This document shows positions 1 through 64,000 of a stretch of 64,000 nt of DNA, piece after piece. Origin of the DNA: Erythrobacter sp. F6033 (GTDB lineage Bacteria > Pseudomonadota > Alphaproteobacteria > Sphingomonadales > Sphingomonadaceae). The position numbers and the translations under genes are program-made. The stretch covers positions 1,674,001 through 1,738,000 of the forward strand of contig NZ_JALKAZ010000001.1 of the NCBI RefSeq assembly GCF_023016005.1, read 5' to 3'. How positions within the stretch are numbered: position 1 is the first letter of the stretch; each line of letters starts with the position of its first letter. The notes beneath the pieces were generated by a model. That model did no database searches. It had not been told where the DNA came from and saw nothing but the letters and a program-made list of their open reading frames with translations.

Positions 1-507
1 CGCCCCGTGGTGTTGATCGGCCTTATGGGCGCAGGAAAGTCGACTGTCGGCCGCCGCCTCGCCGCGATGCTGGGCCGCGATTTCATTGATGCCGATGACG
101 CGATAGAGGACGCCGCTCAGCGTAAAATCTCCGAAATTTTCGAAGAATTTGGCGAAGCCTATTTCCGCGATGGGGAACGCCGCGTGATCGCCCGTCTGAT
201 AGAAGAGAACAGCGGTGTTATCGCAACAGGTGGAGGCGCATTCGTCGATCCAGAAACGCGTGCCTTGATTCTGGAAAAGGCGATTGCCGTTTGGATCGAC
301 TGCGATTTGGACACTCTGGTCGAACGGACATCACGGCGGAACCACAGGCCGCTGCTTCGCAATGGCGATCCACGCGAGATACTGGGCAGGCTCATCAAAG
401 AACGCGGGCCGCTTTACAGTCAGGCTCAGGTCCGGGTGCTGAGCGAAGATGGCCCACACAATGATACAGCAAAATTGATTATCGAGGCGATAGACCAATG
501 GATGTGA
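1..507 (+). CDS. aroK: Shikimate kinase, 5'-truncated by window
   Basis: Phosphorylates shikimate at O3 with ATP in the cytoplasmic shikimate pathway to chorismate. The Walker A loop GLMGAGKST lies at the visible N-terminus and is followed by the shikimate-binding DADD stretch and the TGGGAF glycine motif; the lid region carries RNHRPLL. The 168 visible residues are close to full family length. The frame is open to the window edge and reads Arg-Pro before the first GTG (position 7), so the true start probably lies a few codons outside. The 3' end overlaps aroB by 10 bases, implying co-transcription and coupled translation. Function is secure; only the start is unknown. Confidence 0.95.
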   Translation, partial: RPVVLIGLMGAGKSTVGRRLAAMLGRDFIDADDAIEDAAQRKISEIFEEFGEAYFRDGERRVIARLIEENSGVIATGGGAFVDPETRALILEKAIAVWIDCDLDTLVERTSRRNHRPLLRNGDPREILGRLIKERGPLYSQAQVRVLSEDGPHNDTAKLIIEAIDQWM

Positions 508-1637
508 TCCCTGTTTCCCTCGCGGGGCGCAGTTACGATGTGATGATCGAGCGCGGCTGCGTTCTGGAAAGTTTCGCCGCAAGCGCAGGAGACTACCTCA
601 CAAGCTATCGTACGACCGGACAGACTGAAGCCCGCAAGGTCCCGATTGTTGCGGACACAAACACACACCGCATCTTCAAAACCGCCATTGAGCAGAGCTT
701 AGACTCGAACGGGTTTTGCGCCGACTGGTTTGTGGTTGAGCCGGGAGAAGGTGCGAAAAGCTGGGCCGTTCTGGAGCAGCTGACGGACTGGTTGTTGGAA
801 CTCGGCATCACCCGTTCGGACAATGTCATCGCGCTTGGCGGCGGCGTTGTTGGTGATCTGACGGGCTTTGCTTGTGCTGTGCTGAAACGCGGCTGCGGCT
901 TTGTGCAGATCCCAACCACACTGTTGGCGCAGGTTGATAGCTCAGTCGGCGGAAAAACCGCCATCAACACGCGGGCTGGAAAAAACCTGATCGGGGCTTT
1001 CCATCAACCCGTCGCTGTTCTGATTGACCCATTGGTGCTCGACACACTGCCCGACCGTGAAATGCGCGCAGGTTATGCCGAAGTGATCAAATACGGGCTG
1101 CTCGGCGATGCTGCATTTTTTAATTGGCTTGCCGAAAATGGCACCGATGTTCTGGCCCGCGAACCGAGCACCCTTGCCCATGCCATCGCAACCAGCATCC
1201 GCGCGAAGGCCGCTATCGTTGCAGAGGATGAGCGCGAGACGACGGGCGTTCGGGCTCTGCTTAACTTGGGCCATACATTCGGGCATGCCTTGGAGGCAGA
1301 GACAGGGTTTTCCGATCGCCTTCTCCACGGCGAAGCGGTTGCGACCGGAATGGTACTCGCCGCGCATTACTCGGCGCGGCGCGGTGAACTCTCACAATCC
1401 GATGCTGAACGTGCGAGGCAGGCTATCGCTGCAGCAGGCTTGCCTGCCGAGCTCGCGAAGCTTGGCATAACGTGTTCCGGCACGGCTCTTGCCGATCACA
1501 TGCGCCACGACAAAAAAATGGAAGGCGGCACGCTGCCGTTCCTGCTGCTCAAATCCATCGGGCAAGCCTATCTTGCACGCGACGTAGAACTGTCAGACAT
1601 CGCCGAATTTCTCGATGCACAATTGGTGAAGCAATGA
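498..1637 (+). CDS. aroB: 3-dehydroquinate synthase
   Basis: Converts DAHP to 3-dehydroquinate, the second shikimate step, using NAD and a divalent metal. At 379 residues it has family length. Visible signatures are the NAD-binding GGGVVGDLTGF loop, the QIPTTLLAQVDSSVGGKT stretch typical of the family, and metal-ligand regions NLGHTFGHALE and LLHGEAV. The ATG at 498 lies inside the end of aroK, and the gene ends in an ATGA overlap with the next gene, so three cistrons are chained. aroK-aroB adjacency is classical and supports the call. Confidence 0.97.
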   Translation: MDVIPVSLAGRSYDVMIERGCVLESFAASAGDYLTSYRTTGQTEARKVPIVADTNTHRIFKTAIEQSLDSNGFCADWFVVEPGEGAKSWAVLEQLTDWLLELGITRSDNVIALGGGVVGDLTGFACAVLKRGCGFVQIPTTLLAQVDSSVGGKTAINTRAGKNLIGAFHQPVAVLIDPLVLDTLPDREMRAGYAEVIKYGLLGDAAFFNWLAENGTDVLAREPSTLAHAIATSIRAKAAIVAEDERETTGVRALLNLGHTFGHALEAETGFSDRLLHGEAVATGMVLAAHYSARRGELSQSDAERARQAIAAAGLPAELAKLGITCSGTALADHMRHDKKMEGGTLPFLLLKSIGQAYLARDVELSDIAEFLDAQLVKQ

Positions 1638-2404
1638 CGCGCTTCATCGATCTCTCGATCCCCATCACCAATGATGTGATCTCTGATCCAGAAGTGATGC
1701 GGCCCAAAATCCAGTACATGACGCATGAAGATACATGGGCGCAGATCGCCATGTTCTTTCCGGGTTTAGAGAAGGATGACTTGCCCGATGGCGAAGGCTG
1801 GGCCGTTGAAATGCTCGAGCTTTCAACACACAACGGCACCCATATGGATGCGCCGTGGCACTACCATTCCACCACCGACGATGGCGCGAACCCCGCGCCG
1901 AGCATTGATGAGGCACCGCTAGACCGGTTTTTAAGGCCGGGAGTGAAGCTCGATTTTTCGCATATGCCGCATGGGCATGTGGTCACCGCGTTTGAACTCG
2001 AAAACGCCTTCGCCAAAATCGAATACAAGCTGCAACCGCTCGATATTGTCCTGATCCAATCCGGCGCGGTTTACGGCACTGACAACTTCACCGATCAAGG
2101 CGTGGGATTGGGCGCGGAGGCGACCCTGTGGCTAACCGAACGCGGCGTCGAAGTGGTCGGCACCGATGCATGGAGCTGGGACGCGCCGTTTAGCCACACT
2201 GCCAAACGATGGGCCGAAAAGCGTGATCCAGCGATAATCTGGGAAGGCCACAAAGCGGGCCGTATCCGTCCATATTATCAGATCGAAAAACTGACCAACC
2301 TCGAAGCGCTACCCGCCCATGGCTTCACGTTCAGCTGTTTCCCGGTCAAAATTGAACGCGCCAGCGCCGGATGGATCCGCGCAGTCGCCATGGTCGACGA
2401 GTAG
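1634..2404 (+). CDS. Cyclase family protein (kynurenine formamidase-like)
   Basis: A 256-residue member of the cyclase/kynurenine formamidase superfamily (PF04199). The key signature HNGTHMDAPWH matches the metal-binding HxGTHxDxPxH motif, and later VGTDAWSWD fits the family. A longer frame runs back inside aroB, but the ATG at 1634 forms an ATGA overlap with the aroB stop, so I start there. The family includes kynurenine formamidase and isatin hydrolase; the substrate cannot be read from sequence. Its coupling to aroK-aroB hints at an aromatic compound, which is inference. The gene ends convergently only 5 bases from the next gene. Confidence 0.85.
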   Translation: MTRFIDLSIPITNDVISDPEVMRPKIQYMTHEDTWAQIAMFFPGLEKDDLPDGEGWAVEMLELSTHNGTHMDAPWHYHSTTDDGANPAPSIDEAPLDRFLRPGVKLDFSHMPHGHVVTAFELENAFAKIEYKLQPLDIVLIQSGAVYGTDNFTDQGVGLGAEATLWLTERGVEVVGTDAWSWDAPFSHTAKRWAEKRDPAIIWEGHKAGRIRPYYQIEKLTNLEALPAHGFTFSCFPVKIERASAGWIRAVAMVDE

Positions 2405-2409
2405 AATTT

Positions 2410-2688
2410 TCAGCCAGCAGGGCGGCTCGGCAATTTCGACACTTTTGATCCGAGGTCGCTTATCGAAGCGCCATTTGCAGCCTCTTCAGCGACCATCTCA
2501 TCGTGCTCCGCGAACAAACGTTCGACCTCTGCGCGCCGCTCAAGCAGCATATGGGCAATACCCGGTGCCAGGCTTTCGCCTTCACCGATTTGCCCGAACA
2601 GAGCAGCGATATCGCTCTCCGTCGCTTCGCGAGCGGTCTTAAAAAATTGGCCCTTGCGATCGAAGTAGCCGGTGCCTTTTTTAGCCAC
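2410..2688 (-). CDS. Conserved hypothetical protein, 92 aa
   Basis: Not recognised as a named family. The product is small, charged and soluble, starting AKKGTGYFDRKGQFFKTARE and ending in a helical Glu/Ala-rich segment, with no signal peptide or membrane segment. A TTG at 2706 would add six residues, but GTG at 2688 is preceded at about 8 bases by a good AAGGGA ribosome site, so I prefer it. It converges with the cyclase gene, with 5 bases between stops. The 212 bases upstream, before the pccA stop, show no gene; they are locally A/T-rich and could hold its promoter. Confidence 0.65.
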   Translation of the reverse strand: MAKKGTGYFDRKGQFFKTAREATESDIAALFGQIGEGESLAPGIAHMLLERRAEVERLFAEHDEMVAEEAANGASISDLGSKVSKLPSRPAG

Positions 2689-2900
2689 GATCCCAATCCC
2701 TTCCAAGATCCAAGCTTTCCCTGTGCCGACGAATCGACAGGCAAAGTGTCTCTAATGAAGAGCTGATTGGCGAGTCATACTGCGTAAAATCGCGCAAACC
2801 GACGCATTTTGGCGTTTGCATACAACAACTTGGAAATTTCACGCCAGCATGCAATCGCGAAAATTTCGCGCCGCTGACCGGTTATGACTCGGTTGTGGAG

Positions 2901-4955
2901 CTACTCGAGTTCGAGAATCACTGCATCGACAGCAAGGCTTTCGCCTTCCGCTGCGTTGATCTTGGAGATTGTTGCTTGCTTTTCAGCGCGCAGAATATTC
3001 TCCATTTTCATCGCCTCGACCGTAGCCAAAGGCTGCCCCGGCTGAACTTCTTCGCCTTCGCCAACATGCAGTTTCACGAGCATGCCGGGCATCGGACAGA
3101 TCAGCATCTTGGAAAGATCAGGCGGTTCTTTCTCGATCATCATGCTTTCGAGATGCGCAAGTCTTTGAGGCACAACCAATGCACGGTGCGAGGCTCCGCG
3201 CGTCGTGATGACCCAATGATTGCCATCGCGTTCTACGATTAGACCATAACGCTCGCCGCCCTCCCCATCGGGCGAAGTGGACGCAGTTGCTTCAACCATG
3301 CCGGGCAACCAATCACAATTGCCTTCGACGCGTTCACCATCGACGATTGCGTGCCCCTCGCCCAGAACGACTTCGTGGCGAGTATCACCGAGCTTCACAA
3401 GCCACTCGCTTGTGACACCCTGCAAACCGTCAAGCTGGCCTGAGATGCGCTGCGCGCGCGCCTGCCAGGTGAATTCATTGCCCGCACAGATCGCGGCGAG
3501 CATCCTACGGAAATCATCGTTAACCGGCGCGCCCTCGAACCCATCGGGATATTCCTCGGCAATGAAGCCGGTGGTCAGCTCGCCTGAACGGAACCGATCG
3601 TGCTGCATAATCGCGCTGAGGAAATCGACATTGTGGCCAAGGCCTTTGATGCGGAAACTGTCGAGCGCTTCGATCTGCAGATCTGCCGCCTCCTCGCGGG
3701 TTGGCGCCCAAGTGATCAGCTTTGCAATCATCGGATCGTAGAACATGCTGACTTCGCCGCCCTCGAACACACCATCGTCGACGCGAATGCTGCCCGCGCC
3801 ATATGCGATACCGCGGCGGGCCTTCCCTTGCACTTCACCGTCATCCAACCAGCCTTCAATCGGCGGTGAGTATTCAATCAAACGTCCGGTCGATGGCAGG
3901 AAGCCGCGATAGGGGTCTTCGGCATAAACGCGGTTTTCGATCGACCAGCCGTCAATTCCAATATCGTCCTGCGTCGTGGCAAGCTTCTCGCCAGCGGCCA
4001 CACGGATCATCTGCTCGACCAGATCAACGCCGGTGATTGCTTCGGTAACGGGATGCTCCACCTGAAGGCGAGTGTTCATTTCGAGGAAGTAGAAACTTTC
4101 ACCAGTCGGATCGGCACCGCTAACAATCAATTCGACCGTGCCAGCCGAATGGTAATCGACCGCTTTGGACAGGGCGACGCATTGCTCGCCCATCGCTTTG
4201 CGCATTTTGTCGGTCACGAACGGTGACGGCGCTTCCTCAACGACCTTTTGGTGACGGCGCTGGATCGAGCATTCGCGCTCGTTCAGATACAGCACATTGC
4301 CATGCTTATCGCCGAGGATTTGGATTTCGATATGGCGAGGGTTTTCGATAAATTTCTCGATAAACACACGATCATCACCGAATGAATTAAGCCCTTCGCG
4401 CTTGGTCGCTTCAAAGCCTTCACGAACGTCCTTTTCAGACCACGCAAGACGCATGCCTTTGCCGCCGCCGCCAGCGGAAGCTTTCATCATTACTGGATAG
4501 CCAATACCGTCCGAAATCTCGACCGCGTGCTCCGTATCGCGAATTTCACCGACAAAGCCGGGAACAACATTCACGCCCGCTTCTTTGGCGAGTTTCTTCG
4601 ATTCAATCTTGTCACCCATCGCGGCGATTGCGCCCGCTGGCGGGCCGATGAAAGCAATGTTCTCAGCCGCGAGCGCCTCAACGAAACTCGCGCGCTCGGA
4701 CAGGAAACCATAGCCGGGGTGAACGGCCTCTGAGCCCGTTTCTTTACACGCCGCGATGATCTTTTCCGGGATCAGATAGCTTTCCGCCGCTGGTGCGGGG
4801 CCGATATGCACCGCCTCGTCTGCCATTTTAACAAACGGGGCGCGGGCATCTGCATCGGAATAGACCGCCACAGTGGCGATCCCCATTTTGCGCGCTGTCG
4901 TGATGACACGGCAGGCAATCTCACCGCGATTGGCAATCAGAATCTTGGAAAACAA
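2901..4955 (-). CDS. pccA: Propionyl/acetyl-CoA carboxylase alpha subunit (biotin carboxylase + biotin carrier)
   Basis: Carboxylates enzyme-bound biotin with ATP and bicarbonate and hands CO2 to the PccB subunit to make methylmalonyl-CoA. Domain order is biotin carboxylase (about 1-450, starting MFSKILIANRGEIA, with the Gly-rich ATP-grasp loop ASAGGGGKGM), a linker domain, then a C-terminal biotinyl domain with EAMKMEN; the biotin Lys is about residue 650 of 684. A frame start at 5006 would add 17 atypical residues. TTG at 4955 has a CGGAGG site 6 bases upstream and gives the family N-terminus, so I use it. pccB, mce and scpA nearby make propionyl-CoA the likely substrate. Confidence 0.95.
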   Translation of the reverse strand: MFSKILIANRGEIACRVITTARKMGIATVAVYSDADARAPFVKMADEAVHIGPAPAAESYLIPEKIIAACKETGSEAVHPGYGFLSERASFVEALAAENIAFIGPPAGAIAAMGDKIESKKLAKEAGVNVVPGFVGEIRDTEHAVEISDGIGYPVMMKASAGGGGKGMRLAWSEKDVREGFEATKREGLNSFGDDRVFIEKFIENPRHIEIQILGDKHGNVLYLNERECSIQRRHQKVVEEAPSPFVTDKMRKAMGEQCVALSKAVDYHSAGTVELIVSGADPTGESFYFLEMNTRLQVEHPVTEAITGVDLVEQMIRVAAGEKLATTQDDIGIDGWSIENRVYAEDPYRGFLPSTGRLIEYSPPIEGWLDDGEVQGKARRGIAYGAGSIRVDDGVFEGGEVSMFYDPMIAKLITWAPTREEAADLQIEALDSFRIKGLGHNVDFLSAIMQHDRFRSGELTTGFIAEEYPDGFEGAPVNDDFRRMLAAICAGNEFTWQARAQRISGQLDGLQGVTSEWLVKLGDTRHEVVLGEGHAIVDGERVEGNCDWLPGMVEATASTSPDGEGGERYGLIVERDGNHWVITTRGASHRALVVPQRLAHLESMMIEKEPPDLSKMLICPMPGMLVKLHVGEGEEVQPGQPLATVEAMKMENILRAEKQATISKINAAEGESLAVDAVILELE

Positions 4956-4961
4956 ACGGAA

Positions 4962-4967
4962 CCTCCG
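4962..4967 (-). promoter_or_regulatory. Shine-Dalgarno site deciding the pccA TTG start
   Basis: CGGAGG on the minus strand lies 6 bases before TTG 4955. It fixes the start of pccA at the codon giving the conserved FSKILIANRGE N-terminus, rather than at the upstream in-frame codon at 5006. Confidence 0.75.
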
Positions 4968-5037
4968 AAAGGGTGCACTAGCGTTGGAAAGCCTATGGCG
5001 TTTCACACGCTTTCAGGCAACCTATCGGGAAACACTG

Positions 5038-5439
5038 TCAGCCTGGCCGGTTGGCCAGTTCGCTCAATTCCTTTGTACGCGCTTCCGTCAATTCGGTCTT
5101 GCAAACGGAGACGAGCAAAGGCTCCAAGGTTCCTCCGCGCGCCCAATATCCATCCACACGGCAATGCGCATCGCGATATTTGATCCACGCTCGCTGCCCT
5201 TCGAGCAAGCTTGCAAACCAGCCGGGCCGATCATCCCATTCCGAATTCCAGCTTTCGTCGCGAGCCTTCATTTTGGCGCTGGTGATCTTCCACTGGGCAT
5301 TCAACTTCGCATCGGCCAACCGGTAGTCGATTGCCGCACAAAGGTTCATTTCCTGCTGGATACCCTGATCGCGTTTTTCTTCGTCGCAAACGGGCGTTGG
5401 CGCGGCTTGCAACAACAATGAAAGCATCAACGCGGACAT
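5038..5439 (-). CDS. LprI-like (DUF1311) exported protein
   Basis: A 133-residue protein with a short hydrophobic N-terminus (MSALMLSLLLQAA) resembling a signal peptide, followed by a four-cysteine domain. The pattern of an early Cys, QQEMNLCA, then LLEGQRAWIKYRDAHC and a late VCKTELT resembles the lysozyme-inhibitor LprI/DUF1311 family, suggesting a periplasmic, disulfide-bonded protein. Inhibition of lysozyme is known for a few members only and is not shown here. ATG 5439 follows a GGGAGA site. The gene lies 12 bases after metY on the same strand. Confidence 0.7.
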   Translation of the reverse strand: MSALMLSLLLQAAPTPVCDEEKRDQGIQQEMNLCAAIDYRLADAKLNAQWKITSAKMKARDESWNSEWDDRPGWFASLLEGQRAWIKYRDAHCRVDGYWARGGTLEPLLVSVCKTELTEARTKELSELANRPG

Positions 5440-5451
5440 TCATTCTCTCCC

Positions 5452-6756
5452 TTATCCCAGCGCGGCAAAGCCCTGCGCCAGATCGGCTTTGATATCGTCG
5501 ATATGCTCGATCCCGACAGAAACGCGGATGACATCGGGCCCGGCGCCTGCCGCGATCAATTCATCCCCTTCAAGCTGGCTATGGGTAGTCGAAGCCGGAT
5601 GGATAATCAGTGAACGGGTGTCACCAATGTTGGCCAGATGACTGAAAAGTTTGATGTTGGAGACAAGTTGCACGCCCGCTTCGTATCCGCCTTTCAAGCC
5701 GAAGGTGAAGACAGCGCCGCCCTTCCCGCCGAGATATTTCTGCGCATGCGGGTGATAGAGATTGTCCGGCAGACCGGCATAGCTGACCCATGCGACCTGC
5801 TCTTGATCTGTCAGCCATTCGGCCAGCGCCATCGCATTCTGGCAATGCCGCTCCATCCGCAGATGCAGCGTTTCCATGCCTGTCAGCGCCAGAAACGCAT
5901 TCATCGGGGCCATAGCAGGGCCAAGGTCGCGCAAGCCAAGCACGCGGCATGCAATGATAAAGGCAATCGGCCCGATCGGCTCCAATGCATCCACCAAAAC
6001 CGCCCCATGATAGGAACCGTTCGGCTGCGTCAGCGAAGGGAATTTGTCACCCTGCGCTTTCCAATCGAAATTGCCGCTATCCACCAGCACGCCGCCAATC
6101 GCATTGCCGTGTCCGTTGAGGAACTTGGTGGTGGAATGGACGACAATGTCCGCGCCATGTTCAATCGGGCGGCACAGCGCCGGGCTGGCCATCGTGTTGT
6201 CGACCATCAGCGGCACACCGCCGGCATGAGCCACATCGGCAATCGCCGAAATATCGCTGACCACGCCGCCGGGATTGGCGAGGCTTTCGATGAACACACA
6301 GCGTGTCTTGTCATCCATCGCCGCGCGGACATTCTCGGCATCGTCAGCATCAACGAAGCGGGTTTCCCAACCGAACTTCTTGAACGCCTCACCCAACTGA
6401 TTGAGTGAACCGCCATAAAGCTTCTTCGCTGCGACGATATTGCAGCCCGGCTCCATCAGCGTGTGGAAAGCCAGCAATTGCGCCGCGTGGCCCGACGCTA
6501 CGCCAAGGGCGCCAACGCCGCCCTCCAATGCCGCAACTTTCTTTTCAAGCGCATCATTGGTCGGGTTCATGATCCGCGAATAGATGTTCCCGAATTCCGC
6601 CAGTGAGAACAGGTTTGCCGCATGCTCGGGACTATCGAAGACGTAGGATGACGTCTGATAGATCGGCGTGATCCGGGCGTTTGTGGTCGGGTCTGGCTGA
6701 CACCCCGCGTGAACGGTTAGAGTTTCAGGGCGCGTTTCGGGTGGCAGATCGGTCAT
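5452..6756 (-). CDS. metY: O-acetylhomoserine sulfhydrylase (aminocarboxypropyltransferase)
   Basis: A PLP enzyme of the Cys/Met metabolism family making homocysteine from O-acetylhomoserine and sulfide. The 434 residues show the N-terminal substrate region PIYQTSSYVF, the AALEGGVGALGVASGHAAQ cofactor loop and STTKFLNGHGNAIGG with the PLP lysine. A TTG at 6774 would add six residues, but ATG 6756 overlaps the stop of the upstream gene as ATGA, which fixes the start. Cystathionine gamma-synthase relatives are shorter (about 390 residues), so metY fits better. No SAM riboswitch is possible immediately upstream because the coding regions overlap. Confidence 0.93.
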   Translation of the reverse strand: MTDLPPETRPETLTVHAGCQPDPTTNARITPIYQTSSYVFDSPEHAANLFSLAEFGNIYSRIMNPTNDALEKKVAALEGGVGALGVASGHAAQLLAFHTLMEPGCNIVAAKKLYGGSLNQLGEAFKKFGWETRFVDADDAENVRAAMDDKTRCVFIESLANPGGVVSDISAIADVAHAGGVPLMVDNTMASPALCRPIEHGADIVVHSTTKFLNGHGNAIGGVLVDSGNFDWKAQGDKFPSLTQPNGSYHGAVLVDALEPIGPIAFIIACRVLGLRDLGPAMAPMNAFLALTGMETLHLRMERHCQNAMALAEWLTDQEQVAWVSYAGLPDNLYHPHAQKYLGGKGGAVFTFGLKGGYEAGVQLVSNIKLFSHLANIGDTRSLIIHPASTTHSQLEGDELIAAGAGPDVIRVSVGIEHIDDIKADLAQGFAALG

Positions 6757-7544
6757 GGAAGCACTCTTTCGCAATATTGTTTCAATGCAGATGCATAATG
6801 CGGTGCACCGCGGCGGTCACCCTCCACTTTGACGAGAGATTCTATCGCGCCATCTAGCATAGCTATGTTGGCGGATGACAACGCGCCCAATGGCTCGACA
6901 TAAATGCCGATGGTGAACAGGATCGCGCCGGTTTCAGGCAAGCGGCGCAGCGTCTGGCGCTCCGATCTCACGAACAGGGTATCGCCTGCATTATCAGGCG
7001 TCACATGCGCAAATTCCTCTTGCGGAGGCCGCTTTGCCAGCCAACGCCGCTCTCCTGTCGGCGCGATAAACCAATTGCAGCGGCCATAAATCGCGCCGGG
7101 CGTGAGTGAATCCATGAACCGATCAACCCCGGTCGCGAGGTGCTCTTCATAGCCCGCAATCGGCGCATGAAGCGCGCGGAGCGGCAGGCCGATCTTGTCC
7201 TTGGGATACCAATCAGAAGGCCACGCAACGGCGGCACCAATCAGGCGATAGACATCCTCGTTCTCGCGCTTCGTAAGCAGGCACATATCTTCATGGGTCG
7301 AGAGGGCTGCTTCTGGAAGCGCACCGCTAACGCCAAGCATTTCAGCGAGTTCTTCGCCCGGAGCATCAGCTTCCGGTAAAAGCTGCACACCCTCGGGCCA
7401 ATCGGCGAAAGCACGGACACGTGCGGCGCGATCAGGCTCAGGCTCAAGCCACTCCTCTTGGGAAAGCCGTACAAGACCCATCCGAAGTTGACCGCCACCA
7501 CGCGCTTTTGGAAGCAGCGAATTGACGGAAAAGCCTAGGGTCAT
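6753..7544 (-). CDS. Heme-dependent oxidative N-demethylase-like protein (DUF3445)
   Basis: A 263-residue protein resembling the DUF3445/HDOD family, whose studied member is the heme subunit of dimethylamine monooxygenase/N-demethylase. Family-like features are the NWFIAPTGERRWLAKRPPQEEF region and a C-terminal ERQTLRRLPETGAILFTI segment. No signal peptide is visible. It overlaps both neighbours by four bases (7541-7544 and 6753-6756), placing it in one operon with a small membrane protein and metY. The substrate is unknown; a role in amine or one-carbon metabolism linked to methionine synthesis is speculation. Confidence 0.72.
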   Translation of the reverse strand: MTLGFSVNSLLPKARGGGQLRMGLVRLSQEEWLEPEPDRAARVRAFADWPEGVQLLPEADAPGEELAEMLGVSGALPEAALSTHEDMCLLTKRENEDVYRLIGAAVAWPSDWYPKDKIGLPLRALHAPIAGYEEHLATGVDRFMDSLTPGAIYGRCNWFIAPTGERRWLAKRPPQEEFAHVTPDNAGDTLFVRSERQTLRRLPETGAILFTIGIYVEPLGALSSANIAMLDGAIESLVKVEGDRRGAPHYASALKQYCERVLP

Positions 7545-7777
7545 CCTTCAAGGTCAGCCTCTGCGAAAAATCGCCAAGCGTAGAAAATTGTGAAAGCCAA
7601 GAAACCCATCAAGGCAAATTTCACAGGGTCAACACCGCCGCCAATCGAACCGTTCAACCATGCGTAGAGCCGCACCAAGCCAGCGATCAATAACCAAATC
7701 GTCGCTGTACAAATAATTTGCCCCACCACTCGTCCTACCAGCCTAAGCAAAAGCTGATAAAATTTCTCAAGATTCAC
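7541..7777 (-). CDS. Small two-helix membrane protein, 78 aa
   Basis: Unrecognised. It has two likely membrane segments, around residues 18-40 ([20 protein letters not shown]) and 50-70 ([18 protein letters not shown]), a short loop containing NGSIGGG and an acidic C-terminus. It starts with GTG at 7777 overlapping the scpA stop (GTGA), and its own stop overlaps the next start. This chain of four-base overlaps argues that it is a real gene of the operon rather than spacer. Confidence 0.7.
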
Positions 7778-9927
7778 TCCGCAGCCTCATCCAGCCCTTC
7801 ACCCAGTGGCGGCATGTTGTGCCCTAACAGCGTGAGGATATCCGCCGCGCATTCGACCACGTTTGAACCCGGCCCATAGATGCCCTGTACGCCTGCTTCC
7901 CGAAGGAAGTCGTAATCCTGCGGCGGGATCACGCCGCCTGCGGTCACTTTGATATCGCCGCGTCCCGCTTCTTTCAGCAAGCGGATGAGTTCGGGGATCA
8001 GGGTCTTGTGCCCTGCCGCCAGACTGGATGCACCGACGACATCGACATCGGCTTCGATGGCGTTGTCGCATGTCTCTTGAGGCGTTTGAAACAGCGGGCC
8101 TGATACGACTTCAAAGCCCATATCTGAAAAGGCGCTGGCGATGACATTGGCGCCGCGATCGTGGCCGTCCTGCCCCATTTTCGCGACCATGATGCGTGGT
8201 TTGCGGCCCAAGCGGCGCTCTACTGCGTCGACGCCATCTGTAACCTGCGCCCAGCGGCGATCAAATTCATATGCGCTTTTGTAGACACCTGTGACGGGTT
8301 TTGGCGTTGCGTCATGGCGACCGAAGACGGTCTCCATCGCCATCGAAATCTCGCCCAATGTCGCATCATGGCGCGCAGCTTCGACTGCGAGTTCGAGCAC
8401 ATTGCCGCCTGCCGTGCAGCCATTCGTCAACGCCTCAAGCACAGCCCGACACGCGGCTTCATCACGGTTTGCGCGGACCTGCTCAAGTCTGGCGATCTGG
8501 CCCTTGCGCACCTTCGCATTGTCGATGTCGAGCGTGTCGATAGGGTCTTCTTCGTCTTTGCGATATTTGTTCACGCCGACGATCACGGTCTCGCCCTTGT
8601 CGATGCCGGTCTGCTTTTCCGCCGCCGCGCGTTCAATCGCGGCTTTCGGTGCGCCAGTGGCGACGTAAGCGGTCATTCCGCCAGCCGCATCGACTTCCGC
8701 GATCAGCTTTTCGGCTTCCTCAACCAGCGTCGCGGTCAACGCCTCGATATAGTGCGAACCTCCCAATGGATCGACGACATTGGTGATGCCGCTTTCCTCT
8801 TGCAGCACCAATTGCGTGTTACGCGCGATCCGCGCTGAGAAATCGGTGGGCAGTGCGATGGCTTCGTCGAGCGCATTCGTGTGGAGCGACTGCGTACCGC
8901 CCAATGTCGCCGCCATCGCTTCAATCGTGGTCCGCATCACATTGTTGTACGGGTCCTGCTCTTGCAGGGAGACACCGGACGTCTGACAGTGCGTGCGAAG
9001 CATCTTGGACCGTTCGCTTTGCGCGCCCAGCCCGTCCATCACACGGTACCAAAGCGTCCGCGCAGCGCGCAGTTTCGCGATCTCCATGAAGAAGTTCATG
9101 CCGATACCGAAGAAGAACGAAAGCCGCCCGGCAAAGGCATCGATATCGAGGCCCGTCGCCATCGCTTTCTCGGCGTATTCCTTGCCATCGGCAATGGTGA
9201 AGGCAAGCTCCTGAACAGCCGTCGCGCCGGCCTCATGCATGTGATAGCCCGAAATCGAAATGCTGTTGAATTTCGGCATGTTGGCAGACGTATATGCGAT
9301 AATGTCCGACACAATCCGCATGCTTGGCTCTGGCGGATAGATGTAGGTGTTGCGCACCATAAACTCTTTGAGAATGTCGTTCTGGATCGTGCCGGACAGC
9401 TTCTCCGCTGGCACGCCGGAACGCTCTCCGGCGACGATATAGAACGCCATGACCGGGATCACCGCGCCGTTCATTGTCATGGAGACGCTCATCGTATCGA
9501 GCGGGATCTGATCGAACAGAACTTCCATATCGGCGACTGTATCGATCGCCACGCCCGCCTTGCCGACATCGCCGACAACACGGTCGTGATCGCTGTCATA
9601 GCCGCGGTGGGTGGCAAGATCGAAAGCGACCGACAGCCCCTTTTGCCCCATTGCCAGATTGCGGCGGTAAAAGGCGTTCGATTCCTCGGCGGTGGAGAAG
9701 CCCGCATATTGGCGGATCGTCCACGGACGCCCCGCATACATGCTGGCCTTCACACCGCGCGTGAACGGCGCAAAGCCCGGCAGGCCGGGATCGAAATCGG
9801 AATGATCCGCCTCGGTATAAAGCGGCTTGATATCGAAACCCTCGGGTGTCGACCAAGTCAGATCGCGCCCCTTCGATTCCTTGTCAGCGAGGGCTTTCCA
9901 GTCGGCGGGGGTCGGTTTGTCAGTCAT
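7774..9927 (-). CDS. scpA: Methylmalonyl-CoA mutase, single-chain
   Basis: Adenosylcobalamin enzyme isomerising (R)-methylmalonyl-CoA to succinyl-CoA. The 717-residue chain has the N-terminal TIM barrel ([15 protein letters not shown], then the conserved [10 protein letters not shown]) and a C-terminal B12 domain with the DGHDRG cobalt-ligand motif, then SSLAAGH and [11 protein letters not shown]. It is a single-polypeptide catalytic subunit. ATG 9927 gives the family start [13 protein letters not shown] 9939 adds four residues. A palindromic repeat ends 14 bases before the start. With pccA, pccB and mce it completes propionate entry into the TCA cycle. The C-terminus is DEAAE. Confidence 0.96.
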
Positions 9928-9941
9928 GAGAATTTCCATAA

Positions 9942-10001
9942 CCGTTCGCCCTGAGCCTGTCGAAGGGCGAATTCGTGCTTCGACAGGCTCGGCACGAACG
10001 G
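9942..10001. repeat. 60-base palindromic repeat (REP/ERIC-like)
   Basis: Two 24-base arms, 9942-9965 and 9978-10001, are reverse complements with three mismatches, around a 12-base loop containing GAATTC. The core arm is CTTCGACAGGCTC. It fills almost the whole gap between the enoyl-CoA hydratase stop and the scpA start. Similar Cys-Thr-Gly-free intergenic palindromes with this core are, from memory, common in sphingomonads. In mRNA it would form a strong hairpin just before scpA translation. I saw no other copy in the window. Confidence 0.85.
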
Positions 10002-10005
10002 GCCG

Positions 10006-10779
10006 CTATTTTCCAGTAAACTTCGCCTTGCGCTTATCGAGAAACGCCTGCCCGCCTTCTTTCGCATCATCGCTGGCACCGGCAATTGCTTGCGCTTCAG
10101 CCTCCGCCTGAAGGACCTGAGGCAATGCGCCGTCGAGCGCCGCGCCGATGTTCCGCTTGATATGCGCGTATGCGACTGTGGGACCGTTGGCGAGCTTTGC
10201 GGCGAGCGCGCGGGCTTCGTCCATCAATGTCGCATCGTCCACGCATTTGTAGATCAGGCCCCAGTCCTCCGCCTGCTCCGCGCCGATTTTCTCGCCGAGC
10301 ATCATCATGCGGGTTGCGCGGGCGCGGCCGATTGCTCGGGCCAGCATCCAAGTGGATCCGCCATCGGGGACAAGGCCGATATTGACGAAGGCTTGCAGGA
10401 AATACGCGCTTTTGCCCGCAATGGTGAAGTCGGCCGCGAGCGCGAGGCTGCACCCGACACCCGCCGCAGGGCCATTCACCGCGCAGATCACTGGCACCTT
10501 CGCGCGCAGGATCTGGTTGATCGCGGGGTTATAGTGATTGGAGAGCGCCTCGTGAGAGCCGCCCTTGCTGCCCGTGCTACGCGCCGAAAGGTCTGCTCCG
10601 GAGCAAAAGCCCTTACCCTCCCCCGTAATCAAAACCGCACGCGCATCCCCGAGGTCGTAAAAGACCTGGCCGATTTCATTCGCCATTTGTGGCGGCATCG
10701 CATTGAGCCGTTCTGGCCGGTTCAAAGTGATAGTCGTCAGCGGTCCATCGGTTTCGACGCGAATGGTTTCGTAGGTCAA
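10006..10779 (-). CDS. Enoyl-CoA hydratase/isomerase family protein (PaaG-like)
   Basis: A crotonase-fold protein of 257 residues. It has the oxyanion-hole segments GKGFCSGADLSA and NGPAAGVGCSLALAADF, and FVNIGLVPDGGST, where the conserved acid is Asp as in PaaG-type 2-(1,2-epoxy-1,2-dihydrophenyl)acetyl-CoA isomerases. TTG 10779 follows a GGGAGA site at 6 bases and gives the normal LTYETIRVE beginning; the upstream TTG at 10809 would add ten unusual residues. It lies between mce and scpA. Fatty acid or aromatic-acid CoA degradation is likely, but the exact substrate is open. Confidence 0.85.
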   Translation of the reverse strand: MTYETIRVETDGPLTTITLNRPERLNAMPPQMANEIGQVFYDLGDARAVLITGEGKGFCSGADLSARSTGSKGGSHEALSNHYNPAINQILRAKVPVICAVNGPAAGVGCSLALAADFTIAGKSAYFLQAFVNIGLVPDGGSTWMLARAIGRARATRMMMLGEKIGAEQAEDWGLIYKCVDDATLMDEARALAAKLANGPTVAYAHIKRNIGAALDGALPQVLQAEAEAQAIAGASDDAKEGGQAFLDKRKAKFTGK

Positions 10780-10785
10780 AGATGC

Positions 10786-10791
10786 TCTCCC
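10786..10791 (-). promoter_or_regulatory. Shine-Dalgarno site deciding the enoyl-CoA hydratase start
   Basis: GGGAGA on the minus strand, 6 bases before TTG 10779. It supports that codon over the in-frame TTG at 10809. Confidence 0.65.
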
Positions 10792-10884
10792 AAGCGTTTC
10801 GTTTCGCAACTGTTATTGGCGCGCTGGAGGAGCCTGCGCAAGTCCGTTAGGGCGCGCTGCGTTCCCGGTTCGAAGCGCAAGCGA

Positions 10885-11322
10885 TCAATGCGCCTCTTTC
10901 GGGGTCTCCATAATCTCTGTCAGGATGCCCTGCATATCTTTCGGGTGGAGAAAGAAGATCGGCGTGCCATGCGCGCCAATGCGGGTCGGGCCGAGAATGC
11001 GCTTGCCCATGGCCTCAAACTCCTCACGGGCCTTGGCAATATCGGGCACTTCAAAACAGACATGATGCTGACCGCCAGCCGGATTTTTGGCGAGGAATCC
11101 GTTGATGGGTGAGCTTTCGTCAAATGGTTCGATCAACTCGATCTGAGTGCCGTTCATGGCGCTGTCCGCCGGAGTATCGACAAAGCAGACCTTCACGCCC
11201 TGCTCCGGCAAATCGAACGGCTCATGAATATGCGTGGCACCCATCACATCGCGATAATGCGCGATGGAGGCTTCGATGGAGGGCGTTGCAACGCCGATAT
11301 GGTTGAGACGGCCTAGTTTCAT
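10885..11322 (-). CDS. mce: Methylmalonyl-CoA epimerase
   Basis: Interconverts (S)- and (R)-methylmalonyl-CoA, linking carboxylase to mutase. The 145-residue vicinal-oxygen-chelate protein has expected metal ligands: His in LNHIGVATPS, His in GGQHHVCFEV and Glu near the C-terminus in LTEIMETP. IELIEPF and HPKDMQGILTE are also typical. It lies between the small membrane protein downstream of pccB and the enoyl-CoA hydratase gene. A gap of 105 bases separates it from the latter and 77 bases from the former. Confidence 0.94.
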   Translation of the reverse strand: MKLGRLNHIGVATPSIEASIAHYRDVMGATHIHEPFDLPEQGVKVCFVDTPADSAMNGTQIELIEPFDESSPINGFLAKNPAGGQHHVCFEVPDIAKAREEFEAMGKRILGPTRIGAHGTPIFFLHPKDMQGILTEIMETPKEAH

Positions 11323-11399
11323 TGGAAGCTTTCTTGTAGATTATTCATAACGGTCTTGAACCAGATATCGTTCGCCGGCTTTTTATGTCGAGATAGTGC

Positions 11400-11666
11400 T
11401 TACCGGCGCAGCCAAGCCCTCACGCTGGCCACGAAAGCCAGTATTATCCAGACCTCAATGAGAACAATAGCGGTCCACACAAAAGGAAATGCCAATGGAT
11501 GAGAATCCATCGTCATGCTTTCCAAGCTTCCTTTGATCTCGATTGCGCCGTCGAACAGATCGAACAATCCTGTCAGGGTCCAAAAACAAACACCAAATAA
11601 GGTAAAGGCCGCGCTTTGCCTCTCTTTTCCTTTGGGAACATCATCAGCTTTGGGAATGATACTCAC
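11400..11666 (-). CDS. Small two-helix membrane protein, 88 aa
   Basis: Unrecognised. After a polar N-terminus (about 20 residues) come two hydrophobic segments, [18 protein letters not shown] and [19 protein letters not shown], and a basic end RAWLRR. Its GTG start at 11666 overlaps the pccB stop as GTGA, supporting a translated cistron coupled to pccB. A membrane role is predicted; nothing more specific can be said. Confidence 0.65.
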
Positions 11667-13195
11667 AACGGAATATTATCGTGCTTCTTCCAAGGGTTCT
11701 CAAGCTGCTTCGTTCGCAGCTTGCGTAGCCCCAGTGCGATCCGTTTGCGTGTATTTCGCGGGTAAATCACTTCGTCGATATAGCCGCGCTGTGCGGCCAC
11801 GAACGGGTTCGCGAAGCGGTCTTCGTATTCTTTGGTTTTCTCGGCAATCTTTTCCGCATCGCCGCGATCTTGGCGGAAGATAATCTCCACTGCGCCCTTT
11901 GCACCCATCACCGCGATTTCCGCAGTCGGCCAAGCGTAGTTGAGGTCCCCGCGAAGGTGTTTTGACGCCATCACGTCATACGCGCCGCCATAGGCCTTTC
12001 GCGTGATGATCGTGATTTTCGGCACGGTCGCCTCGCCATAGGCGAACAACAGCTTCGCGCCGTGTTTGATAATGCCGCCAAGCTCTTGTGAAGTACCGGG
12101 CAGGAAGCCGGGAACATCCACCAGCGTCACAATCGGAATTTCAAACGCATCGCAGAACCGCACAAAGCGCGCTGCTTTCTTTGATGAGTTGATATCGAGC
12201 ACACCGGCCAGCACCATCGGCTGGTTCGCGACGATGCCCACAGTGCGTCCTTCAACGCGGCCAAAGCCACAAATAATGTTTGCGGCATGGGTCGGCTGGA
12301 TTTCAAAGAAATCGCCTTCATCCACGATTTTCGCGATCACCTCATGCATGTCGTAAGGCTGGTTCGCGTTGTCAGGGATCAACGTGTCGAGGCTTTCCTC
12401 TACGCGGTCCCACGGATCGTTTACCGGCAACACCGGCGCAGTCTCGCGGTTCGACAGCGGCAGATATTGGAAGAACCGCCGTGTTGCGAGCAGCGCGTCA
12501 ATGTCATTCTCAAACGCAATGTCGGCCACAGAAGTCTTGGTCGTATGCGTGATCGCCCCGCCCAATTCCTCCTGAGTGACTTCTTCGTTGGTGACGGTCT
12601 TCACCACGTCAGGGCCGGTTACGAACATGTAGCTGCTGTCTTTCACCATAAAGATGAAATCTGTCATCGCAGGCGAATACACAGCGCCGCCAGCACAAGG
12701 CCCCATGATCAGGCTAATCTGCGGAATGACGCCGGATGCGAGCACGTTACGCTGGAACACGTCGGCGTATCCGCCGAGTGACGCTACGCCTTCCTGAATG
12801 CGCGCGCCGCCGCTGTCGTTCATACCGATCACCGGCGCGCCGACCTTCATCGCGGTTTCCATCACCTTGCAGATTTTCTCCGCATGGCGCTTTGACAGCG
12901 AGCCACCAAAGACGGTGAAATCCTGACTGTAAACGTACACAAGACGGCCATTGATGGTGCCTGATCCGGTAACGACCCCGTCGCCCGGGATTTTCTGCGT
13001 TTCCATGCCGAAATCAACGCAGTCATGCTCAACGAAGCGGTCGATCTCTTCAAAGCTTCCGTCATCGAGGAGAACATCGATCCGTTCGCGCGCGGTCAGC
13101 TTACCTTTGGCATGCTGCGCAGCGATGCGCTTTTCCCCGCCGCCCATTTCGGCAGCTTCACGACGACGTTCCATTTCGGCGATATTGGCGGACAT
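11663..13195 (-). CDS. pccB: Propionyl-CoA carboxylase beta subunit (carboxyltransferase)
   Basis: Transfers CO2 from carboxybiotin to propionyl-CoA. The 510-residue chain has both crotonase-fold halves: oxyanion motifs [11 protein letters not shown] and [12 protein letters not shown] in the N-half, and DVPGFLPGT with [11 protein letters not shown] in the C-half. [12 protein letters not shown] is a normal family N-terminus. It lies about 6.7 kb from pccA, with mce and scpA between them on the same strand. The C-terminus KKHDNIPL is the usual ending. Confidence 0.95.
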
Positions 13196-13276
13196 TTACG
13201 CACCCCTGATTCAATTGTTCAGAGGTCGTTGCCGCAGCCGCGTCGCAGCGTCAACAATAGCGGTTCGACGATACGA

Positions 13277-13999
13277 TCAGAATTTGAGCGTCAGGCTCCG
13301 GGCTAGCGCGGGATGGATGCTCTCCGTCACTCTGAGTGCCTTTGTCATTCCGATGTTAGCCTCATCACGGTTTTTGACGATGGCTTCGATGATCTGCCGC
13401 GCACATTCTGATGCAGGCATCTTCTTCATCGGATTGCCGTCATTCATCTGCGTATCGACCACAGGCGGCAGAGCCTCGATCACGTGGATGTTCGTGTCTT
13501 TCAACTGTTCGCGAAGGCTGAGTGTGTAGAACCGCAATCCCGCCTTTGTCGCGCAGTAAACCGGCTGACGCGCGGCAGGCGCAATCGCTAGGCCGCTGGT
13601 GACATTGACGATGGCCGCTTCGGATCGCGACTTTAGCCGTTCCATCAACGCCCCGCCCAGCCGGATCGGCGCGTTTAGGTTGGCGTAGATGCAATCATCC
13701 GCCGCATCCGCATCCGGCGTGCCTTTACGAAAGTCGTGATCGACCAGCTGGCCTGCATTGTTGATCAGGATATCCAGCTCTCGCTCTCCCCATGCCTCAA
13801 CCAGAGCATCAACACCGGCGGCGTCGGAAAGGCCCGATTCGATCACTTCGAAACCCATAGTCTGCATCGCGGCGACCCGTTCTGCATTGCGGCCAGTCAC
13901 CACAACGGTGGCGCCCAGCTCTTTCAGCTGGAGCGCCATTTCCTTGCCGATACCGGCTGTTCCGCCTGTCAGCAGAACTGTTTTGCCTTGGATGTCCAT
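13277..13999 (-). CDS. SDR-family oxidoreductase (DltE-like)
   Basis: A classical short-chain dehydrogenase of 240 residues. It has the cofactor loop TGGTAGIG, the NNAG motif, a catalytic Ser in NVTSGLA and the catalytic YxxxK in VYCATKAG. Arg in TGRNAER suggests NADP preference. The substrate is unknown. It follows gor by 12 bases, so the two are probably co-transcribed; an 81-base gap then leads to pccB. An insertion after NNAG rich in Asp/Ala (GTPDADAADD) is mildly unusual. Confidence 0.85.
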   Translation of the reverse strand: MDIQGKTVLLTGGTAGIGKEMALQLKELGATVVVTGRNAERVAAMQTMGFEVIESGLSDAAGVDALVEAWGERELDILINNAGQLVDHDFRKGTPDADAADDCIYANLNAPIRLGGALMERLKSRSEAAIVNVTSGLAIAPAARQPVYCATKAGLRFYTLSLREQLKDTNIHVIEALPPVVDTQMNDGNPMKKMPASECARQIIEAIVKNRDEANIGMTKALRVTESIHPALARSLTLKF

Positions 14000-14011
14000 G
14001 ATCTGCGTCCT

Positions 14012-15367
14012 TTACTTAAACAGGACCAATTCCTCGGCCATGGTCGGGTGGATTGCAGTGGTGGAATCAAAGTCCGCTTTTGTCAGACCGACTTTCACCG
14101 CGATAGCGGCGGCCTGCATAATCTCCGGTGATTCCGGGCCGATCATGTGGATGCCAACGATCTTGTCGTTCGCTGCGTCTACGATCATCTTGTAAAGACT
14201 GCGCTCATTCCGACCTGCAACGACATTCTTCATCGCGCGGAAATCGGACTGGAACACTTTGATATTGCCAAGCGAATTGCGCGCTTCGCCTTCGGTCATA
14301 CCCACCGCAGCAATCGGCGGATGGCTAAATACCGCGCTCGGAATGCAGGAATGGTCGACAGCGTATGGCTCAACATCGCCAAACACGCTGTCGGCAAAGG
14401 CTTGGCCCTCGCGGATCGCGACAGGAGTCAGCTGAACCCGGTCTGTCACATCGCCAACGGCATAGATGTAGTCCACATTCGTCTTGCTGAATTCGTCGAC
14501 TTTGATCTCGCCTTTTTTACCGAGCTCCACGCCAACCTTGTCGAGGCCCAGTCCTTCGATATTCGGCACGCGCCCGGTCGCGATCATCACTTGATCGAAA
14601 TCGCGTGCATCGTGACCCGTCATCTTGACGCTCAGCGAGCCGTCTTCGTTTTTCTCAATGCTTTCAAACTCAGCGTTGAAGCAAAACTCAATGCCCTTCG
14701 CGAGCGAAATTTTGAGTAACCGGTCCTGCAATGCCGCGTCATAACTGCGCAGGATCACATCGGAGCGATTCACGATGGTCACCTTGCTACCGAATTCGTT
14801 GAAGATGCCGGCAAATTCATTGGCGATATAGCCGCCACCCGCGATCAGGATACGCTTTGGCACTTCATCAAGGTGGAAGGCTTCGTTCGAGGTGATCGTG
14901 TGTTCGCTGCCCGGAAATTCTGGCACGAACGGGCGCGCGCCGGTGGCGACAAGAATGTACTTTGCGGTGACGACTTTGCCGCTTGAGAGCGTAATCTCAT
15001 GATCGCCTGTGATCTCTGCCCGCTCGCGGAAAATGGTAACGCCGTGATTGTCGAGCGTTTCGCCATACAACCCTTCGAGCCGGTCGATGTCTTTTTGCAC
15101 GTGGTCGCGCAGTTTCACCCAGTCGAAGCTCTTGCCTTCGATGGTCCAACCAAATTGTGCAGCGTCCTCGATGTCTTCGGCAAAATGCGCGCCGTAAACG
15201 AGCATCTTTTTCGGCACACAACCGCGAATGACGCAGGTACCGCCGACGCGATATTCTTCGGCTGCAGCTACACGAGCGCCATGCGCGGAGGCCACACGGC
15301 TGGCGCGTGTGCCGCCCGAGCCAATCCCGATTGTGAAAAGGTCAAAGTCGTATTCGGTATCGGGCAT
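14012..15367 (-). CDS. gor: Glutathione-disulfide reductase
   Basis: NADPH-dependent flavoprotein keeping glutathione reduced. The 451-residue chain has the FAD loop GIGSGGTRAS, the redox disulfide in GGTCVIRGCVPKK, the NADP-binding loop AGGGYIANEF, the second FAD site YAVGDVTDRVQLTP, and the C-terminal catalytic HPTMAEE. The CVIRGCVPKK form marks glutathione reductase rather than lipoamide dehydrogenase. An SDR gene follows by 12 bases. A 112-base gap separates it from the helicase gene upstream. Confidence 0.94.
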   Translation of the reverse strand: MPDTEYDFDLFTIGIGSGGTRASRVASAHGARVAAAEEYRVGGTCVIRGCVPKKMLVYGAHFAEDIEDAAQFGWTIEGKSFDWVKLRDHVQKDIDRLEGLYGETLDNHGVTIFRERAEITGDHEITLSSGKVVTAKYILVATGARPFVPEFPGSEHTITSNEAFHLDEVPKRILIAGGGYIANEFAGIFNEFGSKVTIVNRSDVILRSYDAALQDRLLKISLAKGIEFCFNAEFESIEKNEDGSLSVKMTGHDARDFDQVMIATGRVPNIEGLGLDKVGVELGKKGEIKVDEFSKTNVDYIYAVGDVTDRVQLTPVAIREGQAFADSVFGDVEPYAVDHSCIPSAVFSHPPIAAVGMTEGEARNSLGNIKVFQSDFRAMKNVVAGRNERSLYKMIVDAANDKIVGIHMIGPESPEIMQAAAIAVKVGLTKADFDSTTAIHPTMAEELVLFK

Positions 15368-15479
15368 TGTGGTCCTCCTATTGTGCCTGACGATATGGCG
15401 CGGGCGGCGGCCATTGCCAACCGCCCGCGCGCATACAATCGCTTTTCGGCATGGGAGGCCGAATGGTTACGCGAACAAT

Positions 15480-16925
15480 TTATCCCTGTGCAGAACGCGG
15501 GCCACGTTGGCCGCCACCAGATCCACCACGACGACCGGAACCTCCACGGCGATTGCCGCCGCCTGGACGACCACCACTGCCGCCACCACCGGAGTGGTTT
15601 GGACGGCCTTTGCGCGCCTGATGCTTCTGTTTTGGCTTGGACGAACCTTCGCCCGGTCCGTCACCGCCGCCGCGTGGCTTACCGCCGCCCTGCGGTTTCT
15701 TACGAAACGGCTTGGGTTTGACGCGCGGTTGGCGCTGTTTCACTTCACGTTTGGTCGGGCCGACGCCTTCGACGACTGCGCGGAAATTGTCCGGCAGCGG
15801 AAGGCGCTCCATCTGTGCATCGGTCGTTTTCTGAATATCTTTAAGATATGCGCGCTCATCCTCGGCGCAGAACGCAATCGCGATGCCATCTTTGCCAGCA
15901 CGCGCGGTCCGTCCGATGCGGTGAACATATTGCTCGGGCACATTCGGCAGTTCGTAATTGATCACGTGGCTGACACCTGGGATATCGATCCCGCGCGCAG
16001 CCACATCGGTCGCGATCAGGATGGAGACTTTGCCCCGGCGAAACTCGTCGAGAGCCCGCTGACGCTGCCCCTGAGATTTATTGCCGTGGATCGCGTTGGC
16101 TTCGATGCCGCCCTGACCCAGCTTCTTCACAACGCGGTCTGCGCCATGTTTTGTGCGGGTGAAGATCAGCACACGCTCCAGCTCACCTGGAACCTCATGC
16201 CGTCCGCGAAGCATCATTTCGAGCAGCGATTGCTTCTCGTCCTGTTGAACCATGAACAGGAACTGCTCGATGCGCTCAGCGGTGGAACTTTCCGGTGTGA
16301 CAGAGACCTGCACAGGATTGGTGCAATAGCCGCTGACCAGTTCCTTGATCGCCTTTGGCATCGTCGCGCTGAAGAACAGTGTCTGACGCTCTTTCGGCAC
16401 CAGTTTGTTGATCGTGCGCAGCGCGTGGATAAAGCCGAGGTCGAGCATCTGATCGGCTTCGTCGAGGACAAGCACTTCGACACCGCTGAGGTTGAACGCC
16501 TTCTGATCGATCAGGTCGAGCAAACGGCCCGGTGTCGCGATCAGGATATCGGTGCCACGATGCAGCTTGTTCCGGTCTTTATTGACCGAAGTGCCGCCAA
16601 CGATGACCTGCACTTTCAGGCCCGCAAGCGCGCCGTAATCCTTGGCGCTGTCGGCGATTTGCACCGCCAATTCGCGCGTCGGGGCGAGCACCAGCATGCG
16701 GCAGCTCTTGAAGGGAATACGGTTGTCGCTTTCGCGCAGCCGGTCGATTGAAGGCAGCATAAACGCCGCCGTTTTACCGGTTCCTGTTTGGGCAATGCCC
16801 AACAGATCACGGCCCGCAAGAACGGGCGGGATCGCCTGCTCCTGAATAGGTGTAGGAGTAGAATAGCCCTTGAGATCAAGCGCCTGCAGAACGGGCTGAG
16901 ACAGCCCGAGTGTTTCAAAAGTCAT
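15480..16925 (-). CDS. DEAD-box ATP-dependent RNA helicase (RhlE-like) with RGG-rich tail
   Basis: Unwinds structured RNA. All core motifs are visible: Q motif TPTPIQEQAIP, Walker A AQTGTGKT, PTRELA, VLDEADQM, SAT, VATD-like LIATDVAARGID, and HRIGRTARAG. The core spans about 1-375. The last 100 residues form a low-complexity Gly/Arg/Lys tail (RKKPQGGGKPRGGG, then repeated GG/RGG), likely for RNA binding and condensate formation. RhlE is the closest type I can name. A long antisense frame covers most of this gene and is a composition artefact. Confidence 0.92.
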   Translation of the reverse strand: MTFETLGLSQPVLQALDLKGYSTPTPIQEQAIPPVLAGRDLLGIAQTGTGKTAAFMLPSIDRLRESDNRIPFKSCRMLVLAPTRELAVQIADSAKDYGALAGLKVQVIVGGTSVNKDRNKLHRGTDILIATPGRLLDLIDQKAFNLSGVEVLVLDEADQMLDLGFIHALRTINKLVPKERQTLFFSATMPKAIKELVSGYCTNPVQVSVTPESSTAERIEQFLFMVQQDEKQSLLEMMLRGRHEVPGELERVLIFTRTKHGADRVVKKLGQGGIEANAIHGNKSQGQRQRALDEFRRGKVSILIATDVAARGIDIPGVSHVINYELPNVPEQYVHRIGRTARAGKDGIAIAFCAEDERAYLKDIQKTTDAQMERLPLPDNFRAVVEGVGPTKREVKQRQPRVKPKPFRKKPQGGGKPRGGGDGPGEGSSKPKQKHQARKGRPNHSGGGGSGGRPGGGNRRGGSGRRGGSGGGQRGPRSAQG

Positions 16926-16953
16926 TGAGAAAAATCTCGCAATATATGCGAAG

Positions 16954-16975
16954 CGCGCACCGGAATCGGCGCGCG
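16954..16975. other. Hairpin in the leader of the DEAD-box helicase gene
   Basis: CGCGC/GCGCG plus CCG/CGG arms around a GAAT loop, with one A-C mismatch, about 29 bases before the helicase start. Together with an imperfect second hairpin near 16980-17002 it would fold the 5' leader. Many DEAD-box genes are cold-regulated through their leaders, but that is only an analogy. The rest of the 211-base gap 16926-17136 shows no gene. Confidence 0.3.
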
Positions 16976-17136
16976 GTCGCGGTGGTTAAAGAACCGCCCG
17001 CGTGAATAGGGAAGTTGTAAAGTGGTAGGGAGACATGCGCCGGGGCGGAGTATTTAGAGCCGCCGCTTCACGCTAGGCATGCGTGTCTCGTTCGATGGGT
17101 CAGATGGGGGAGGATAAGTGAAAAGTCAAAGTTATT

Positions 17137-18090
17137 CTAATTCTGATTGAGGTTATGGCTATTCAAGAGGTCGAGAAAGTCATCAAGTCGTTGGTCTATC
17201 GGAGGCACGCCCGGAATCGAATGGATCAATCTTTCCACGGGGTTCTTATGATCACCAAAAATGAGATGAACATTCCTTTTATATTCGTCACTCAGCACAG
17301 GCTTTTCATTGACATAAAAGAGGCAATTTCGTGCATAAATTTGCACCACATGGTTGAGCGCCTCAACCTCGTTTGAATTGGCGGTCAAGGTCGTCAATCT
17401 GGGACGTGGTGAGTATTGGTTGGGCCTCGTGTACAAAACTGAGATGTGTGGCAGTAGTGGGACTAGAACACTGGGCCTGTGCCAGTGTTCGGCTTGAATG
17501 GTCATGTTCTGATAAAAGCCATCCCCAAAAACGAATTCTCGTTCAGGAGAAAAAATAACAAGAAATTTCCCACTTCCGGATAGATTTCTCATCGCGTTTG
17601 GAAGAGCTCTGGAAATGTTCGCACCGATCAATGCATTTCTTTCTACTGATGGCAGTGGGCCTCGAAACTCCTCGGCCAACGCGACCCCAGATTCACGGTA
17701 TTTGGGGCTGCGAGCAACCAGAGACAAAATGCATTCAAGCAGCTGATCGAAAAGCTCATCATCAATCGACTGCGGGAGCATTCGTGAGTCTAACGGTGCT
17801 TCAAACGGAGGGCCGGCAGGATCGAGCTTCTCAAGAAAGCTAATTATTATTGGGAAATTGTTGTCAGCATTTTGGAATGCCTGCTCGTAGCTTGAGTCCC
17901 AAACCGAGCCATCACCTTGGTTGCCGAGCTTAATGTGATGTCCGTTGCCAATCACACCAAAATTCTTTGGGCTGGATCTCCGGACCTCTCCATCTGGGAG
18001 CAGCCAATTCACACCGCCGCTACTGTCCGACCAATTCTTTGATACTACTTCGGGCCACCAATGGTGCCTTTCTGATTTGAGTCGTCCCAT
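17137..18090 (-). CDS. DUF4238-like protein, A/T-rich insert
   Basis: A 317-residue protein resembling DUF4238: an N-terminal basic region with a His pair (KSERHHWWPEVV), a central PNAMRNLSGSGKF segment leading to FVFGDGFYQN, and a late NHVVQIYARNC helix. No signal peptide or membrane helices. Function of the family is not established to my knowledge. Its base composition is clearly different: bases 17221-17280 contain about 37% G+C, against about 65% for a sample line in pgi (18901-18960). It sits between essential housekeeping genes with its own AAGG ribosome site, suggesting recent horizontal gain without visible mobility genes. Confidence 0.6.
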   Translation of the reverse strand: MGRLKSERHHWWPEVVSKNWSDSSGGVNWLLPDGEVRRSSPKNFGVIGNGHHIKLGNQGDGSVWDSSYEQAFQNADNNFPIIISFLEKLDPAGPPFEAPLDSRMLPQSIDDELFDQLLECILSLVARSPKYRESGVALAEEFRGPLPSVERNALIGANISRALPNAMRNLSGSGKFLVIFSPEREFVFGDGFYQNMTIQAEHWHRPSVLVPLLPHISVLYTRPNQYSPRPRLTTLTANSNEVEALNHVVQIYARNCLFYVNEKPVLSDEYKRNVHLIFGDHKNPVERLIHSIPGVPPIDQRLDDFLDLLNSHNLNQN

Positions 18091-18101
18091 CTACCTTCAG
18101 G

Positions 18102-19649
18102 CTAACCCAAACCAGCCGCTTTCATCAACGCCGTCGTGCTCGCATCAAACTCGCCTTCGCCGCCTTCCATATCTTTGGCCATTTTCTTGCCAAGCTCCAC
18201 GCCGAATTGATCGAACGGGTTGATGCCCATCAGCACGGCGTTCGCGAAGGTGCGGTGTTCGTGGAACGCGATCAGCGCACCGAACATGCCTGCATCCAGA
18301 TCATCGACGAGGAACATCGCGCTGGGCCGGTCTCCGGGGAAGGCACGCGCGGGGTCTTTGCCGTCGGCTGACATATTGCCGCCCGCCATCAAAGCCGCGC
18401 CCTGTGCCAGGCAGTTCATTAGCAATGCTTTGTGATGCGCAGGGTCAAGTTCGTCTCCCGGCGCGATGCTGGCGATAAAGTCCGCCGGCACAAGCTGTGT
18501 GCCCTGATGCAGCAACTGGAACACGGCGTGCTGTGCATCGGTGCCCACCCCGCCCCATGTGATCGGCGCGGTTGATCCGCTCACCGGCTCCCCAGATGCG
18601 GTCACGCTTTTGCCGTTGGACTCCATTTCAAGCTGCTGGAGATAGTCAGGCAGCAGCGCCAGACGCTCGTCATAGGCAAACACCGCGCGGGTCTGGCACC
18701 CACGAAGGCGCGTGTAATACTGGTCAGCGAACGCCGCGAGCAGCGGGCCGTTGGCACGGCCATCAGCTTCGCGAAAATGTGTGTCGATGGCCTGCGCCCC
18801 GGCGAGCATTGCGCGGAAATCCTCCATCCCCACGGCCATAGCCACCGGAAAGCCGATGCTTGACCACAGCGAATAGCGCCCGCCGACGCTTTCAGGGAAA
18901 GGCAGCACGCGCGTCTCGTCTACACCCCACTCAACGGCCTTTTCAGGGTTCGCCGTCAGCGCAACAACGCGCCCGCTCGGATCGGCCACATCATTGTCGG
19001 CCAGCCATTTCAGGGCGCTCGCCGCATTGGTCATCGTCTCGGTCGTGGTGAATGTCTTCGACGCAACCGCGATCATAGTGGTCGTGGGGTCACAGGCCGC
19101 AAACGCCTGTTCCAATGCCAAACCGTCAATGTTCGAGACAACGTGGACATCCATGCGTTTCAGATCACGCGTCAACGCATCGACGGCCAGATCGGGGCCA
19201 AGCGCAGACCCACCAATGCCGATATGGATCAGATGCTTGACCTCTCCCAGCGCGCCATCGTGAATGGCATCGACCAGCATGCCCATGCGAGCGAGAAGTG
19301 CCATGGCCTCTTCAACATCGGCTTCGGTGCCGCTGCCGCGCATCGCGCCATGCGTTGCAGGGCGGCCCTCGGTCGGATTGACCATGCCGCCATCAAACAA
19401 GGCCGAGCGCGCCGCATCAAAACCGACAGCTTCTGCCAACGCTTCGAACGCGTCCAGAAAACCGTCGCTAAGGTGCGTTTTCGACCAGTCGAGCAGGACG
19501 CCATTTGGGCCATGCTCTGGAATATCGAACTCGATCCGCTGGCTGAGTTTACTCACCCGGTCGGGATCATTCGCGAAGAGATCAGCCAGCGTGGAATGCT
19601 CGATAGCCTCCAAACGGGACCAAATTGCGGACATTTCTGATGCGGACAT
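18102..19649 (-). CDS. pgi: Glucose-6-phosphate isomerase
   Basis: Interconverts glucose-6-phosphate and fructose-6-phosphate. The 515 residues show the phosphate-binding HIGIGGSALGPDLAV, SKTFTTTETMTN, the PGI signature VGGRYSLWSSIGFPVA, the catalytic Glu region QLEMESNGKSV, the His region and the C-terminal Lys in NPFDQFGVELGKKMA. ATG 19649 is preceded by AAGGGG. It diverges from lepB with only 49 bases between starts, so the two promoters overlap or share this gap. Confidence 0.96.
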   Translation of the reverse strand: MSASEMSAIWSRLEAIEHSTLADLFANDPDRVSKLSQRIEFDIPEHGPNGVLLDWSKTHLSDGFLDAFEALAEAVGFDAARSALFDGGMVNPTEGRPATHGAMRGSGTEADVEEAMALLARMGMLVDAIHDGALGEVKHLIHIGIGGSALGPDLAVDALTRDLKRMDVHVVSNIDGLALEQAFAACDPTTTMIAVASKTFTTTETMTNAASALKWLADNDVADPSGRVVALTANPEKAVEWGVDETRVLPFPESVGGRYSLWSSIGFPVAMAVGMEDFRAMLAGAQAIDTHFREADGRANGPLLAAFADQYYTRLRGCQTRAVFAYDERLALLPDYLQQLEMESNGKSVTASGEPVSGSTAPITWGGVGTDAQHAVFQLLHQGTQLVPADFIASIAPGDELDPAHHKALLMNCLAQGAALMAGGNMSADGKDPARAFPGDRPSAMFLVDDLDAGMFGALIAFHEHRTFANAVLMGINPFDQFGVELGKKMAKDMEGGEGEFDASTTALMKAAGLG

Positions 19650-19698
19650 GTGTCAAACCCCTTTGCGCGATGTGTCGCTGCGAGTAAGGGGGCGAGCA

Positions 19699-20541
19699 AT
19701 GAATGTTAAGACACAAACTGCACCTGTCGACACAGTAGAGAGCGAAATGAGCGAAGAAACCAGCGGCGATAGCTGGTGGGGCTTCACAAAGTTCGTCCTG
19801 AAGCTGGTCACAGCCGTCCTGATCTTCCGCATCTGCGTCTTTTCGCCGTTTTCGATCCCGAGCGAGAGCATGCTGCCACGCCTAATGAACGGCGATTATT
19901 TGCTTGCTGCGAAATGGTCGTACGGATTCTCAGGCAATTCATTGCCGTTTGAACTTGGCCTGCCAGAAGGTCGTATTCTCGCAAGCCAGCCCGAGCGCGG
20001 CGATCTGGTGATTTTCAAACATCCGATCGACAACACCGACTACATCAAGCGTGTGATCGCATTGCCAGGCGACAGGATCAGCGTTCTTGGCGGACAATTG
20101 GTGCTGAATGGCGAATTTGTCCCGCGTGAGCAGATCGAAGATTTCGATATTCCCGTTTCGATCAACACGAGCTGCGCATGGGGATCGGACGAGGTCACCA
20201 ATGATGCGGGCGAACAAGTGTGCCGATACCGTCAGTTTAAGGAAACCCTGCCCGGCGGACGCAGCTACAGCGTGCTCGATTTCGGCCTGACCCAAGGCGA
20301 CAGCTTTGAGGAAGTCACCGTTCCCGAAGGCCATATGTTCGTGATGGGCGACAATCGTGACAATTCTCGCGACAGCCGGTTTGAGGCTATGTCAGGCGAT
20401 GCGGTCGGTCTCGTTCCGCAAGACAAACTTGTTGGCGAGGCATTTGTGATCATCTGGTCGACCGATGGTGGCTCAGAATGGCTTAAGCCTTGGACATGGT
20501 TCTCCTCGGCGCGGGGCAGCCGGATCGGAACAGTGCTTTGA
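19699..20541 (+). CDS. lepB: Signal peptidase I
   Basis: Membrane serine protease that removes signal peptides in the periplasm. The 280-residue chain has one N-terminal membrane segment (KFVLKLVTAVLIFRICVF), the catalytic Ser in IPSESMLP, the catalytic Lys in DYIKRVIALPGD, and MGDNRDNSRDSR. An open frame extends far upstream inside pgi, but ATG 19699 has an AAGGGGG site and is the only sensible start; ATG 19747 is a second candidate. lepB-rnc-era is the usual proteobacterial order and matches here. Confidence 0.95.
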   Translation: MNVKTQTAPVDTVESEMSEETSGDSWWGFTKFVLKLVTAVLIFRICVFSPFSIPSESMLPRLMNGDYLLAAKWSYGFSGNSLPFELGLPEGRILASQPERGDLVIFKHPIDNTDYIKRVIALPGDRISVLGGQLVLNGEFVPREQIEDFDIPVSINTSCAWGSDEVTNDAGEQVCRYRQFKETLPGGRSYSVLDFGLTQGDSFEEVTVPEGHMFVMGDNRDNSRDSRFEAMSGDAVGLVPQDKLVGEAFVIIWSTDGGSEWLKPWTWFSSARGSRIGTVL

Positions 20542-20554
20542 GTGTTATATCGCT

Positions 20555-21244
20555 ATGACAAAGCTCATTCCTGAAACCCGCGAATGGCTCGAAGCGACCG
20601 GCTTTGCAGTCGTGAATGAAGCGCCTTGGTTGGAAGCGTTGACACATGGCAGCTTCAACGGGGGAGGCAACGCAACGAGCGAGGCAGATTACCAGCGGCT
20701 TGAATTCCTTGGTGACCGCGTACTCGGCCTCTCCGTCGCGGCGTGGCTCTATAGCGCGGGCGACGCGCCGGAGGGCCGTTTGTCGCAGCGTTTGAACGCT
20801 CTGGTCAGCGGCGCGACTTGTGCGCGGATCGCTCGCAATATCAACCTTCCCGATCACATCAGATTGGGCAAACAAGCCCGCGAAGATGGCGGCGCGGATA
20901 GCGATAACATCCTTGGCGATGTAGTTGAGGCCTTGATCGGTGCGAGCTTTATCGAGCACGGCTATGACGTGACGCGCGACCAGATTTATCGTCTGTGGGA
21001 TGGCGAGCTTTCCGGCGATTCCGGCAAGGCAAAGCATCCCAAAAGCGCGCTGCAAGAATGGGCGGCAGGCAATCGCCGCGCGATGCCGAACTACGATGTG
21101 GTCGACCGCAGCGGCCCCGATCACGCCGCGTCATTCACTGTCCGCGTCAGCATTCACAACGTGGGTGAGGCAGAAGGCACAGCATCAAGCAAAAGCGAAG
21201 CTGAAAAGCGCGCTGCACAAGCATTTTTGGAGGAATTCGGGTGA
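20555..21244 (+). CDS. rnc: Ribonuclease III
   Basis: Cleaves double-stranded RNA in rRNA and mRNA processing. Of 229 residues, the first 150 form the catalytic domain with the signature RLEFLGDRVLGL and the second acidic motif DNILGDVVEALIGA. The last 70 form the dsRNA-binding domain beginning KSALQEWA and ending in SKSEAEKRAAQAFLE. ATG 20555 lies 13 bases after lepB. An upstream in-frame extension reads into lepB and is not family-like. Its stop overlaps the era start (GTGA). Confidence 0.95.
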   Translation: MTKLIPETREWLEATGFAVVNEAPWLEALTHGSFNGGGNATSEADYQRLEFLGDRVLGLSVAAWLYSAGDAPEGRLSQRLNALVSGATCARIARNINLPDHIRLGKQAREDGGADSDNILGDVVEALIGASFIEHGYDVTRDQIYRLWDGELSGDSGKAKHPKSALQEWAAGNRRAMPNYDVVDRSGPDHAASFTVRVSIHNVGEAEGTASSKSEAEKRAAQAFLEEFG

Positions 21245-22146
21245 ACACAGAAGCGCCAACCCAGTGCGGTGTCGTCGCCGTTATTGGTGCCCCCAATGCA
21301 GGCAAATCGACATTGGTGAACAATCTTGTCGGTCAGAAGGTCGCAATCACGAGCGCCAAGGCGCAAACGACCCGCGCCCGCATGTTAGGCATCGCGTTAT
21401 ATGGCACGGTGCAAATGATCCTGGTCGATACGCCGGGCATATTCGAACCCAAGCGTCGCCTGGATCGCGCTATGGTCAGCGCCGCATGGGAAGGCGCGGA
21501 AAGCGCGGATGCGATCCTGCTACTCGTCGATCCGATCAAACAGCGGCGTCATGAATTGATTCCGCTGCTTGAAGCTTTGGGAAAGCGGCCCGAGAAAAAA
21601 ATTCTCGTCCTCAATAAGGTCGACAAAGCCAAAAAAGAGCCTCTGCTGGAATTGGCCCAGGAGCTTTCCGAGCGGATCGCTTTTGATGAGGTTTTCTTCA
21701 TCTCCGCGCTGAGCGGAGATGGTGTGGACGAAATGAAAGAGGCACTGGCGAAAGCGATGCCCGATGGCCCGTGGATGTACCCGGAAGATCAGGTCTCGGA
21801 TGCCTCAGAGCGCTTGCTCGCCGCGGAAATCACCCGCGAGCAGGTCTATGCCCAACTGCATGAAGAACTCCCGTATGATGCAGCGATACGTCCGGAAAGC
21901 TACACCCAACGCCCCGATGGCAGCGTAGAAGTGCGGCAACAAATCGTGATCGCCCGCGACAGTCAGAAACCGATTGTGCTGGGCAAAGGCGGACAGAAAA
22001 TCAAAGCCATCGGCGAAGCAGCGCGCGCTGAACTTTCGGAAATTTTGGGCGTGAAAGTGCACCTGTTCCTACATGTCAAAGTGAGCGAAGGCTGGAGCGA
22101 AGACAAAGAAGTGTTCGAAGAAATGGGGCTCGATTGGGTCAAGTGA
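21241..22146 (+). CDS. era: GTPase Era
   Basis: GTPase for 16S rRNA maturation and 30S assembly. The 301 residues comprise a G domain with GAPNAGKST (G1), TPG in LVDTPGIF (G3), NKVD (G4) and a SAL motif (G5), then a C-terminal KH domain with VLGKGGQKIKAIGEAAR. The GTG start at 21241 overlaps the rnc stop, so translation is coupled. It continues into a lipoprotein gene by another GTGA overlap. Confidence 0.96.
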   Translation: MNTEAPTQCGVVAVIGAPNAGKSTLVNNLVGQKVAITSAKAQTTRARMLGIALYGTVQMILVDTPGIFEPKRRLDRAMVSAAWEGAESADAILLLVDPIKQRRHELIPLLEALGKRPEKKILVLNKVDKAKKEPLLELAQELSERIAFDEVFFISALSGDGVDEMKEALAKAMPDGPWMYPEDQVSDASERLLAAEITREQVYAQLHEELPYDAAIRPESYTQRPDGSVEVRQQIVIARDSQKPIVLGKGGQKIKAIGEAARAELSEILGVKVHLFLHVKVSEGWSEDKEVFEEMGLDWVK

Positions 22147-22583
22147 TCCGCACAGTTAAGACTTTGCCTGTAATAGCTGCGTTGGCAGTTAGTGCCTGCT
22201 CACCGGATGCCAGTCTTTCACCTGACGATCTTCCGGAGGACTTGTTCCAGAGTGGCCCGGAAGCAAACGAAGCGACCCCTCCTTACGGCATTAACCTTTA
22301 TCCAGACACCAAAGTCATTTCGGCGATGCTCGACGGCATCACAATGCTGGTTGAGGTCAATGCCACTTCCGATGAGCTTGAAGCGTTTTATCGCTCAGAG
22401 TTCGAACGGCTCGGCTACGATGTAGTTGAACGCAGCGAAAACGGCGACCAAGTCAGTCTTCGCTCCAACGGCACGGGAAGACGGCAAGGTGATCTGACAA
22501 TAGCGATTAATCGGATGGAAGGAGCCCCAAACCGCTACATCCTCGTTTTCGGAAAAATGTTCGACAGCCACACTTCGCAATAA
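22143..22583 (+). CDS. Small predicted lipoprotein
   Basis: A 146-residue protein with a short signal sequence and lipobox LAVSAC (Cys 19). After an acidic linker comes a small domain with GINLYPDTKV and LEAFYRSEFERLGYDVVER, like an alpha/beta sensor-type fold that I cannot name. The GTG start at 22143 overlaps the era stop (GTGA); a TTG three codons upstream is possible but less natural. It is probably co-expressed with lepB-rnc-era. Function unknown. Confidence 0.7.
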   Translation: MIRTVKTLPVIAALAVSACSPDASLSPDDLPEDLFQSGPEANEATPPYGINLYPDTKVISAMLDGITMLVEVNATSDELEAFYRSEFERLGYDVVERSENGDQVSLRSNGTGRRQGDLTIAINRMEGAPNRYILVFGKMFDSHTSQ

Positions 22584-22613
22584 CTAACGCGCAGTAGCTA
22601 TACGCCCAAGCGG

Positions 22614-22796
22614 CTAACGCTTCTTCGCAATCTTGATCTTCTGCTGTTTTGCAAAGCTCTTGGTGGAATCCTCGCTGCGGTTCAGTGCCTTCGCGATTTG
22701 CTTAAGTCCCTGCCCTTTTGAGGCGAGCAGCTTTAGCCGCGCTGCCTCTTCAGCGTTCCATGGCTGCTTGTGCCGTTCGAAATGTTCCTTGCCCAT
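22614..22796 (-). CDS. Small Myb/SANT-like helix-turn-helix protein, 60 aa
   Basis: A very basic 60-residue protein: WNAEEAARLKLLASKGQGLKQ, then IAKALNRSEDSTKSFAKQQ, ending KIKIAKKR. The W-EE-LK-LA-KG-IA-LNRS spacing matches the single-HTH, SANT-like module also seen in the N-terminus of GcrA-type proteins, so DNA binding is likely. AAGGAA lies 6 bases before ATG 22796. It is 14 bases downstream of the response regulator gene on the same strand, so the pair may act together, which is inference. Confidence 0.65.
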   Translation of the reverse strand: MGKEHFERHKQPWNAEEAARLKLLASKGQGLKQIAKALNRSEDSTKSFAKQQKIKIAKKR

Positions 22797-22810
22797 GCAG
22801 CTTTCCTTGG

Positions 22811-23371
22811 TCAGAGCCGCCCGAACTTCTCAAGCTTCGCGCGCAAGGCGCTCTCATCGAACGGTTTGACAATGTAATCATCTGCGCCTGCACCGATGCC
22901 TTCATGGATGTCTTTCGCCTCACCATTGGAGGTGCAAAACATCACGATCGGTTCTTTCGGCGTTGGAATTGCGCGCAGTTTGGACACGAATTCGATTCCG
23001 TCCATCTCGGGCATGTTCCAATCGGTCAGAACCACTGCGGGCATGCTCTGTTTGCAGCGCGCCAGGGCTTCTTCACCGTTTTCGGCCTCAACCGGAACAT
23101 AGCCCAGGCTTTTTGCGATCTTCGAAGACACTTTGCGAATGACCCGGCTGTCATCGACGATCAGGCAAACTTTGGCAGTTTCCTGTTGCACATCCGTACC
23201 GTCAAAGCGTCCGCGCATAGCCTTCGCTTGCTCGACGATCGATTCAGTACCGGATGCCTCACCGCCAGCATGGGCAGCGTCGATCGCTTCCTGAACATCC
23301 TCAGGCGCGTCGACAGGCTGCACGTCTTCGCGAGCTTGTGTCAGCCGTTCGGCGAGCGTCTTGCCTTCCAT
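22811..23371 (-). CDS. Single-domain response regulator with N-terminal extension
   Basis: A 186-residue CheY-like protein. Residues 1-65 are an acidic/Ala-rich extension of low complexity. The receiver domain starts at VCLIVDDSRVIRK with acid pair D73/D74, phospho-acceptor D117 in LTDWNMPEMDG, Thr in CTSNG and the conserved Lys in IVKPF. There is no output domain, so it likely signals by protein contact, as single-domain receivers do in alphaproteobacterial stalk, motility and stress circuits. No kinase gene is adjacent. Confidence 0.85.
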   Translation of the reverse strand: MEGKTLAERLTQAREDVQPVDAPEDVQEAIDAAHAGGEASGTESIVEQAKAMRGRFDGTDVQQETAKVCLIVDDSRVIRKVSSKIAKSLGYVPVEAENGEEALARCKQSMPAVVLTDWNMPEMDGIEFVSKLRAIPTPKEPIVMFCTSNGEAKDIHEGIGAGADDYIVKPFDESALRAKLEKFGRL

Positions 23372-23409
23372 CGCGTGTTTATTGCGGTTCGGGCCGGCGT
23401 TGCGTTTGA

Positions 23410-23706
23410 TTAGATTTTGAATGGTTCGTGCTCCCCGCCAAGAACTGCGAAGTCTTGTTCACCGTGCAGAGTGTGAGCTCCATCTGGCTCAGTCTCGCCC
23501 TCACCCGGTGTCATCCGCACGTGCAGATACGGCATCCAGATGTCGCCATATTCCGCTTTCTGATACCAAACGTCGAGCACATCATAGCTTGCCCACATGC
23601 CATCAGGCTCGCGGAGGCGCAGACCCTCGCCGATGCGCGGAACGGCCGCAAAGCGGATACGCTCCTGATTCTGGTGCGTTTCGTTTTGAACTTCGATCTC
23701 AATCAC
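23410..23706 (-). CDS. Conserved hypothetical protein, 98 aa
   Basis: Unrecognised. A soluble, acidic protein beginning VIEIEVQNETHQNQERIRF, with aromatic motifs MWASYDVLDVWYQ and IWMPYLHVRM and a polar tail. No signal peptide or membrane segment. A GTG at 23733 would add nine residues, but GTG 23706 has GAGGA about 9 bases upstream. It lies 38 bases upstream of the response regulator on the same strand. Confidence 0.55.
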   Translation of the reverse strand: MIEIEVQNETHQNQERIRFAAVPRIGEGLRLREPDGMWASYDVLDVWYQKAEYGDIWMPYLHVRMTPGEGETEPDGAHTLHGEQDFAVLGGEHEPFKI

Positions 23707-23762
23707 GTGTCTTGGTCCTCGATATTGAGACACGTGCTAAGGGGAAATACTAAAGGATTTAT

Positions 23763-23797
23763 GAGCGCCGCCGATGCTTTTTCAATCTGCGGCGCTC
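23763..23797. terminator. Hairpin after topA
   Basis: A perfect 9-base stem, GAGCGCCGC (23763-23771) with GCGGCGCTC (23789-23797), and a 17-base loop, 9 bases after the topA stop. No clear T-run follows in the topA direction, so it is a weak terminator or an RNA-stability element. Confidence 0.4.
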
Positions 23798-23806
23798 GTT
23801 GCCATA

Positions 23807-26383
23807 TCAATCGCTCTTGGCCGGGGCCTTTTTCTTGGCAGGAGCTTTCTTCTTTGCCGCAGGCTTTTTCGCAGCTGCTTTCTTCTTTGGAGCGGCCTTT
23901 TTGCGCTTTTTCTTCGCTGGCCCCTTGGCTGCGCGTGCATCGATCAATTCGATGGCTTGCGCGGCTTCGATATCCTCGGGCTTCACGTCCTTGGGGATCG
24001 TCGCGTTAACATTGCCGTCGGTGACGTATGGGCCATAGCGCCCCGGCATCACCTTAATCTCGCCGCCGCTGGTCGGATGTTCACCGAGTGTCTTGATCGG
24101 CTCTGCCTTGCCGCGAGAACCGCCTTTGCGGTTTGCAGCCTCCGCCAGCATGGTGACGGCGGCGTTCATGCCTGTGTCGAAGACATCGCGTGTGCTGGTC
24201 AGCTTCGCATATTTGCCATCATGGCGCAGATACGGGCCATAACGACCAATTGCAGCCTCGATCTCTTTACCCGTTTCAGGGTGCGCGCCGACAATGCGCG
24301 GCAGATCAAGCAGTTTGACCGCCCATTCCAGATCGAAATCGTCGAGGTCTTTCGGGATCGAAGCCCGGACTTTCTTTTCGTCCACTTCCATCTCGACATA
24401 CGGCCCGAAGCGGCCCGATTTCCGATGGATTTCCGCGCCGGTCTCCGGGTGTTCACCCATCAAGCCATCCTCGGCTGGATCGGCACCGTCCGCGCCCGGT
24501 TGAGCAAAGCGGCGTGTGTATTTGCACTCGGGATAATTCTGACATGCGATAAACGCACCAAAACGTCCGCCGCGCAGGTTCAGCTTGCCACCTTCGCGTC
24601 CCTCTTGCTCGCAAAGCGGGCAGAAACGCGCATCCTTGCCGTCTTCGCGCTCGGGGAAGAGATAGTCGGAAAGATACTCGTCGAGCACTTCGGTGACTTC
24701 GCTGGGCAGCTTCTCCATGACCTCTTCGGTCTTGGGCTTGAAGTCCTTCCAGAACTTCGACAGCAGCTCTTTGTAATCCTCGCGCCCGTCGGAAACGACA
24801 TCGAGCTCGTCCTCCATGCCAGCGGTGAATTCATAGGCGACATAGGTCGGGAAAAACCGTTCGAGGAATGCCGTGAGCAGGCGCCCGCTTTCCTCTGCGA
24901 AGAACCGGTTTTTCTCCATGCGGACATAATCGCGGTCGCGCACGGTCTGAATGGTCGAGGCGTAGGTTGAAGGGCGACCGATGCCGAGCTCTTCAAGCCG
25001 TTTGACCAAAGACGCTTCCGAGAAACGCGGCGGTGGCTGAGTGAAGTGCTGGTTCGCCTCGACAGCGGTTTTGGCCGGCACATCGCCGTCCTTCATCGCT
25101 GGCAGCAGACCGTCTTCATCATCGTCCGACTTGTCGTCGAAACCTTCCTGATAGACCGCAAAGAAGCCCGGGAATTTCACAACCTGGCCGGTTGCGCGCA
25201 GCTCATGCTGGCCCGTTGCATCGCGCAAAGTCACAGTCGTGCGTTCGAGCTGCGCAGCGGACATCTGGCTCGCCATCGCACGCTTGAAGATCAGCGAATA
25301 CAGCTTCGCTTCGTCACCTGCGCCGACCTTGTCGCGGCTGAAATTGGTCGGGCGAATGGCTTCGTGCGCTTCCTGAGCGTTCTTGGCTTTGGTACTGTAG
25401 AAACGCGGCTTTTCAGGGCGGTATTCGGTCGCAAAACGCTCTTCGATGGCGTCGCGTGCGGCCATGATCGCCGACATGTCCATCTGCACACCATCGGTAC
25501 GCATATATGTGATCGCGCCTGCTTCGTAGAGCGACTGCGCAAGACGCATCGTATGGCTCGCGGAAAAGCCTAGCTTGCGCGAGGCCTCCTGCTGCATGGT
25601 CGATGTGGTGAATGGCGGAGACGGATTGCGCTTGAGCGGCTTTGTCTCGATGCCCTCAACGGTAAAACGTCCGCTTTCAACAGCGGCTTTCGCCTCCATC
25701 GCGGTGCCTTCACCGCCGAGAGAGAGCTTTTCGAGCTTATCGCCTTTGTACCGCACCAGCCGCGCATCAAACTCGGTGCCGTCATGCTGGAGCTTCGCGA
25801 GCACTGACCAATACTCGTCGGGCTTGAACGCTTCGATTTCGCGTTCCCGGTCAACGATCAGGCGCAGCGCAACCGATTGCACACGGCCAGCCGATTTCGC
25901 ACCGGGTAGCTTGCGCCACAGCACCGGAGAAAGCGTGAAGCCGAATAGGTAATCGAGAGCGCGGCGGGCCAGATAGGCATCAATCAAAGGCTGATCGAGC
26001 TCGCGCGGCGACTTCATCGCTTCGGTCACAGCAGATTTGGTGATTGCGTTGAATGTGACCCGGTCGACCTTTGTAGGCAGGTTCTTGCGCTTCCTCAAAA
26101 GCTCCTGAACATGCCAGCTGATCGCTTCGCCTTCACGATCAGGGTCGGTCGCGAGAACGAGACGGTCAGCATCCTTGGCCGCGTCACTGATTTCTTTGAA
26201 CCGCTTCTGCTTGTCGCGGTACAGTTCCCAATCCATCGCAAAATCATCGTCAGGCCGCACGCTGCCATCCTTCGGCGGCAGATCGCGGACATGGCCGTAG
26301 CTGGCGAGAACTTTGAAGTCCTTGCCCAGATATTTTTCGATAGTCTTCGCTTTGGCGGGCGATTCAACAATGACAAGCTGCAT
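23807..26383 (-). CDS. topA: DNA topoisomerase I
   Basis: Type IA topoisomerase relaxing negative supercoils. The 858 residues start with the TOPRIM domain (VIVESPAKAKTIEKYLG; DPDREGEAISWH), followed by the catalytic Tyr region AITYMRTDGVQM and GRPSTYASTIQTV. The C-terminal part has one clear Cys-type zinc motif (FCPLC and CQNYPEC), then topoisomerase C-repeat domains with PGRYGPYV. The tail is a Lys/Ala/Pro-rich, histone-like segment (KKKAAAKKPAAKKK), common in this order and likely for DNA binding. It is preceded by a 74-base gap. Confidence 0.96.
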   Translation of the reverse strand: MQLVIVESPAKAKTIEKYLGKDFKVLASYGHVRDLPPKDGSVRPDDDFAMDWELYRDKQKRFKEISDAAKDADRLVLATDPDREGEAISWHVQELLRKRKNLPTKVDRVTFNAITKSAVTEAMKSPRELDQPLIDAYLARRALDYLFGFTLSPVLWRKLPGAKSAGRVQSVALRLIVDREREIEAFKPDEYWSVLAKLQHDGTEFDARLVRYKGDKLEKLSLGGEGTAMEAKAAVESGRFTVEGIETKPLKRNPSPPFTTSTMQQEASRKLGFSASHTMRLAQSLYEAGAITYMRTDGVQMDMSAIMAARDAIEERFATEYRPEKPRFYSTKAKNAQEAHEAIRPTNFSRDKVGAGDEAKLYSLIFKRAMASQMSAAQLERTTVTLRDATGQHELRATGQVVKFPGFFAVYQEGFDDKSDDDEDGLLPAMKDGDVPAKTAVEANQHFTQPPPRFSEASLVKRLEELGIGRPSTYASTIQTVRDRDYVRMEKNRFFAEESGRLLTAFLERFFPTYVAYEFTAGMEDELDVVSDGREDYKELLSKFWKDFKPKTEEVMEKLPSEVTEVLDEYLSDYLFPEREDGKDARFCPLCEQEGREGGKLNLRGGRFGAFIACQNYPECKYTRRFAQPGADGADPAEDGLMGEHPETGAEIHRKSGRFGPYVEMEVDEKKVRASIPKDLDDFDLEWAVKLLDLPRIVGAHPETGKEIEAAIGRYGPYLRHDGKYAKLTSTRDVFDTGMNAAVTMLAEAANRKGGSRGKAEPIKTLGEHPTSGGEIKVMPGRYGPYVTDGNVNATIPKDVKPEDIEAAQAIELIDARAAKGPAKKKRKKAAPKKKAAAKKPAAKKKAPAKKKAPAKSD

Positions 26384-26457
26384 GGTGTTCTGGTCTGTGT
26401 CCCTACACGTGTACGTATGCGCGAGAGTGGGGTCGGCATCCGCAAAGCGTCAAGTGG

Positions 26458-27129
26458 TCATTCGAATGTTTGTGTAACATCGCTCATCCGATCGGAGAGC
26501 AGGCCGTATACCGCAACACAGAGTAATGTGAACCATGCGAGAGCAACTGCCAAAAATAGATTAGCCGTGATCGTCAGCGCTTGGTAGGCAAACTCGCTGA
26601 ACCCTAAGTACGAATACTCGTACCAAAGCAACAAACCGATACCGGTAAAATACACCATCAGCGGCGGAATGAAGGTGAAGATCAAAGGCCTCTGGAATGC
26701 CTCCGTTTCTGCCCAACTCCATTTCATCGCATCACCAACTCCGCCCCCTTTTGCAGCGGCATGAGGATAGGCAGCTTGCAAGCGCAGCGCGAGATAAACG
26801 CCGGGTAGTAAGAACAAGAGCGCGCCCAAGAATACGCAAATCCCAACAATCAAACTCAGCCCAAAATACGTTCCTATTCCGGTGGCGATGCCATTGGGAA
26901 GGTTCCCGTTGTGCTGCATAAGCTTGACCATCAGAGCAAAACCAAGGCCCCACGTGACAATGCTAAAAACAAGGTAGAGGCCGTCGCTTTCGAGCAATAA
27001 TAGATCGAGTGTCGAATATCCAACCAAGTAGATTAGAACATAGGCAGCAAGCCAGCCGACGCCAGATTGCAACAAACGGACCTGCTCTGAAGCCAGGAAG
27101 GAAAGCGCGTCTGATTCTACTCGGCTCAT
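26458..27129 (-). CDS. Polytopic membrane protein, paralog 3 of 3
   Basis: A 223-residue protein with about six hydrophobic segments. It shares a design with the two genes upstream: a central PGVYLALRLQAAYP segment (loop-helix after a hydrophobic stretch) and an ending of YGLLSDRMSDVTQTFE type. Its start overlaps the stop of paralog 2 (ATGA at 27126-27129). The layout resembles membrane domains of the glycerophosphodiester phosphodiesterase/DUF975 sort, but no catalytic motif is visible. It is the most divergent of the three. Function unknown; a membrane-homeostasis role is a guess. Confidence 0.7.
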   Translation of the reverse strand: MSRVESDALSFLASEQVRLLQSGVGWLAAYVLIYLVGYSTLDLLLLESDGLYLVFSIVTWGLGFALMVKLMQHNGNLPNGIATGIGTYFGLSLIVGICVFLGALLFLLPGVYLALRLQAAYPHAAAKGGGVGDAMKWSWAETEAFQRPLIFTFIPPLMVYFTGIGLLLWYEYSYLGFSEFAYQALTITANLFLAVALAWFTLLCVAVYGLLSDRMSDVTQTFE

Positions 27130-27812
27130 GCGAACACCTCTGTCAGGTCTTCCATCTCTTCCGAAAGCACCCGGTAGGTGGCGACTGACAGCGCCATCAT
27201 CATGATCGGGATGATGTTGAGCGAAATGGAGAGGAAAACTCCGGCGAGCGGATTGTTGACCATGTCACTGCCTTGGAAAACGGTGCTTCCGGTGAATGTC
27301 GCAACAACAATGACACCCCAAAAAGCAATAATCCCGATCACGCCAATCGCGGTGTAGGCGAGCGATAGCGAAAACGTGCTGCCGTCGCTCTTACGCCATG
27401 CATCTCCGATCGCGTCGAACAGATTGCTCTTACCAGCGACCAGATAGCACGGGGCCATGATCCATTTCGCGCCAAGCAAAATTCCCGGAATCCAGAAGAA
27501 ATTGAATCCGATCATGATTGCCATGCCAAGGATAATTGCCATGCCGAAAAAGCTGAACACCCGATATTGGTCATCATGGGTTAGCCCTGCCCGCGCCAGC
27601 ATCTGTCGGCACAGCCAGTACTGCGCCGGGAAATAGAGAAGGAAACTCAGGGTCGAAACCAACCCTTCAACCATGTCGACCGCCAACAGCAAACCAATCG
27701 CTGCAAAGACAGCTAAATACATTGCGATTTCACGGCGACTTGCTCCCAGCACATCAAATGTGCCGCTGATCAATTCGCCAGTGGTTGCGGTCCGATTTGG
27801 TACATAGGCCAT
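27126..27812 (-). CDS. Polytopic membrane protein, paralog 2 of 3
   Basis: A 228-residue protein beginning with a soluble stretch (NRTATTGELISGTFDVLG) and then about six membrane segments. The centre has IPGILLGAKWIMAPCYLV followed by an amphipathic DAIGDAWRKS, the same layout as paralog 1 (PGIILIVRWSLALPLV, then FGESWEKT). The end YRVLSEEMEDLTEVFA parallels YRLSSDPAEEMMEVFE. It starts 5 bases after paralog 1 and overlaps paralog 3. This layout is seen in the GlpQ-associated membrane-domain family; no enzyme motif is present. Confidence 0.72.
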   Translation of the reverse strand: MAYVPNRTATTGELISGTFDVLGASRREIAMYLAVFAAIGLLLAVDMVEGLVSTLSFLLYFPAQYWLCRQMLARAGLTHDDQYRVFSFFGMAIILGMAIMIGFNFFWIPGILLGAKWIMAPCYLVAGKSNLFDAIGDAWRKSDGSTFSLSLAYTAIGVIGIIAFWGVIVVATFTGSTVFQGSDMVNNPLAGVFLSISLNIIPIMMMALSVATYRVLSEEMEDLTEVFA

Positions 27813-27817
27813 GCTGA

Positions 27818-28537
27818 CTATTCAAAGACCTCCATCATCTCTTCGGCGGGATCGCTGGAGAGACGGTAGATCGCAATGGCCAAGCCGATAAAGATTGCCG
27901 AGGCAACAGAATCGGCGATGGCAGACGCCACGATGATCGGGATGGATGAAAAGCCACTAAGCAAGCCGGTGAAACCGCCGAGCACCGCGCTGACGATGAA
28001 GATCGAAATCGCAAGGATGACCGCCGCACCGAAGATCGACCAGCTATGGCCGCTTGTCTTCTCCCAGCTTTCCCCGAAAGTATCCATTGCGGGGAGCTTG
28101 CCTTCAATCACTAAAGGCAGCGCCAGAGACCACCGCACGATCAGTATTATGCCAGGGACAATAAGCAGCAGGATGCCAAGGCCGATGCCTAGGATGGCGA
28201 GAAGGTAAATCCCTAGCCATGGCCAAAACCGCCCAAAACCAGGGGAAGGATCCCGGGCCATCAGAGCAGCATAAAGCCAGTAAATCAGAACGATGCTGAT
28301 CAGAAATGCCACGATATAGATTATGACTACTCCCGCGCCCATCGCCAGCATTTTCTCAGTGATGTTAAAGCCTGCATTGAATCCAAGGGCACTGCTTGGT
28401 CCGCCCTCTCCAATCCATCCATTAAAGGCGTTGATCGGCACCATAATTGCCAGAAATATTCCGACCAACCGGCCGTTTTCTCGTAATTCTGCAAATGTCT
28501 GGCCGAGCAGACTTGAAAGTGTAAGCCCTTGGTTCAT
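27818..28537 (-). CDS. Polytopic membrane protein, paralog 1 of 3
   Basis: A 239-residue protein starting with TLSSLLGQTFAELREN, then about six membrane segments, with VPGIILIVRWSLALPLV in the centre and EEMMEVFE at the end. It is first in a run of three related genes on the minus strand, 29 bases after dprA. The set looks like a tandem triplication followed by divergence. All three share a short acidic C-terminus ending in F-E or F-A, which may be a cytoplasmic contact site. Confidence 0.72.
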   Translation of the reverse strand: MNQGLTLSSLLGQTFAELRENGRLVGIFLAIMVPINAFNGWIGEGGPSSALGFNAGFNITEKMLAMGAGVVIIYIVAFLISIVLIYWLYAALMARDPSPGFGRFWPWLGIYLLAILGIGLGILLLIVPGIILIVRWSLALPLVIEGKLPAMDTFGESWEKTSGHSWSIFGAAVILAISIFIVSAVLGGFTGLLSGFSSIPIIVASAIADSVASAIFIGLAIAIYRLSSDPAEEMMEVFE

Positions 28538-28566
28538 TTGAATTCTACGCCCCTGTTTTTCATGTG

Positions 28567-29709
28567 TTAACCGCCTGCCCCGGTTAGGCTCACCAGTCCA
28601 CCGGCATGGCGTTCCAATTCCCCGGCAATCTCCAGTTCCAGCAGCGCCATGTGCACTGCGGCTGCGCTCGTATCTGACTGACGAATTAGCTCATCAACGC
28701 TAATCGGAGCGGTCGAAAGCAAGCCAGAAACGGCATGAGTGCCCGCCCCCGGATCAGCCTGCGTCAATTCGCTATTGTCGAATTCTATCTCCTCTTCGGC
28801 AACGCGGAATGTAGAGCGCGGCGCGCCTGTAAAACTCTGCAACAGCTCGATCACTTCGTCCGGCGATTGCACAAGCACAGCGCCATCCCGAATAAGCTGA
28901 TTACAACCAAGTGATCGCGTATCAAGCGGTGAACCGGGGATGGCCATGACCTCGCGGCCCGCCTCACCCGCCAAGCGCGCAGTGATTAGCGTGCCCGATT
29001 TCGGCGCAGCCTCCACGACCAAAGTACCGCTGGCCAATCCTGCGATAATCCGGTTGCGGCTTGGGAAATGGCGCCCGCGCGGTTCCGTCCCTGGCGGTTG
29101 TTCCGCAATCAGCAGGCCTTCTGTCGCAATCTGTTCCTGAAGATCGGCGTGTTGCGGCGGATAGGCGATGTCGATCCCGCTGGCGATTACACCGATGGTT
29201 CCCCCACCGCTTGCTTGCAATGCCCCTTGATGGCTTGCTCCATCGATACCGCGAGCGAGACCAGAGACCACGGTAAAACCTGCCTCGGCTAGCGAGCCTG
29301 CAAACTCCCGCGCCAGTTTGACCGCCGCTGCACTGGCATTGCGCGCGCCAACCATCGCTACGCATGGCTGGGATGCGAGGGCGAGCTTGCCACGGCACGT
29401 GATGATTGGCGGTGCGCTTTCCAATTGTGCGAGCAATTCGGGGTAGTCGGGTTGATCGTGGAAGAGATACCGCGCGCCCGCTTTGCGAACGCCAATGACT
29501 TCCGCTTCAATGCGTTCAACCGGTGCCGGTTGATAAGAATTTTTCCCACGGCTTGCGAGTTCCGGCAACGCCTCAAGAGCAGCAGTCGCAGTGCCAAAAC
29601 GCGTTAAGAGCTGCGCGTAGCTAACGGGGCCAATATTTGGCGATCGCAGCAATCGAATTCGGGCGAACGCCTCGGCTTGAGATAGCGCTGAACCTGTGTC
29701 GCCGCTCAC
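28567..29709 (-). CDS. dprA: DNA-processing protein DprA
   Basis: Loads RecA on incoming single-stranded DNA during natural transformation. The 380 residues have an N-terminal SAM-like region, a Rossmann-type SLOG domain (VGARNASAAAV, SGLARGIDGASHQGAL, the ASGIDIAYPPQ loop, FPSRNRIIAGL, EAAPKSGTLITA) and a C-terminal winged-helix (LSTAPISVDELIRQSD). Length is typical. Its start overlaps the plsY stop (ATGA), an order found in many Proteobacteria. It shows that the strain may be competent, although other competence genes are not in the window. Confidence 0.94.
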   Translation of the reverse strand: MSGDTGSALSQAEAFARIRLLRSPNIGPVSYAQLLTRFGTATAALEALPELASRGKNSYQPAPVERIEAEVIGVRKAGARYLFHDQPDYPELLAQLESAPPIITCRGKLALASQPCVAMVGARNASAAAVKLAREFAGSLAEAGFTVVSGLARGIDGASHQGALQASGGGTIGVIASGIDIAYPPQHADLQEQIATEGLLIAEQPPGTEPRGRHFPSRNRIIAGLASGTLVVEAAPKSGTLITARLAGEAGREVMAIPGSPLDTRSLGCNQLIRDGAVLVQSPDEVIELLQSFTGAPRSTFRVAEEEIEFDNSELTQADPGAGTHAVSGLLSTAPISVDELIRQSDTSAAAVHMALLELEIAGELERHAGGLVSLTGAGG

Positions 29710-30287
29710 TTCTTGCTGCCGACCTTGGGCTCTTCACCTCTCATAAGCCGCCCGATATTCGCGCGATGTTGCACCAACACAATCGCAGCGATGCCGATCA
29801 GCGGCCAGACAACGAGCGCATAACCCATCAGCCAAGCCGCGACAGGTGCGGCGACAACCGTGGTCATGGAAGACACCGAAGAAATACGGCTGATCGCGAG
29901 CGTTGCCGCCCAGATTCCAGCGCAAACAAGCATGACAGGCCAAGCAAGCGCCAGCAGAACGCCGGCTGCTGTGGCGAAGCCCTTGCCTCCCTTGAATTTG
30001 AGCCACGGCGTGAAGCAATGCCCTGCAACAGCAGCAACGGCAGCGACTCCTTCCGTGCCAGACAGAAAGTGCTGCGCCAAAAAGACAGGCACAGCCCCTT
30101 TTGCGGCATCCAAAAGAACGGTTGCAGCAGCCAAGCCTTTGTTACCTGTGCGCAGGACATTGGTGGCGCCGATGCTGCCACTGCCGATATCGCGCACATC
30201 GCCCAAACCCGCAGCCTTTGTCAGCACAAGGCCAAACGGGATTGATCCCATTAGAAATCCCATAAGCGCCGCGTAGATCAATTCCAT
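29706..30287 (-). CDS. plsY: Glycerol-3-phosphate acyltransferase PlsY
   Basis: Integral membrane enzyme that acylates glycerol-3-phosphate from acyl-phosphate, starting phospholipid synthesis. The 193 residues contain about five membrane segments and the conserved active-site loops GSIPFGLV, GSGSIGATNVLRTGNK and FKGGKGFATAAGV. ATG 30287 has AAAGGA 5 bases upstream. It diverges from murI across a short gap. The C-terminus is basic and cytoplasmic (RGEEPKVGSKK). Confidence 0.94.
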   Translation of the reverse strand: MELIYAALMGFLMGSIPFGLVLTKAAGLGDVRDIGSGSIGATNVLRTGNKGLAAATVLLDAAKGAVPVFLAQHFLSGTEGVAAVAAVAGHCFTPWLKFKGGKGFATAAGVLLALAWPVMLVCAGIWAATLAISRISSVSSMTTVVAAPVAAWLMGYALVVWPLIGIAAIVLVQHRANIGRLMRGEEPKVGSKK

Positions 30288-30382
30288 GTTGGTCCTTTAT
30301 CCAAATGCCGATTGGCTTTTGCCGGTTCACATTTATCCGTGCCTAAGTAATAGACAGCCCGACGACAAGCTTACAGCGGACA

Positions 30383-31189
30383 ATAACAGCCATTACCGAT
30401 CCATCTGCCCCAATTCTGATCCTCGACACCGGCGTTGGCGGGCTGACGGTGCTTGGCGAAGTGCGCAAAATGTTGCCGGAAGCACCGGTTATCTTCGCCG
30501 CCGATCAAGCAGGCCTGCCCTATGGCACGAAGAGCGAGGCAGAGGTCGCTGCGCGGGTCTGCGGACTGCTTGGACGGATGGCAGAACGGTATCGCCCTCG
30601 GCTGATCTGTATCGCATGCAACACTGCAAGCACGATCGCTTTGGGAATGGTACGCGATGTGTTGGAGATCCCGATTGTCGGCACAGTGCCCGCCATCAAA
30701 CCAGCTGCGGCTCTAACCAAAAGCGGCACAATCGGATTGCTCGGGACCGAGGCAACCATTCGTCAGACGTATGTCGACAACCTCGAACATGAATTTGCCG
30801 CGGGAAAAACGATGCTTCGCCATGCAGCGCCCGGCTTGGTCGAACCCGCCGAAAGAAAGCTGCGCGGCAAACCAGTCGATCAATCAGAGATCGACACGGC
30901 TGTGGCGGGTCTGCTCGCGAAACCAGGTGCAGAGACGATCGATACGGTAGTGCTCGCCTGTACGCACTTCCCGTTACTCGCCGATGAGCTGAAGATTGCT
31001 TTGGGCGAGCATATCAACCTGATCGACGGCGCGGAGGGAATTGCAAAGCGTATCGAATTCCTCACTCGTGGACAGGAATTCTGCCGCTCTAAGCCAGATT
31101 TTGCGGTGACAACTGGCCCGCTTGAAGCATTCGTTCCGCTCGGCCCGGCACTTGCCCAATACGGGATTGAGGACATTCAGACTTTTTAG
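30383..31189 (+). CDS. murI: Glutamate racemase with no ordinary start codon
   Basis: Makes D-glutamate for peptidoglycan. Both catalytic Cys sites are present (IACNTASTIA; VLACTHFPLL), as is the PYGTK motif. The family N-terminus, normally FDSGVGGLTV, reads ILDTGVGGLTV and is encoded from about 30413. No ATG, GTG or TTG occurs in this frame between the stop at 30344 and GTG 30449, which lies after that motif. I begin at ATA 30383, which gives ITAITDPSAPIL; related starts would be MTA-type. Rare alternatives are ATT 30392, ATT 30413 or CTG 30416. GTG 30449 would lose the first catalytic Asp. Confidence 0.82.
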   Translation: MTAITDPSAPILILDTGVGGLTVLGEVRKMLPEAPVIFAADQAGLPYGTKSEAEVAARVCGLLGRMAERYRPRLICIACNTASTIALGMVRDVLEIPIVGTVPAIKPAAALTKSGTIGLLGTEATIRQTYVDNLEHEFAAGKTMLRHAAPGLVEPAERKLRGKPVDQSEIDTAVAGLLAKPGAETIDTVVLACTHFPLLADELKIALGEHINLIDGAEGIAKRIEFLTRGQEFCRSKPDFAVTTGPLEAFVPLGPALAQYGIEDIQTF

Positions 31190-31318
31190 CTGAGAACCAC
31201 TCGCAAAGATCGCGGTGGCAAAACCGATCACACTTTCCTAGATAATCGGCAACAACAGGGTGCAATCACGGGCTACGATCCCAAAACCTTACGGCACTTC
31301 ACAGCACGAGTCTGTCAT

Positions 31319-32539
31319 TTGAATTACGATCAAGTATTCGACACCGCGATTGACCGCCTTCACGAAGAAGGTCGCTATCGCGTGTTCATAGACATCATGC
31401 GTAACAAAGGCGCGTATCCCAATGCCCGGTGCTTTCACGGACATAACGGGCCAAAGCCGATCACAGTTTGGTGCTCGAATGATTACTTGTGCATGGGCCA
31501 GCACGAAAAAGTTATCGCCGCGATGGAAGAGGCTCTGCACGATGTTGGCGCTGGATCGGGCGGCACACGCAATATTGGCGGCAACACGCATTTGCACGTT
31601 GAGCTCGAAAAAGAACTCGCCGATCTTCACGGCAAAGATAGCGCGCTGACCTTTACCAGCGGCTATGTCTCAAACGACGCAACGCTCTCTACCTTGGGCA
31701 AACTGCTTCCCGGCTGCGTAATTTTCTCGGACGCGCTCAACCACGCAAGCATGATTGCCGGCATCCGTAATTCGGGCTGCGAGAAACGCGTTTTCCGCCA
31801 CAATGACATGGCGCATCTGGAAGAGATGCTGGCGGCAGAAGACCACAGCGCGCCAAAAGTTATCGCGTTCGAAAGTGTCTATTCGATGGATGGCGACGTC
31901 GCACCGATTCATGCGATTTGCGATCTTGCCGAGAAATACAACGCGCTGACCTATATCGACGAGGTCCACGCGGTTGGCATGTATGGCGAGAATGGTGGCG
32001 GAATTTCGCAGCGGGACAATGCTGCGCACCGCATCGACATTATCGAAGGCACCTTGGGCAAAGCATTCGGCGTTATGGGCGGATATATTGCCGCAGACAC
32101 TCGCATCGTTGATTGCATTCGCTCCTATGCCCCCGGCTTTATCTTCACGACATCGCTCTCACCTGTTCTCGTTGCTGGTGTTCTCGCGTCTGTGAAGCAC
32201 CTCAAAGCAAGCAATGTTGAACGCAACGCCCAGCAGCAGGCGGCGGCTGTTCTGAAACTGAAATTTGCCGAAGCGGGCTTGCCCGTAATGGACAGCGTCA
32301 CACATATCGTGCCGCTAATGGTCGGCGATCCGGTCCGCGCGAAGAAGATCAGCGATATCCTTCTCGCCGAGTACGGCGTCTATGTTCAGCCGATCAATTT
32401 CCCAACAGTTCCCCGGGGCACAGAGCGGTTGCGCTTCACTCCCGGGCCCCATCACACAGAAGAGATGATGGACGAACTGACCAACGCATTGGTCGAGATT
32501 TGGGACCGTCTGGATATGGAACTGGCGCAGGCTGCTTGA
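31319..32539 (+). CDS. hemA: 5-aminolevulinate synthase
   Basis: PLP enzyme condensing glycine and succinyl-CoA, first step of heme synthesis by the C4 route used by alphaproteobacteria. The 406-residue chain shows the N-terminus MNYDQVFD, the glycine-binding [21 protein letters not shown] with the PLP Asp-His region, the PLP Lys in GTLGKAFG, and the C-terminal [18 protein letters not shown] 31319 is the only start giving this normal N-terminus. The succinyl-CoA that it uses can come from the propionate genes in this window. A 129-base gap precedes it. Confidence 0.97.
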
Positions 32540-32591
32540 TCCGCTCCAGTTGATCGCGCACTTCCATCGCTACTCTAGAGGACAATCATAT

Positions 32592-33533
32592 ATGGGCCGA
32601 TACATAGCTTTTTTGCTGCCTGCATCCTGCCTCTTAGCAGCCTGCGGAGGGGGCAGTTCTAGTGCTCCCCCGCCAACCAGCACTCCCGCCCCCTCACCAT
32701 CGCCAAGCCCGACTCCTGTACCGACATACACCGCCTTTGCCGACCAGACTGGTGCGCAGAGCTATGTTTCTAGCTGCGCAGGTTACGACACCAATGTAAC
32801 TCCTGCTGTTACAATTGCCGCATCGGCCTTTGGTGACGGTTTAAGCTTCGATCTTGCCGCTGACAAAGAAACGTGGACGATTACCGGTTCAGGTTTGAAC
32901 GCGATGTTTGGACCGACACCAACCGCGGACAGTGACGACAACGAAACAATCTATGTTCGCCAGATTGCCCAAGGCCCACAAGTATTTATTTTGCGGTCAC
33001 CCAGCCTCAACGGTCTAACTGTCGAGTTTGCCCGGGCTGGCTCGGTTGCTGTCCGAACCACTGGAGACATTGAGTTTTCATGTGTGTTCGGCGTCCCAAC
33101 GCAGACCAACGATACGTTCCCGACATCGGTCGGAGCATCAGACGTGGACGTCACAGGCTTTGCTCGAATTATTGGGGGAGCAGACGCGGGGCCTTATGAT
33201 CTTAGTTCCAGCACTGCGAGCCTAGCGGGCAACCCCAATGGAGGCGATTTGACCCTTTCGTTGACGCTTGCTGGTAGCCGAGACACAGGTATCCCAATGC
33301 CACCGCAATCTCCGGTCGACTTTGGATCGTTTAGCGGAAACGGACCGGTTACGATTTCAGCTACAAACTTTGGCGGAAATCTCTCGTCCAATGACCTGTC
33401 TGGGGTCACTGCAAACTTTGGCGGATGGTTCTTCGGCCCTCAGGCAATCGAGACTGGAATCTCCTTCAGCGCTGAAGGCATTAGGACCGATGGCAGCCGT
33501 ATCGTCATCCACGGCACAGTTATCGCCCGATAG
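32592..33533 (+). CDS. Pro-rich lipoprotein A with TbpB-like C-terminal barrel
   Basis: A 313-residue lipoprotein with lipobox LLAAC (Cys 18), a Ser/Pro/Thr linker (about 26-45) and a Cys-containing globular domain. It is a paralog of lipoprotein B at 35601: both have a C-x-FG-x-PTQT-x-D motif, then a GPY/GAY segment, and end with G(W/Y)-x-x-GP and a beta hairpin, resembling the small barrel of transferrin-binding-protein-like proteins. ATG 32592 has AGAGGA about 9 bases upstream; a longer frame start at 32550 is not signal-like. Ligand and function are unknown. Confidence 0.7.
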   Translation: MGRYIAFLLPASCLLAACGGGSSSAPPPTSTPAPSPSPSPTPVPTYTAFADQTGAQSYVSSCAGYDTNVTPAVTIAASAFGDGLSFDLAADKETWTITGSGLNAMFGPTPTADSDDNETIYVRQIAQGPQVFILRSPSLNGLTVEFARAGSVAVRTTGDIEFSCVFGVPTQTNDTFPTSVGASDVDVTGFARIIGGADAGPYDLSSSTASLAGNPNGGDLTLSLTLAGSRDTGIPMPPQSPVDFGSFSGNGPVTISATNFGGNLSSNDLSGVTANFGGWFFGPQAIETGISFSAEGIRTDGSRIVIHGTVIAR

Positions 33534-33664
33534 AGATTCTCCGCAATTCAGTTCGGCCCCATCACACACTTGATCAGACCAGACGGCGCGGTTCCCTAAC
33601 GGATTTTGCGCGGCTACGGGCTTAGGCTAGTCCTTTTGCTCAATTCAGTAAGGACACAATTAAA

Positions 33665-34357
33665 ATGAGCGGCAACCCCGAACAAAAGTATGACGAAGTA
33701 GTACGCGGGCGCAAATCGATCCGTGGCTATCTCGACAAGCCTGTTTCGCGTGAATTGATCGAAGAAGTGCTCGGCCTAGCGATGCGTTCGCCTTCGTCGA
33801 TGAACACACAGCCGTATCACTTCCACGTGATCACGGGCGAACCGCTCGACAAAATCCGCAAGGGCAACACCGAACGTATTCTTGCTGGTGAACCGGACAG
33901 CCGCGAATTCCGGCGCGGTGAGCCTTTTGCAGGCGTCCACCGCGAACGTCAGATCGAAGTCGCCAAACAGCTCTTCGCCGAAATGGGGATCGAGCGTGAC
34001 GACAAGGAGGCACGTCAAGACTGGGTTCTGCGCGGTTTTCGCCAGTTTGACGCGCCCGTCTGCGTGATCGTCACCTACGACCGCGAACTGGGCACCAGCG
34101 ATGACACAGCGTTTGATTGCGGTGCGGCGACGACTGCTCTTGTAAACGCGGCATGGTCGCGCGGGCTCGGCTGCGTCATCAATTCGCAGGGCATCATGCA
34201 GAGTCCGGTCGTTCGTGAACATGCCGGTATTCCGGACGATCAGGTCATAATGAAAGCGGTGGCAATGGGCTGGCCTGACCCCGATTTTCCAGCGAATGCG
34301 GTATACACTCACCGCAAGGAACCAAGCGACGCTATGCGGTTCGTCGGCTTTGATTGA
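33665..34357 (+). CDS. Nitroreductase family protein
   Basis: FMN-dependent oxidoreductase of 230 residues. Family features are RKSIRGYLDKPV at the start (the Arg/Ser that binds FMN phosphate), the APSSMNTQPYHFHV-like loop (here RSPSSMNTQPYHFHV), then LVNAAWSRGLGCVI and AVAMGWPD. It probably uses NAD(P)H to reduce quinones or nitroaromatics, but the physiological substrate is unknown. An AAGGA site lies about 10 bases before ATG 33665. The 131-base gap upstream shows no further feature; a weak 7-base hairpin (34381-34398) follows the stop. Confidence 0.85.
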   Translation: MSGNPEQKYDEVVRGRKSIRGYLDKPVSRELIEEVLGLAMRSPSSMNTQPYHFHVITGEPLDKIRKGNTERILAGEPDSREFRRGEPFAGVHRERQIEVAKQLFAEMGIERDDKEARQDWVLRGFRQFDAPVCVIVTYDRELGTSDDTAFDCGAATTALVNAAWSRGLGCVINSQGIMQSPVVREHAGIPDDQVIMKAVAMGWPDPDFPANAVYTHRKEPSDAMRFVGFD

Positions 34358-34433
34358 CCGTTCGTCAGGCACCGACTCCTAACCGTTATTCAACGGTTCG
34401 CCGCATCTGACACCCCAATCACCCTCACATTTG

Positions 34434-34446
34434 CAAGTCTGACTTG
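34434..34446. promoter_or_regulatory. Operator-like palindrome upstream of the OmpA-family gene
   Basis: CAAGT-CTG-ACTTG is a perfect 5-base inverted repeat with a 3-base spacer, 60 bases before ATG 34507. Its position suits a regulator site near the promoter, but no consensus is recognised and no regulator gene is adjacent. Confidence 0.25.
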
Positions 34447-34506
34447 TAAATTCATCTGAATGAAAGTGTCAGGGGCCATAGCGGGGCGAGTTTGAAGGAG
34501 TACACA

Positions 34507-35430
34507 ATGAAAAAGATTTCACTCAGGTCGCGTGGTTTGGCTGCTGTGGCCGTGGTTTCGATGGCGGCACCAGCCGCTCTGGCGGCCCAAGATGCGGGCC
34601 CTGTTCGGGTGTCGGACCAAACACAAGGTGACGTGTTGACCACCGTAACCGGTTCACCGCCTGCCGATTTATCGGGCCTTACCGAAGGACCGGAGATCGA
34701 AGGTCTGATCTCTGCCCGCGACGGTAATCGTCTGCAGGTCACGTCTGCTGACGGCACCAACACCGTTGTCACAATCGGCAGCGGCACCGTGATCAAGGCA
34801 AAAGGCGGATTTCTCGGCCTTGGCCGAACCGCTCTTACCGAAGATGCTTTGCTCAACGGTCTGCCTGTAAGCGTAGAGACTGTGGAATGGGCCAACCGTT
34901 TGGTCGCCACCGAGGTCGGGCTGAAGAACAAAGATTTGAAAACTGCGGCGATGATCCGCAGCGGCACCAATCAGCGTTTCGAACAGCAAGGTGCGCGGAT
35001 TACCGAGAACACTATCGCGACAGAGGCCCTTCGCGGCCGCTTTGGCGATATTGACCAGTACAATGTCAAAGGCACAACGAACGTGTATTTTGACACTGGC
35101 AAATACAACCTCTCGGCAGAATCCCGCGCAGAGCTTTGTCAGGCGGCATCGCAAGCAGAAGGCATGAGCAACGCGCTTCTGCTGGTCGTCGGCTACACCG
35201 ATTCAACGGGCAGCTATGAGATCAATCAGGAACTCAGCGAAAAGCGTGCTGGCCGCGTGGTCAATTTCCTTCAGCAGGAATGCAGCTGGAAACCGTACCG
35301 CATGCTTACGCCAACCGGCATGGCAGCGTCTGACCCGGCAGCGGACAACTCAACCGCATACGGCAAAGCACAAAACCGCCGCGTTGCGGTAAACATCCTG
35401 GTCAGCAAGAGCGCCGAAGGATTGAACTAA
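34507..35430 (+). CDS. OmpA-family outer membrane/peptidoglycan-binding protein
   Basis: A 307-residue exported protein. The signal peptide (MKKISLRSRGLAAVAVVSMA to AALAAQ) is followed by a poorly known N-terminal part (about 28-175) containing GTVIKAKGGFLGLG. The C-terminal OmpA domain is about 190-305, with VYFDTGKYNLS, the GYTDSTGSYEINQELSEKRA peptidoglycan-binding motif (Asp and Arg conserved) and QNRRVAVNIL. ATG 34507 has an AAGGAG site 6 bases upstream; a TTG five codons earlier overlaps that site. A strong terminator follows, so it is probably monocistronic. Its role is likely linking envelope to peptidoglycan. Confidence 0.85.
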   Translation: MKKISLRSRGLAAVAVVSMAAPAALAAQDAGPVRVSDQTQGDVLTTVTGSPPADLSGLTEGPEIEGLISARDGNRLQVTSADGTNTVVTIGSGTVIKAKGGFLGLGRTALTEDALLNGLPVSVETVEWANRLVATEVGLKNKDLKTAAMIRSGTNQRFEQQGARITENTIATEALRGRFGDIDQYNVKGTTNVYFDTGKYNLSAESRAELCQAASQAEGMSNALLLVVGYTDSTGSYEINQELSEKRAGRVVNFLQQECSWKPYRMLTPTGMAASDPAADNSTAYGKAQNRRVAVNILVSKSAEGLN

Positions 35431-35460
35431 AACCGGCCAGAATTGATCGCAAATTATGAA

Positions 35461-35489
35461 AAGGGCGGTCCTTCGGGGCCGCCCTTTTT
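35461..35489 (+). terminator. Intrinsic terminator with UUCG tetraloop
   Basis: A perfect 11-pair stem (AAGGGCGGTCC with GGGGCCGCCCTT side, one G-U pair) capped by the extra-stable TTCG loop and followed by five Ts, 31 bases after the OmpA-family stop. It is the clearest intrinsic terminator in the window. Confidence 0.9.
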
Positions 35490-35600
35490 CGTCCTTCATC
35501 AGCAAGTGATGACGGTTGACTAGGCTTCACAATATTTAGCCTAGTTGGGAATAGAGCGCGATGCTAACATAATTGCCAAACAGTAACTTAAGGTAGAAAT

Positions 35601-36581
35601 ATGAAACGGGTAGCGCTCTTACTCGGCACGGCATCGCTCACATTAGTTGCGTGCGGCAGCGAAGGGTCTGCTCCCTCTCCTATCGGTGGCGGGCCGACGC
35701 CTACTCCGGTCCCCACTCCGACTCCGACGCCGACACCCACCCCTACTCCAACACCGGTGAGTTACACGCCAGTTGCCACGCAAAGCGGTGATTGGACAAT
35801 ATTGCATACGATTTGCTGGCGGACTGCCGACAGCGAGTTAGGAATACTTGGATTCGAAGAAGCGCAACCCAATACGCTCTCGATCAGTTACTCAGAGAGC
35901 CGTGAAGAGTATCGAATGCTTGGTGACGGCATCGATCTGAGTTTCGGGCCGCAAGACTCGCCCTCGCAAATCCCTGGTGGATATACCTCCTACAATCGAA
36001 GCGTAGCTGGTGGATTGCTGGACAACTTTTTGATCACCCTTGCGCCACTCGATCGGAACGACACCCTAGTCGCAGAGTACTTTGGGTACTTTACAACCAA
36101 TATCAACAGTTTAGCAGGCCTCCTGCGCAGCTATGGCTGTCAATTTGGAATGCCTACACAAACTGGAGATTTTGCGGATCAAACGCTGACCTACAGCAAC
36201 CAATCAATCTTCGGAACGGCATCACGCGACGGTCCAGGGACCGGAGCTGGCGCTTACTCAATCAGCGACACCGTCGCTGAAATGACCTTTGATCCGGTGC
36301 GTGGCGAAGTGGATATTATACTCGACATTGCTGCAAATAGGGGCTCTGGAAACACGATTGAGCTAGGTGAATATTCTGGATCATTGAGCGTTAACCAGGA
36401 CACTGGACAATTCGAAGGTTCTCTTCAATCAACGCTAGTTCTTAACAGCACGTCACAGGTTTCCGGCTATCTGTATGGCCCAAAAAGCAGCGAAGCAGCC
36501 ATGACATTCGCCGTAACCGGAACGCAATCAGCCGACATAACCTTCCGTTTCTTTGGACAATCATTCTTAAACGCTGACTGA
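35601..36581 (+). CDS. Pro-Thr-repeat lipoprotein B, paralog of lipoprotein A
   Basis: A 326-residue lipoprotein with lipobox LVAC (Cys 18) and a Pro-Thr repeat linker at residues 32-52, followed by a folded domain with YGCQFGMPTQTGD, GAGAYSISD and a final YLYGPKSSEAAMTF. These are the same landmarks as lipoprotein A 3 kb upstream, so the pair arose by duplication and diverged. The (PT)n linker would hold the domain away from the membrane. ATG 35601 follows an AAGGT site. The TbpB-like reading of the C-terminal barrel is tentative; no ligand can be inferred. Confidence 0.7.
   Translation: MKRVALLLGTASLTLVACGSEGSAPSPIGGGPTPTPVPTPTPTPTPTPTPTPVSYTPVATQSGDWTILHTICWRTADSELGILGFEEAQPNTLSISYSESREEYRMLGDGIDLSFGPQDSPSQIPGGYTSYNRSVAGGLLDNFLITLAPLDRNDTLVAEYFGYFTTNINSLAGLLRSYGCQFGMPTQTGDFADQTLTYSNQSIFGTASRDGPGTGAGAYSISDTVAEMTFDPVRGEVDIILDIAANRGSGNTIELGEYSGSLSVNQDTGQFEGSLQSTLVLNSTSQVSGYLYGPKSSEAAMTFAVTGTQSADITFRFFGQSFLNAD
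35694..35756 (+). repeat. Pro-Thr codon tandem repeat
   Basis: A run of alternating CCN and ACN codons encoding (Pro-Thr)n in lipoprotein B, residues 32-52. Codons vary (CCG/CCC/CCT and ACG/ACC/ACT), so it is a protein-level repeat rather than a perfect DNA repeat; slipped-strand length change is still possible. It is not a CRISPR array. Confidence 0.8.
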
Positions 36582-36629
36582 CTTTGTGGATGGACTAAGA
36601 TAGCCAAGTTCGCTCTACGGCTGTGCGCA

Positions 36630-37835
36630 CTACCTCAAACTCACGACATTGTCGCTCGGCTCGCGTTGCCGCGTGCCGTTGAAGAGGCTCATCATTGGTT
36701 CGTCGGTAACGATCACGCATTCGGCATCACCAAAGCCGTTAAAGCCGGTCTTCATCGCTGCGCCGTAGGCTCCAAGCATGCCGATTTCGATGTAATCGCC
36801 CGCTTGAATATCCGCCGGTAGCGGGAATGGCCCTGCCATATAGTCTGCATCGTCGCAGGTTGGCCCGTAAAATGCGAAGTCCTCCAGACCATCGCGCAGA
36901 TCATCTTCGAGTGCACTGACAGGGAACCGCCATGCGACGTGTGCTGCGTCATACAGCGCGCCATAGGCACCGTCATTGATGTACAGTTCGCTGCCGCGGC
37001 GCTTTTCGACCTTCACGATCATCGAGCTGTATTCAGCGCAAAGCGCCCTGCCCGGCTCGCACCACAGCTCAGCATTGTAAGCGATCGGCAACGCGTAGAA
37101 ATGCTGATGAATGATCGAAAAGTAATCTTCGAGCGGCGGCGGCTCCATTCCCGGATAGATGCTTGGAAAACCTCCGCCCACGTCGATCATGTCGATCACA
37201 ACGGAGGCCTCGGCAATCGCTGCACGGGTACGGTCCAGCGCTTGCACAAAGGCGAATGGCGTCATCGCTTGGCTTCCAACATGGAAGCATACGCCGAGCC
37301 AGTCGCAATGTTGGCGGGTCACTTGCAGCAATTCCGGGAGGTCTGTGAGATCGCAGCCAAACTTGCTGGCAAGCGACAATTCCGAATATTCGGATGAAAC
37401 GCGAAGACGCACGCACAGACGCAGGTCTTTTGCTGGCTCACCCGTTTCGGGGTCGCTGCACGCGCCAACGATCTTCTCCAGCTCTTCGACACTGTCGAGG
37501 CTGAAGGTTTTCACGCCGTGCTTGAAATACGCTTCACGAATGGCACTGGGCGTTTTGATCGGGTGCATAAAGCACAGTGTCGCATCGGGCAGCGCTGCGC
37601 GGACAAGGCGCACTTCAGCAATCGAGGCAACATCATAATGCGTTACGCCTGCGCCCCATAGCACCTCAATCAAATCGGGCGCAGGATTCGCTTTAACCGC
37701 ATACAGAACCTTGCCCGGAAACTTCCCGACAAAGAATTCCGCAGCACGCTTGGCAGCATGCGGGCGATTGAGGATGACCGGTTCGTCGGGCTGGAGAGCC
37801 CTCGCTACGGTCTTGGCATCAGGATAAGTGTGCAA
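36630..37835 (-). CDS. Ornithine/lysine decarboxylase, type III PLP fold
   Basis: Makes putrescine from ornithine (or cadaverine from lysine), first step of the polyamine route. The 401-residue chain is an eukaryote-like ODC with PLP Lys in LYAVKANP, the glycine loop VGGGFPSI, EPGRALCAE, the active-site Cys in GPTCDDAD and YGAAMKTGFNGF near the end. TTG 37835 is the start, with GGGGG about 9 bases before it and no ATG in frame. Carboxyspermidine genes 2 kb away support putrescine as the product. The leader (37836-37986) is listed separately. Confidence 0.92.
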   Translation of the reverse strand: MHTYPDAKTVARALQPDEPVILNRPHAAKRAAEFFVGKFPGKVLYAVKANPAPDLIEVLWGAGVTHYDVASIAEVRLVRAALPDATLCFMHPIKTPSAIREAYFKHGVKTFSLDSVEELEKIVGACSDPETGEPAKDLRLCVRLRVSSEYSELSLASKFGCDLTDLPELLQVTRQHCDWLGVCFHVGSQAMTPFAFVQALDRTRAAIAEASVVIDMIDVGGGFPSIYPGMEPPPLEDYFSIIHQHFYALPIAYNAELWCEPGRALCAEYSSMIVKVEKRRGSELYINDGAYGALYDAAHVAWRFPVSALEDDLRDGLEDFAFYGPTCDDADYMAGPFPLPADIQAGDYIEIGMLGAYGAAMKTGFNGFGDAECVIVTDEPMMSLFNGTRQREPSDNVVSLR

Positions 37836-37918
37836 TTCAAGGGACCCCCAGAAGGTTCAGCTGTTTAACCAAACGGTTTTGAGGCTGCCTTGCGGTTTAG
37901 TCCCTTGGGGCAGCGGAA

Positions 37919-37943
37919 GCGCGCATATAAACCTTATGCGCGC
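37919..37943. other. Hairpin in the ODC leader
   Basis: An 8-base stem, GCGCGCAT with ATGCGCGC, and a 9-base loop, 84 bases before the ODC start and 43 bases after the lemA stop on the same strand. It may end lemA transcription or fold the ODC leader. Polyamine-pathway leaders are often regulatory (the alphaproteobacterial speF motif), but I cannot match that motif. No T-run follows. Confidence 0.35.
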
Positions 37944-37986
37944 TCTCGCAATATAAAATCATTCGATGTGCGAAAAGTTCCGCAAA

Positions 37987-38559
37987 TCAGAACGAAACAG
38001 CCGGGCGCTGATCCACGGTGCCTTTTTCGCTGTCGTCCAGCCGGTTGAAATCAGCTTCCTGAAAACCGAGCGTACCCGCAAACAGAACCGCCGGAAACGC
38101 CTCACGGGCGGTGTTGAACCGCGCAACGGCTGCGTTCAACGCGCGGCGCGATGCTGCCAGCTTGTCTTCGACATCAGCCAGCTCGGTCTGAAGTTCCTGA
38201 AAGTTTGTGTTCGCTTTTAGGTCGGGGTAATCTTCGCCCAGCGCCAGCAGATTATCGAGTGCAATTTTCAGCCCTTTTTCATCAGATGACGAAGGATTGC
38301 CCTTGGCCGCAGTGTTACGCGCCTGAATCACATTCTCTAGCGTCGAGGATTCGTGCGAAGCATAGCCCTTCACCGTCTCGACCAAATTAGGGATCAGATC
38401 ATGACGCAAGCGAAGCTGCGCATCAATATCGGCGACACCCTGACGAACATTTTGACGAAGCCCGACCAGATTGTTGTAGATGCCGATAACAAGCAGCACC
38501 AACCCAACAACAATCACGACAATCGCGGATGTCCAGAACCAGCCAAAAATCTCAAACAT
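37987..38559 (-). CDS. lemA: LemA family protein
   Basis: A 190-residue protein with one N-terminal membrane helix (SAIVVIVVGLVLLVIGI) and a long helical bundle containing YNNLVGLRQNVRQG, IDAQLRLRHDLIPNLVETVKGYA and the RFNTAREAFP segment, all typical of LemA. Function is poorly defined. The family is often paired with DUF3137 or YgcG-like membrane proteins; here DUF3137 lies divergently, 86 bases away. The F-A-G-T-L-G-F end is also standard. Confidence 0.93.
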   Translation of the reverse strand: MFEIFGWFWTSAIVVIVVGLVLLVIGIYNNLVGLRQNVRQGVADIDAQLRLRHDLIPNLVETVKGYASHESSTLENVIQARNTAAKGNPSSSDEKGLKIALDNLLALGEDYPDLKANTNFQELQTELADVEDKLAASRRALNAAVARFNTAREAFPAVLFAGTLGFQEADFNRLDDSEKGTVDQRPAVSF

Positions 38560-38645
38560 TGTGCACCCCTCCTTATGCGGGCAACTATATACTAACTTCC
38601 ATTGGTTAAAAGATCGCAGCTTTTATAAGAAATTCGGGAAAAATC

Positions 38646-39671
38646 ATGCGTGCGGATGTTCAGGGATTGATGAATGGGGAGCTGGGAGACTGGCTCCAGC
38701 AGCAATCTGCCATGCGTGCAGAAGCGAAGGAAAGCGCGCATTCCCGTTGGACCTGGGGTGCAGTCGTTCTGCTCCCATTGCTCGCCTTTATGTGGTTCGG
38801 TCCAAGTTTTTCCGGGCAATTGAAATTCTTCCTTTCCGCTGGCGGCGCAATTGGCGTTGGCGCTTGGGGATACATGCCGATCAACGCCGCCAAGAAAACG
38901 ATTAAAGTCGGCATCAACTCAGCGATCGCTCGGTCTTTGGGCGTTGAATATGCCCATGATGTGGAGCCGGGCGGCGAATTTGAGGCGTGTCGGACCTATG
39001 GTTTGGTCCCAGATTACGATCGTTCAGGCTTCGAAGATCGCTGGTTCGGACAGATCGAAGGGCATCATTTCGAACTGTATGAAGCCCATCTGGAAGAGCG
39101 GCGCGGTTCGGGGAAAAACCGCCGCTGGGTCACAGTGTTTCGCGGCGCGATTACCGCAATGGAATTTGGTCGCCCGTTCCATTCAACCACACTCCTTCAA
39201 CGCGCGGGCAAGCACAAGAAATGGCTTGGCTTTGGCGGACGCAAAGACAATGTGAAATTTCGCGGTCATCAGCTTGACTATGTCGATCAGGTCCACCCGG
39301 ACTTTGAAGACGTCTTTGAGATTTGGAGCGACGATCAGGTGGAAGCGCGCGTTCTTGTGCACCCATCCTATGTCGAACACCTGCTCGCAGTTGAAAAAGC
39401 GTTTCAAGGTGAAGCGGTACGCGCGCTATTCACGCGCGGCTCGGTCGTTATCGCGGTTGAGAGCAATAATCTTTTTGAAAGCGGCTCACTCAATGCCGCG
39501 GACGATGAAGCGCGCGTTGCCGAGGCTGCGGAACAATTTGCAGCCCTTGCCGGACTTGCTCTGGCGATCAATCAGAATGAGCGCGGAAGAGTCCTCAACA
39601 AAATGGACCCGTCCAGCGATCTCACGAATGAAGGTGGTTTTGGTCGCCGCAGACGCAGCGTCCGCCGCTAA
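38646..39671 (+). CDS. DUF3137 domain-containing membrane protein
   Basis: A 341-residue protein with two membrane segments near the N-terminus (about 36-50 WGAVVLLPLLAFMWF and 58-77), then a cytoplasmic or periplasmic DUF3137-like domain containing GLVPDYDRSGFEDRWFG, a VTVFRGAI strand and HPSYVEHLLAVEKAF. It ends in a basic GRRRRSVRR tail. DUF3137 proteins commonly neighbour LemA, which supports the call. Its stop overlaps the nspC stop on the other strand by four bases (39668-39671), leaving no room for a terminator between them. Confidence 0.82.
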   Translation: MRADVQGLMNGELGDWLQQQSAMRAEAKESAHSRWTWGAVVLLPLLAFMWFGPSFSGQLKFFLSAGGAIGVGAWGYMPINAAKKTIKVGINSAIARSLGVEYAHDVEPGGEFEACRTYGLVPDYDRSGFEDRWFGQIEGHHFELYEAHLEERRGSGKNRRWVTVFRGAITAMEFGRPFHSTTLLQRAGKHKKWLGFGGRKDNVKFRGHQLDYVDQVHPDFEDVFEIWSDDQVEARVLVHPSYVEHLLAVEKAFQGEAVRALFTRGSVVIAVESNNLFESGSLNAADDEARVAEAAEQFAALAGLALAINQNERGRVLNKMDPSSDLTNEGGFGRRRRSVRR

Positions 39672-40861
39672 CTCAACCGGTTGCGGAAATCCTCATATTC
39701 GAAACGCTTCACGCATTCGAGCGCGTCGGTTTCGCTGTCCCACAGCCAGATCGAGGGTAACTGCACACCGTTAAACGTGTTCGTCTTCACCATCGAATAA
39801 TGCGCTTGATCAAGAAACGCGAAACGCGCGCCTGCTTCAGCCGGAACGGGCAGCTTGTAGTCGCCAATCACATCCCCCGCGAGGCATGACGGCCCTCCCA
39901 TACGGATCGGAATGCTGTCTTCGTCTGTCAGCTCACCCAGCATGGCGGGGCGATAGGGTGCTTCCAGCACATCGGGCATGTGGCACGTCGCTGAAATATC
40001 GCTGATCCCGATAGGCACTTCGTTGAAGCCGGTATCGAGAAGTGTGCCGACCAGAATGCCTGCATCCAATGCGATGGCCTCGCCCGGCTCAATGATGATT
40101 TCCGCACCCGTATCCGCCGCCGCATCACGCAGAAATTCGGTCAACGCATCGCGTTCATAGTCCGCGCGCGTGATATGGTGCCCGCCGCCCATATTGATCC
40201 ATTTCAGCTGACCAAACCACGGCTCGATTGCGTCGAATACGCGGTCCCATGTCTGCCGGAGCGGCTCGAATGTCTGCTCGCACAGATTGTGGAAGTGGAT
40301 GCCCTCGACGCCCTCCATCGCTTCCTCGGTCAGCTGATCCAGCGGGAAGCCGAGCCGCGAACCGGGCGCAGAAGGATCGTATTTCGGCACTTCGCCGGTC
40401 GCGACCATTGGATTGATGCGCAGGCCCACGGAAACATCGCCGCCGGTGGTGGCCGCGTGATCAAGGATCAACGCCGCACGCTTCATCTGTCCGGGTGAGT
40501 TGAAAATCACATGCTCGGACAGACGGCAAATCTCTTCGAGTTCCTCCGGCTTGAAGGCCGCGGAATAGGTCGCAATTTCGCCGTCATAGAATTCGCTCGC
40601 GAGCCGCGCTTCCCACAAGCCGCTAGTGGAGACGCCATCGAGATATTCGCCAATGATATGCGCGGTCGACCACATGGAAAACGCCTTAAGCGCGGCGAAC
40701 ACTTTGATGCTGGCGCCATCGCTTGCGGCCTCGTCACGGATACCCGCGAGTAGCTGGCAATTCGCACGAATTTTCGCCGCGTCCACGACGAAAGCAGGAC
40801 TGTCGACGCGGGAGAGATCGAACTGGGCGAACGCGCCCGGATCACCGGCTTTGGTTTGCAT
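39668..40861 (-). CDS. nspC: Carboxynorspermidine/carboxyspermidine decarboxylase
   Basis: PLP fold type III enzyme turning carboxy(nor)spermidine into (nor)spermidine. The 397 residues carry the PLP Lys in VFAALKAFS, the HFHNLCEQ segment, the MGGGHHIT glycine loop, EPGEAIAL and the active-site Cys in GGPSCLAGD. Translation starts at ATG 40861, which overlaps the upstream stop as TAATG; an upstream in-frame extension of 13 residues is not family-like. It pairs with the dehydrogenase gene upstream, giving the alternative spermidine route. Confidence 0.94.
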   Translation of the reverse strand: MQTKAGDPGAFAQFDLSRVDSPAFVVDAAKIRANCQLLAGIRDEAASDGASIKVFAALKAFSMWSTAHIIGEYLDGVSTSGLWEARLASEFYDGEIATYSAAFKPEELEEICRLSEHVIFNSPGQMKRAALILDHAATTGGDVSVGLRINPMVATGEVPKYDPSAPGSRLGFPLDQLTEEAMEGVEGIHFHNLCEQTFEPLRQTWDRVFDAIEPWFGQLKWINMGGGHHITRADYERDALTEFLRDAAADTGAEIIIEPGEAIALDAGILVGTLLDTGFNEVPIGISDISATCHMPDVLEAPYRPAMLGELTDEDSIPIRMGGPSCLAGDVIGDYKLPVPAEAGARFAFLDQAHYSMVKTNTFNGVQLPSIWLWDSETDALECVKRFEYEDFRNRLS

Positions 40862-42072
40862 TAGAACTTTACCGGCCCGTCCAGCTCTGCGACTTGCCAC
40901 GGCAGGCCGTGCTCATTCAGCATCTCCATGAATGGATCCGGGTCCATTTCTTCCATATTAAATACGCCCTCACCTGACCATTTCCCGGTCACCATCATCG
41001 CACTACCGATCATCGCGGGAACGCCGGTCGTGTAAGAAACAGCCTGATTGCCGGTCTCTTCATAGGCGGCTTCGTGGCTGCAAATGTTGTTGATGTAGAA
41101 CGTCTTCTCGCCTGAACCGTCCAGCGCCTCGCCCGTAGCGATACAGCCGATATTGGTGTTGCCTTTGGTCGTCTCGCCAAGGCTTTCCGGCTTAGGCAGA
41201 ACGGCAGCAAGGAATTGCAGCGGGATGATTTCCTTGCCCTGATAGGTGATTGGCTCAATCCCCGTCATGCCGACATTCTGCAGCACGGTCAGGTGTTTAA
41301 TATACTCATCGCCGAACGTCATCCAGAAACGCGCCCGCTCAATCTCAGGGTTGAATTTCGAAAGGCTTTCCAGCTCTTCGTGATACATCAGATAAGCCTG
41401 ACGGGTGCCGACTTTCTCAAAATCGAACGGGGTCGAAACTTGCATCGCGGGCGTTTCCACCCACTCGCCGTTCTCCCAATGGCGCGCAGGCGCGGTCACT
41501 TCGCGGATATTGATTTCCGGATTGAAGTTGGTGGCAAACGCCTGACCATGGTCGCCGCCGTTGCAATCGAGAATATCAAGCGTGCGGATCGTCTTCAGCT
41601 TGTGCTTCTTCAGCCACATGGTGAAGACACTTGTCACACCGGGATCAAACCCGCTGCCGAGCAGCGCCATCAGGCCCGCTTCCTTGAAACGATCATGATA
41701 AGCCCATTGCCAATGGTATTCGAACTTCGCTTCGTCCTTGGGCTCGTAATTGGCCGTGTCGAGATAATGCGTGCCCGCCTCCAGACACGCATCCATGATC
41801 GGCAAATCCTGATAAGGCAGCGCCAGGTTCACGACGAGCGTCGCGCCGACTTTCTTGATCAAATTGACCATCGCCGGAACTTCTTCGGCATCAATCTCAT
41901 AGGTTTCGATGCTTTGGCCAGTGCGGGTTTTTACGCTCTCCGCGATGGCATCACACTTGGACTTGGTCCGGCTGGCCAGGTGGATCTCCGGAAAGATGCC
42001 TGAATTCATCGCCATTTTGTGGACGCAAACCGAGCTAACCCCGCCTGCCCCGATCACCAGAACTGTCGACAT
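40861..42072 (-). CDS. Carboxynorspermidine/carboxyspermidine dehydrogenase (saccharopine dehydrogenase-like)
   Basis: Condenses a diamine (putrescine here, by context) with aspartate semialdehyde using NADPH to make carboxyspermidine. The 403-residue chain opens with the Rossmann motif VLVIGAGGVSSVCVHK, followed by HLASRTKSKC, THYLDTANYEP, LGSGFDPGVTSVF and a LDCNGGDHG segment. Saccharopine dehydrogenases of lysine metabolism are related, but the coupled nspC (TAATG overlap) fixes the role. With the decarboxylase at 36.6 kb it gives a spermidine pathway that needs no decarboxylated SAM. Confidence 0.93.
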   Translation of the reverse strand: MSTVLVIGAGGVSSVCVHKMAMNSGIFPEIHLASRTKSKCDAIAESVKTRTGQSIETYEIDAEEVPAMVNLIKKVGATLVVNLALPYQDLPIMDACLEAGTHYLDTANYEPKDEAKFEYHWQWAYHDRFKEAGLMALLGSGFDPGVTSVFTMWLKKHKLKTIRTLDILDCNGGDHGQAFATNFNPEINIREVTAPARHWENGEWVETPAMQVSTPFDFEKVGTRQAYLMYHEELESLSKFNPEIERARFWMTFGDEYIKHLTVLQNVGMTGIEPITYQGKEIIPLQFLAAVLPKPESLGETTKGNTNIGCIATGEALDGSGEKTFYINNICSHEAAYEETGNQAVSYTTGVPAMIGSAMMVTGKWSGEGVFNMEEMDPDPFMEMLNEHGLPWQVAELDGPVKF

Positions 42073-42134
42073 ATCCGTAACCTTTCAAATTCGATTCTTG
42101 CGCGCTCACTAGTCCAATGCGCTAAGACGGACAA

Positions 42135-43082
42135 ATGATCCAAGACGAAATAAAAAAGCCGACCGCTGTTGGCGTTGCCGAAGCCCTGAAAAGCATCCAG
42201 TCCATCCCTCTGCAACCGACCCCGCTTTTGCCTATCGAAATTGGCGGAATTCGGGCGCATGTTAAGTGCGAGAACTTGCAACCGATCGGCGCTTTCAAGA
42301 TCAGAGGCGCATGGTGGAGGCTCAACAATCTGGAAAGCGATCATGCCGTTGCCGTCTCAAGCGGAAACCATGCACAAGGCGTGGCGTGGGCCGCAAAGCG
42401 ATTGGGCCTGAAGGCAACCATCGTCATGCCGCGGGACGCACCGGAAGTGAAACTCGCCAACACCCGCGCTCTTGGCGCGGAAGTCGTCCTGTATGAGCGC
42501 CCCGGCGAAGACCGCGATGCTGTTGCAGCCAAGTTGATCGACGAACGCGGCGGCACTCTGGTGCACGCATTCGGCGATCCGTGGGTGATGGAGGGGCAAG
42601 GCACCGCTGGCTTGGAAGCGGCAGAGCAGTTGGGCCATGCGCCGAGCCGCCTTATCACATGCTGCGGCGGTGGCGGATTGGCCGCGGGCCTTGGCCTCGC
42701 CTGCCCCGATGCCGCGATCCATATTGTCGAGCCGGAAGGCTGGGACATGGTCGGGCAGGCCATGAAAGCGGGCGAACTTGTGCGCGTGTCAGAAACTCCG
42801 CCCAAGACAATCTGCGACGCATTGCAACCCGATGTCACCAAACAGCTGAACCTCGATATGCTGAAAGACCGCGCCGAACCCGGTGTGACTGTTACCGATG
42901 AAGAAGTGCGCGCTGCCCAAAGGTGGGCCTATGCAAACCTGCGGATGGTCGTGGAGCCAGGCGGTGCTGCTGCCCTCGCTGCTGCTTTGGCAGGTAAAGT
43001 TCCGGTCGATGAAGGCACCGTTATAATGATCACTGGGGGGAATGCCGATCCGGCGCGCTTTGCCGAGACTATTGCCGCATGA
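42135..43082 (+). CDS. Threonine/serine dehydratase-like PLP enzyme
   Basis: A fold type II PLP enzyme of 315 residues. The PLP Lys is in GAFKIRGA, SSGNHAQGVA binds the carboxylate, and the glycine loop reads CCGGGGLAAGLG. It lacks the C-terminal ACT domain of biosynthetic IlvA, so it is catabolic threonine/serine dehydratase or serine/aspartate racemase like. It starts 62 bases from the divergent dehydrogenase gene. The initial residues are a short variable helix. Substrate is uncertain. Confidence 0.85.
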   Translation: MIQDEIKKPTAVGVAEALKSIQSIPLQPTPLLPIEIGGIRAHVKCENLQPIGAFKIRGAWWRLNNLESDHAVAVSSGNHAQGVAWAAKRLGLKATIVMPRDAPEVKLANTRALGAEVVLYERPGEDRDAVAAKLIDERGGTLVHAFGDPWVMEGQGTAGLEAAEQLGHAPSRLITCCGGGGLAAGLGLACPDAAIHIVEPEGWDMVGQAMKAGELVRVSETPPKTICDALQPDVTKQLNLDMLKDRAEPGVTVTDEEVRAAQRWAYANLRMVVEPGGAAALAAALAGKVPVDEGTVIMITGGNADPARFAETIAA

Positions 43083-43147
43083 TTTGACAATGCGCCCTGC
43101 CTTTCGCAGGGGTGTTGCCTGAAAAGAGAGAAGAGGGGATCGTCTCA

Positions 43148-43600
43148 ATGCAGGCTCAAATGCTCGCTCCAGCCGCCGTTTTGGTGGTGTGGACCATCAT
43201 TGTATTGTTCTGGATCATTCCGCCGCGATTTGGTTCGCTTTCCAAGGCCGACACATCCAGTCTGAAAGGCAAAGAGGGATCGCGCGGTCAAGATCTTGAA
43301 GGGGTGCTACCGGATAAAGCCAACTGGCCGGCGCATAATCACACCCACCTGCACGAACAGCCCACTCTGTTTTATGCCGTTGTGCTGATGATCACAGTGC
43401 TTGGCCCGACTGGCACCGACGTCATGCTGGCATGGGCCTATGTCGGCCTACGTATTGTGCATTCGCTTTGGCAGATTCTGGTGAACAAGGTCGGGCCGCG
43501 GTTCGTCTTGTTCCTGCTCAGCACATTCGTCTTGATCGCGCTTGCGATCCGGTTGCTCATGATCACGGTTTTCGCGGATCCTTCCGCGCTGCCCCAATAA
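43148..43600 (+). CDS. MAPEG-family membrane protein, copy 1
   Basis: A 150-residue protein with four membrane helices, resembling eicosanoid/glutathione (MAPEG) proteins. Family landmarks are DKANWPAHNHTHLHEQPTLF and a late GPRFVLFLL helix. ATG 43148 has GAGGGG upstream; an in-frame start at 43112 would add twelve polar residues. A second copy follows after 18 bases. MAPEG proteins conjugate or reduce with glutathione in eukaryotes; bacterial roles are unclear. gor and trxB elsewhere in the window concern thiol metabolism, but no functional link is shown. Confidence 0.8.
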   Translation: MQAQMLAPAAVLVVWTIIVLFWIIPPRFGSLSKADTSSLKGKEGSRGQDLEGVLPDKANWPAHNHTHLHEQPTLFYAVVLMITVLGPTGTDVMLAWAYVGLRIVHSLWQILVNKVGPRFVLFLLSTFVLIALAIRLLMITVFADPSALPQ

Positions 43601-43618
43601 CACGAACGGAACTCACCC

Positions 43619-44065
43619 ATGAACGGACTTGATATTCTGCAACCCGCCGTCGCGCTCATGATCTGGACGATGATCATGTGGGCGTGGATGTATGCGACCC
43701 GCATTCCGGCGATGAACAAGTCGCCTGATATTGAAAACCCGGCAAAGCTGGTTGGTACAACCGGTGCGAGCCTGCGTCAGCAATTGCCTGAAAAGGTTAA
43801 TTGGAAGGCAGACAATTACAATCACTTACACGAACAACCTACTGTTTTTTATGCAGTGGTTCTAACGCTTGCTGTGCTGGATCAGGGCGGCGGCATGAAC
43901 GCATTTCTTGCGTGGATTTACACCGGCCTGCGCGTCACACACAGCCTTGTTCAAGTGACTGCGAACAAGGTGCTTGTCCGTTTTGTATTGTTCGCATTGT
44001 CGAGCTTGGTGCTGATCGCGTTGATCTTCCACGCAAGCATCGTGGTGTTCGACATTCACATCTGA
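43619..44065 (+). CDS. MAPEG-family membrane protein, copy 2
   Basis: A 148-residue, four-helix relative of the gene just upstream; both carry LP-(D/E)-K-x-NW followed by HLHEQPT-x-FYAVVL, and similar helices after it (LRVTHSLVQVTANK against LRIVHSLWQILVNK). A tandem duplication is evident. The N-terminus MNGLDILQPAVALMIWTMIM is hydrophobic from residue 8. Function as for copy 1 is unknown. It converges with trxB. Confidence 0.8.
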   Translation: MNGLDILQPAVALMIWTMIMWAWMYATRIPAMNKSPDIENPAKLVGTTGASLRQQLPEKVNWKADNYNHLHEQPTVFYAVVLTLAVLDQGGGMNAFLAWIYTGLRVTHSLVQVTANKVLVRFVLFALSSLVLIALIFHASIVVFDIHI

Positions 44066-44077
44066 TTGGTGCCGGAC

Positions 44078-44100
44078 GCGGCGGAGAATTACTCCGCCGC
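44078..44100. terminator. Hairpin spanning the trxB stop, possible bidirectional terminator
   Basis: A perfect 9-base stem (GCGGCGGAG with CTCCGCCGC) and a 5-base loop AATTA. It lies between the convergent MAPEG copy 2 and trxB and includes the last codons of trxB (Ala-Ala-Glu-stop). No T-run follows on either strand, so efficiency is uncertain. Confidence 0.4.
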
Positions 44101-45063
44101 TTCGGTGACTGCCTCGGCTTCATCTTCCTGAGCAGCTAGAAAGCGTTCCCCGTCAAGCGCGGCCATGCAGCCCATGCCTGCAGCGGTCACTGCCTGACGG
44201 TAAACGTGGTCTGTTACGTCACCAGCAGCGAAGACGCCCGGAATTGCGGTCTTTGGCGTGCCGGGCTCAACATCCAGATAGCCACTCGCATCCATCGCGA
44301 GCTTGCCCTTGAACAGTTCCGTCGCAGGCGCGTGGCCGATTGCGACAAACGCGCCATCGACTTGCAACGTCGATGTCTCGCCCGTTTGCGTGTCTTCGAG
44401 GACGAGATGATCGAGAGCGCCGCGCTCGCCGGCTTCAAAGCTCTTCACCTGCTTGTTCCAAAGGATCGACGTCTTCGGGCTTTTGAACAGACGCTCCTGA
44501 AGAATCTTTTCCGCTCGCAATTCGTCGCGGCGATGGATCAGGGTTACGTCATCGGAATGGTTGGTGAGGTAAAGCGCCTCTTCAACAGCGGTGTTGCCGC
44601 CGCCGATCACAGCGACCTTCTTGCCGCGATAGAAGAACCCGTCGCAGGTCGCGCAAGCTGATACGCCTTTGCCGCCAAGCTCCTGTTCGCCTGGCGCTCC
44701 GAGCCATTTGGCCTGAGCGCCGGTGCAGATCACCAGTGTATCGCCGATATATTCATCACCGCTGTCGCCAATGGCTGTGTATGGAGGGCCGCTCTCGAGA
44801 TCGACCGAGACGATCGTGTCCCACATCATGCGCGTGCCGACATGCTCGGCCTGAGCCTTCATCTCTTCCATCAACCACGGCCCCTGCACCACTTCACGGT
44901 AACCGGGATAGTTTTCGACGTCAGTGGTGATGGTCAGCTGACCGCCGGGCTGGAGGCCCTGCACAACAATCGGTTCCAGCATGGCGCGCGCCGCATAGAT
45001 GGCGGCGCTGTATCCTGCCGGGCCGGAGCCGATGATGAGCATTTTGGTGCGATGGGTAGCCAT
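44089..45063 (-). CDS. trxB: Thioredoxin-disulfide reductase
   Basis: NADPH-dependent flavoprotein that reduces thioredoxin. The 324 residues contain the FAD loop GSGPAGYSAAIYAARA, the redox CATCDG motif, the NADP loop GGGNTAVEEALYL, and GVFAAGDVTDHVYRQAVTAAG. Length is normal, with about ten extra acidic residues at the C-terminus ending TEAAE. It is preceded by a 79-base gap; no operon partner is obvious. Confidence 0.96.
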   Translation of the reverse strand: MATHRTKMLIIGSGPAGYSAAIYAARAMLEPIVVQGLQPGGQLTITTDVENYPGYREVVQGPWLMEEMKAQAEHVGTRMMWDTIVSVDLESGPPYTAIGDSGDEYIGDTLVICTGAQAKWLGAPGEQELGGKGVSACATCDGFFYRGKKVAVIGGGNTAVEEALYLTNHSDDVTLIHRRDELRAEKILQERLFKSPKTSILWNKQVKSFEAGERGALDHLVLEDTQTGETSTLQVDGAFVAIGHAPATELFKGKLAMDASGYLDVEPGTPKTAIPGVFAAGDVTDHVYRQAVTAAGMGCMAALDGERFLAAQEDEAEAVTEAAE

Positions 45064-45142
45064 TGGAGTCGTTCCTAATAATTTCGTGCCCTGACTTAGG
45101 CTTTCAGACGGCGCACTTCAATTCGCGGCGGCGTGGAAAGTC

Positions 45143-45934
45143 TTAGGCATCCACAAGCGCAGCTTTGATGGCGCCCCGTTTCGCAGCATCTACTTCGAGA
45201 ACTTGTTCGAGATAGACATCTGCATTGCCAAACCGCTCTTTTACAGAAGCCCGCGCCGCCTCAAGGAATTCGGCATCAACGCCCATCAATACCCGCGCCA
45301 TGGCTTCGTCTCTGGACCCGTATTTGTCGCCCAGCATGTTCATACCGTGCGCGATGCGTTCGTCATTGCGCGGCGAATGGTTGGTCAGCAAGTAGTCGTG
45401 CATCGCATCATCTGGATGCACACCAAGAATGTGGTGGAGCAAGTCGACGGCAATCCCGGTTCGGTCTTTGCCCGCCGCGCAGTGGACGAGGCTAGCGCCT
45501 TTACCGCTGGCGAGCGCGTCGAAGTAGTCTGTCAAAACCGAATTAAGGCCTTTGCGATCGGGCAACGCGCCGTACAGATCCACCATCGCAGCGTGCGCAC
45601 TCGTGGCGTCGATGCTGCCCTGTGCCGCTTCAAGGTGCGGCGCAAGCCCGGCTGTCTCGCCTTCAAAATACAGCACCTGCGCGTCGAAATCGGCAGAGCG
45701 TCGACAGGTATGGCGCGCGCGTTCGCTATCCCCGCGAAGGTCGATCACATGCCTCAATTGAAGCTCTGAGACGGTAGCAAGATCATTTTCGCTCGCATCG
45801 GCATGATGGCCCGAACGGAACAGTAGACCGAGCTTCACCCGCCCACCATCAGCGGTCTTATAGCCCCCATAATCACGGAGGTTGTGAATGCCCTGCGTCG
45901 CAAGAAACGGATCTGTTGGGGTGTGTCGAATCAT
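45143..45934 (-). CDS. Tyrosine-protein phosphatase
   Basis: A Cys-type phosphatase of 263 residues with the catalytic P-loop HCAAGKDRTG and the usual early GIHNLRDYGGYKTADGG and LLFRSGHH motifs. This type is close to bacterial LipA/PTP-like phosphatases acting on phosphotyrosine or phosphoinositides. I start at ATG 45934; ATG 46024 would add 30 residues that look variable. Neither has a clear ribosome site. It is transcribed away from the response regulator gene at 46098. Target unknown. Confidence 0.82.
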   Translation of the reverse strand: MIRHTPTDPFLATQGIHNLRDYGGYKTADGGRVKLGLLFRSGHHADASENDLATVSELQLRHVIDLRGDSERARHTCRRSADFDAQVLYFEGETAGLAPHLEAAQGSIDATSAHAAMVDLYGALPDRKGLNSVLTDYFDALASGKGASLVHCAAGKDRTGIAVDLLHHILGVHPDDAMHDYLLTNHSPRNDERIAHGMNMLGDKYGSRDEAMARVLMGVDAEFLEAARASVKERFGNADVYLEQVLEVDAAKRGAIKAALVDA

Positions 45935-46097
45935 GTCATCGCGTGTGACAGCGGCGGCGCCTTCGCACAACAGTTCTGACGCTTTCGGATAGGGAGTAGC
46001 CCCTACCCCACCGTAAGCCAGCATTTGGCAATTGTATTGCTAACCAGCGATCACTCCCGAACCCGCCTTTACCTCAAAACACAGCAGGCTCCCTATT

Positions 46098-46553
46098 ATG
46101 GCTCACATCCTAATCGCAGATGACGACGAACTGGTCGCCGAAATGGCGAGCGACATTCTGATTGACGCTGGTCACGCATGCGGATGGGTGACGAATGGAG
46201 AGGATGCCTGGACTTTGATGAAACAGCGACGGCCCGACCTATTGCTGCTTGATCAGGATATGCCGGGTATCTCCGGCGTCAGTCTGCTGCGCAAACTGCG
46301 TGGATCGGCCACCTTCTATGATCTGCCCGTCATCATGTTCACGGCGATGAGCGGTGAGGCGGATGAAAGCCGAGCAATCTACGCCGGGGCGCAGGACTAC
46401 ATCCGCAAGCCGTTCACGCCACTGATACTGACCAGTCGGATTGAACGCGCCATAATGAAGCTTGGCGGCACCCATCTTGACCTCAAGACGCGGGTGGCTC
46501 GTGATGCCGGGTTTCTGGAAAACTCTATTCGGCTCGAAAGACGACCAGTCTAA
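46098..46553 (+). CDS. Single-domain response regulator
   Basis: A 151-residue receiver-only protein. Acid pair D8/D9 in ILIADDDELV, phospho-acceptor D52 in LLLLDQDMPG, Thr/Ser in FTAMSG, and Lys in YIRKPF are present. A C-terminal stretch of about 30 residues after the receiver is Arg-rich (LERRPV). No output domain or adjacent kinase is seen. Its stop overlaps the otsA stop on the opposite strand by four bases (46550-46553). Confidence 0.87.
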   Translation: MAHILIADDDELVAEMASDILIDAGHACGWVTNGEDAWTLMKQRRPDLLLLDQDMPGISGVSLLRKLRGSATFYDLPVIMFTAMSGEADESRAIYAGAQDYIRKPFTPLILTSRIERAIMKLGGTHLDLKTRVARDAGFLENSIRLERRPV

Positions 46554-47947
46554 AGACTGACACCGGCCAGATCGTCGCAGAAATTCTTCGTCCAATCTTG
46601 CACATTGTCATCGCGAACAGTGCCGATCATCGCTTCATAGCGGCTCTTGCGCTCATCCAGCGGCATATCGAGTGCGGTTTGGATTGCACGGGCAAGAGCA
46701 TCGGGACTGTGCGGATTGACGATCACCGCGCCTTTCCCTTCGCATGCCAATTGCTGTGCGGCTCCGGCGAAATCTGACAGGATCAGCACACCGGGATTGT
46801 CCGGATCCTGCGCCGCGACATATTCCTTCGCGACCAGGTTCATTCCGTCACGCAGCGGAGTGACCATGCCGATTTTTGATGCGCGGAAGAAACCGTACAG
46901 TTCGGCATGGCTGTACCCTTGGTTCACATAACGGATCGGGACGATATCGACCTGTGACCGGGCACCGTTGATCTGGCCCGTTTTCTGCTCAAGCTCGGCG
47001 CGGATTTTTTGATAACTCTCGACATCCTCTCGGCTCGGCGGCGCGATCTGGATAAAGATCAGGTCGCGGGTCCGCTCGGGATGCTGGTCAAAAAACCGTC
47101 CTATTCCGTCAATCCGCTCGGGCAGACCCTTGGAATAATCAAGACGATCTACGCCGATCATTCCAGTACGGTTGCGCAGGGATTCGAGCAGGCGTTTTTC
47201 TGCGTTTTTGGCTTCGTCAGTCTCGCCCTGAGCTTGGAAATGATCCCAATCAATTCCGATGGGATAGGACCTCGCGACAGTCGTCCGGCCTTTGTGATTG
47301 ATACGGCCGGTGTCCTTGTCGACTTCCGCGCCCAGCTCCGTCTCGCAATAATGAAAGAAACTGCCGAGCCATTCTTCGGTCTGGAAACCGATCATATCAT
47401 AGGCAAGCATCGTTTCGACCAGCCGCTCGTGAAAAGGCAGCGAGGTTAGCAGGCGCGTCGGCGGCCATGGGATGTGGCTGAAAAATCCGATGCGATTTTT
47501 GGCGCCGCGCTCTCGCAAACGATCGCCCAGCGGGATCAGATGATAATCGTGCACCCAAACGAGGTCTTCTTCCTCGATGAGAGGCATGGCGCTTTCGGCA
47601 AAGCGTTCATTGACCCGCTCATACCCTTTGCCGGTTTCGTTCTCATATTCGGCAAGGTCGATCCGGTAATGGAACAGCGGCCACAAGGTCGAGTTCGCAT
47701 AACCATTGTAATATTCATCAATATCGCGTGCTGACAGGTCGATGGTCGCGGTCGTCACACCATCATTGCGCTGCAGGTTCATATTGCCAGTGCGATCTTC
47801 GCTTTCCTGCCCAGACCAGCCGAACCAAAGCCCACCATAATCCTTGAGCGCTGCGTTCAAAGCGCCAGCAAGTCCGCCTTGCGCACCCGCAGCACCGCGC
47901 GCTTTGGGCACGGCTACGCGGTTCGAGATAACGACTAGGCGGCTCAT
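46550..47947 (-). CDS. otsA: Trehalose-6-phosphate synthase
   Basis: GT20 enzyme joining UDP-glucose and glucose-6-phosphate. The 465 residues show LVVISNRVAVPKA, the sugar-binding GLWFGWSGQE, VWVHDYHL, IGFFSHIPWP, RLDYSKGLPERI and TPLRDGMNLVAKEY near the C-terminus. Length is normal for bacterial OtsA. It is the last gene of a tight minus-strand run with otsB and a GH15 enzyme, and comes 4 bases after the latter. Trehalose serves as osmo- and desiccation protectant. Confidence 0.95.
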   Translation of the reverse strand: MSRLVVISNRVAVPKARGAAGAQGGLAGALNAALKDYGGLWFGWSGQESEDRTGNMNLQRNDGVTTATIDLSARDIDEYYNGYANSTLWPLFHYRIDLAEYENETGKGYERVNERFAESAMPLIEEEDLVWVHDYHLIPLGDRLRERGAKNRIGFFSHIPWPPTRLLTSLPFHERLVETMLAYDMIGFQTEEWLGSFFHYCETELGAEVDKDTGRINHKGRTTVARSYPIGIDWDHFQAQGETDEAKNAEKRLLESLRNRTGMIGVDRLDYSKGLPERIDGIGRFFDQHPERTRDLIFIQIAPPSREDVESYQKIRAELEQKTGQINGARSQVDIVPIRYVNQGYSHAELYGFFRASKIGMVTPLRDGMNLVAKEYVAAQDPDNPGVLILSDFAGAAQQLACEGKGAVIVNPHSPDALARAIQTALDMPLDERKSRYEAMIGTVRDDNVQDWTKNFCDDLAGVSL

Positions 47948-47951
47948 AGGA

Positions 47952-49757
47952 TTATCTCACATCGCTCCACATTTTGGACAGTAATCCGGCGCAGTTGATT
48001 ACCCCTACCAGCGAGTAGGTCTGCGGGAAGTTCCCCCAAAGCTCTCCGGTTTCGTAATCGAGGTCTTCGGATAGCAGCCCAGACCCTGTGGTGTGGCTTA
48101 GCATGGTATTGAAAAGCGTGCGCGCCTCATCGTCACGCCCGGCGAGATGTAACGCCTCGATCAACCAGAATGTGCAGACGTTAAACGCGGTTTCAGGAGC
48201 GCCGAAATCATCCTCAGCGGCATAGCGGAGCATGTGATCGCCGCGCCGCAGGTGTTTCTCAACTGCGGCGAATGTTTGTTGGAAACGCTCGTTATCCGGA
48301 GAGAGAAAACGCAGCTCGACCATTTGCAGCAGGCTCGCGTCGAGATAGTCGCTTTCGAAACTGGCGCCATAATGACCGCCGCCGTTTCCATCATCTTTCC
48401 ACGCTTCCGCTTCGATTTTGGCGCGGATGCTGTCGGCGCGCTCACGCCAAACTTTTGCGCGATCTTCTTTTCCGATATGCGTGGCGACAGTCGCCAGCCT
48501 GTCGCAAGCGGCCCAGCTCATCACAGCCGAATAGGTGTGCACCTCTTCGCGCGTGCGGAACTCCCACAAGCCCGCGTCAGGCTGATCGTGCATGGCCCAC
48601 GCCATCTTGCCGACCTGTTCGAGGTTTTCAAAATCACGCTCATCCGCCGGGCGCAGCAGACGCTTGTCGAAAAAGCTCTGCACGCTGGGCAAAACGATTT
48701 GGCCGTAACAATCGTGCTGGATCTGCTTGTAGGCCGCATTGCCGCGCCGCACTGGTCCCATCCCGCGATAACCAGCGAGGTAGCTGGCGGTGGTTTCATC
48801 CAGCTCGCTTTCGCCCATGACGGAATAAAGCGGCTGGATTTGCCCGCCCCGCGCGCCGTCAACGATATTGCGCAGATAGGTGAGGTATTTCTCCATCACA
48901 TCCAGCGCACCAAGGCGGTTCAGTGCCTGAATGGTGTAGTAGGAATCGCGGATCCAGCAATAACGATAGTCCCAATTGCGCTCCGAATGGGCGGCTTCGG
49001 GGATCGACGTGGTGAGCGCAGCGACAATCGCGCCGGTTTCCTCATGCTGACACAGCTTTAGCGTGATCGCGCAGCGGATGACCTCTTCCTGCCATTCAAA
49101 CGGAATATGCAGTCCGCGCACCCAAGTCTGCCAGTACTTACGCGTGCGCTGTTCCATACCGCGCACTTCATCGCGCAAATTGCCGACAAAGGGCTCATCT
49201 GGACCGAGGAAGAAATGCGTGTCTTCCTCAATGCGGAATGTCCTGCCATCCAGCACATAGCCAACCGGTGCATCGGTCGAGAGGCGCATCGCCTGCGGGC
49301 CAACAATATAGCGGATATGGTTTGTGCCGTGCGTGGTGTCCGCGACTTGTGCGCCGTAATTCTTCACCGGGTTGAGCACAACGCGAATGCGCGGATTGCC
49401 CGCGATTGGACGGACAATGCGGACATAGGAAACCGGACGATACATCCGGCCAGAGCGTTCATAGCGCGGGCAAAAGTCGAGAATTTCGACCGCGCTGCCA
49501 TCACTCGCTTCCAAAGTGGTCACAAGGTTCGGTGTGTTGCGGATATATTCCTGCTTGGAAGACACCTGTCCCTCAAGCTCGAACCGCCAGATGCCAGCAT
49601 CCCGCTGATCCCCGTTCAGCAGAGCGGAGAAAACCGGATCACCATCAACGCGCGGCACGCAGCCCCAGACCAGCGCGCCCGTCTGATCGATCAGACCGGA
49701 AACCTGACAATTGCCAATCGGCCACAGCTCCAGATTGGGGGTGTGCTTTGTCGTCAT
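47952..49757 (-). CDS. GH15-family glycosidase (trehalase/glucoamylase-like)
   Basis: A 601-residue protein with an N-terminal trehalase-like beta domain (NCQVSGLIDQTGALVWGCVP) and an (alpha/alpha)6 barrel of family GH15. The catalytic acid region is RNWDYRYCWIRDS and the catalytic base region is EDLDYETGELWGNFPQTYSL. No signal peptide is seen, so it is cytoplasmic. Its position between otsB and otsA suggests a trehalase or trehalose-related alpha-glucosidase; glucoamylase is a less likely alternative. The start overlaps the otsB stop (ATGA). Confidence 0.9.
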   Translation of the reverse strand: MTTKHTPNLELWPIGNCQVSGLIDQTGALVWGCVPRVDGDPVFSALLNGDQRDAGIWRFELEGQVSSKQEYIRNTPNLVTTLEASDGSAVEILDFCPRYERSGRMYRPVSYVRIVRPIAGNPRIRVVLNPVKNYGAQVADTTHGTNHIRYIVGPQAMRLSTDAPVGYVLDGRTFRIEEDTHFFLGPDEPFVGNLRDEVRGMEQRTRKYWQTWVRGLHIPFEWQEEVIRCAITLKLCQHEETGAIVAALTTSIPEAAHSERNWDYRYCWIRDSYYTIQALNRLGALDVMEKYLTYLRNIVDGARGGQIQPLYSVMGESELDETTASYLAGYRGMGPVRRGNAAYKQIQHDCYGQIVLPSVQSFFDKRLLRPADERDFENLEQVGKMAWAMHDQPDAGLWEFRTREEVHTYSAVMSWAACDRLATVATHIGKEDRAKVWRERADSIRAKIEAEAWKDDGNGGGHYGASFESDYLDASLLQMVELRFLSPDNERFQQTFAAVEKHLRRGDHMLRYAAEDDFGAPETAFNVCTFWLIEALHLAGRDDEARTLFNTMLSHTTGSGLLSEDLDYETGELWGNFPQTYSLVGVINCAGLLSKMWSDVR

Positions 49758-50497
49758 AATTCAAGCCATTCGTGAACTGAGGATACATCGGGAAGTCGGT
49801 ATGCTGCGCAAGTCTCTGCGCGGTCACCGACCAGAATTCCGCCGCCGCCTGCTCTGGCGCAAGCGGCAAAACCGGCTTCGTCGGTCAGGTCATCACCGAT
49901 AAAGAACGGGCGCGATCCCGCAAACGGAGGCGTTTGTAGAAAGGTCGCGACAGCAGAACCTTTGTTTGCGCTTTTGGCGACGATCTCGACAACGCATTTC
50001 CCGCTTTGCGCGGCCCATCCGTGCTTGTCAGCCAATTGCTCAGCGAAGGCATGGGCTGCCTCGCCCGCCTGCGGGTTTGCGCGGTAATGCAGCGCTCCGC
50101 CATGCGGCTTGTGTTCGTAATCAAGCGCATTGATCGATGCGAATTCTCGGAGTTCGCGCTCGATTGCCTCCGGTAGGCCCTGCGCGCCCTCACCCAAAGC
50201 ATTGCCATCTGCGGTTCGAATGTCCGATCCGTGAGAGCCCGCACCAGCAATAGGCAGCGTTCCGATATGCTTTTCTATGTCCGCCAGGCCCCGCCCGCTG
50301 ACAATCGCGACGCGGCCATCAAGCCTGTGCGAAAGCGCGACCAGATCATCCGCCAGTCCAGTGCGCGGCTTGATCTCATCCGGCCCGGGAGCAAGATCGA
50401 CCAAGGTACCGTCGAAATCGAGAAAAAGTGACACTGGAGCCTTCCCCGAAAGGGAGGCAAGCGTTGGCGGTGCGCCGATTGCAGTGCCGGTTGTCAT
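49754..50497 (-). CDS. otsB: Trehalose-6-phosphate phosphatase
   Basis: HAD phosphatase that completes trehalose synthesis. The nucleophile motif FLDFDGTLVDL (two Asp) and VAIVSGRGL, then the SGKCVVEIVAKSANKG region and the acidic IGDDLTDEAGF motif are all in order. I place the start at ATG 50497 (247 residues), with ATG 50509 as an equal alternative; upstream codons to 50551 look non-coding. It follows the sulfotransferase-like gene closely and overlaps the GH15 gene. Confidence 0.93.
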   Translation of the reverse strand: MTTGTAIGAPPTLASLSGKAPVSLFLDFDGTLVDLAPGPDEIKPRTGLADDLVALSHRLDGRVAIVSGRGLADIEKHIGTLPIAGAGSHGSDIRTADGNALGEGAQGLPEAIERELREFASINALDYEHKPHGGALHYRANPQAGEAAHAFAEQLADKHGWAAQSGKCVVEIVAKSANKGSAVATFLQTPPFAGSRPFFIGDDLTDEAGFAACARAGGGGILVGDRAETCAAYRLPDVSSVHEWLEL

Positions 50498-50565
50498 GAT
50501 CCGAGGCATAGAGGCTTGGCCTGTCTCGTCAACACACATGCTGCATTGCACAATCGTATGCGTAG

Positions 50566-51288
50566 CTAGATCACGTGCGTTTTTAGCGCCTCGTAATCCT
50601 CACGGCACGCTTCGGCGACTTTAGCGTAGTCATCATCCAGCTGAGGCAGAGGCCCCGGTGCACCGCCAAAGGTGGTCGATCCGTTGACCTTGTCATACCA
50701 ATGTGAGCCCCAGATGCCGTCTTGTGGATGCCGCCCCTCGCTCCATTCGAGCATCCCAGCGTCCCATTCGATTTCCAAGGCAGAGCACAGCCGGCGCAAG
50801 ACGCCTTCAGGATCGCTCAGGATTTGCGCACTGTCGACAACCGGCGGCGCTTTACCCAATCGGTCCGCTTCCATTTCAAAATATTGCCGTTGCCGCTTGG
50901 TGCCGAGGTGGCCAGGCCGGATCGCGCTGCGTTTGTTAGCATAGCTCGCCGCAACACGGATCGGATCGCGGATCAGAAACGCATGGCGTGTATCGGGAAA
51001 GTCGAGAATGCTGACTGGCCCTTCCATATGATGCGGCATATGCTTTTGATACCAGACGGCGCTTCCATCCGGCGTTTCGCCATTCTGTGCCTTCGCGACA
51101 GAGTGCCAATCGCAGTCCATATCGGCGATGATTGCATCCGCCATTGGCTGCGGATCACCGGTTTCTTTCAGGTAAGCGCCATAAAACGGCTCATCGCTCA
51201 CAAACGTATCTGCACGCCCGGAAAAACTCCGCATCATCGCGGTCGAGAGATTTCGCGGTCCGCTCCACATTGCCACCCGGATTGTCAT
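50566..51288 (-). CDS. Sulfotransferase-like P-loop protein
   Basis: A 240-residue protein with a sulfotransferase/P-loop start MWSGPRNLSTAMMRSF (PAPS-type loop SGPRNLS) and RDPIRVAASY, where the Arg/Ser pair fits the 3'-phosphate site. Proteins of this kind are often annotated as branched-chain aminotransferase-like because of genomic association, and here it is coupled (ATGA) to a class IV aminotransferase. A sulfonate acceptor or nucleotide kinase role is possible; nothing specific can be concluded. Followed by otsB after a short gap. Confidence 0.75.
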   Translation of the reverse strand: MTIRVAMWSGPRNLSTAMMRSFSGRADTFVSDEPFYGAYLKETGDPQPMADAIIADMDCDWHSVAKAQNGETPDGSAVWYQKHMPHHMEGPVSILDFPDTRHAFLIRDPIRVAASYANKRSAIRPGHLGTKRQRQYFEMEADRLGKAPPVVDSAQILSDPEGVLRRLCSALEIEWDAGMLEWSEGRHPQDGIWGSHWYDKVNGSTTFGGAPGPLPQLDDDYAKVAEACREDYEALKTHVI

Positions 51289-52199
51289 GCGACGTCGCGC
51301 TCCATCAACGCTTTGTAGAGCCCCTGAAGCCGCTCAACCATCGGCCCGCGTCCTTCGGTGAGTTCCCGACCGTCCACTTCAGTCACAGGCACAACGCCCG
51401 CAAATGTGCCCGTCACAAATGCCTCATCCGCGCCGTAAACATCAGTTAGCGAGAAGTTCTTCTGGAACGCCGGAATCCCAGCTTCTTTGCACACGCGGAT
51501 CACGCTGCTGCGCGTAATACCTCCGAGGCAGTAATCGCCTGTGGATGTCCAGACTTCGCCTTTGCGAACGATAAAGAAATGCGTCGAATTGCAAGTCGCG
51601 ACAAAACCGTGCGGGTCGAGCATCAATGCCTCATCCGCACCCGCCTGCGTCGCCTGTATGCACGCTGTGATGCAGTTCAGCTTGCTGTGCGAATTGAGTT
51701 TCTGATCCTGCACCGCCGGATCACCGCGCCGCACATGGACAGTGAACAGGCGAATGCCGGTTTCAATCGTTGAAGGCAGCGGCGCTTTGTATTCGGGAAT
51801 GATCACTATGGTCGCGGGCGAAATAACCACACGCGGGTCTTGATACGGCGTCGAGCGGATGCCGCGCGTCACCATCAAACGAATGTGGACGCCTTCCTGC
51901 CCGCGCATATCATTGCCGTCGATAGTTGCATCAATCCGAGCGGACAGCTCTTCTCGCGTCAGGCCGACATCCATCGCAATGGCCTTTGCGCCTTCATACA
52001 ATCGGTCCATATGCGCGCCCAAGAAGGCGACCTTGCCGTTATGTACGCGCAGCCCCTCCCACACACCGTCGCCCAGCATAAAGCCGCTGTCGAAGACGGA
52101 TACGCTCGCCTCAGCCCGAGGGACCATATCGCCGTTGACGTTGATCAGGATGGTTTCGTTGCGCGGATCGGCCGCGAAGTCATGTGTGCCTTTTGCCAT
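51285..52199 (-). CDS. ilvE: Class IV aminotransferase (branched-chain or D-amino-acid type)
   Basis: PLP enzyme of fold type IV, 304 residues, with VFDSGFMLGDGVWEGLRV, a Lys in QDQKLNSHSKLN, the EALMLDPHGFVA segment and GGITRSSVI. It fits IlvE or D-amino-acid aminotransferase; ilvE is my best guess, but the substrate cannot be fixed. It is first in a five-gene minus-strand run with the sulfotransferase-like gene, otsB, GH15 and otsA. The gap to the divergent gene at 52323 is 123 bases and must hold both promoters. Confidence 0.82.
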   Translation of the reverse strand: MAKGTHDFAADPRNETILINVNGDMVPRAEASVSVFDSGFMLGDGVWEGLRVHNGKVAFLGAHMDRLYEGAKAIAMDVGLTREELSARIDATIDGNDMRGQEGVHIRLMVTRGIRSTPYQDPRVVISPATIVIIPEYKAPLPSTIETGIRLFTVHVRRGDPAVQDQKLNSHSKLNCITACIQATQAGADEALMLDPHGFVATCNSTHFFIVRKGEVWTSTGDYCLGGITRSSVIRVCKEAGIPAFQKNFSLTDVYGADEAFVTGTFAGVVPVTEVDGRELTEGRGPMVERLQGLYKALMERDVA

Positions 52200-52322
52200 G
52201 AGCCATTTCTAGGCGCCGCGCTGCAAGTGGCAAGCTTTGATCCAGCGTACAAAATTCTGTGCGTTTCCCTTTCGGTGGGAAGCTTGTTAGTATTATCGCC
52301 GGGTCGCCCTTGAGGGGGTGTT

Positions 52323-54056
52323 ATGAAGACTTGGATCACATTGGGCACGTGCATCGCGCTGGGTTTATCGGCACCCGCCTTTGCCCAACCAGAACAAGCC
52401 ACCGGACCGGAACTGTCAGCAGAAAAACTGGAAGAACGCAGGGCAACCTTTGCGTGGCTGCTGGGCACCTGGAACGGCGACCATATGTTCGGGCCCAACT
52501 CAAACCGCAGCGGCGCCGCCGTTACGTTTTATCTGGAACAAGATGGCACAGTATCGGCGCGGCTCGATAGACTAAGTCCTTGGATGGAGAGCAGCGAAAA
52601 GCGCTTTCGCGACATGGTAGGCAAACGCATCATCAGAGGGATAAATGCGTCTGGCGCTCCGCGTTCTGTTTGGTCCAATTCTGCAAGCGGCGGAGAAGTC
52701 TTTGACAAAAACAGCGGAAATTGGACCAATCTCGGCATCATCTATGTCAGCCGAGACGATGGCAAATTGAGCCATCTTGGCGCGATGAGCGACTTTTCCC
52801 ATTGGGTGAAGGTTTCCGGATCAGCAGGTTCAACCGGCACACGCGATGCTCCATCATCACGGAACACCACTCCGTCGTCACCGGGAGCAAAATCAGCAGA
52901 CCCGCAGCCAAATGCAGAGCCCACCCAAGACAGCTCCGATGATAGCCAGCGACGATGCCATCTGATTACCTATATCGAATTGCTGACCAAAGGGACTAGC
53001 AAGGCCATCACGGACTTCGATCAAAAAACTGATCGCATAGCGGTCTATGATGACTCCCTACCAGCGGTGCGCCTCTACCCTTCCCCAATCAAAAGCTCAG
53101 CGGACATCCCAGATTTCATGACTGCAGAGCAATATCTCACCCTTGATCGCTTGGAAGTGTTGGTCGCTGAAACGGTCAAAAACCGCGGCCCCGATGACGC
53201 TTTGAAGGGGTATCGTACTGCGCTGATCACAATGCACAGAAGGGCGGCGGATCAATATGAAGGCGCAGGGATCCGCGCCGCCGATGCATTCAAGCCATGC
53301 CCGGATTACTCAGAGTCTGTCCCTCAGGCCTTCTTGCTAGCTGCCGAAACAAACATGGATGCTCTGCGTCAGCGACGTGACAAACAGCTTAAACCCTTGC
53401 TGGCTGAAGCCGACGCGTTGAACGAGACGCTAATGCGCAAATTCTATGGCGAACTGGATGATGCCCGATCATTGGAAAGCAAAGCGAAAGCCTGGGTAAG
53501 CGAACAGATCAAAGATGCCTTCAAAAAGGAAGGAGTAGAACCCGCCAAGATTGACGCTCTCATTCCGCAACTTGATGCCCTTCGGGACCAATATCGCCGA
53601 CTTGCCGAAGCTGGCACTCCTGTCAGCGATCAACAGCAATCAGCTGACCTTGCAGAGGCGCTGAAAAGAGCCGGGATCGCCTACGATCCAGCGCGCGATG
53701 TCGACAAGCCATTGGATACCGCCCAGTCGATCACGGCCAAGCTCTTCAACTACATGAAGGGCCAAATTGTCGGGCCGGGTCCGAAAGATATCTTTTCCTA
53801 TTATTCGAAAGTGGCTGGCTATGTTGGCCTTGTCAAAGACACTGCGGAAATCATCAACGCTATGAAGAACCTCTATGATCTTTGGGGTATCCGCCAAGAG
53901 CTGATGCCGGTTGCCCTCGCCGCAGCAGAAGATCGCGCCTATCTCATCGGTCTGATCGAGCGCTATGACCGCGTCGAAGCGGAGTATCTAACGCTGCAAA
54001 ACCGATTCAAAGAAGAGGTCAATAAGAGCGCGGCGCAAGGAAATCGAACCTACTGA
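52323..54056 (+). CDS. Secreted protein of unknown function, 577 aa
   Basis: Not recognised. A signal peptide (ITLGTCIALGLSAPAFAQ) is followed by a domain with LLGTWNGDHMFGP (about 45-60), a Ser/Pro/Asn-rich linker (170-205) and a long helical C-terminal half with heptad-like stretches (LKPLLAEADALNETLMRKFYG). Final segments contain YYSKVAGYVGLVKDTAEII and a hydrophobic-polar helix. It is probably periplasmic. The GAGGGGG site before ATG 52323 is strong. It opens the plus-strand run that leads into the TIR, protease and SLOG genes, with 96 bases between it and the TIR start. Confidence 0.7.
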   Translation: MKTWITLGTCIALGLSAPAFAQPEQATGPELSAEKLEERRATFAWLLGTWNGDHMFGPNSNRSGAAVTFYLEQDGTVSARLDRLSPWMESSEKRFRDMVGKRIIRGINASGAPRSVWSNSASGGEVFDKNSGNWTNLGIIYVSRDDGKLSHLGAMSDFSHWVKVSGSAGSTGTRDAPSSRNTTPSSPGAKSADPQPNAEPTQDSSDDSQRRCHLITYIELLTKGTSKAITDFDQKTDRIAVYDDSLPAVRLYPSPIKSSADIPDFMTAEQYLTLDRLEVLVAETVKNRGPDDALKGYRTALITMHRRAADQYEGAGIRAADAFKPCPDYSESVPQAFLLAAETNMDALRQRRDKQLKPLLAEADALNETLMRKFYGELDDARSLESKAKAWVSEQIKDAFKKEGVEPAKIDALIPQLDALRDQYRRLAEAGTPVSDQQQSADLAEALKRAGIAYDPARDVDKPLDTAQSITAKLFNYMKGQIVGPGPKDIFSYYSKVAGYVGLVKDTAEIINAMKNLYDLWGIRQELMPVALAAAEDRAYLIGLIERYDRVEAEYLTLQNRFKEEVNKSAAQGNRTY

Positions 54057-54141
54057 TAATTTGAAGAACCGCATCGTTTGAGCCGCGCTGTTCCCATCAC
54101 CCTTGCCTTGGTTTAGATGACAGATCGCATTGAAACTCAAC

Positions 54142-54147
54142 GGGGGA
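54142..54147 (+). promoter_or_regulatory. Shine-Dalgarno site deciding the TIR-gene TTG start
   Basis: GGGGGA lies 5 bases before TTG 54153. The upstream in-frame ATG at 54117 has no such site, so translation most likely begins at TTG. Confidence 0.65.
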
Positions 54148-54152
54148 ACACA

Positions 54153-56099
54153 TTGAGCGACACCATCCCTTCTGGTGACTCCGCAAAGTCGATCTTCTTT
54201 AGCTATTCGCGCGCTGATCGAGAGCAAGTCCTCCCGATCATCAACGCCTTAGAGCAAGAAGGGCACTCACTGTGGTGGGACGGCATGCTCAAAGGTGGGG
54301 ACCGGTTTTCTCAGGTTACCGAAAACGCACTCGAAACGGCGAGCGTCGTTCTGGTCATGTGGACGGCTACTTCGGTCAATTCGGATTGGGTCCGTGATGA
54401 GGCCACCCGTGGACGCGACAGAAAACGCCTCCTTTCGGTTTCTCTGGACGGAACAGAGCCACCGCTCGGTTTTCGTCAAACGCAATACATCGATCTGTCA
54501 GGAGAAGGTGGCGTAACAGCGCGACCGGCGTTTGCGCAGGTGCTCGAAGCGTTGAACCGAATGCAAGGTAGCGATGACACGGGAAGCACTGCCCTGCCTG
54601 TTGCACCATCTGCTGGCGAACCGACACGGCGCGGCGCATTGATCGCTGGCGGATTGTCATTGGCGGCACTGGGTGGTGGCTATGCAGCTTGGCAGGCTGG
54701 GCTATTTGGTGGCGGAAACACACCGAATAGCATCGCTGTAATGTCGTTTGAAAACCTCAGTGGTGATCGTGAGCAAGACTATTTCTCCGCCGGACTTGCA
54801 GAAGAATTGCGGAGCATTCTCAGCCTAAATCGCCAATTGGCGGTTGCTGCTCAAACCTCATCTGACAAGTTTTCCGACGGCACCCAAACGGCAAGCGCGA
54901 TCGCAAGCGCATTGGACGTCGCCAATGTGCTGGAAGGCAGCGTCCGTCGTTCCGGCAATAGAATGCGTATCGCTGTGCGGTTAATCGACGGGTCAAACGA
55001 CCTTGAGGTTTGGTCCGATCAGTTTGATCGGGAATTGGACGACGTTTTGTCGGTCCAGACAGAGATCGCAACGCGTGTGGTTGACTCGCTCATTGCAAAC
55101 TTCGCCGGGCAGGATGGGCTTGGAACCACCCGTATCGGCGGGACCGATAGCAGCGATGCGCTTGATGCCTATATGCGCGGGGTCGACCTTTATGGCCGCG
55201 CAGGAGCAGAAGAAGGCACAGATCGAGCCGCTCTTGCAGCGTTAGATCAGGCGATCGAACTGGATTCAAGCTATGGTGCCGCACACGCAGCCCGCTCTCG
55301 TGTATTAACTGCGGTCGGCAATCGGCATGCGTCGAGCGCTGATGAGCTTAAATCCTATTATCGGCAAGCTACCGAGGCCGCGCAGCAAGCCATCGCTCTG
55401 GCCCCAGACTTGGCCGAAGGGCATTCGGCTCTGGGTTCGGCTTTGACGAATGGCTCGCTTGATATGGCAGGCGCCCGGCAGCCCTATGACCGCAGCTTTG
55501 AATTGGGTTATGGCAATGCGCGGATCCTGATGAGCTATGCCCTGTTCGCTTCGTTCATTGGATCTTTCGCAAAGGGCCGCGATTCAATCGCCCGCGCAGA
55601 ACGCTTGGACCCCCTGAACGCACCAGTATTTCGTGCCAGTGCCGTCCTAGAATTCGCCGCGAGAAATTACCCCAAAGCCACCGAGGAAGCACGCCGTGCT
55701 CTCTCACTGAATGAAGGGACGAGCATCGCCAACCGGATCTTGGGCGACATTGCCAGATTTGAAAATCGCTTCGATGAGGCAAGAGAGTTCTACGCAAAGG
55801 AACCGAGCGTTCTGTCGAGGCTTTCAGGCATCGCCATGCTTGAACAGAAAGCTGGCAATCCCAAAGCGGCAGAGACCGCATTTGATGCCATGGTCGACGA
55901 ATTTGGCGAAAACAGCCTGTACCAACAAGCGCAAGTGATGGCGCAATGGGACCGACCGCAAGAGGCACTGGAATTGCTCAATCGCTCGTATGAAGTTGGA
56001 GATTCCGGGCTCGTCCTTTCCCATTCGGACCAGAATCTCGATCCCATTCGACAAGCTCCAGCTTTTCAGTCATTACAACGGCGACTTGGGTTCGCTTAA
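54153..56099 (+). CDS. TIR - transmembrane - TolB-like - TPR protein
   Basis: A 648-residue protein. Residues 12-135 form a TIR domain (SIFFSYSRADREQ; catalytic-type Glu 83 in SDWVRDE, with Trp 79). A membrane helix at 161-181 (GALIAGGLSLAALGGG) follows. Residues 190-315 resemble a TolB N-terminal/FlgO-type domain (IAVMSFENLSGDREQDYF, then NVLEGSVRRSG), and about 330-640 are tetratricopeptide repeats. The retained Glu argues for NAD-cleaving activity, known in bacterial TIRs. The TolB-TPR half is commonly fused to signalling outputs in alphaproteobacteria. A long periplasmic sensor half with a cytoplasmic TIR is inferred. Confidence 0.85.
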   Translation: MSDTIPSGDSAKSIFFSYSRADREQVLPIINALEQEGHSLWWDGMLKGGDRFSQVTENALETASVVLVMWTATSVNSDWVRDEATRGRDRKRLLSVSLDGTEPPLGFRQTQYIDLSGEGGVTARPAFAQVLEALNRMQGSDDTGSTALPVAPSAGEPTRRGALIAGGLSLAALGGGYAAWQAGLFGGGNTPNSIAVMSFENLSGDREQDYFSAGLAEELRSILSLNRQLAVAAQTSSDKFSDGTQTASAIASALDVANVLEGSVRRSGNRMRIAVRLIDGSNDLEVWSDQFDRELDDVLSVQTEIATRVVDSLIANFAGQDGLGTTRIGGTDSSDALDAYMRGVDLYGRAGAEEGTDRAALAALDQAIELDSSYGAAHAARSRVLTAVGNRHASSADELKSYYRQATEAAQQAIALAPDLAEGHSALGSALTNGSLDMAGARQPYDRSFELGYGNARILMSYALFASFIGSFAKGRDSIARAERLDPLNAPVFRASAVLEFAARNYPKATEEARRALSLNEGTSIANRILGDIARFENRFDEAREFYAKEPSVLSRLSGIAMLEQKAGNPKAAETAFDAMVDEFGENSLYQQAQVMAQWDRPQEALELLNRSYEVGDSGLVLSHSDQNLDPIRQAPAFQSLQRRLGFA

Positions 56100-56120
56100 C
56101 GTCTACCAATAGGGGGTATT

Positions 56121-56318
56121 ATGAAGAAAATCGTCCTTTCCACTGTCGTGTTCGGTACTGCACTGGGCCTCGCGGCATGTGCGCCAGAAGCCGAAGAAGC
56201 AGACGCACCAGAAACTGCTGAAGTCGTAGCTGAAGAAGATTCAACGGACGACGCGATGGTCGCATCTGACGAAGCCACTGGTGAGTTGGACCCCGATGGA
56301 AATCCGGTCGATCAGTGA
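56121..56318 (+). CDS. Small acidic lipoprotein, 65 aa
   Basis: A very short lipoprotein. Signal MKKIVLSTVVFGTALGLAAC with Cys 20 is followed by an acidic, low-complexity tail rich in Glu, Asp and Ala, with no Trp or Cys beyond the lipobox. AGGGGG lies a few bases before ATG 56121. It begins 21 bases after the TIR gene and lies 51 bases before the protease, so it is likely in the same operon. An anchoring or spacer role is possible; no family is recognised. Confidence 0.75.
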   Translation: MKKIVLSTVVFGTALGLAACAPEAEEADAPETAEVVAEEDSTDDAMVASDEATGELDPDGNPVDQ

Positions 56319-56326
56319 TCGGCCAT

Positions 56327-56361
56327 CTCAATCGCCTCGGTTAGAACGAGGCCTGATTGAG
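56327..56361 (+). other. Bulged hairpin just before the protease gene
   Basis: A 13-pair stem (CTCAATC/GATTGAG, GCCTCG/CGAGGC) with a 2-base bulge and a 7-base loop. It ends 8 bases before ATG 56370, so it would cover the ribosome-binding region of the protease mRNA. No T-run follows, making a translation-control structure or RNA stabiliser likelier than a terminator. Confidence 0.5.
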
Positions 56362-56369
56362 AACTATCC

Positions 56370-57878
56370 ATGACAATGGATTTCACAGAATTACGCCAAA
56401 AGCTCGGATCGTTCTCGATCCCGGGCTTTTGGTGTCTTCTGGCTCTGAGTGTTGGGGCAATCAGCGCTCCGGCAAATGCCTCAATTCAAACGCCAAATCC
56501 CGTTTTGGCTGCACCGCAGGATGCGTATGATCAGGTAATTGCCGAGCTCTATGATGAAGAACTGGCCGAATTCAGGTCCTTCTATGACAGCCTGACAAGC
56601 GACGGGGTCAGGGTTTTTACCCGTATGATCGCGCAACTTGATGAAGGTCAGCGAGGGACAATGGGTCTCTTGCTCGCGCGCGCTGACAAAACACCAGCCA
56701 GCCGTTTCTTAAACCTGTTCAACAGCTTTGATGACGCGGAATTTGCCAAGGTTGCACGCTCTTTTAAGCTTCGCGACTACGACGACTGGGAGGCCGCGAT
56801 CACATTGCTTTCCTATGAAACGGCGAAAGATACCCGTGCTGAATTTCTTCAAGATGAAAGCTACCAATGTCATGCGCCGGACATGCCTGACCAAAACAGC
56901 GATCTGGAAGGCGAAACCGATAGCGGGCCTCATCTTCAGCTATGCAGTGAAAACATCATTCAATTTCGCAAGGCATTTTTTCCCACAACCCGTCGGGTAA
57001 CGCGTGGGGTCGATCTGCGCCTCGATACGGCTCCATGGCAGGGCCAAGTATCGCTCTTCGGGCCGAGCACCAAAGCGTATCACGGAGCCAGCGCACGCGC
57101 CGATCAGGTCAAACAATTCGGACGAGCGCTGAAAGATTGGGAAATCAACCACACCTGCGGTGCAGTCTATATCGGCGACCGGTTTCTTTTGACGGCGGCA
57201 CACTGCGTTTACAGCAAGACGCTTAGCAACAAGCGGTTTTTCGACGGTCGAAGAATTCGGCTCGGTTCGCATAGGGTCGATAATCTGGACAACCTTATCC
57301 CGATCCGGACTGTCATCACGCACCGTGACTATGACAGCAAAACGCTCCGCAATGACATCGCATTGATCGAACTGGTATCTGAACCGAGGATGCAGCAAGT
57401 CCGCAGAGCCAAACTTCCGCCAAGCGCTCGATTTGTGCCTCGTCCGGGCCGATTGATGTTGAGCGGCTGGGGCTATGTACGAAGGACGGCCAGTTCCTCG
57501 AATGCGCGCGGACTGGATGGGCAATTCCAGTATAGAGCGTTTGACCGGCTGCAAGGCGGCTTGCTCGACCTGTATGCCCCTAACATCTGCAACAACAACA
57601 GAGTCTTCCGCGCAAATCGGTTGAGAATTCGTCCGGGTCAGCTTTGTGCCGGCACAAAGACCGGAATCGATAGCTGCCGGGGTGACAGTGGCGGCCCACT
57701 GGTCGATCTGAGGACCGATACCCTCGTCGGCCTCGTCTCTGGTGGGAAAGGGTGCGGCATAATCGGTACGCCATCGGTTTACGTCGATGTCGCCCATTAT
57801 CTTGATTGGATAGCCAAGGCGAAGGCATTGGCTCGTCGATCCTCGGCCAAAACGCGGCGCACCTATCCCGCAAGCTGA
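56370..57878 (+). CDS. Secreted trypsin-like serine protease with N-terminal helical domain
   Basis: A 502-residue exported protease of family S1. A signal-type segment (about 15-38, ending APANAS) is followed by a helical, acidic N-terminal part (about 50-170) unlike trypsin. The protease domain runs about 235-495, with catalytic His 278 in LLTAAHC, Asp 329 in RNDIALIEL and Ser 440 in GDSGGPL. Several Cys pairs suit the periplasm or cell exterior. Asp in CRGDSGGPL surroundings suggests a trypsin-like pocket, but specificity is not certain. Possible zymogen-like control by the N-terminal part is inference. Confidence 0.88.
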   Translation: MTMDFTELRQKLGSFSIPGFWCLLALSVGAISAPANASIQTPNPVLAAPQDAYDQVIAELYDEELAEFRSFYDSLTSDGVRVFTRMIAQLDEGQRGTMGLLLARADKTPASRFLNLFNSFDDAEFAKVARSFKLRDYDDWEAAITLLSYETAKDTRAEFLQDESYQCHAPDMPDQNSDLEGETDSGPHLQLCSENIIQFRKAFFPTTRRVTRGVDLRLDTAPWQGQVSLFGPSTKAYHGASARADQVKQFGRALKDWEINHTCGAVYIGDRFLLTAAHCVYSKTLSNKRFFDGRRIRLGSHRVDNLDNLIPIRTVITHRDYDSKTLRNDIALIELVSEPRMQQVRRAKLPPSARFVPRPGRLMLSGWGYVRRTASSSNARGLDGQFQYRAFDRLQGGLLDLYAPNICNNNRVFRANRLRIRPGQLCAGTKTGIDSCRGDSGGPLVDLRTDTLVGLVSGGKGCGIIGTPSVYVDVAHYLDWIAKAKALARRSSAKTRRTYPAS

Positions 57879-58054
57879 ATTGAGTAATCCGCCAACACGC
57901 CAAACTGTTGGATTATCCCTGGGAAATGCGTATCGAATTTTGAGCGCCCGAAGAGATCGACGACAAAGGACTTTCAGTCATTCCTGCGAATTCCACTTCG
58001 GCTAAAGACAAAGGGAGCGCACCGCCGCTGCCCAATCCGTGTTTTTCTCTCAGT

Positions 58055-60001
58055 GTGACCGGGCATCGCGCTTCGCATTCTTCTTTTCCAAACGACACGA
58101 GCCAGCTTGATGCGGCGATCGATCAGATCTTTTGTGAGATCGACGCAGTACTGAAGGATTTTCAAGAAAGTACGGTATCAATCGGCGCTCCATCCGTCCG
58201 ATTGCATACGCTTTTGTCCGATGGCGCAGACCATCACGCGGCAAGGCGCGGCCTTGATCGGGGATGGGATCTTTCGACACCCCTTCCCTTTGGCCAGGCA
58301 TTGAACGCGGCAATCAATGCCGATGTCCAGACTGTGGCTGATGCAAAGGCAGTTCTTGCGGGTCAACAGGTCGCAGATAGCGAAGCCGCCAACCGTTTGG
58401 CAGCCATCAGCGATCTTATGAACAAGAGCCGAGTTTTCGAACTTGCTGATGACGATGCGCGATTAACAGAGCTTTTTCTGGCCTCTCTGAGCAAACAATC
58501 AGACGCTTCTGCGACCGCCCAGTTCGCTTCCGAATCTGGGAAGCGTGTGGCTCTGGCGGGCCGAATTTTAATAGAACAGTCCGATCTGGTCATCGCGATA
58601 TGGGACCAAGCGACGACGGCGAATATCGGCGGCACCGGGCACACTGCCTTGGCTGCGCTCAACGCTGGTATCCCCGTGCTCTTGATCGATCCCGTGACCC
58701 CGGATGCGTGGCGAGTGGTGCTGGCGCCTGAGGATTTGGCGTCGACTACCGTCTATTCGGAAAGCAGCGACCGATTGTCCTCGCTTCACCAAATCGTCTT
58801 GGCCGCTGTATCGGTCGGTGAGAAAGGTGATAGCGGCGATCATTCCGGTCTCAAGACTCTCGACGCCGAGCATTGGCGGGACCAGAGCAGTGTATTGAGC
58901 CATGCATTTCGTCGCACAGAAATGCTGTTTGGCGAAACGGGTGTTTGGCGCAGGTTTGCATCAGTGCGGCAAACCTATGAGCGACCTGAAGAGATCGCAG
59001 CGGGCAGCGCAAAAGCCCTTATCGTTGCTGCAAGTGCAATGTCACCGGGCGGTAGCTCTGTGGACGAAAGCATAACCCAGCAGATTTTGCCGCGTTTCGC
59101 TTGGTTGGACGGAATTTCCGCGCACCTTTCAGACCGTCACCGTTCGGGAATGACGCTCAACTTCATCCTTGGTGCCTGCGCGATTATTGGCGGTATTCTT
59201 TACTTGCCGCTGGTTGATCCGGCACAAAAGTGGATATTCGCCTCGATCGAGCTGGCGTTCCTGCTTGCAATCTTGCTCAACACATCAATCGGTCGAAAGC
59301 TTCGCATTCATGACCGATGGTTTGAGACAAGGCGTGCAGCAGAATATCTAAGATACAGTCCGATGCTCAGCATTTTGGGCGTTGCCCGGCCTGCGGGCGA
59401 GTGGCCGCACGGTGCGAAGAGCCGTTGGCCGGAATGGTATGTCAAACACACGAACAGAGCGGTCGGATTGCCAGAGTGCACTGTCGATGAAGCTTACTTG
59501 AAGTCGTCACTCACCATTTTGCGCGATCACTATGTCGACCCTCAACGCAATTACCACCGCGCTAAATCAGAACGTCTTTCGCGCGTCCATCACGGGCTGG
59601 ATCACCTTTCTGAGTGGCTATTCATCGGCGGTGTTCTCTTCGTGGCGCTGTACCTCGTCTTGGCGGGCCTTTCAGCGTTTTCCGTCATTGATCCCAATTG
59701 GCTTACGCGGTCGGCGAAATGGTTCACCGTGCTTGCGGTAGCGATGCCCACTTTGGGCGGTGCACTCGCAGGCATTCGATATTTCGGCGATTTTGAAAGG
59801 TTTGCCGAGATATCCGATGTCACTTCTGAAAAGCTGGACGCGATAGCCGATCGGCTTGGCGTGATATTGAACGCGTCTGACAACGCCATCACATACAGTC
59901 ATGCCTCTGAAATCATGCGTGCTGCCAACGATGTGGTGTTCGCTGAAATACAGAGCTGGCAATCGGTGTTTCGCCGGAAAGTCATCGCAGTCCCGGCTTA
60001 G
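58055..60001 (+). CDS. SLOG-like domain fused to SLATT/DUF4231-like membrane domain
   Basis: A 648-residue protein. About 1-270 looks like a SLOG-type Rossmann domain: VTGHRA at the first strand, then a glycine-rich IGGTGHTALAALNAG loop near 190. Two helix pairs follow, near 369-415 (NFILGACAIIGGILYLPLV) and 521-580 (WLFIGGVLFVALYLVLAGL), with W-x3-R-x2-AEYLR between, as in SLATT/DUF4231 proteins. GTG 58055 is the first ordinary start, but it removes strand residues before VTGHR that are encoded in frame (FSLS). CTG 58028, 10 bases after AGGGAG, may be the true start. A nucleotide-sensing membrane effector is inferred. Confidence 0.72.
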   Translation: MTGHRASHSSFPNDTSQLDAAIDQIFCEIDAVLKDFQESTVSIGAPSVRLHTLLSDGADHHAARRGLDRGWDLSTPLPFGQALNAAINADVQTVADAKAVLAGQQVADSEAANRLAAISDLMNKSRVFELADDDARLTELFLASLSKQSDASATAQFASESGKRVALAGRILIEQSDLVIAIWDQATTANIGGTGHTALAALNAGIPVLLIDPVTPDAWRVVLAPEDLASTTVYSESSDRLSSLHQIVLAAVSVGEKGDSGDHSGLKTLDAEHWRDQSSVLSHAFRRTEMLFGETGVWRRFASVRQTYERPEEIAAGSAKALIVAASAMSPGGSSVDESITQQILPRFAWLDGISAHLSDRHRSGMTLNFILGACAIIGGILYLPLVDPAQKWIFASIELAFLLAILLNTSIGRKLRIHDRWFETRRAAEYLRYSPMLSILGVARPAGEWPHGAKSRWPEWYVKHTNRAVGLPECTVDEAYLKSSLTILRDHYVDPQRNYHRAKSERLSRVHHGLDHLSEWLFIGGVLFVALYLVLAGLSAFSVIDPNWLTRSAKWFTVLAVAMPTLGGALAGIRYFGDFERFAEISDVTSEKLDAIADRLGVILNASDNAITYSHASEIMRAANDVVFAEIQSWQSVFRRKVIAVPA

Positions 60002-60059
60002 ACTCTCGCAAATTTTGTCGGTTGCTTTGCGACCAAACCGGTGTCGGAATTCAGAGACT

Positions 60060-60098
60060 GATCCTTGGCGCACGCTAAGGCTGCGCACGCCAAGGATC
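60060..60098. terminator. Strong hairpin between convergent genes
   Basis: A perfect 11-base stem (GATCCTTGGCG with CGCCAAGGATC) and a 17-base loop lie between the SLOG-SLATT stop (60001) and the GMC-hydrolase stop (60118). This suits a bidirectional terminator, though no T-run follows on either strand. Confidence 0.5.
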
Positions 60099-60117
60099 GC
60101 GATATCTCAGTTGCGCG

Positions 60118-63100
60118 TCACGCGGTTCTACGGTCGCTTCCGGCTTCCGTTTGTTGATCCAAACGCTCCAGCTCTTCAAGAATCCACGGCGTGACATCGC
60201 GGTGCGCGTTCCGGCCGATAAACAGATCCATGTGGCCGTAATCGGGAATAATCCGTTGCTTGTAGAGCGAACCGCCATTGTGATCTGACAACCAGACACG
60301 GGTGCGTTGTCCGCTTTCAGGATAAAAAATCTGATTGGTGGCTCCTGAGAGGAAGCTGATCGGCATAGCCAATCTGCGGGCAGCCGCGTCGTCGGTGTAG
60401 ATCGACTTGCCATCTACATCGACTGCCAGACCTTTGTGCATGATTTCACCGAGTTGCTTAAACGGAGTCAGCGAAACGCGGCTGAACATGCTGCCGAGCG
60501 CGAGATGGGTGTCATGGCCAAGTTGGCGATGGTCCCAGCTGGGCCCGAACACACCGAATACACGGCGACAGGTTGGGTTCTTACAGGCCTGCCCTTCTGG
60601 CACAGGTATTTGATACGCGATGGCATCAATCTGATTGTCAGCTTCGCTGCCTTGGCTGACGAAATCCATATGCCCGTCGAGCAGCGAGATTTCGCCCAGC
60701 ATGCCGGCAACCCCAAGGTCGGCTTTCATGTAATTGAGCCAGTCTGTCACCGGATGCAGCGTGAGCTGCGAACTGATCAGAGAGCGGACATTTGTCACCC
60801 AGCCAGCACCGATGCCCATCAACAGGCTCATTGAACCAACACAATGCGCCAATGCCTGAACGCTATCGGCACCCGTGACAGCGCGGATTTTCGCCACCGC
60901 AGCGGGCCAATCGTGCCGGGCGATATCGTCAATTGTGAATTCCGGTGGATGCTCCGTATCGTTGCCGGAATCCGCACTGGCGCGGTAATCGAACAACCAC
61001 ACATCATACCCCTGAGCCACAAGGCTTTCGGTGAGATTCTCATCCACCGTTGGCGTTGCAAAGCTAGACGCGCGAACAGAAAAACCGGGAGCCAAAACGA
61101 TGGGTCCGCGCGCGCCGCCGCGATAGCGGGTAAGCCCGATATTCACACCATCGCCAGTCGGAACGATATGCCGCTCTGATGGCGGCAAGTGCAGTTCGCG
61201 GTACGAAAGCGATGCGGCATCCTTGCTCGCGAAGTCATTGAGTGTCGCCAGCATCCCGCCATATGCGCGGAACACCGTCATCGCAAAGAAACCCGCAAAT
61301 TTGGCCACGAAGTACGTTTCGATGGCCTTCTTCGCTTTGGGGATCAAATTGACGACATGTCCCACCAGCGTATCAGAATCGTGGACAGTAATCGTGGTTA
61401 GCTGCCGCATGAATTCATCAATGCCGAGCTTCAAGACGCCGCGCCCGATCAGCTCGCCGTGCTCATCCTCTCCGTGACGAAGAGTAACAAACAGAGTGGT
61501 CAGATCGGTCCACGGGTCTGTTTGGGCTTTCCCTTGTCCCCGCTGTTCGAGCGTTTTGAAGCCATGGAAATGGATCGGGCCATCCGGCCCCTCCAACACC
61601 ATGTCATAAAGCATTTTCCAGCTTTCCGCCTTGTCCGGATCGGCAACAAGCAAGCGGAACGTACCTTCACGCACTGGCATCGGCTTTGCGGAGATAGAGC
61701 TGACCACAACTTCGCCCGTAATGCGCGAACGGTGCTCGGGCTCGTCAATCATGCGGTGCAAATTGTCAGTAGTGACTGTTAGCAGGAAACTGCATTCGCC
61801 ATTTTCTGACTGTCCCCATGCTGAGCCGTTGACGTAATCGTCACGGATACGCTCAACATGACCGCATGGCCGATGGTGACAACCAGTCGCGCTGATATGA
61901 CCTGCCATCGTTTCGGTGAAAGCGAGGCCGGGGCTCATCGCCTCCGGGTGATCTTTGACCAGCTGCCGGATCGCGGTTTTGCCCTCTTCGATCGCACCGC
62001 TTTCAAAATGCTGGGCCACTTTTGTGACAGCATCGGCCACCGGATTGATGGCATGGCCGCCCACCCATTTGGCGATAGACAACTTCAACGTTTCTTTGTG
62101 AGGAACCGTTTGTGGCTCTTCAATCGCCTGCTCTTCATCGGGGGCCGCTTTTGGCAGTGGGGTTTCCTCACCAAGCGAATAATCGATGGTCCAGCCTTCG
62201 CGCTGCGCAAGTTTTTCAACCGCGCGTTCGGCCACGGCGGTGATCGTTAGCAACGGATTGACGCCGACCGCGCCGGGAATTGCCGCACCGTCGCACACGT
62301 ATAGGCCCGGATACACATCGGTGCCACTATTGCCCGCAAAGACACGGCAGCTGTCGTCAACGACGCCGGAAGCGGCATCATCGCCCATGCCGCACCCACC
62401 AATCGGGTGCACTGTGATCAGCTTTTGCCCCATCGGTTCTGACCAGAGCGGGTCGGAGAAATACTGAGCTTCGATCGCCTCAGCCGCTTCGCGCATTTTG
62501 TCATCATCGCGGCGATAGGTGCGCTGCTCACCGGCATTGGCCCATTGAATGGTGATACGATCATCTTCGAGGGAGAGCTGACCGCCGGAATCATCCACGC
62601 TCATCACCAGATAGGTCAAGGTGCGCGCCATTGGTCCCTTATAGGCCCATTCGGCGATACTGCCGGGATCAGCCTGAACCGCTTCGCCCATCGCCTTTGC
62701 ATCCAGCAAACGCGGCTTCACCTGATCGAGACCGAAGCGGGTAAAGCCATCGGCAAGTGCTTCGCCGAAGAAGAATGCAGGGCCCAATCCGGCGGCTAGA
62801 ATGCCGGGGGCCACACCCTCTTCGATAACCAGACCTTTGGCAGGATCTTCATTGTCACGCATGTCGATGACGCCGGTAATGCACGGGCCAGGATAGGCCT
62901 CTTCCCCAACTTCATTGGTGCCGACACCCATCGCGTAAATCGGGTTTGCGGTGACCACATCACCTTCTTTTTCCGATTTGAAATAGCTGTCATAAGCAAA
63001 GCCAAGAGCATCGCCATTACCAGAGAAATGCGTCCCCAATCGATCGGAAAGAGCCAGACCCTTTTCGCGCGATCTGAGGAGGATCTCGGTTGAGCCAATC

Positions 63101-63927
63101 GCGCCAGCCCCCAAGATCACGTGATCGGCGGAAATGGTCGTCGATTGACCTGAGGCATCGTCTCCATTGTGCTCGACATGGACACGCCAGACATCACCGT
63201 CTCGCGCAATCCAGCGCACTTTCGCCTGCGTGAAGATCTCTGCGCCGTGGTTTGAAGCATCGGGCAGATAGTTCATCAGAGTGGTGTTCTTCGCGCCGAC
63301 ATTGCAGCCGGATGTGCAATCGCCGCAATTGGTGCATGCTGGTTGCGGCACGCCAAACTTATTTGTCTTATCCTCAAAATTCACATTGATCGGAGTTTTG
63401 TAGAAGCGCTTATCCATGGTCTTTGCCGAGTGCTCGAGCGCTTCGAGTTTACCCAGCGTGGGGTGTGTTTCAGGATAGACGTTTGGCGAAAGCATCTCTC
63501 TCGCGCGCTCATAATATTGGTCAATCGCGTGAGGATCTTCGCGGAATGCCGCGGGCCAATGTTCGTAGCCGAGCAATCGCTTATCCAGTTCCAGCGATAC
63601 GTTCGCGTTAATCAGCGAAGTCCCGCCAAGGCCGCATCCGACAAGCGCATATTGATCATCGTTCACATGCACTTCGAACATGGCGTCCGGCGAACCGATC
63701 CGCCCGCCTTTGACGCTAAATTGCATGGCACCTTGAGCATCGGATATCTTGTTCGGATATTCACCCGGCAGCATTTCCTTGCCGCGTTCCAGGATACAGA
63801 CATCCTGCCCGGCCCGGGCCAAGCGGGATGCGGCTACGCCTGCACCATAGCCGGAACCGACAACCAAAACGGTGTAGTGCGATTTCGCCTGATCGAGGCT
63901 GCGAGCGATACGTTTTTGAAAAGTCAT
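60118..63927 (-). CDS. GMC-type oxidoreductase fused to alpha/beta hydrolase
   Basis: A 1269-residue two-enzyme fusion. Residues 1-570 are a cholesterol-oxidase-like FAD enzyme: GSGYGAG (24-30), a CxxCxxCxxxC motif at C198, C201, C204 and C208 (possible iron-sulfur or metal site), HPIGGCGMG and a late ITAVAERAVEKLAQ. A middle region is around 580-880. The C-terminal alpha/beta hydrolase has nucleophile C1029 in LAHCVGSM and His 1232 in YGHMDLF, like PHA-synthase-type hydrolases that use Cys. ATG 63927 overlaps the previous gene's stop. Sterol or lipid oxidation is plausible; substrate unknown. Confidence 0.85.
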   Translation of the reverse strand: MTFQKRIARSLDQAKSHYTVLVVGSGYGAGVAASRLARAGQDVCILERGKEMLPGEYPNKISDAQGAMQFSVKGGRIGSPDAMFEVHVNDDQYALVGCGLGGTSLINANVSLELDKRLLGYEHWPAAFREDPHAIDQYYERAREMLSPNVYPETHPTLGKLEALEHSAKTMDKRFYKTPINVNFEDKTNKFGVPQPACTNCGDCTSGCNVGAKNTTLMNYLPDASNHGAEIFTQAKVRWIARDGDVWRVHVEHNGDDASGQSTTISADHVILGAGAIGSTEILLRSREKGLALSDRLGTHFSGNGDALGFAYDSYFKSEKEGDVVTANPIYAMGVGTNEVGEEAYPGPCITGVIDMRDNEDPAKGLVIEEGVAPGILAAGLGPAFFFGEALADGFTRFGLDQVKPRLLDAKAMGEAVQADPGSIAEWAYKGPMARTLTYLVMSVDDSGGQLSLEDDRITIQWANAGEQRTYRRDDDKMREAAEAIEAQYFSDPLWSEPMGQKLITVHPIGGCGMGDDAASGVVDDSCRVFAGNSGTDVYPGLYVCDGAAIPGAVGVNPLLTITAVAERAVEKLAQREGWTIDYSLGEETPLPKAAPDEEQAIEEPQTVPHKETLKLSIAKWVGGHAINPVADAVTKVAQHFESGAIEEGKTAIRQLVKDHPEAMSPGLAFTETMAGHISATGCHHRPCGHVERIRDDYVNGSAWGQSENGECSFLLTVTTDNLHRMIDEPEHRSRITGEVVVSSISAKPMPVREGTFRLLVADPDKAESWKMLYDMVLEGPDGPIHFHGFKTLEQRGQGKAQTDPWTDLTTLFVTLRHGEDEHGELIGRGVLKLGIDEFMRQLTTITVHDSDTLVGHVVNLIPKAKKAIETYFVAKFAGFFAMTVFRAYGGMLATLNDFASKDAASLSYRELHLPPSERHIVPTGDGVNIGLTRYRGGARGPIVLAPGFSVRASSFATPTVDENLTESLVAQGYDVWLFDYRASADSGNDTEHPPEFTIDDIARHDWPAAVAKIRAVTGADSVQALAHCVGSMSLLMGIGAGWVTNVRSLISSQLTLHPVTDWLNYMKADLGVAGMLGEISLLDGHMDFVSQGSEADNQIDAIAYQIPVPEGQACKNPTCRRVFGVFGPSWDHRQLGHDTHLALGSMFSRVSLTPFKQLGEIMHKGLAVDVDGKSIYTDDAAARRLAMPISFLSGATNQIFYPESGQRTRVWLSDHNGGSLYKQRIIPDYGHMDLFIGRNAHRDVTPWILEELERLDQQTEAGSDRRTA

Positions 63928-64000
63928 TCTGCGGCCTCCCGAAGCTCTGCATCTGATCGTGCGAGTATTTTGCGAACGCGGACATCGGCTTCCTCGACAA
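63924..64000 (-). CDS. C-terminal fragment of a CDS cut by the window end
   Basis: The frame reads in from the window end and closes at TGA 63924-63926, overlapping the GMC-hydrolase start as ATGA. Only about 24 residues are visible (VEEADVRVRKILARSDA, ending LREAAE), charged and probably helical. Too short to identify, but the overlap shows that it belongs to the same operon. Confidence 0.6.
   Translation of the reverse strand, partial: VEEADVRVRKILARSDAELREAAE

Follow-up and report, generated by a model that had tools for sequence, protein, structure and literature searches.

The window, a 64,000-nucleotide stretch of the genome of Erythrobacter sp. F6033, contains five plus-strand ORFs (A to E, positions 52323 to 60001) that had been predicted to form one envelope-anchored module around a TIR protein, a secreted S1 protease, and a SLOG-SLATT-like protein. 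Which of these genes belong together, and how could their products be connected at the envelope? An ORF check confirmed all five genes (Table 1). The claimed gaps of 96, 21, 51, and 176 nt were reproduced provided that B starts at TTG 54153, which gives a protein of 648 aa, has GGGGGAA upstream (54142 to 54148), and is a likelier start than ATG 54117. The last gap is probably shorter than 176 nt, because GTG 58055 falls within the first strand of the E domain and many E relatives have an upstream ATG and extra residues before the TGHR motif. The E frame is open back to 57944 with no further ATG, GTG, or TTG; the start of E is uncertain and probably lies upstream of the GTG.

Table 1. Genes and predicted features of the locus (positions in the window)
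Feature	Positions	Strand	Residues or length	Characteristics
Gene A	52323-54056	+	577 aa	signal-peptide-like start
Gene B, predicted membrane TIR receptor	54117..56099	+	660 aa from ATG 54117	
TIR_2 domain of B	54192..54506	+	residues 26-130	E 5.1e-20
Predicted TM segment of B	54633..54689	+	residues 173-191	hydropathy and charge; RR before it
CadC-like region of B	54711..55712	+	residues 199-532	CadC-like fold match
Gene C, small acidic lipoprotein	56121-56318	+	65 aa	lipobox LAAC, tail ends GNPVDQ
Gene D, S1 protease	56370..57878	+	502 aa	N-terminal signal peptide, Trypsin E 2.5e-39
S1 domain of D	57138..57812	+		full His-Asp-Ser triad; residue 189 is Asp
Gene E, SLOG-SLATT membrane protein	58055..60001	+	648 aa from GTG	
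SLOG domain of E	58055..58810	+	residues 1-252	TGHR and GGTGHT motifs
First TM hairpin of E, DUF4231/SLATT-like	59162..59290	+	residues 370-412	model and relatives' profile matches
Second TM hairpin of E	59633..59776	+	residues 527-574	model

Predicted domains of the encoded proteins

The TIR_2 (PF13676) profile match of B scores 72.6 bits (cut-off 28) and is the only one at E ≤ 0.001 in the 3.04-Mb genome. The glutamate that had been described as retained (Glu 83 from the TTG start, Glu95 in ATG numbering) is the same in all 30 aligned relatives, and we take it to be the position of the catalytic Glu of TIR NADases. The hydropathy of the TM segment is modest in the window protein (mean 1.37); at a hydropathy threshold of 1.2, a TM stretch was found in 70 of 84 TIR genes, and 13 of the 84 were without one. 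After this segment, the sensor part of B is predicted from its fold match to adopt the CadC periplasmic fold, and TPRs run on past the CadC-like region to residue 660. B therefore resembles the CadC/ToxR-like one-component receptors in its single TM segment and CadC-like periplasmic fold and differs from them at the N terminus, where their DNA-binding domain was not found in B and TIR_2 takes its place. We predict that B spans the inner membrane, with its sensor in the periplasm and its TIR domain in the cytosol.

Among the 97 close TIR genes that leave enough sequence downstream, 65 are followed by a lipoprotein of the C kind (of 70 hits, 5 were discarded as false), and about one third of close TIR genes showed none; after other, not close TIR genes, it was found in 0 of 19 once one false hit had been removed. 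These equivalents of C begin between −11 and 113 nt relative to the TIR stop codon, with a median of about 30 nt after it. Sorting to the outer membrane is the rule for lipoproteins whose lipid Cys is followed by any residue but Asp; 62 of 63 lipoproteins are of this kind, which would point to an outer membrane location. The recurrence of this lipoprotein after close TIR genes and the CadC-like nature of the sensor part of the TIR protein were missed by the original prediction.

The trypsin profile match of D (135.8 bits; cut-off 20.6) bears out the predicted S1 protease, and the catalytic triad, which had been called intact, is complete in D and in 78 of 80 S1 domains from the fetched loci. 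Position 189 of D is presumably that of the trypsin-type pocket, and we take the Asp found there to indicate trypsin type. Of 99 close TIR genes, 61 have an S1 gene no more than 8 kb away, compared with 0 of 20 other TIR genes.

For E, a SLOG-SLATT-like protein had been proposed, with structure prediction as its check. In the window protein alone the SLOG and SLATT signals are faint (DUF4231, E 0.0045; SLATT_3, E 0.097; both under cut-off). Among the relatives, 35 of 40 proteins gave a DUF4231 match at E ≤ 0.05, the best at 2.3e-5, and SLATT_1 and SLATT_3 matched in two each; DUF4231 is a family that we assume belongs with SLATT. A confident model of E predicts a SLOG fold and two paired TM hairpins. 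The SLOG domain and a putative SLATT part are backed by both the relatives and the model. A solved-structure search with the E profile returned no row under E 0.77 (one row, at 0.9, was a nucleoside 2-deoxyribosyltransferase), and Foldseek was uninformative (best E 0.099).

Conservation and genomic setting

We searched for E relatives and kept the best 80 of 159 for neighborhood counts. These come from Erythrobacteraceae, Sphingomonadaceae, Hyphomonadaceae, and other Caulobacterales, plus a few metagenome bins with other labels, and the loci include Erythrobacter longus DSM 6997 and other named culture-collection strains. In the fetched flanks of these best 80 loci, a TIR gene was present in 49, an S1 gene in 32, and both in 30; in the 39 E loci with full 10-kb flanks, the numbers were 28, 23, and 22. 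Partners stood in 12 different arrangements among the best 80, and E stood alone in 29. When all called genes within 6 kb of E were clustered over 100 loci, a set that contains duplicates and six distant relatives, TIR (53) and S1 (38) were followed by an ion-channel cluster (12), and the rest occurred at most 10 times. The members of this third cluster are genes of about 150 aa, with Ion_trans_2 in L034:11568-12038 and further examples in L038, L045, and L047.

TIR_2 matches occur in 104 of 196 genomes of the order, so co-presence of a TIR gene alone would say little. Among 397 genomes of the family, 60 had both B and E, 7 only B, 34 only E, and 296 neither, with thresholds of E ≤ 1e-70 for B (67 genomes) and E ≤ 1e-10 for E (94 genomes); the Fisher value of 2e-38 is inflated by shared ancestry. 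The two genes were on the same contig in 44 of the 60 genomes, within 10 kb in 36, and within 3 kb in 33. That the gene order changes, that the genes lie close, and that they co-occur even where they are not adjacent together argue for a functional tie. Operon status is unproven, and in a promoter and terminator scan, which was uninformative, the promoter-like sites at the window module are fewer than the shuffled mean (2 versus 4.2), both of which would suit chance neighbors or hitch-hiking on a genomic island; this explanation is already contradicted for B, D, and E by the specific enrichment of partners despite changing gene order and by co-occurrence without adjacency, and we consider it very improbable.

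The proposed five-gene module thus stands for the neighborhood of TIR, S1, and E, whose homologs are linked rather than scattered, and falls for gene A. A has no Pfam match above chance and no relatives among the 100 loci searched (L032 to L131). Only one other genome among 61 searched has a relative (46% identity), which lies away from the module; the 18 kb fetched around it contained neither a TIR nor an S1 nor an E match. We rejected A as a member.

Twenty more loci were collected around TIR matches, with an E relative in two; a lipoprotein was found in 6 of them (L133, L136, L139 to L142) and an S1 gene in 5 (L135, L136, L140 to L142). Since lipoprotein and S1 are tied to close TIR genes, B, C, and D seem to make up a single unit for input, with E as the output. 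Five genomes of 2.2 to 2.8 Mb (G094, G141, G153, G166, and G170) have 11 to 14 TIR_2 matches each, many in frames of 600 to 700 aa like B.

In a distant alphaproteobacterial group, of which six loci were looked at, a different TIR family stands beside E in L046, L047, L048, and L051, and WD40 proteins adjoin E in L093 and L103. TIR plus SLOG-SLATT thus recurs while the inputs vary, which supports a messenger between them, and a path from TIR through SLOG to the membrane is the most economical reading. Suicide by NAD+ loss, with TIR as an NADase effector that empties the cell of NAD+ and E as a separate membrane effector or regulator, seems unlikely, as a messenger fits better with the finding that a SLOG protein remains the partner in loci with altered gene order and with TIR genes of different types. 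A Caballeronia plasmid (L152:8034-15434) carries a 25%-identical E relative, then a TIR gene, and then an nSTAND1-WD40 gene.

A defence-island setting was considered and was not convincing, with PADLOC matches at E ≤ 1e-10 to few of 96 flanking genes, hand-picked from 140 (mad3, 2; HEAT-ARM, 2; mad2, 2; AriA, 1; SAVED_CHAT, 1; mad8, 1). Phage carriage was rejected as well: phage records gave no match. Three plasmid records match. In IMG/VR, a single contig (L197:5001-6677) has a remote relative of E (28%), and neither TIR nor S1 was matched in the 10.9 kb covered.

The messenger path is compatible with envelope-stress or quorum signalling that has no immune role, a possibility to which we give somewhat less than an even chance. 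It is favored by the metabolic genes that flank the module on both sides in the window, by the few PADLOC matches, by the absence of matches in 50,697 phage records and the one distant relative in IMG/VR, and by the CadC likeness, CadC being an environmental sensor. The patchy occurrence in the order (35 of 196 genomes), the integrase profiles in 3 of the 96 flanking genes, and the recurrence of TIR, SLOG, and SLATT in immune systems speak against it. The purpose may be defence or an envelope-stress response.

Lipoprotein tails and the protease pocket

The lipoprotein tails vary, with tandem DERTGV, DERTGP, VERTGPQEQ, EDDRTG, NDDRTGA, SNDQG, or STDQG, while others end in the manner of GNPIGP. 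The lipoproteins of L172, L061, L065, L034, L158, and L166 repeat a short unit (such as EDDRTG or TGTVERTGPQEQ) several times in tandem. At position 189, the proteases carry D, F, Q, T, G, K, A, or L. A tail motif [DE]R[TSGI], picked by eye after seeing the data, accompanied D189 in 16 of 24 loci and was found in 1 of 31 loci without D189. When evolution was simulated on the protease tree, the p value of this association was 0.0007 with the pocket fixed and 0.002 with both simulated.

This makes the lipoprotein tail a candidate substrate of D, which we regard as a lead from sequence comparison. In a special case of the messenger path, D would cut the tail of C after Arg (as in the DERTGV and VERTGP repeats), and the TPR region of B would read the short peptides freed in this way or the new end, much as Toll in insects is fed by proteolysis. 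Besides the post hoc choice of the motif, several results speak against this variant. A simple rule of a trypsin-type pocket with any tail K or R is weak (p 0.011). About 8 changes of D189 were counted on the protease tree, with only 3 independent pairs on supported branches, and sign tests on independent contrasts were not significant. The motif is absent from 8 of the 24 D189 loci (the window, L056, L057, L059, L171, L180, L184, and L187), and 5 of the 24 have no tail Arg at all (the window, L057, L059, L180, and L187); L155 has the motif despite G189, and in L177 an Arg is retained at another place in the tail. The TPR fold matches of B are unspecific. We hold peptide release to be improbable. 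A full Toll-like outside-in immune or stress relay, in which the S1 protease would process a repeat lipoprotein, the TPR/CadC-like ectodomain would sense the product, and a TIR messenger would open a SLOG-gated channel, appears quite unlikely.

Related systems and a proposed signalling path

The arrangement is closest in logic to type I Thoeris (ThsB, TIR; ThsA, SIR2-SLOG), in that the gene beside the TIR gene encodes a SLOG domain, which is predicted to sense a TIR product. The SLOG domain of ThsA is controlled by TIR products, according to the available text of two reports (PMC10022894; PMC11204291). The effector half of ThsA is SIR2, whereas that of E is predicted to be a pair of TM hairpins; no SIR2 or macro domain was matched in E with Pfam, NCBIfam, or PADLOC, so that E is not a ThsA effector with a SIR2-SLOG or macro domain. 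B further differs in its predicted membrane anchor and periplasmic sensor and in its protease and lipoprotein partners.

TIR-SLATT neighbors in Firmicutes phages and SLATT in GAP1 conflict systems are described in the accessible parts of two studies (PMC9503650, PMC7159879). These systems likewise place TIR beside a SLATT-type membrane effector, and trypsin and TIR are among the effectors of one network; their SLATT proteins are described as 2TM, and those parts mention neither a SLOG-SLATT fusion nor a CadC-like receptor nor a lipoprotein. DRT10 also has a SLATT-type membrane protein, which is needed for phage defence and proposed to answer a nucleic-acid signal, and differs in its partner, a reverse transcriptase with ncRNA (PMC12632851, available text). 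In the TRPM2 channel, as proposed for E, a SLOG-type nucleotide domain is joined to a membrane channel. Among the titles and abstract openings listed by a literature search in a limited collection, none described a CadC-like TIR receptor with a lipoprotein and an S1 protease.

To the path from TIR through SLOG to the membrane, read as an envelope-fed, Thoeris-like, outside-in NAD-messenger system from B to E, we give an even chance. B would be a one-component receptor with a periplasmic CadC-like/TPR sensor, one TM segment, and a cytosolic TIR enzyme. An envelope cue, which C and the secreted D may help to handle, would alter B, whose TIR domain would then convert NAD+ to an ADP-ribose-type messenger. 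Binding of this messenger by the SLOG domain of E would make the two TM hairpins open or rearrange and so change the flow across the inner membrane.

The best-known bacterial TIR systems sense events within the cell. If the proposed path is true, a periplasmic sensor, a TIR output, and a SLOG membrane protein would amount to TIR second-messenger signalling across the envelope, and B, C, D, and E form a testable four-gene unit. Should the protease cut the lipoprotein, this would be a new Gram-negative route for turning proteolysis into a nucleotide signal. The locus and its relatives suggest that many alphaproteobacteria may relay envelope signals to a channel by means of an NAD-derived messenger.
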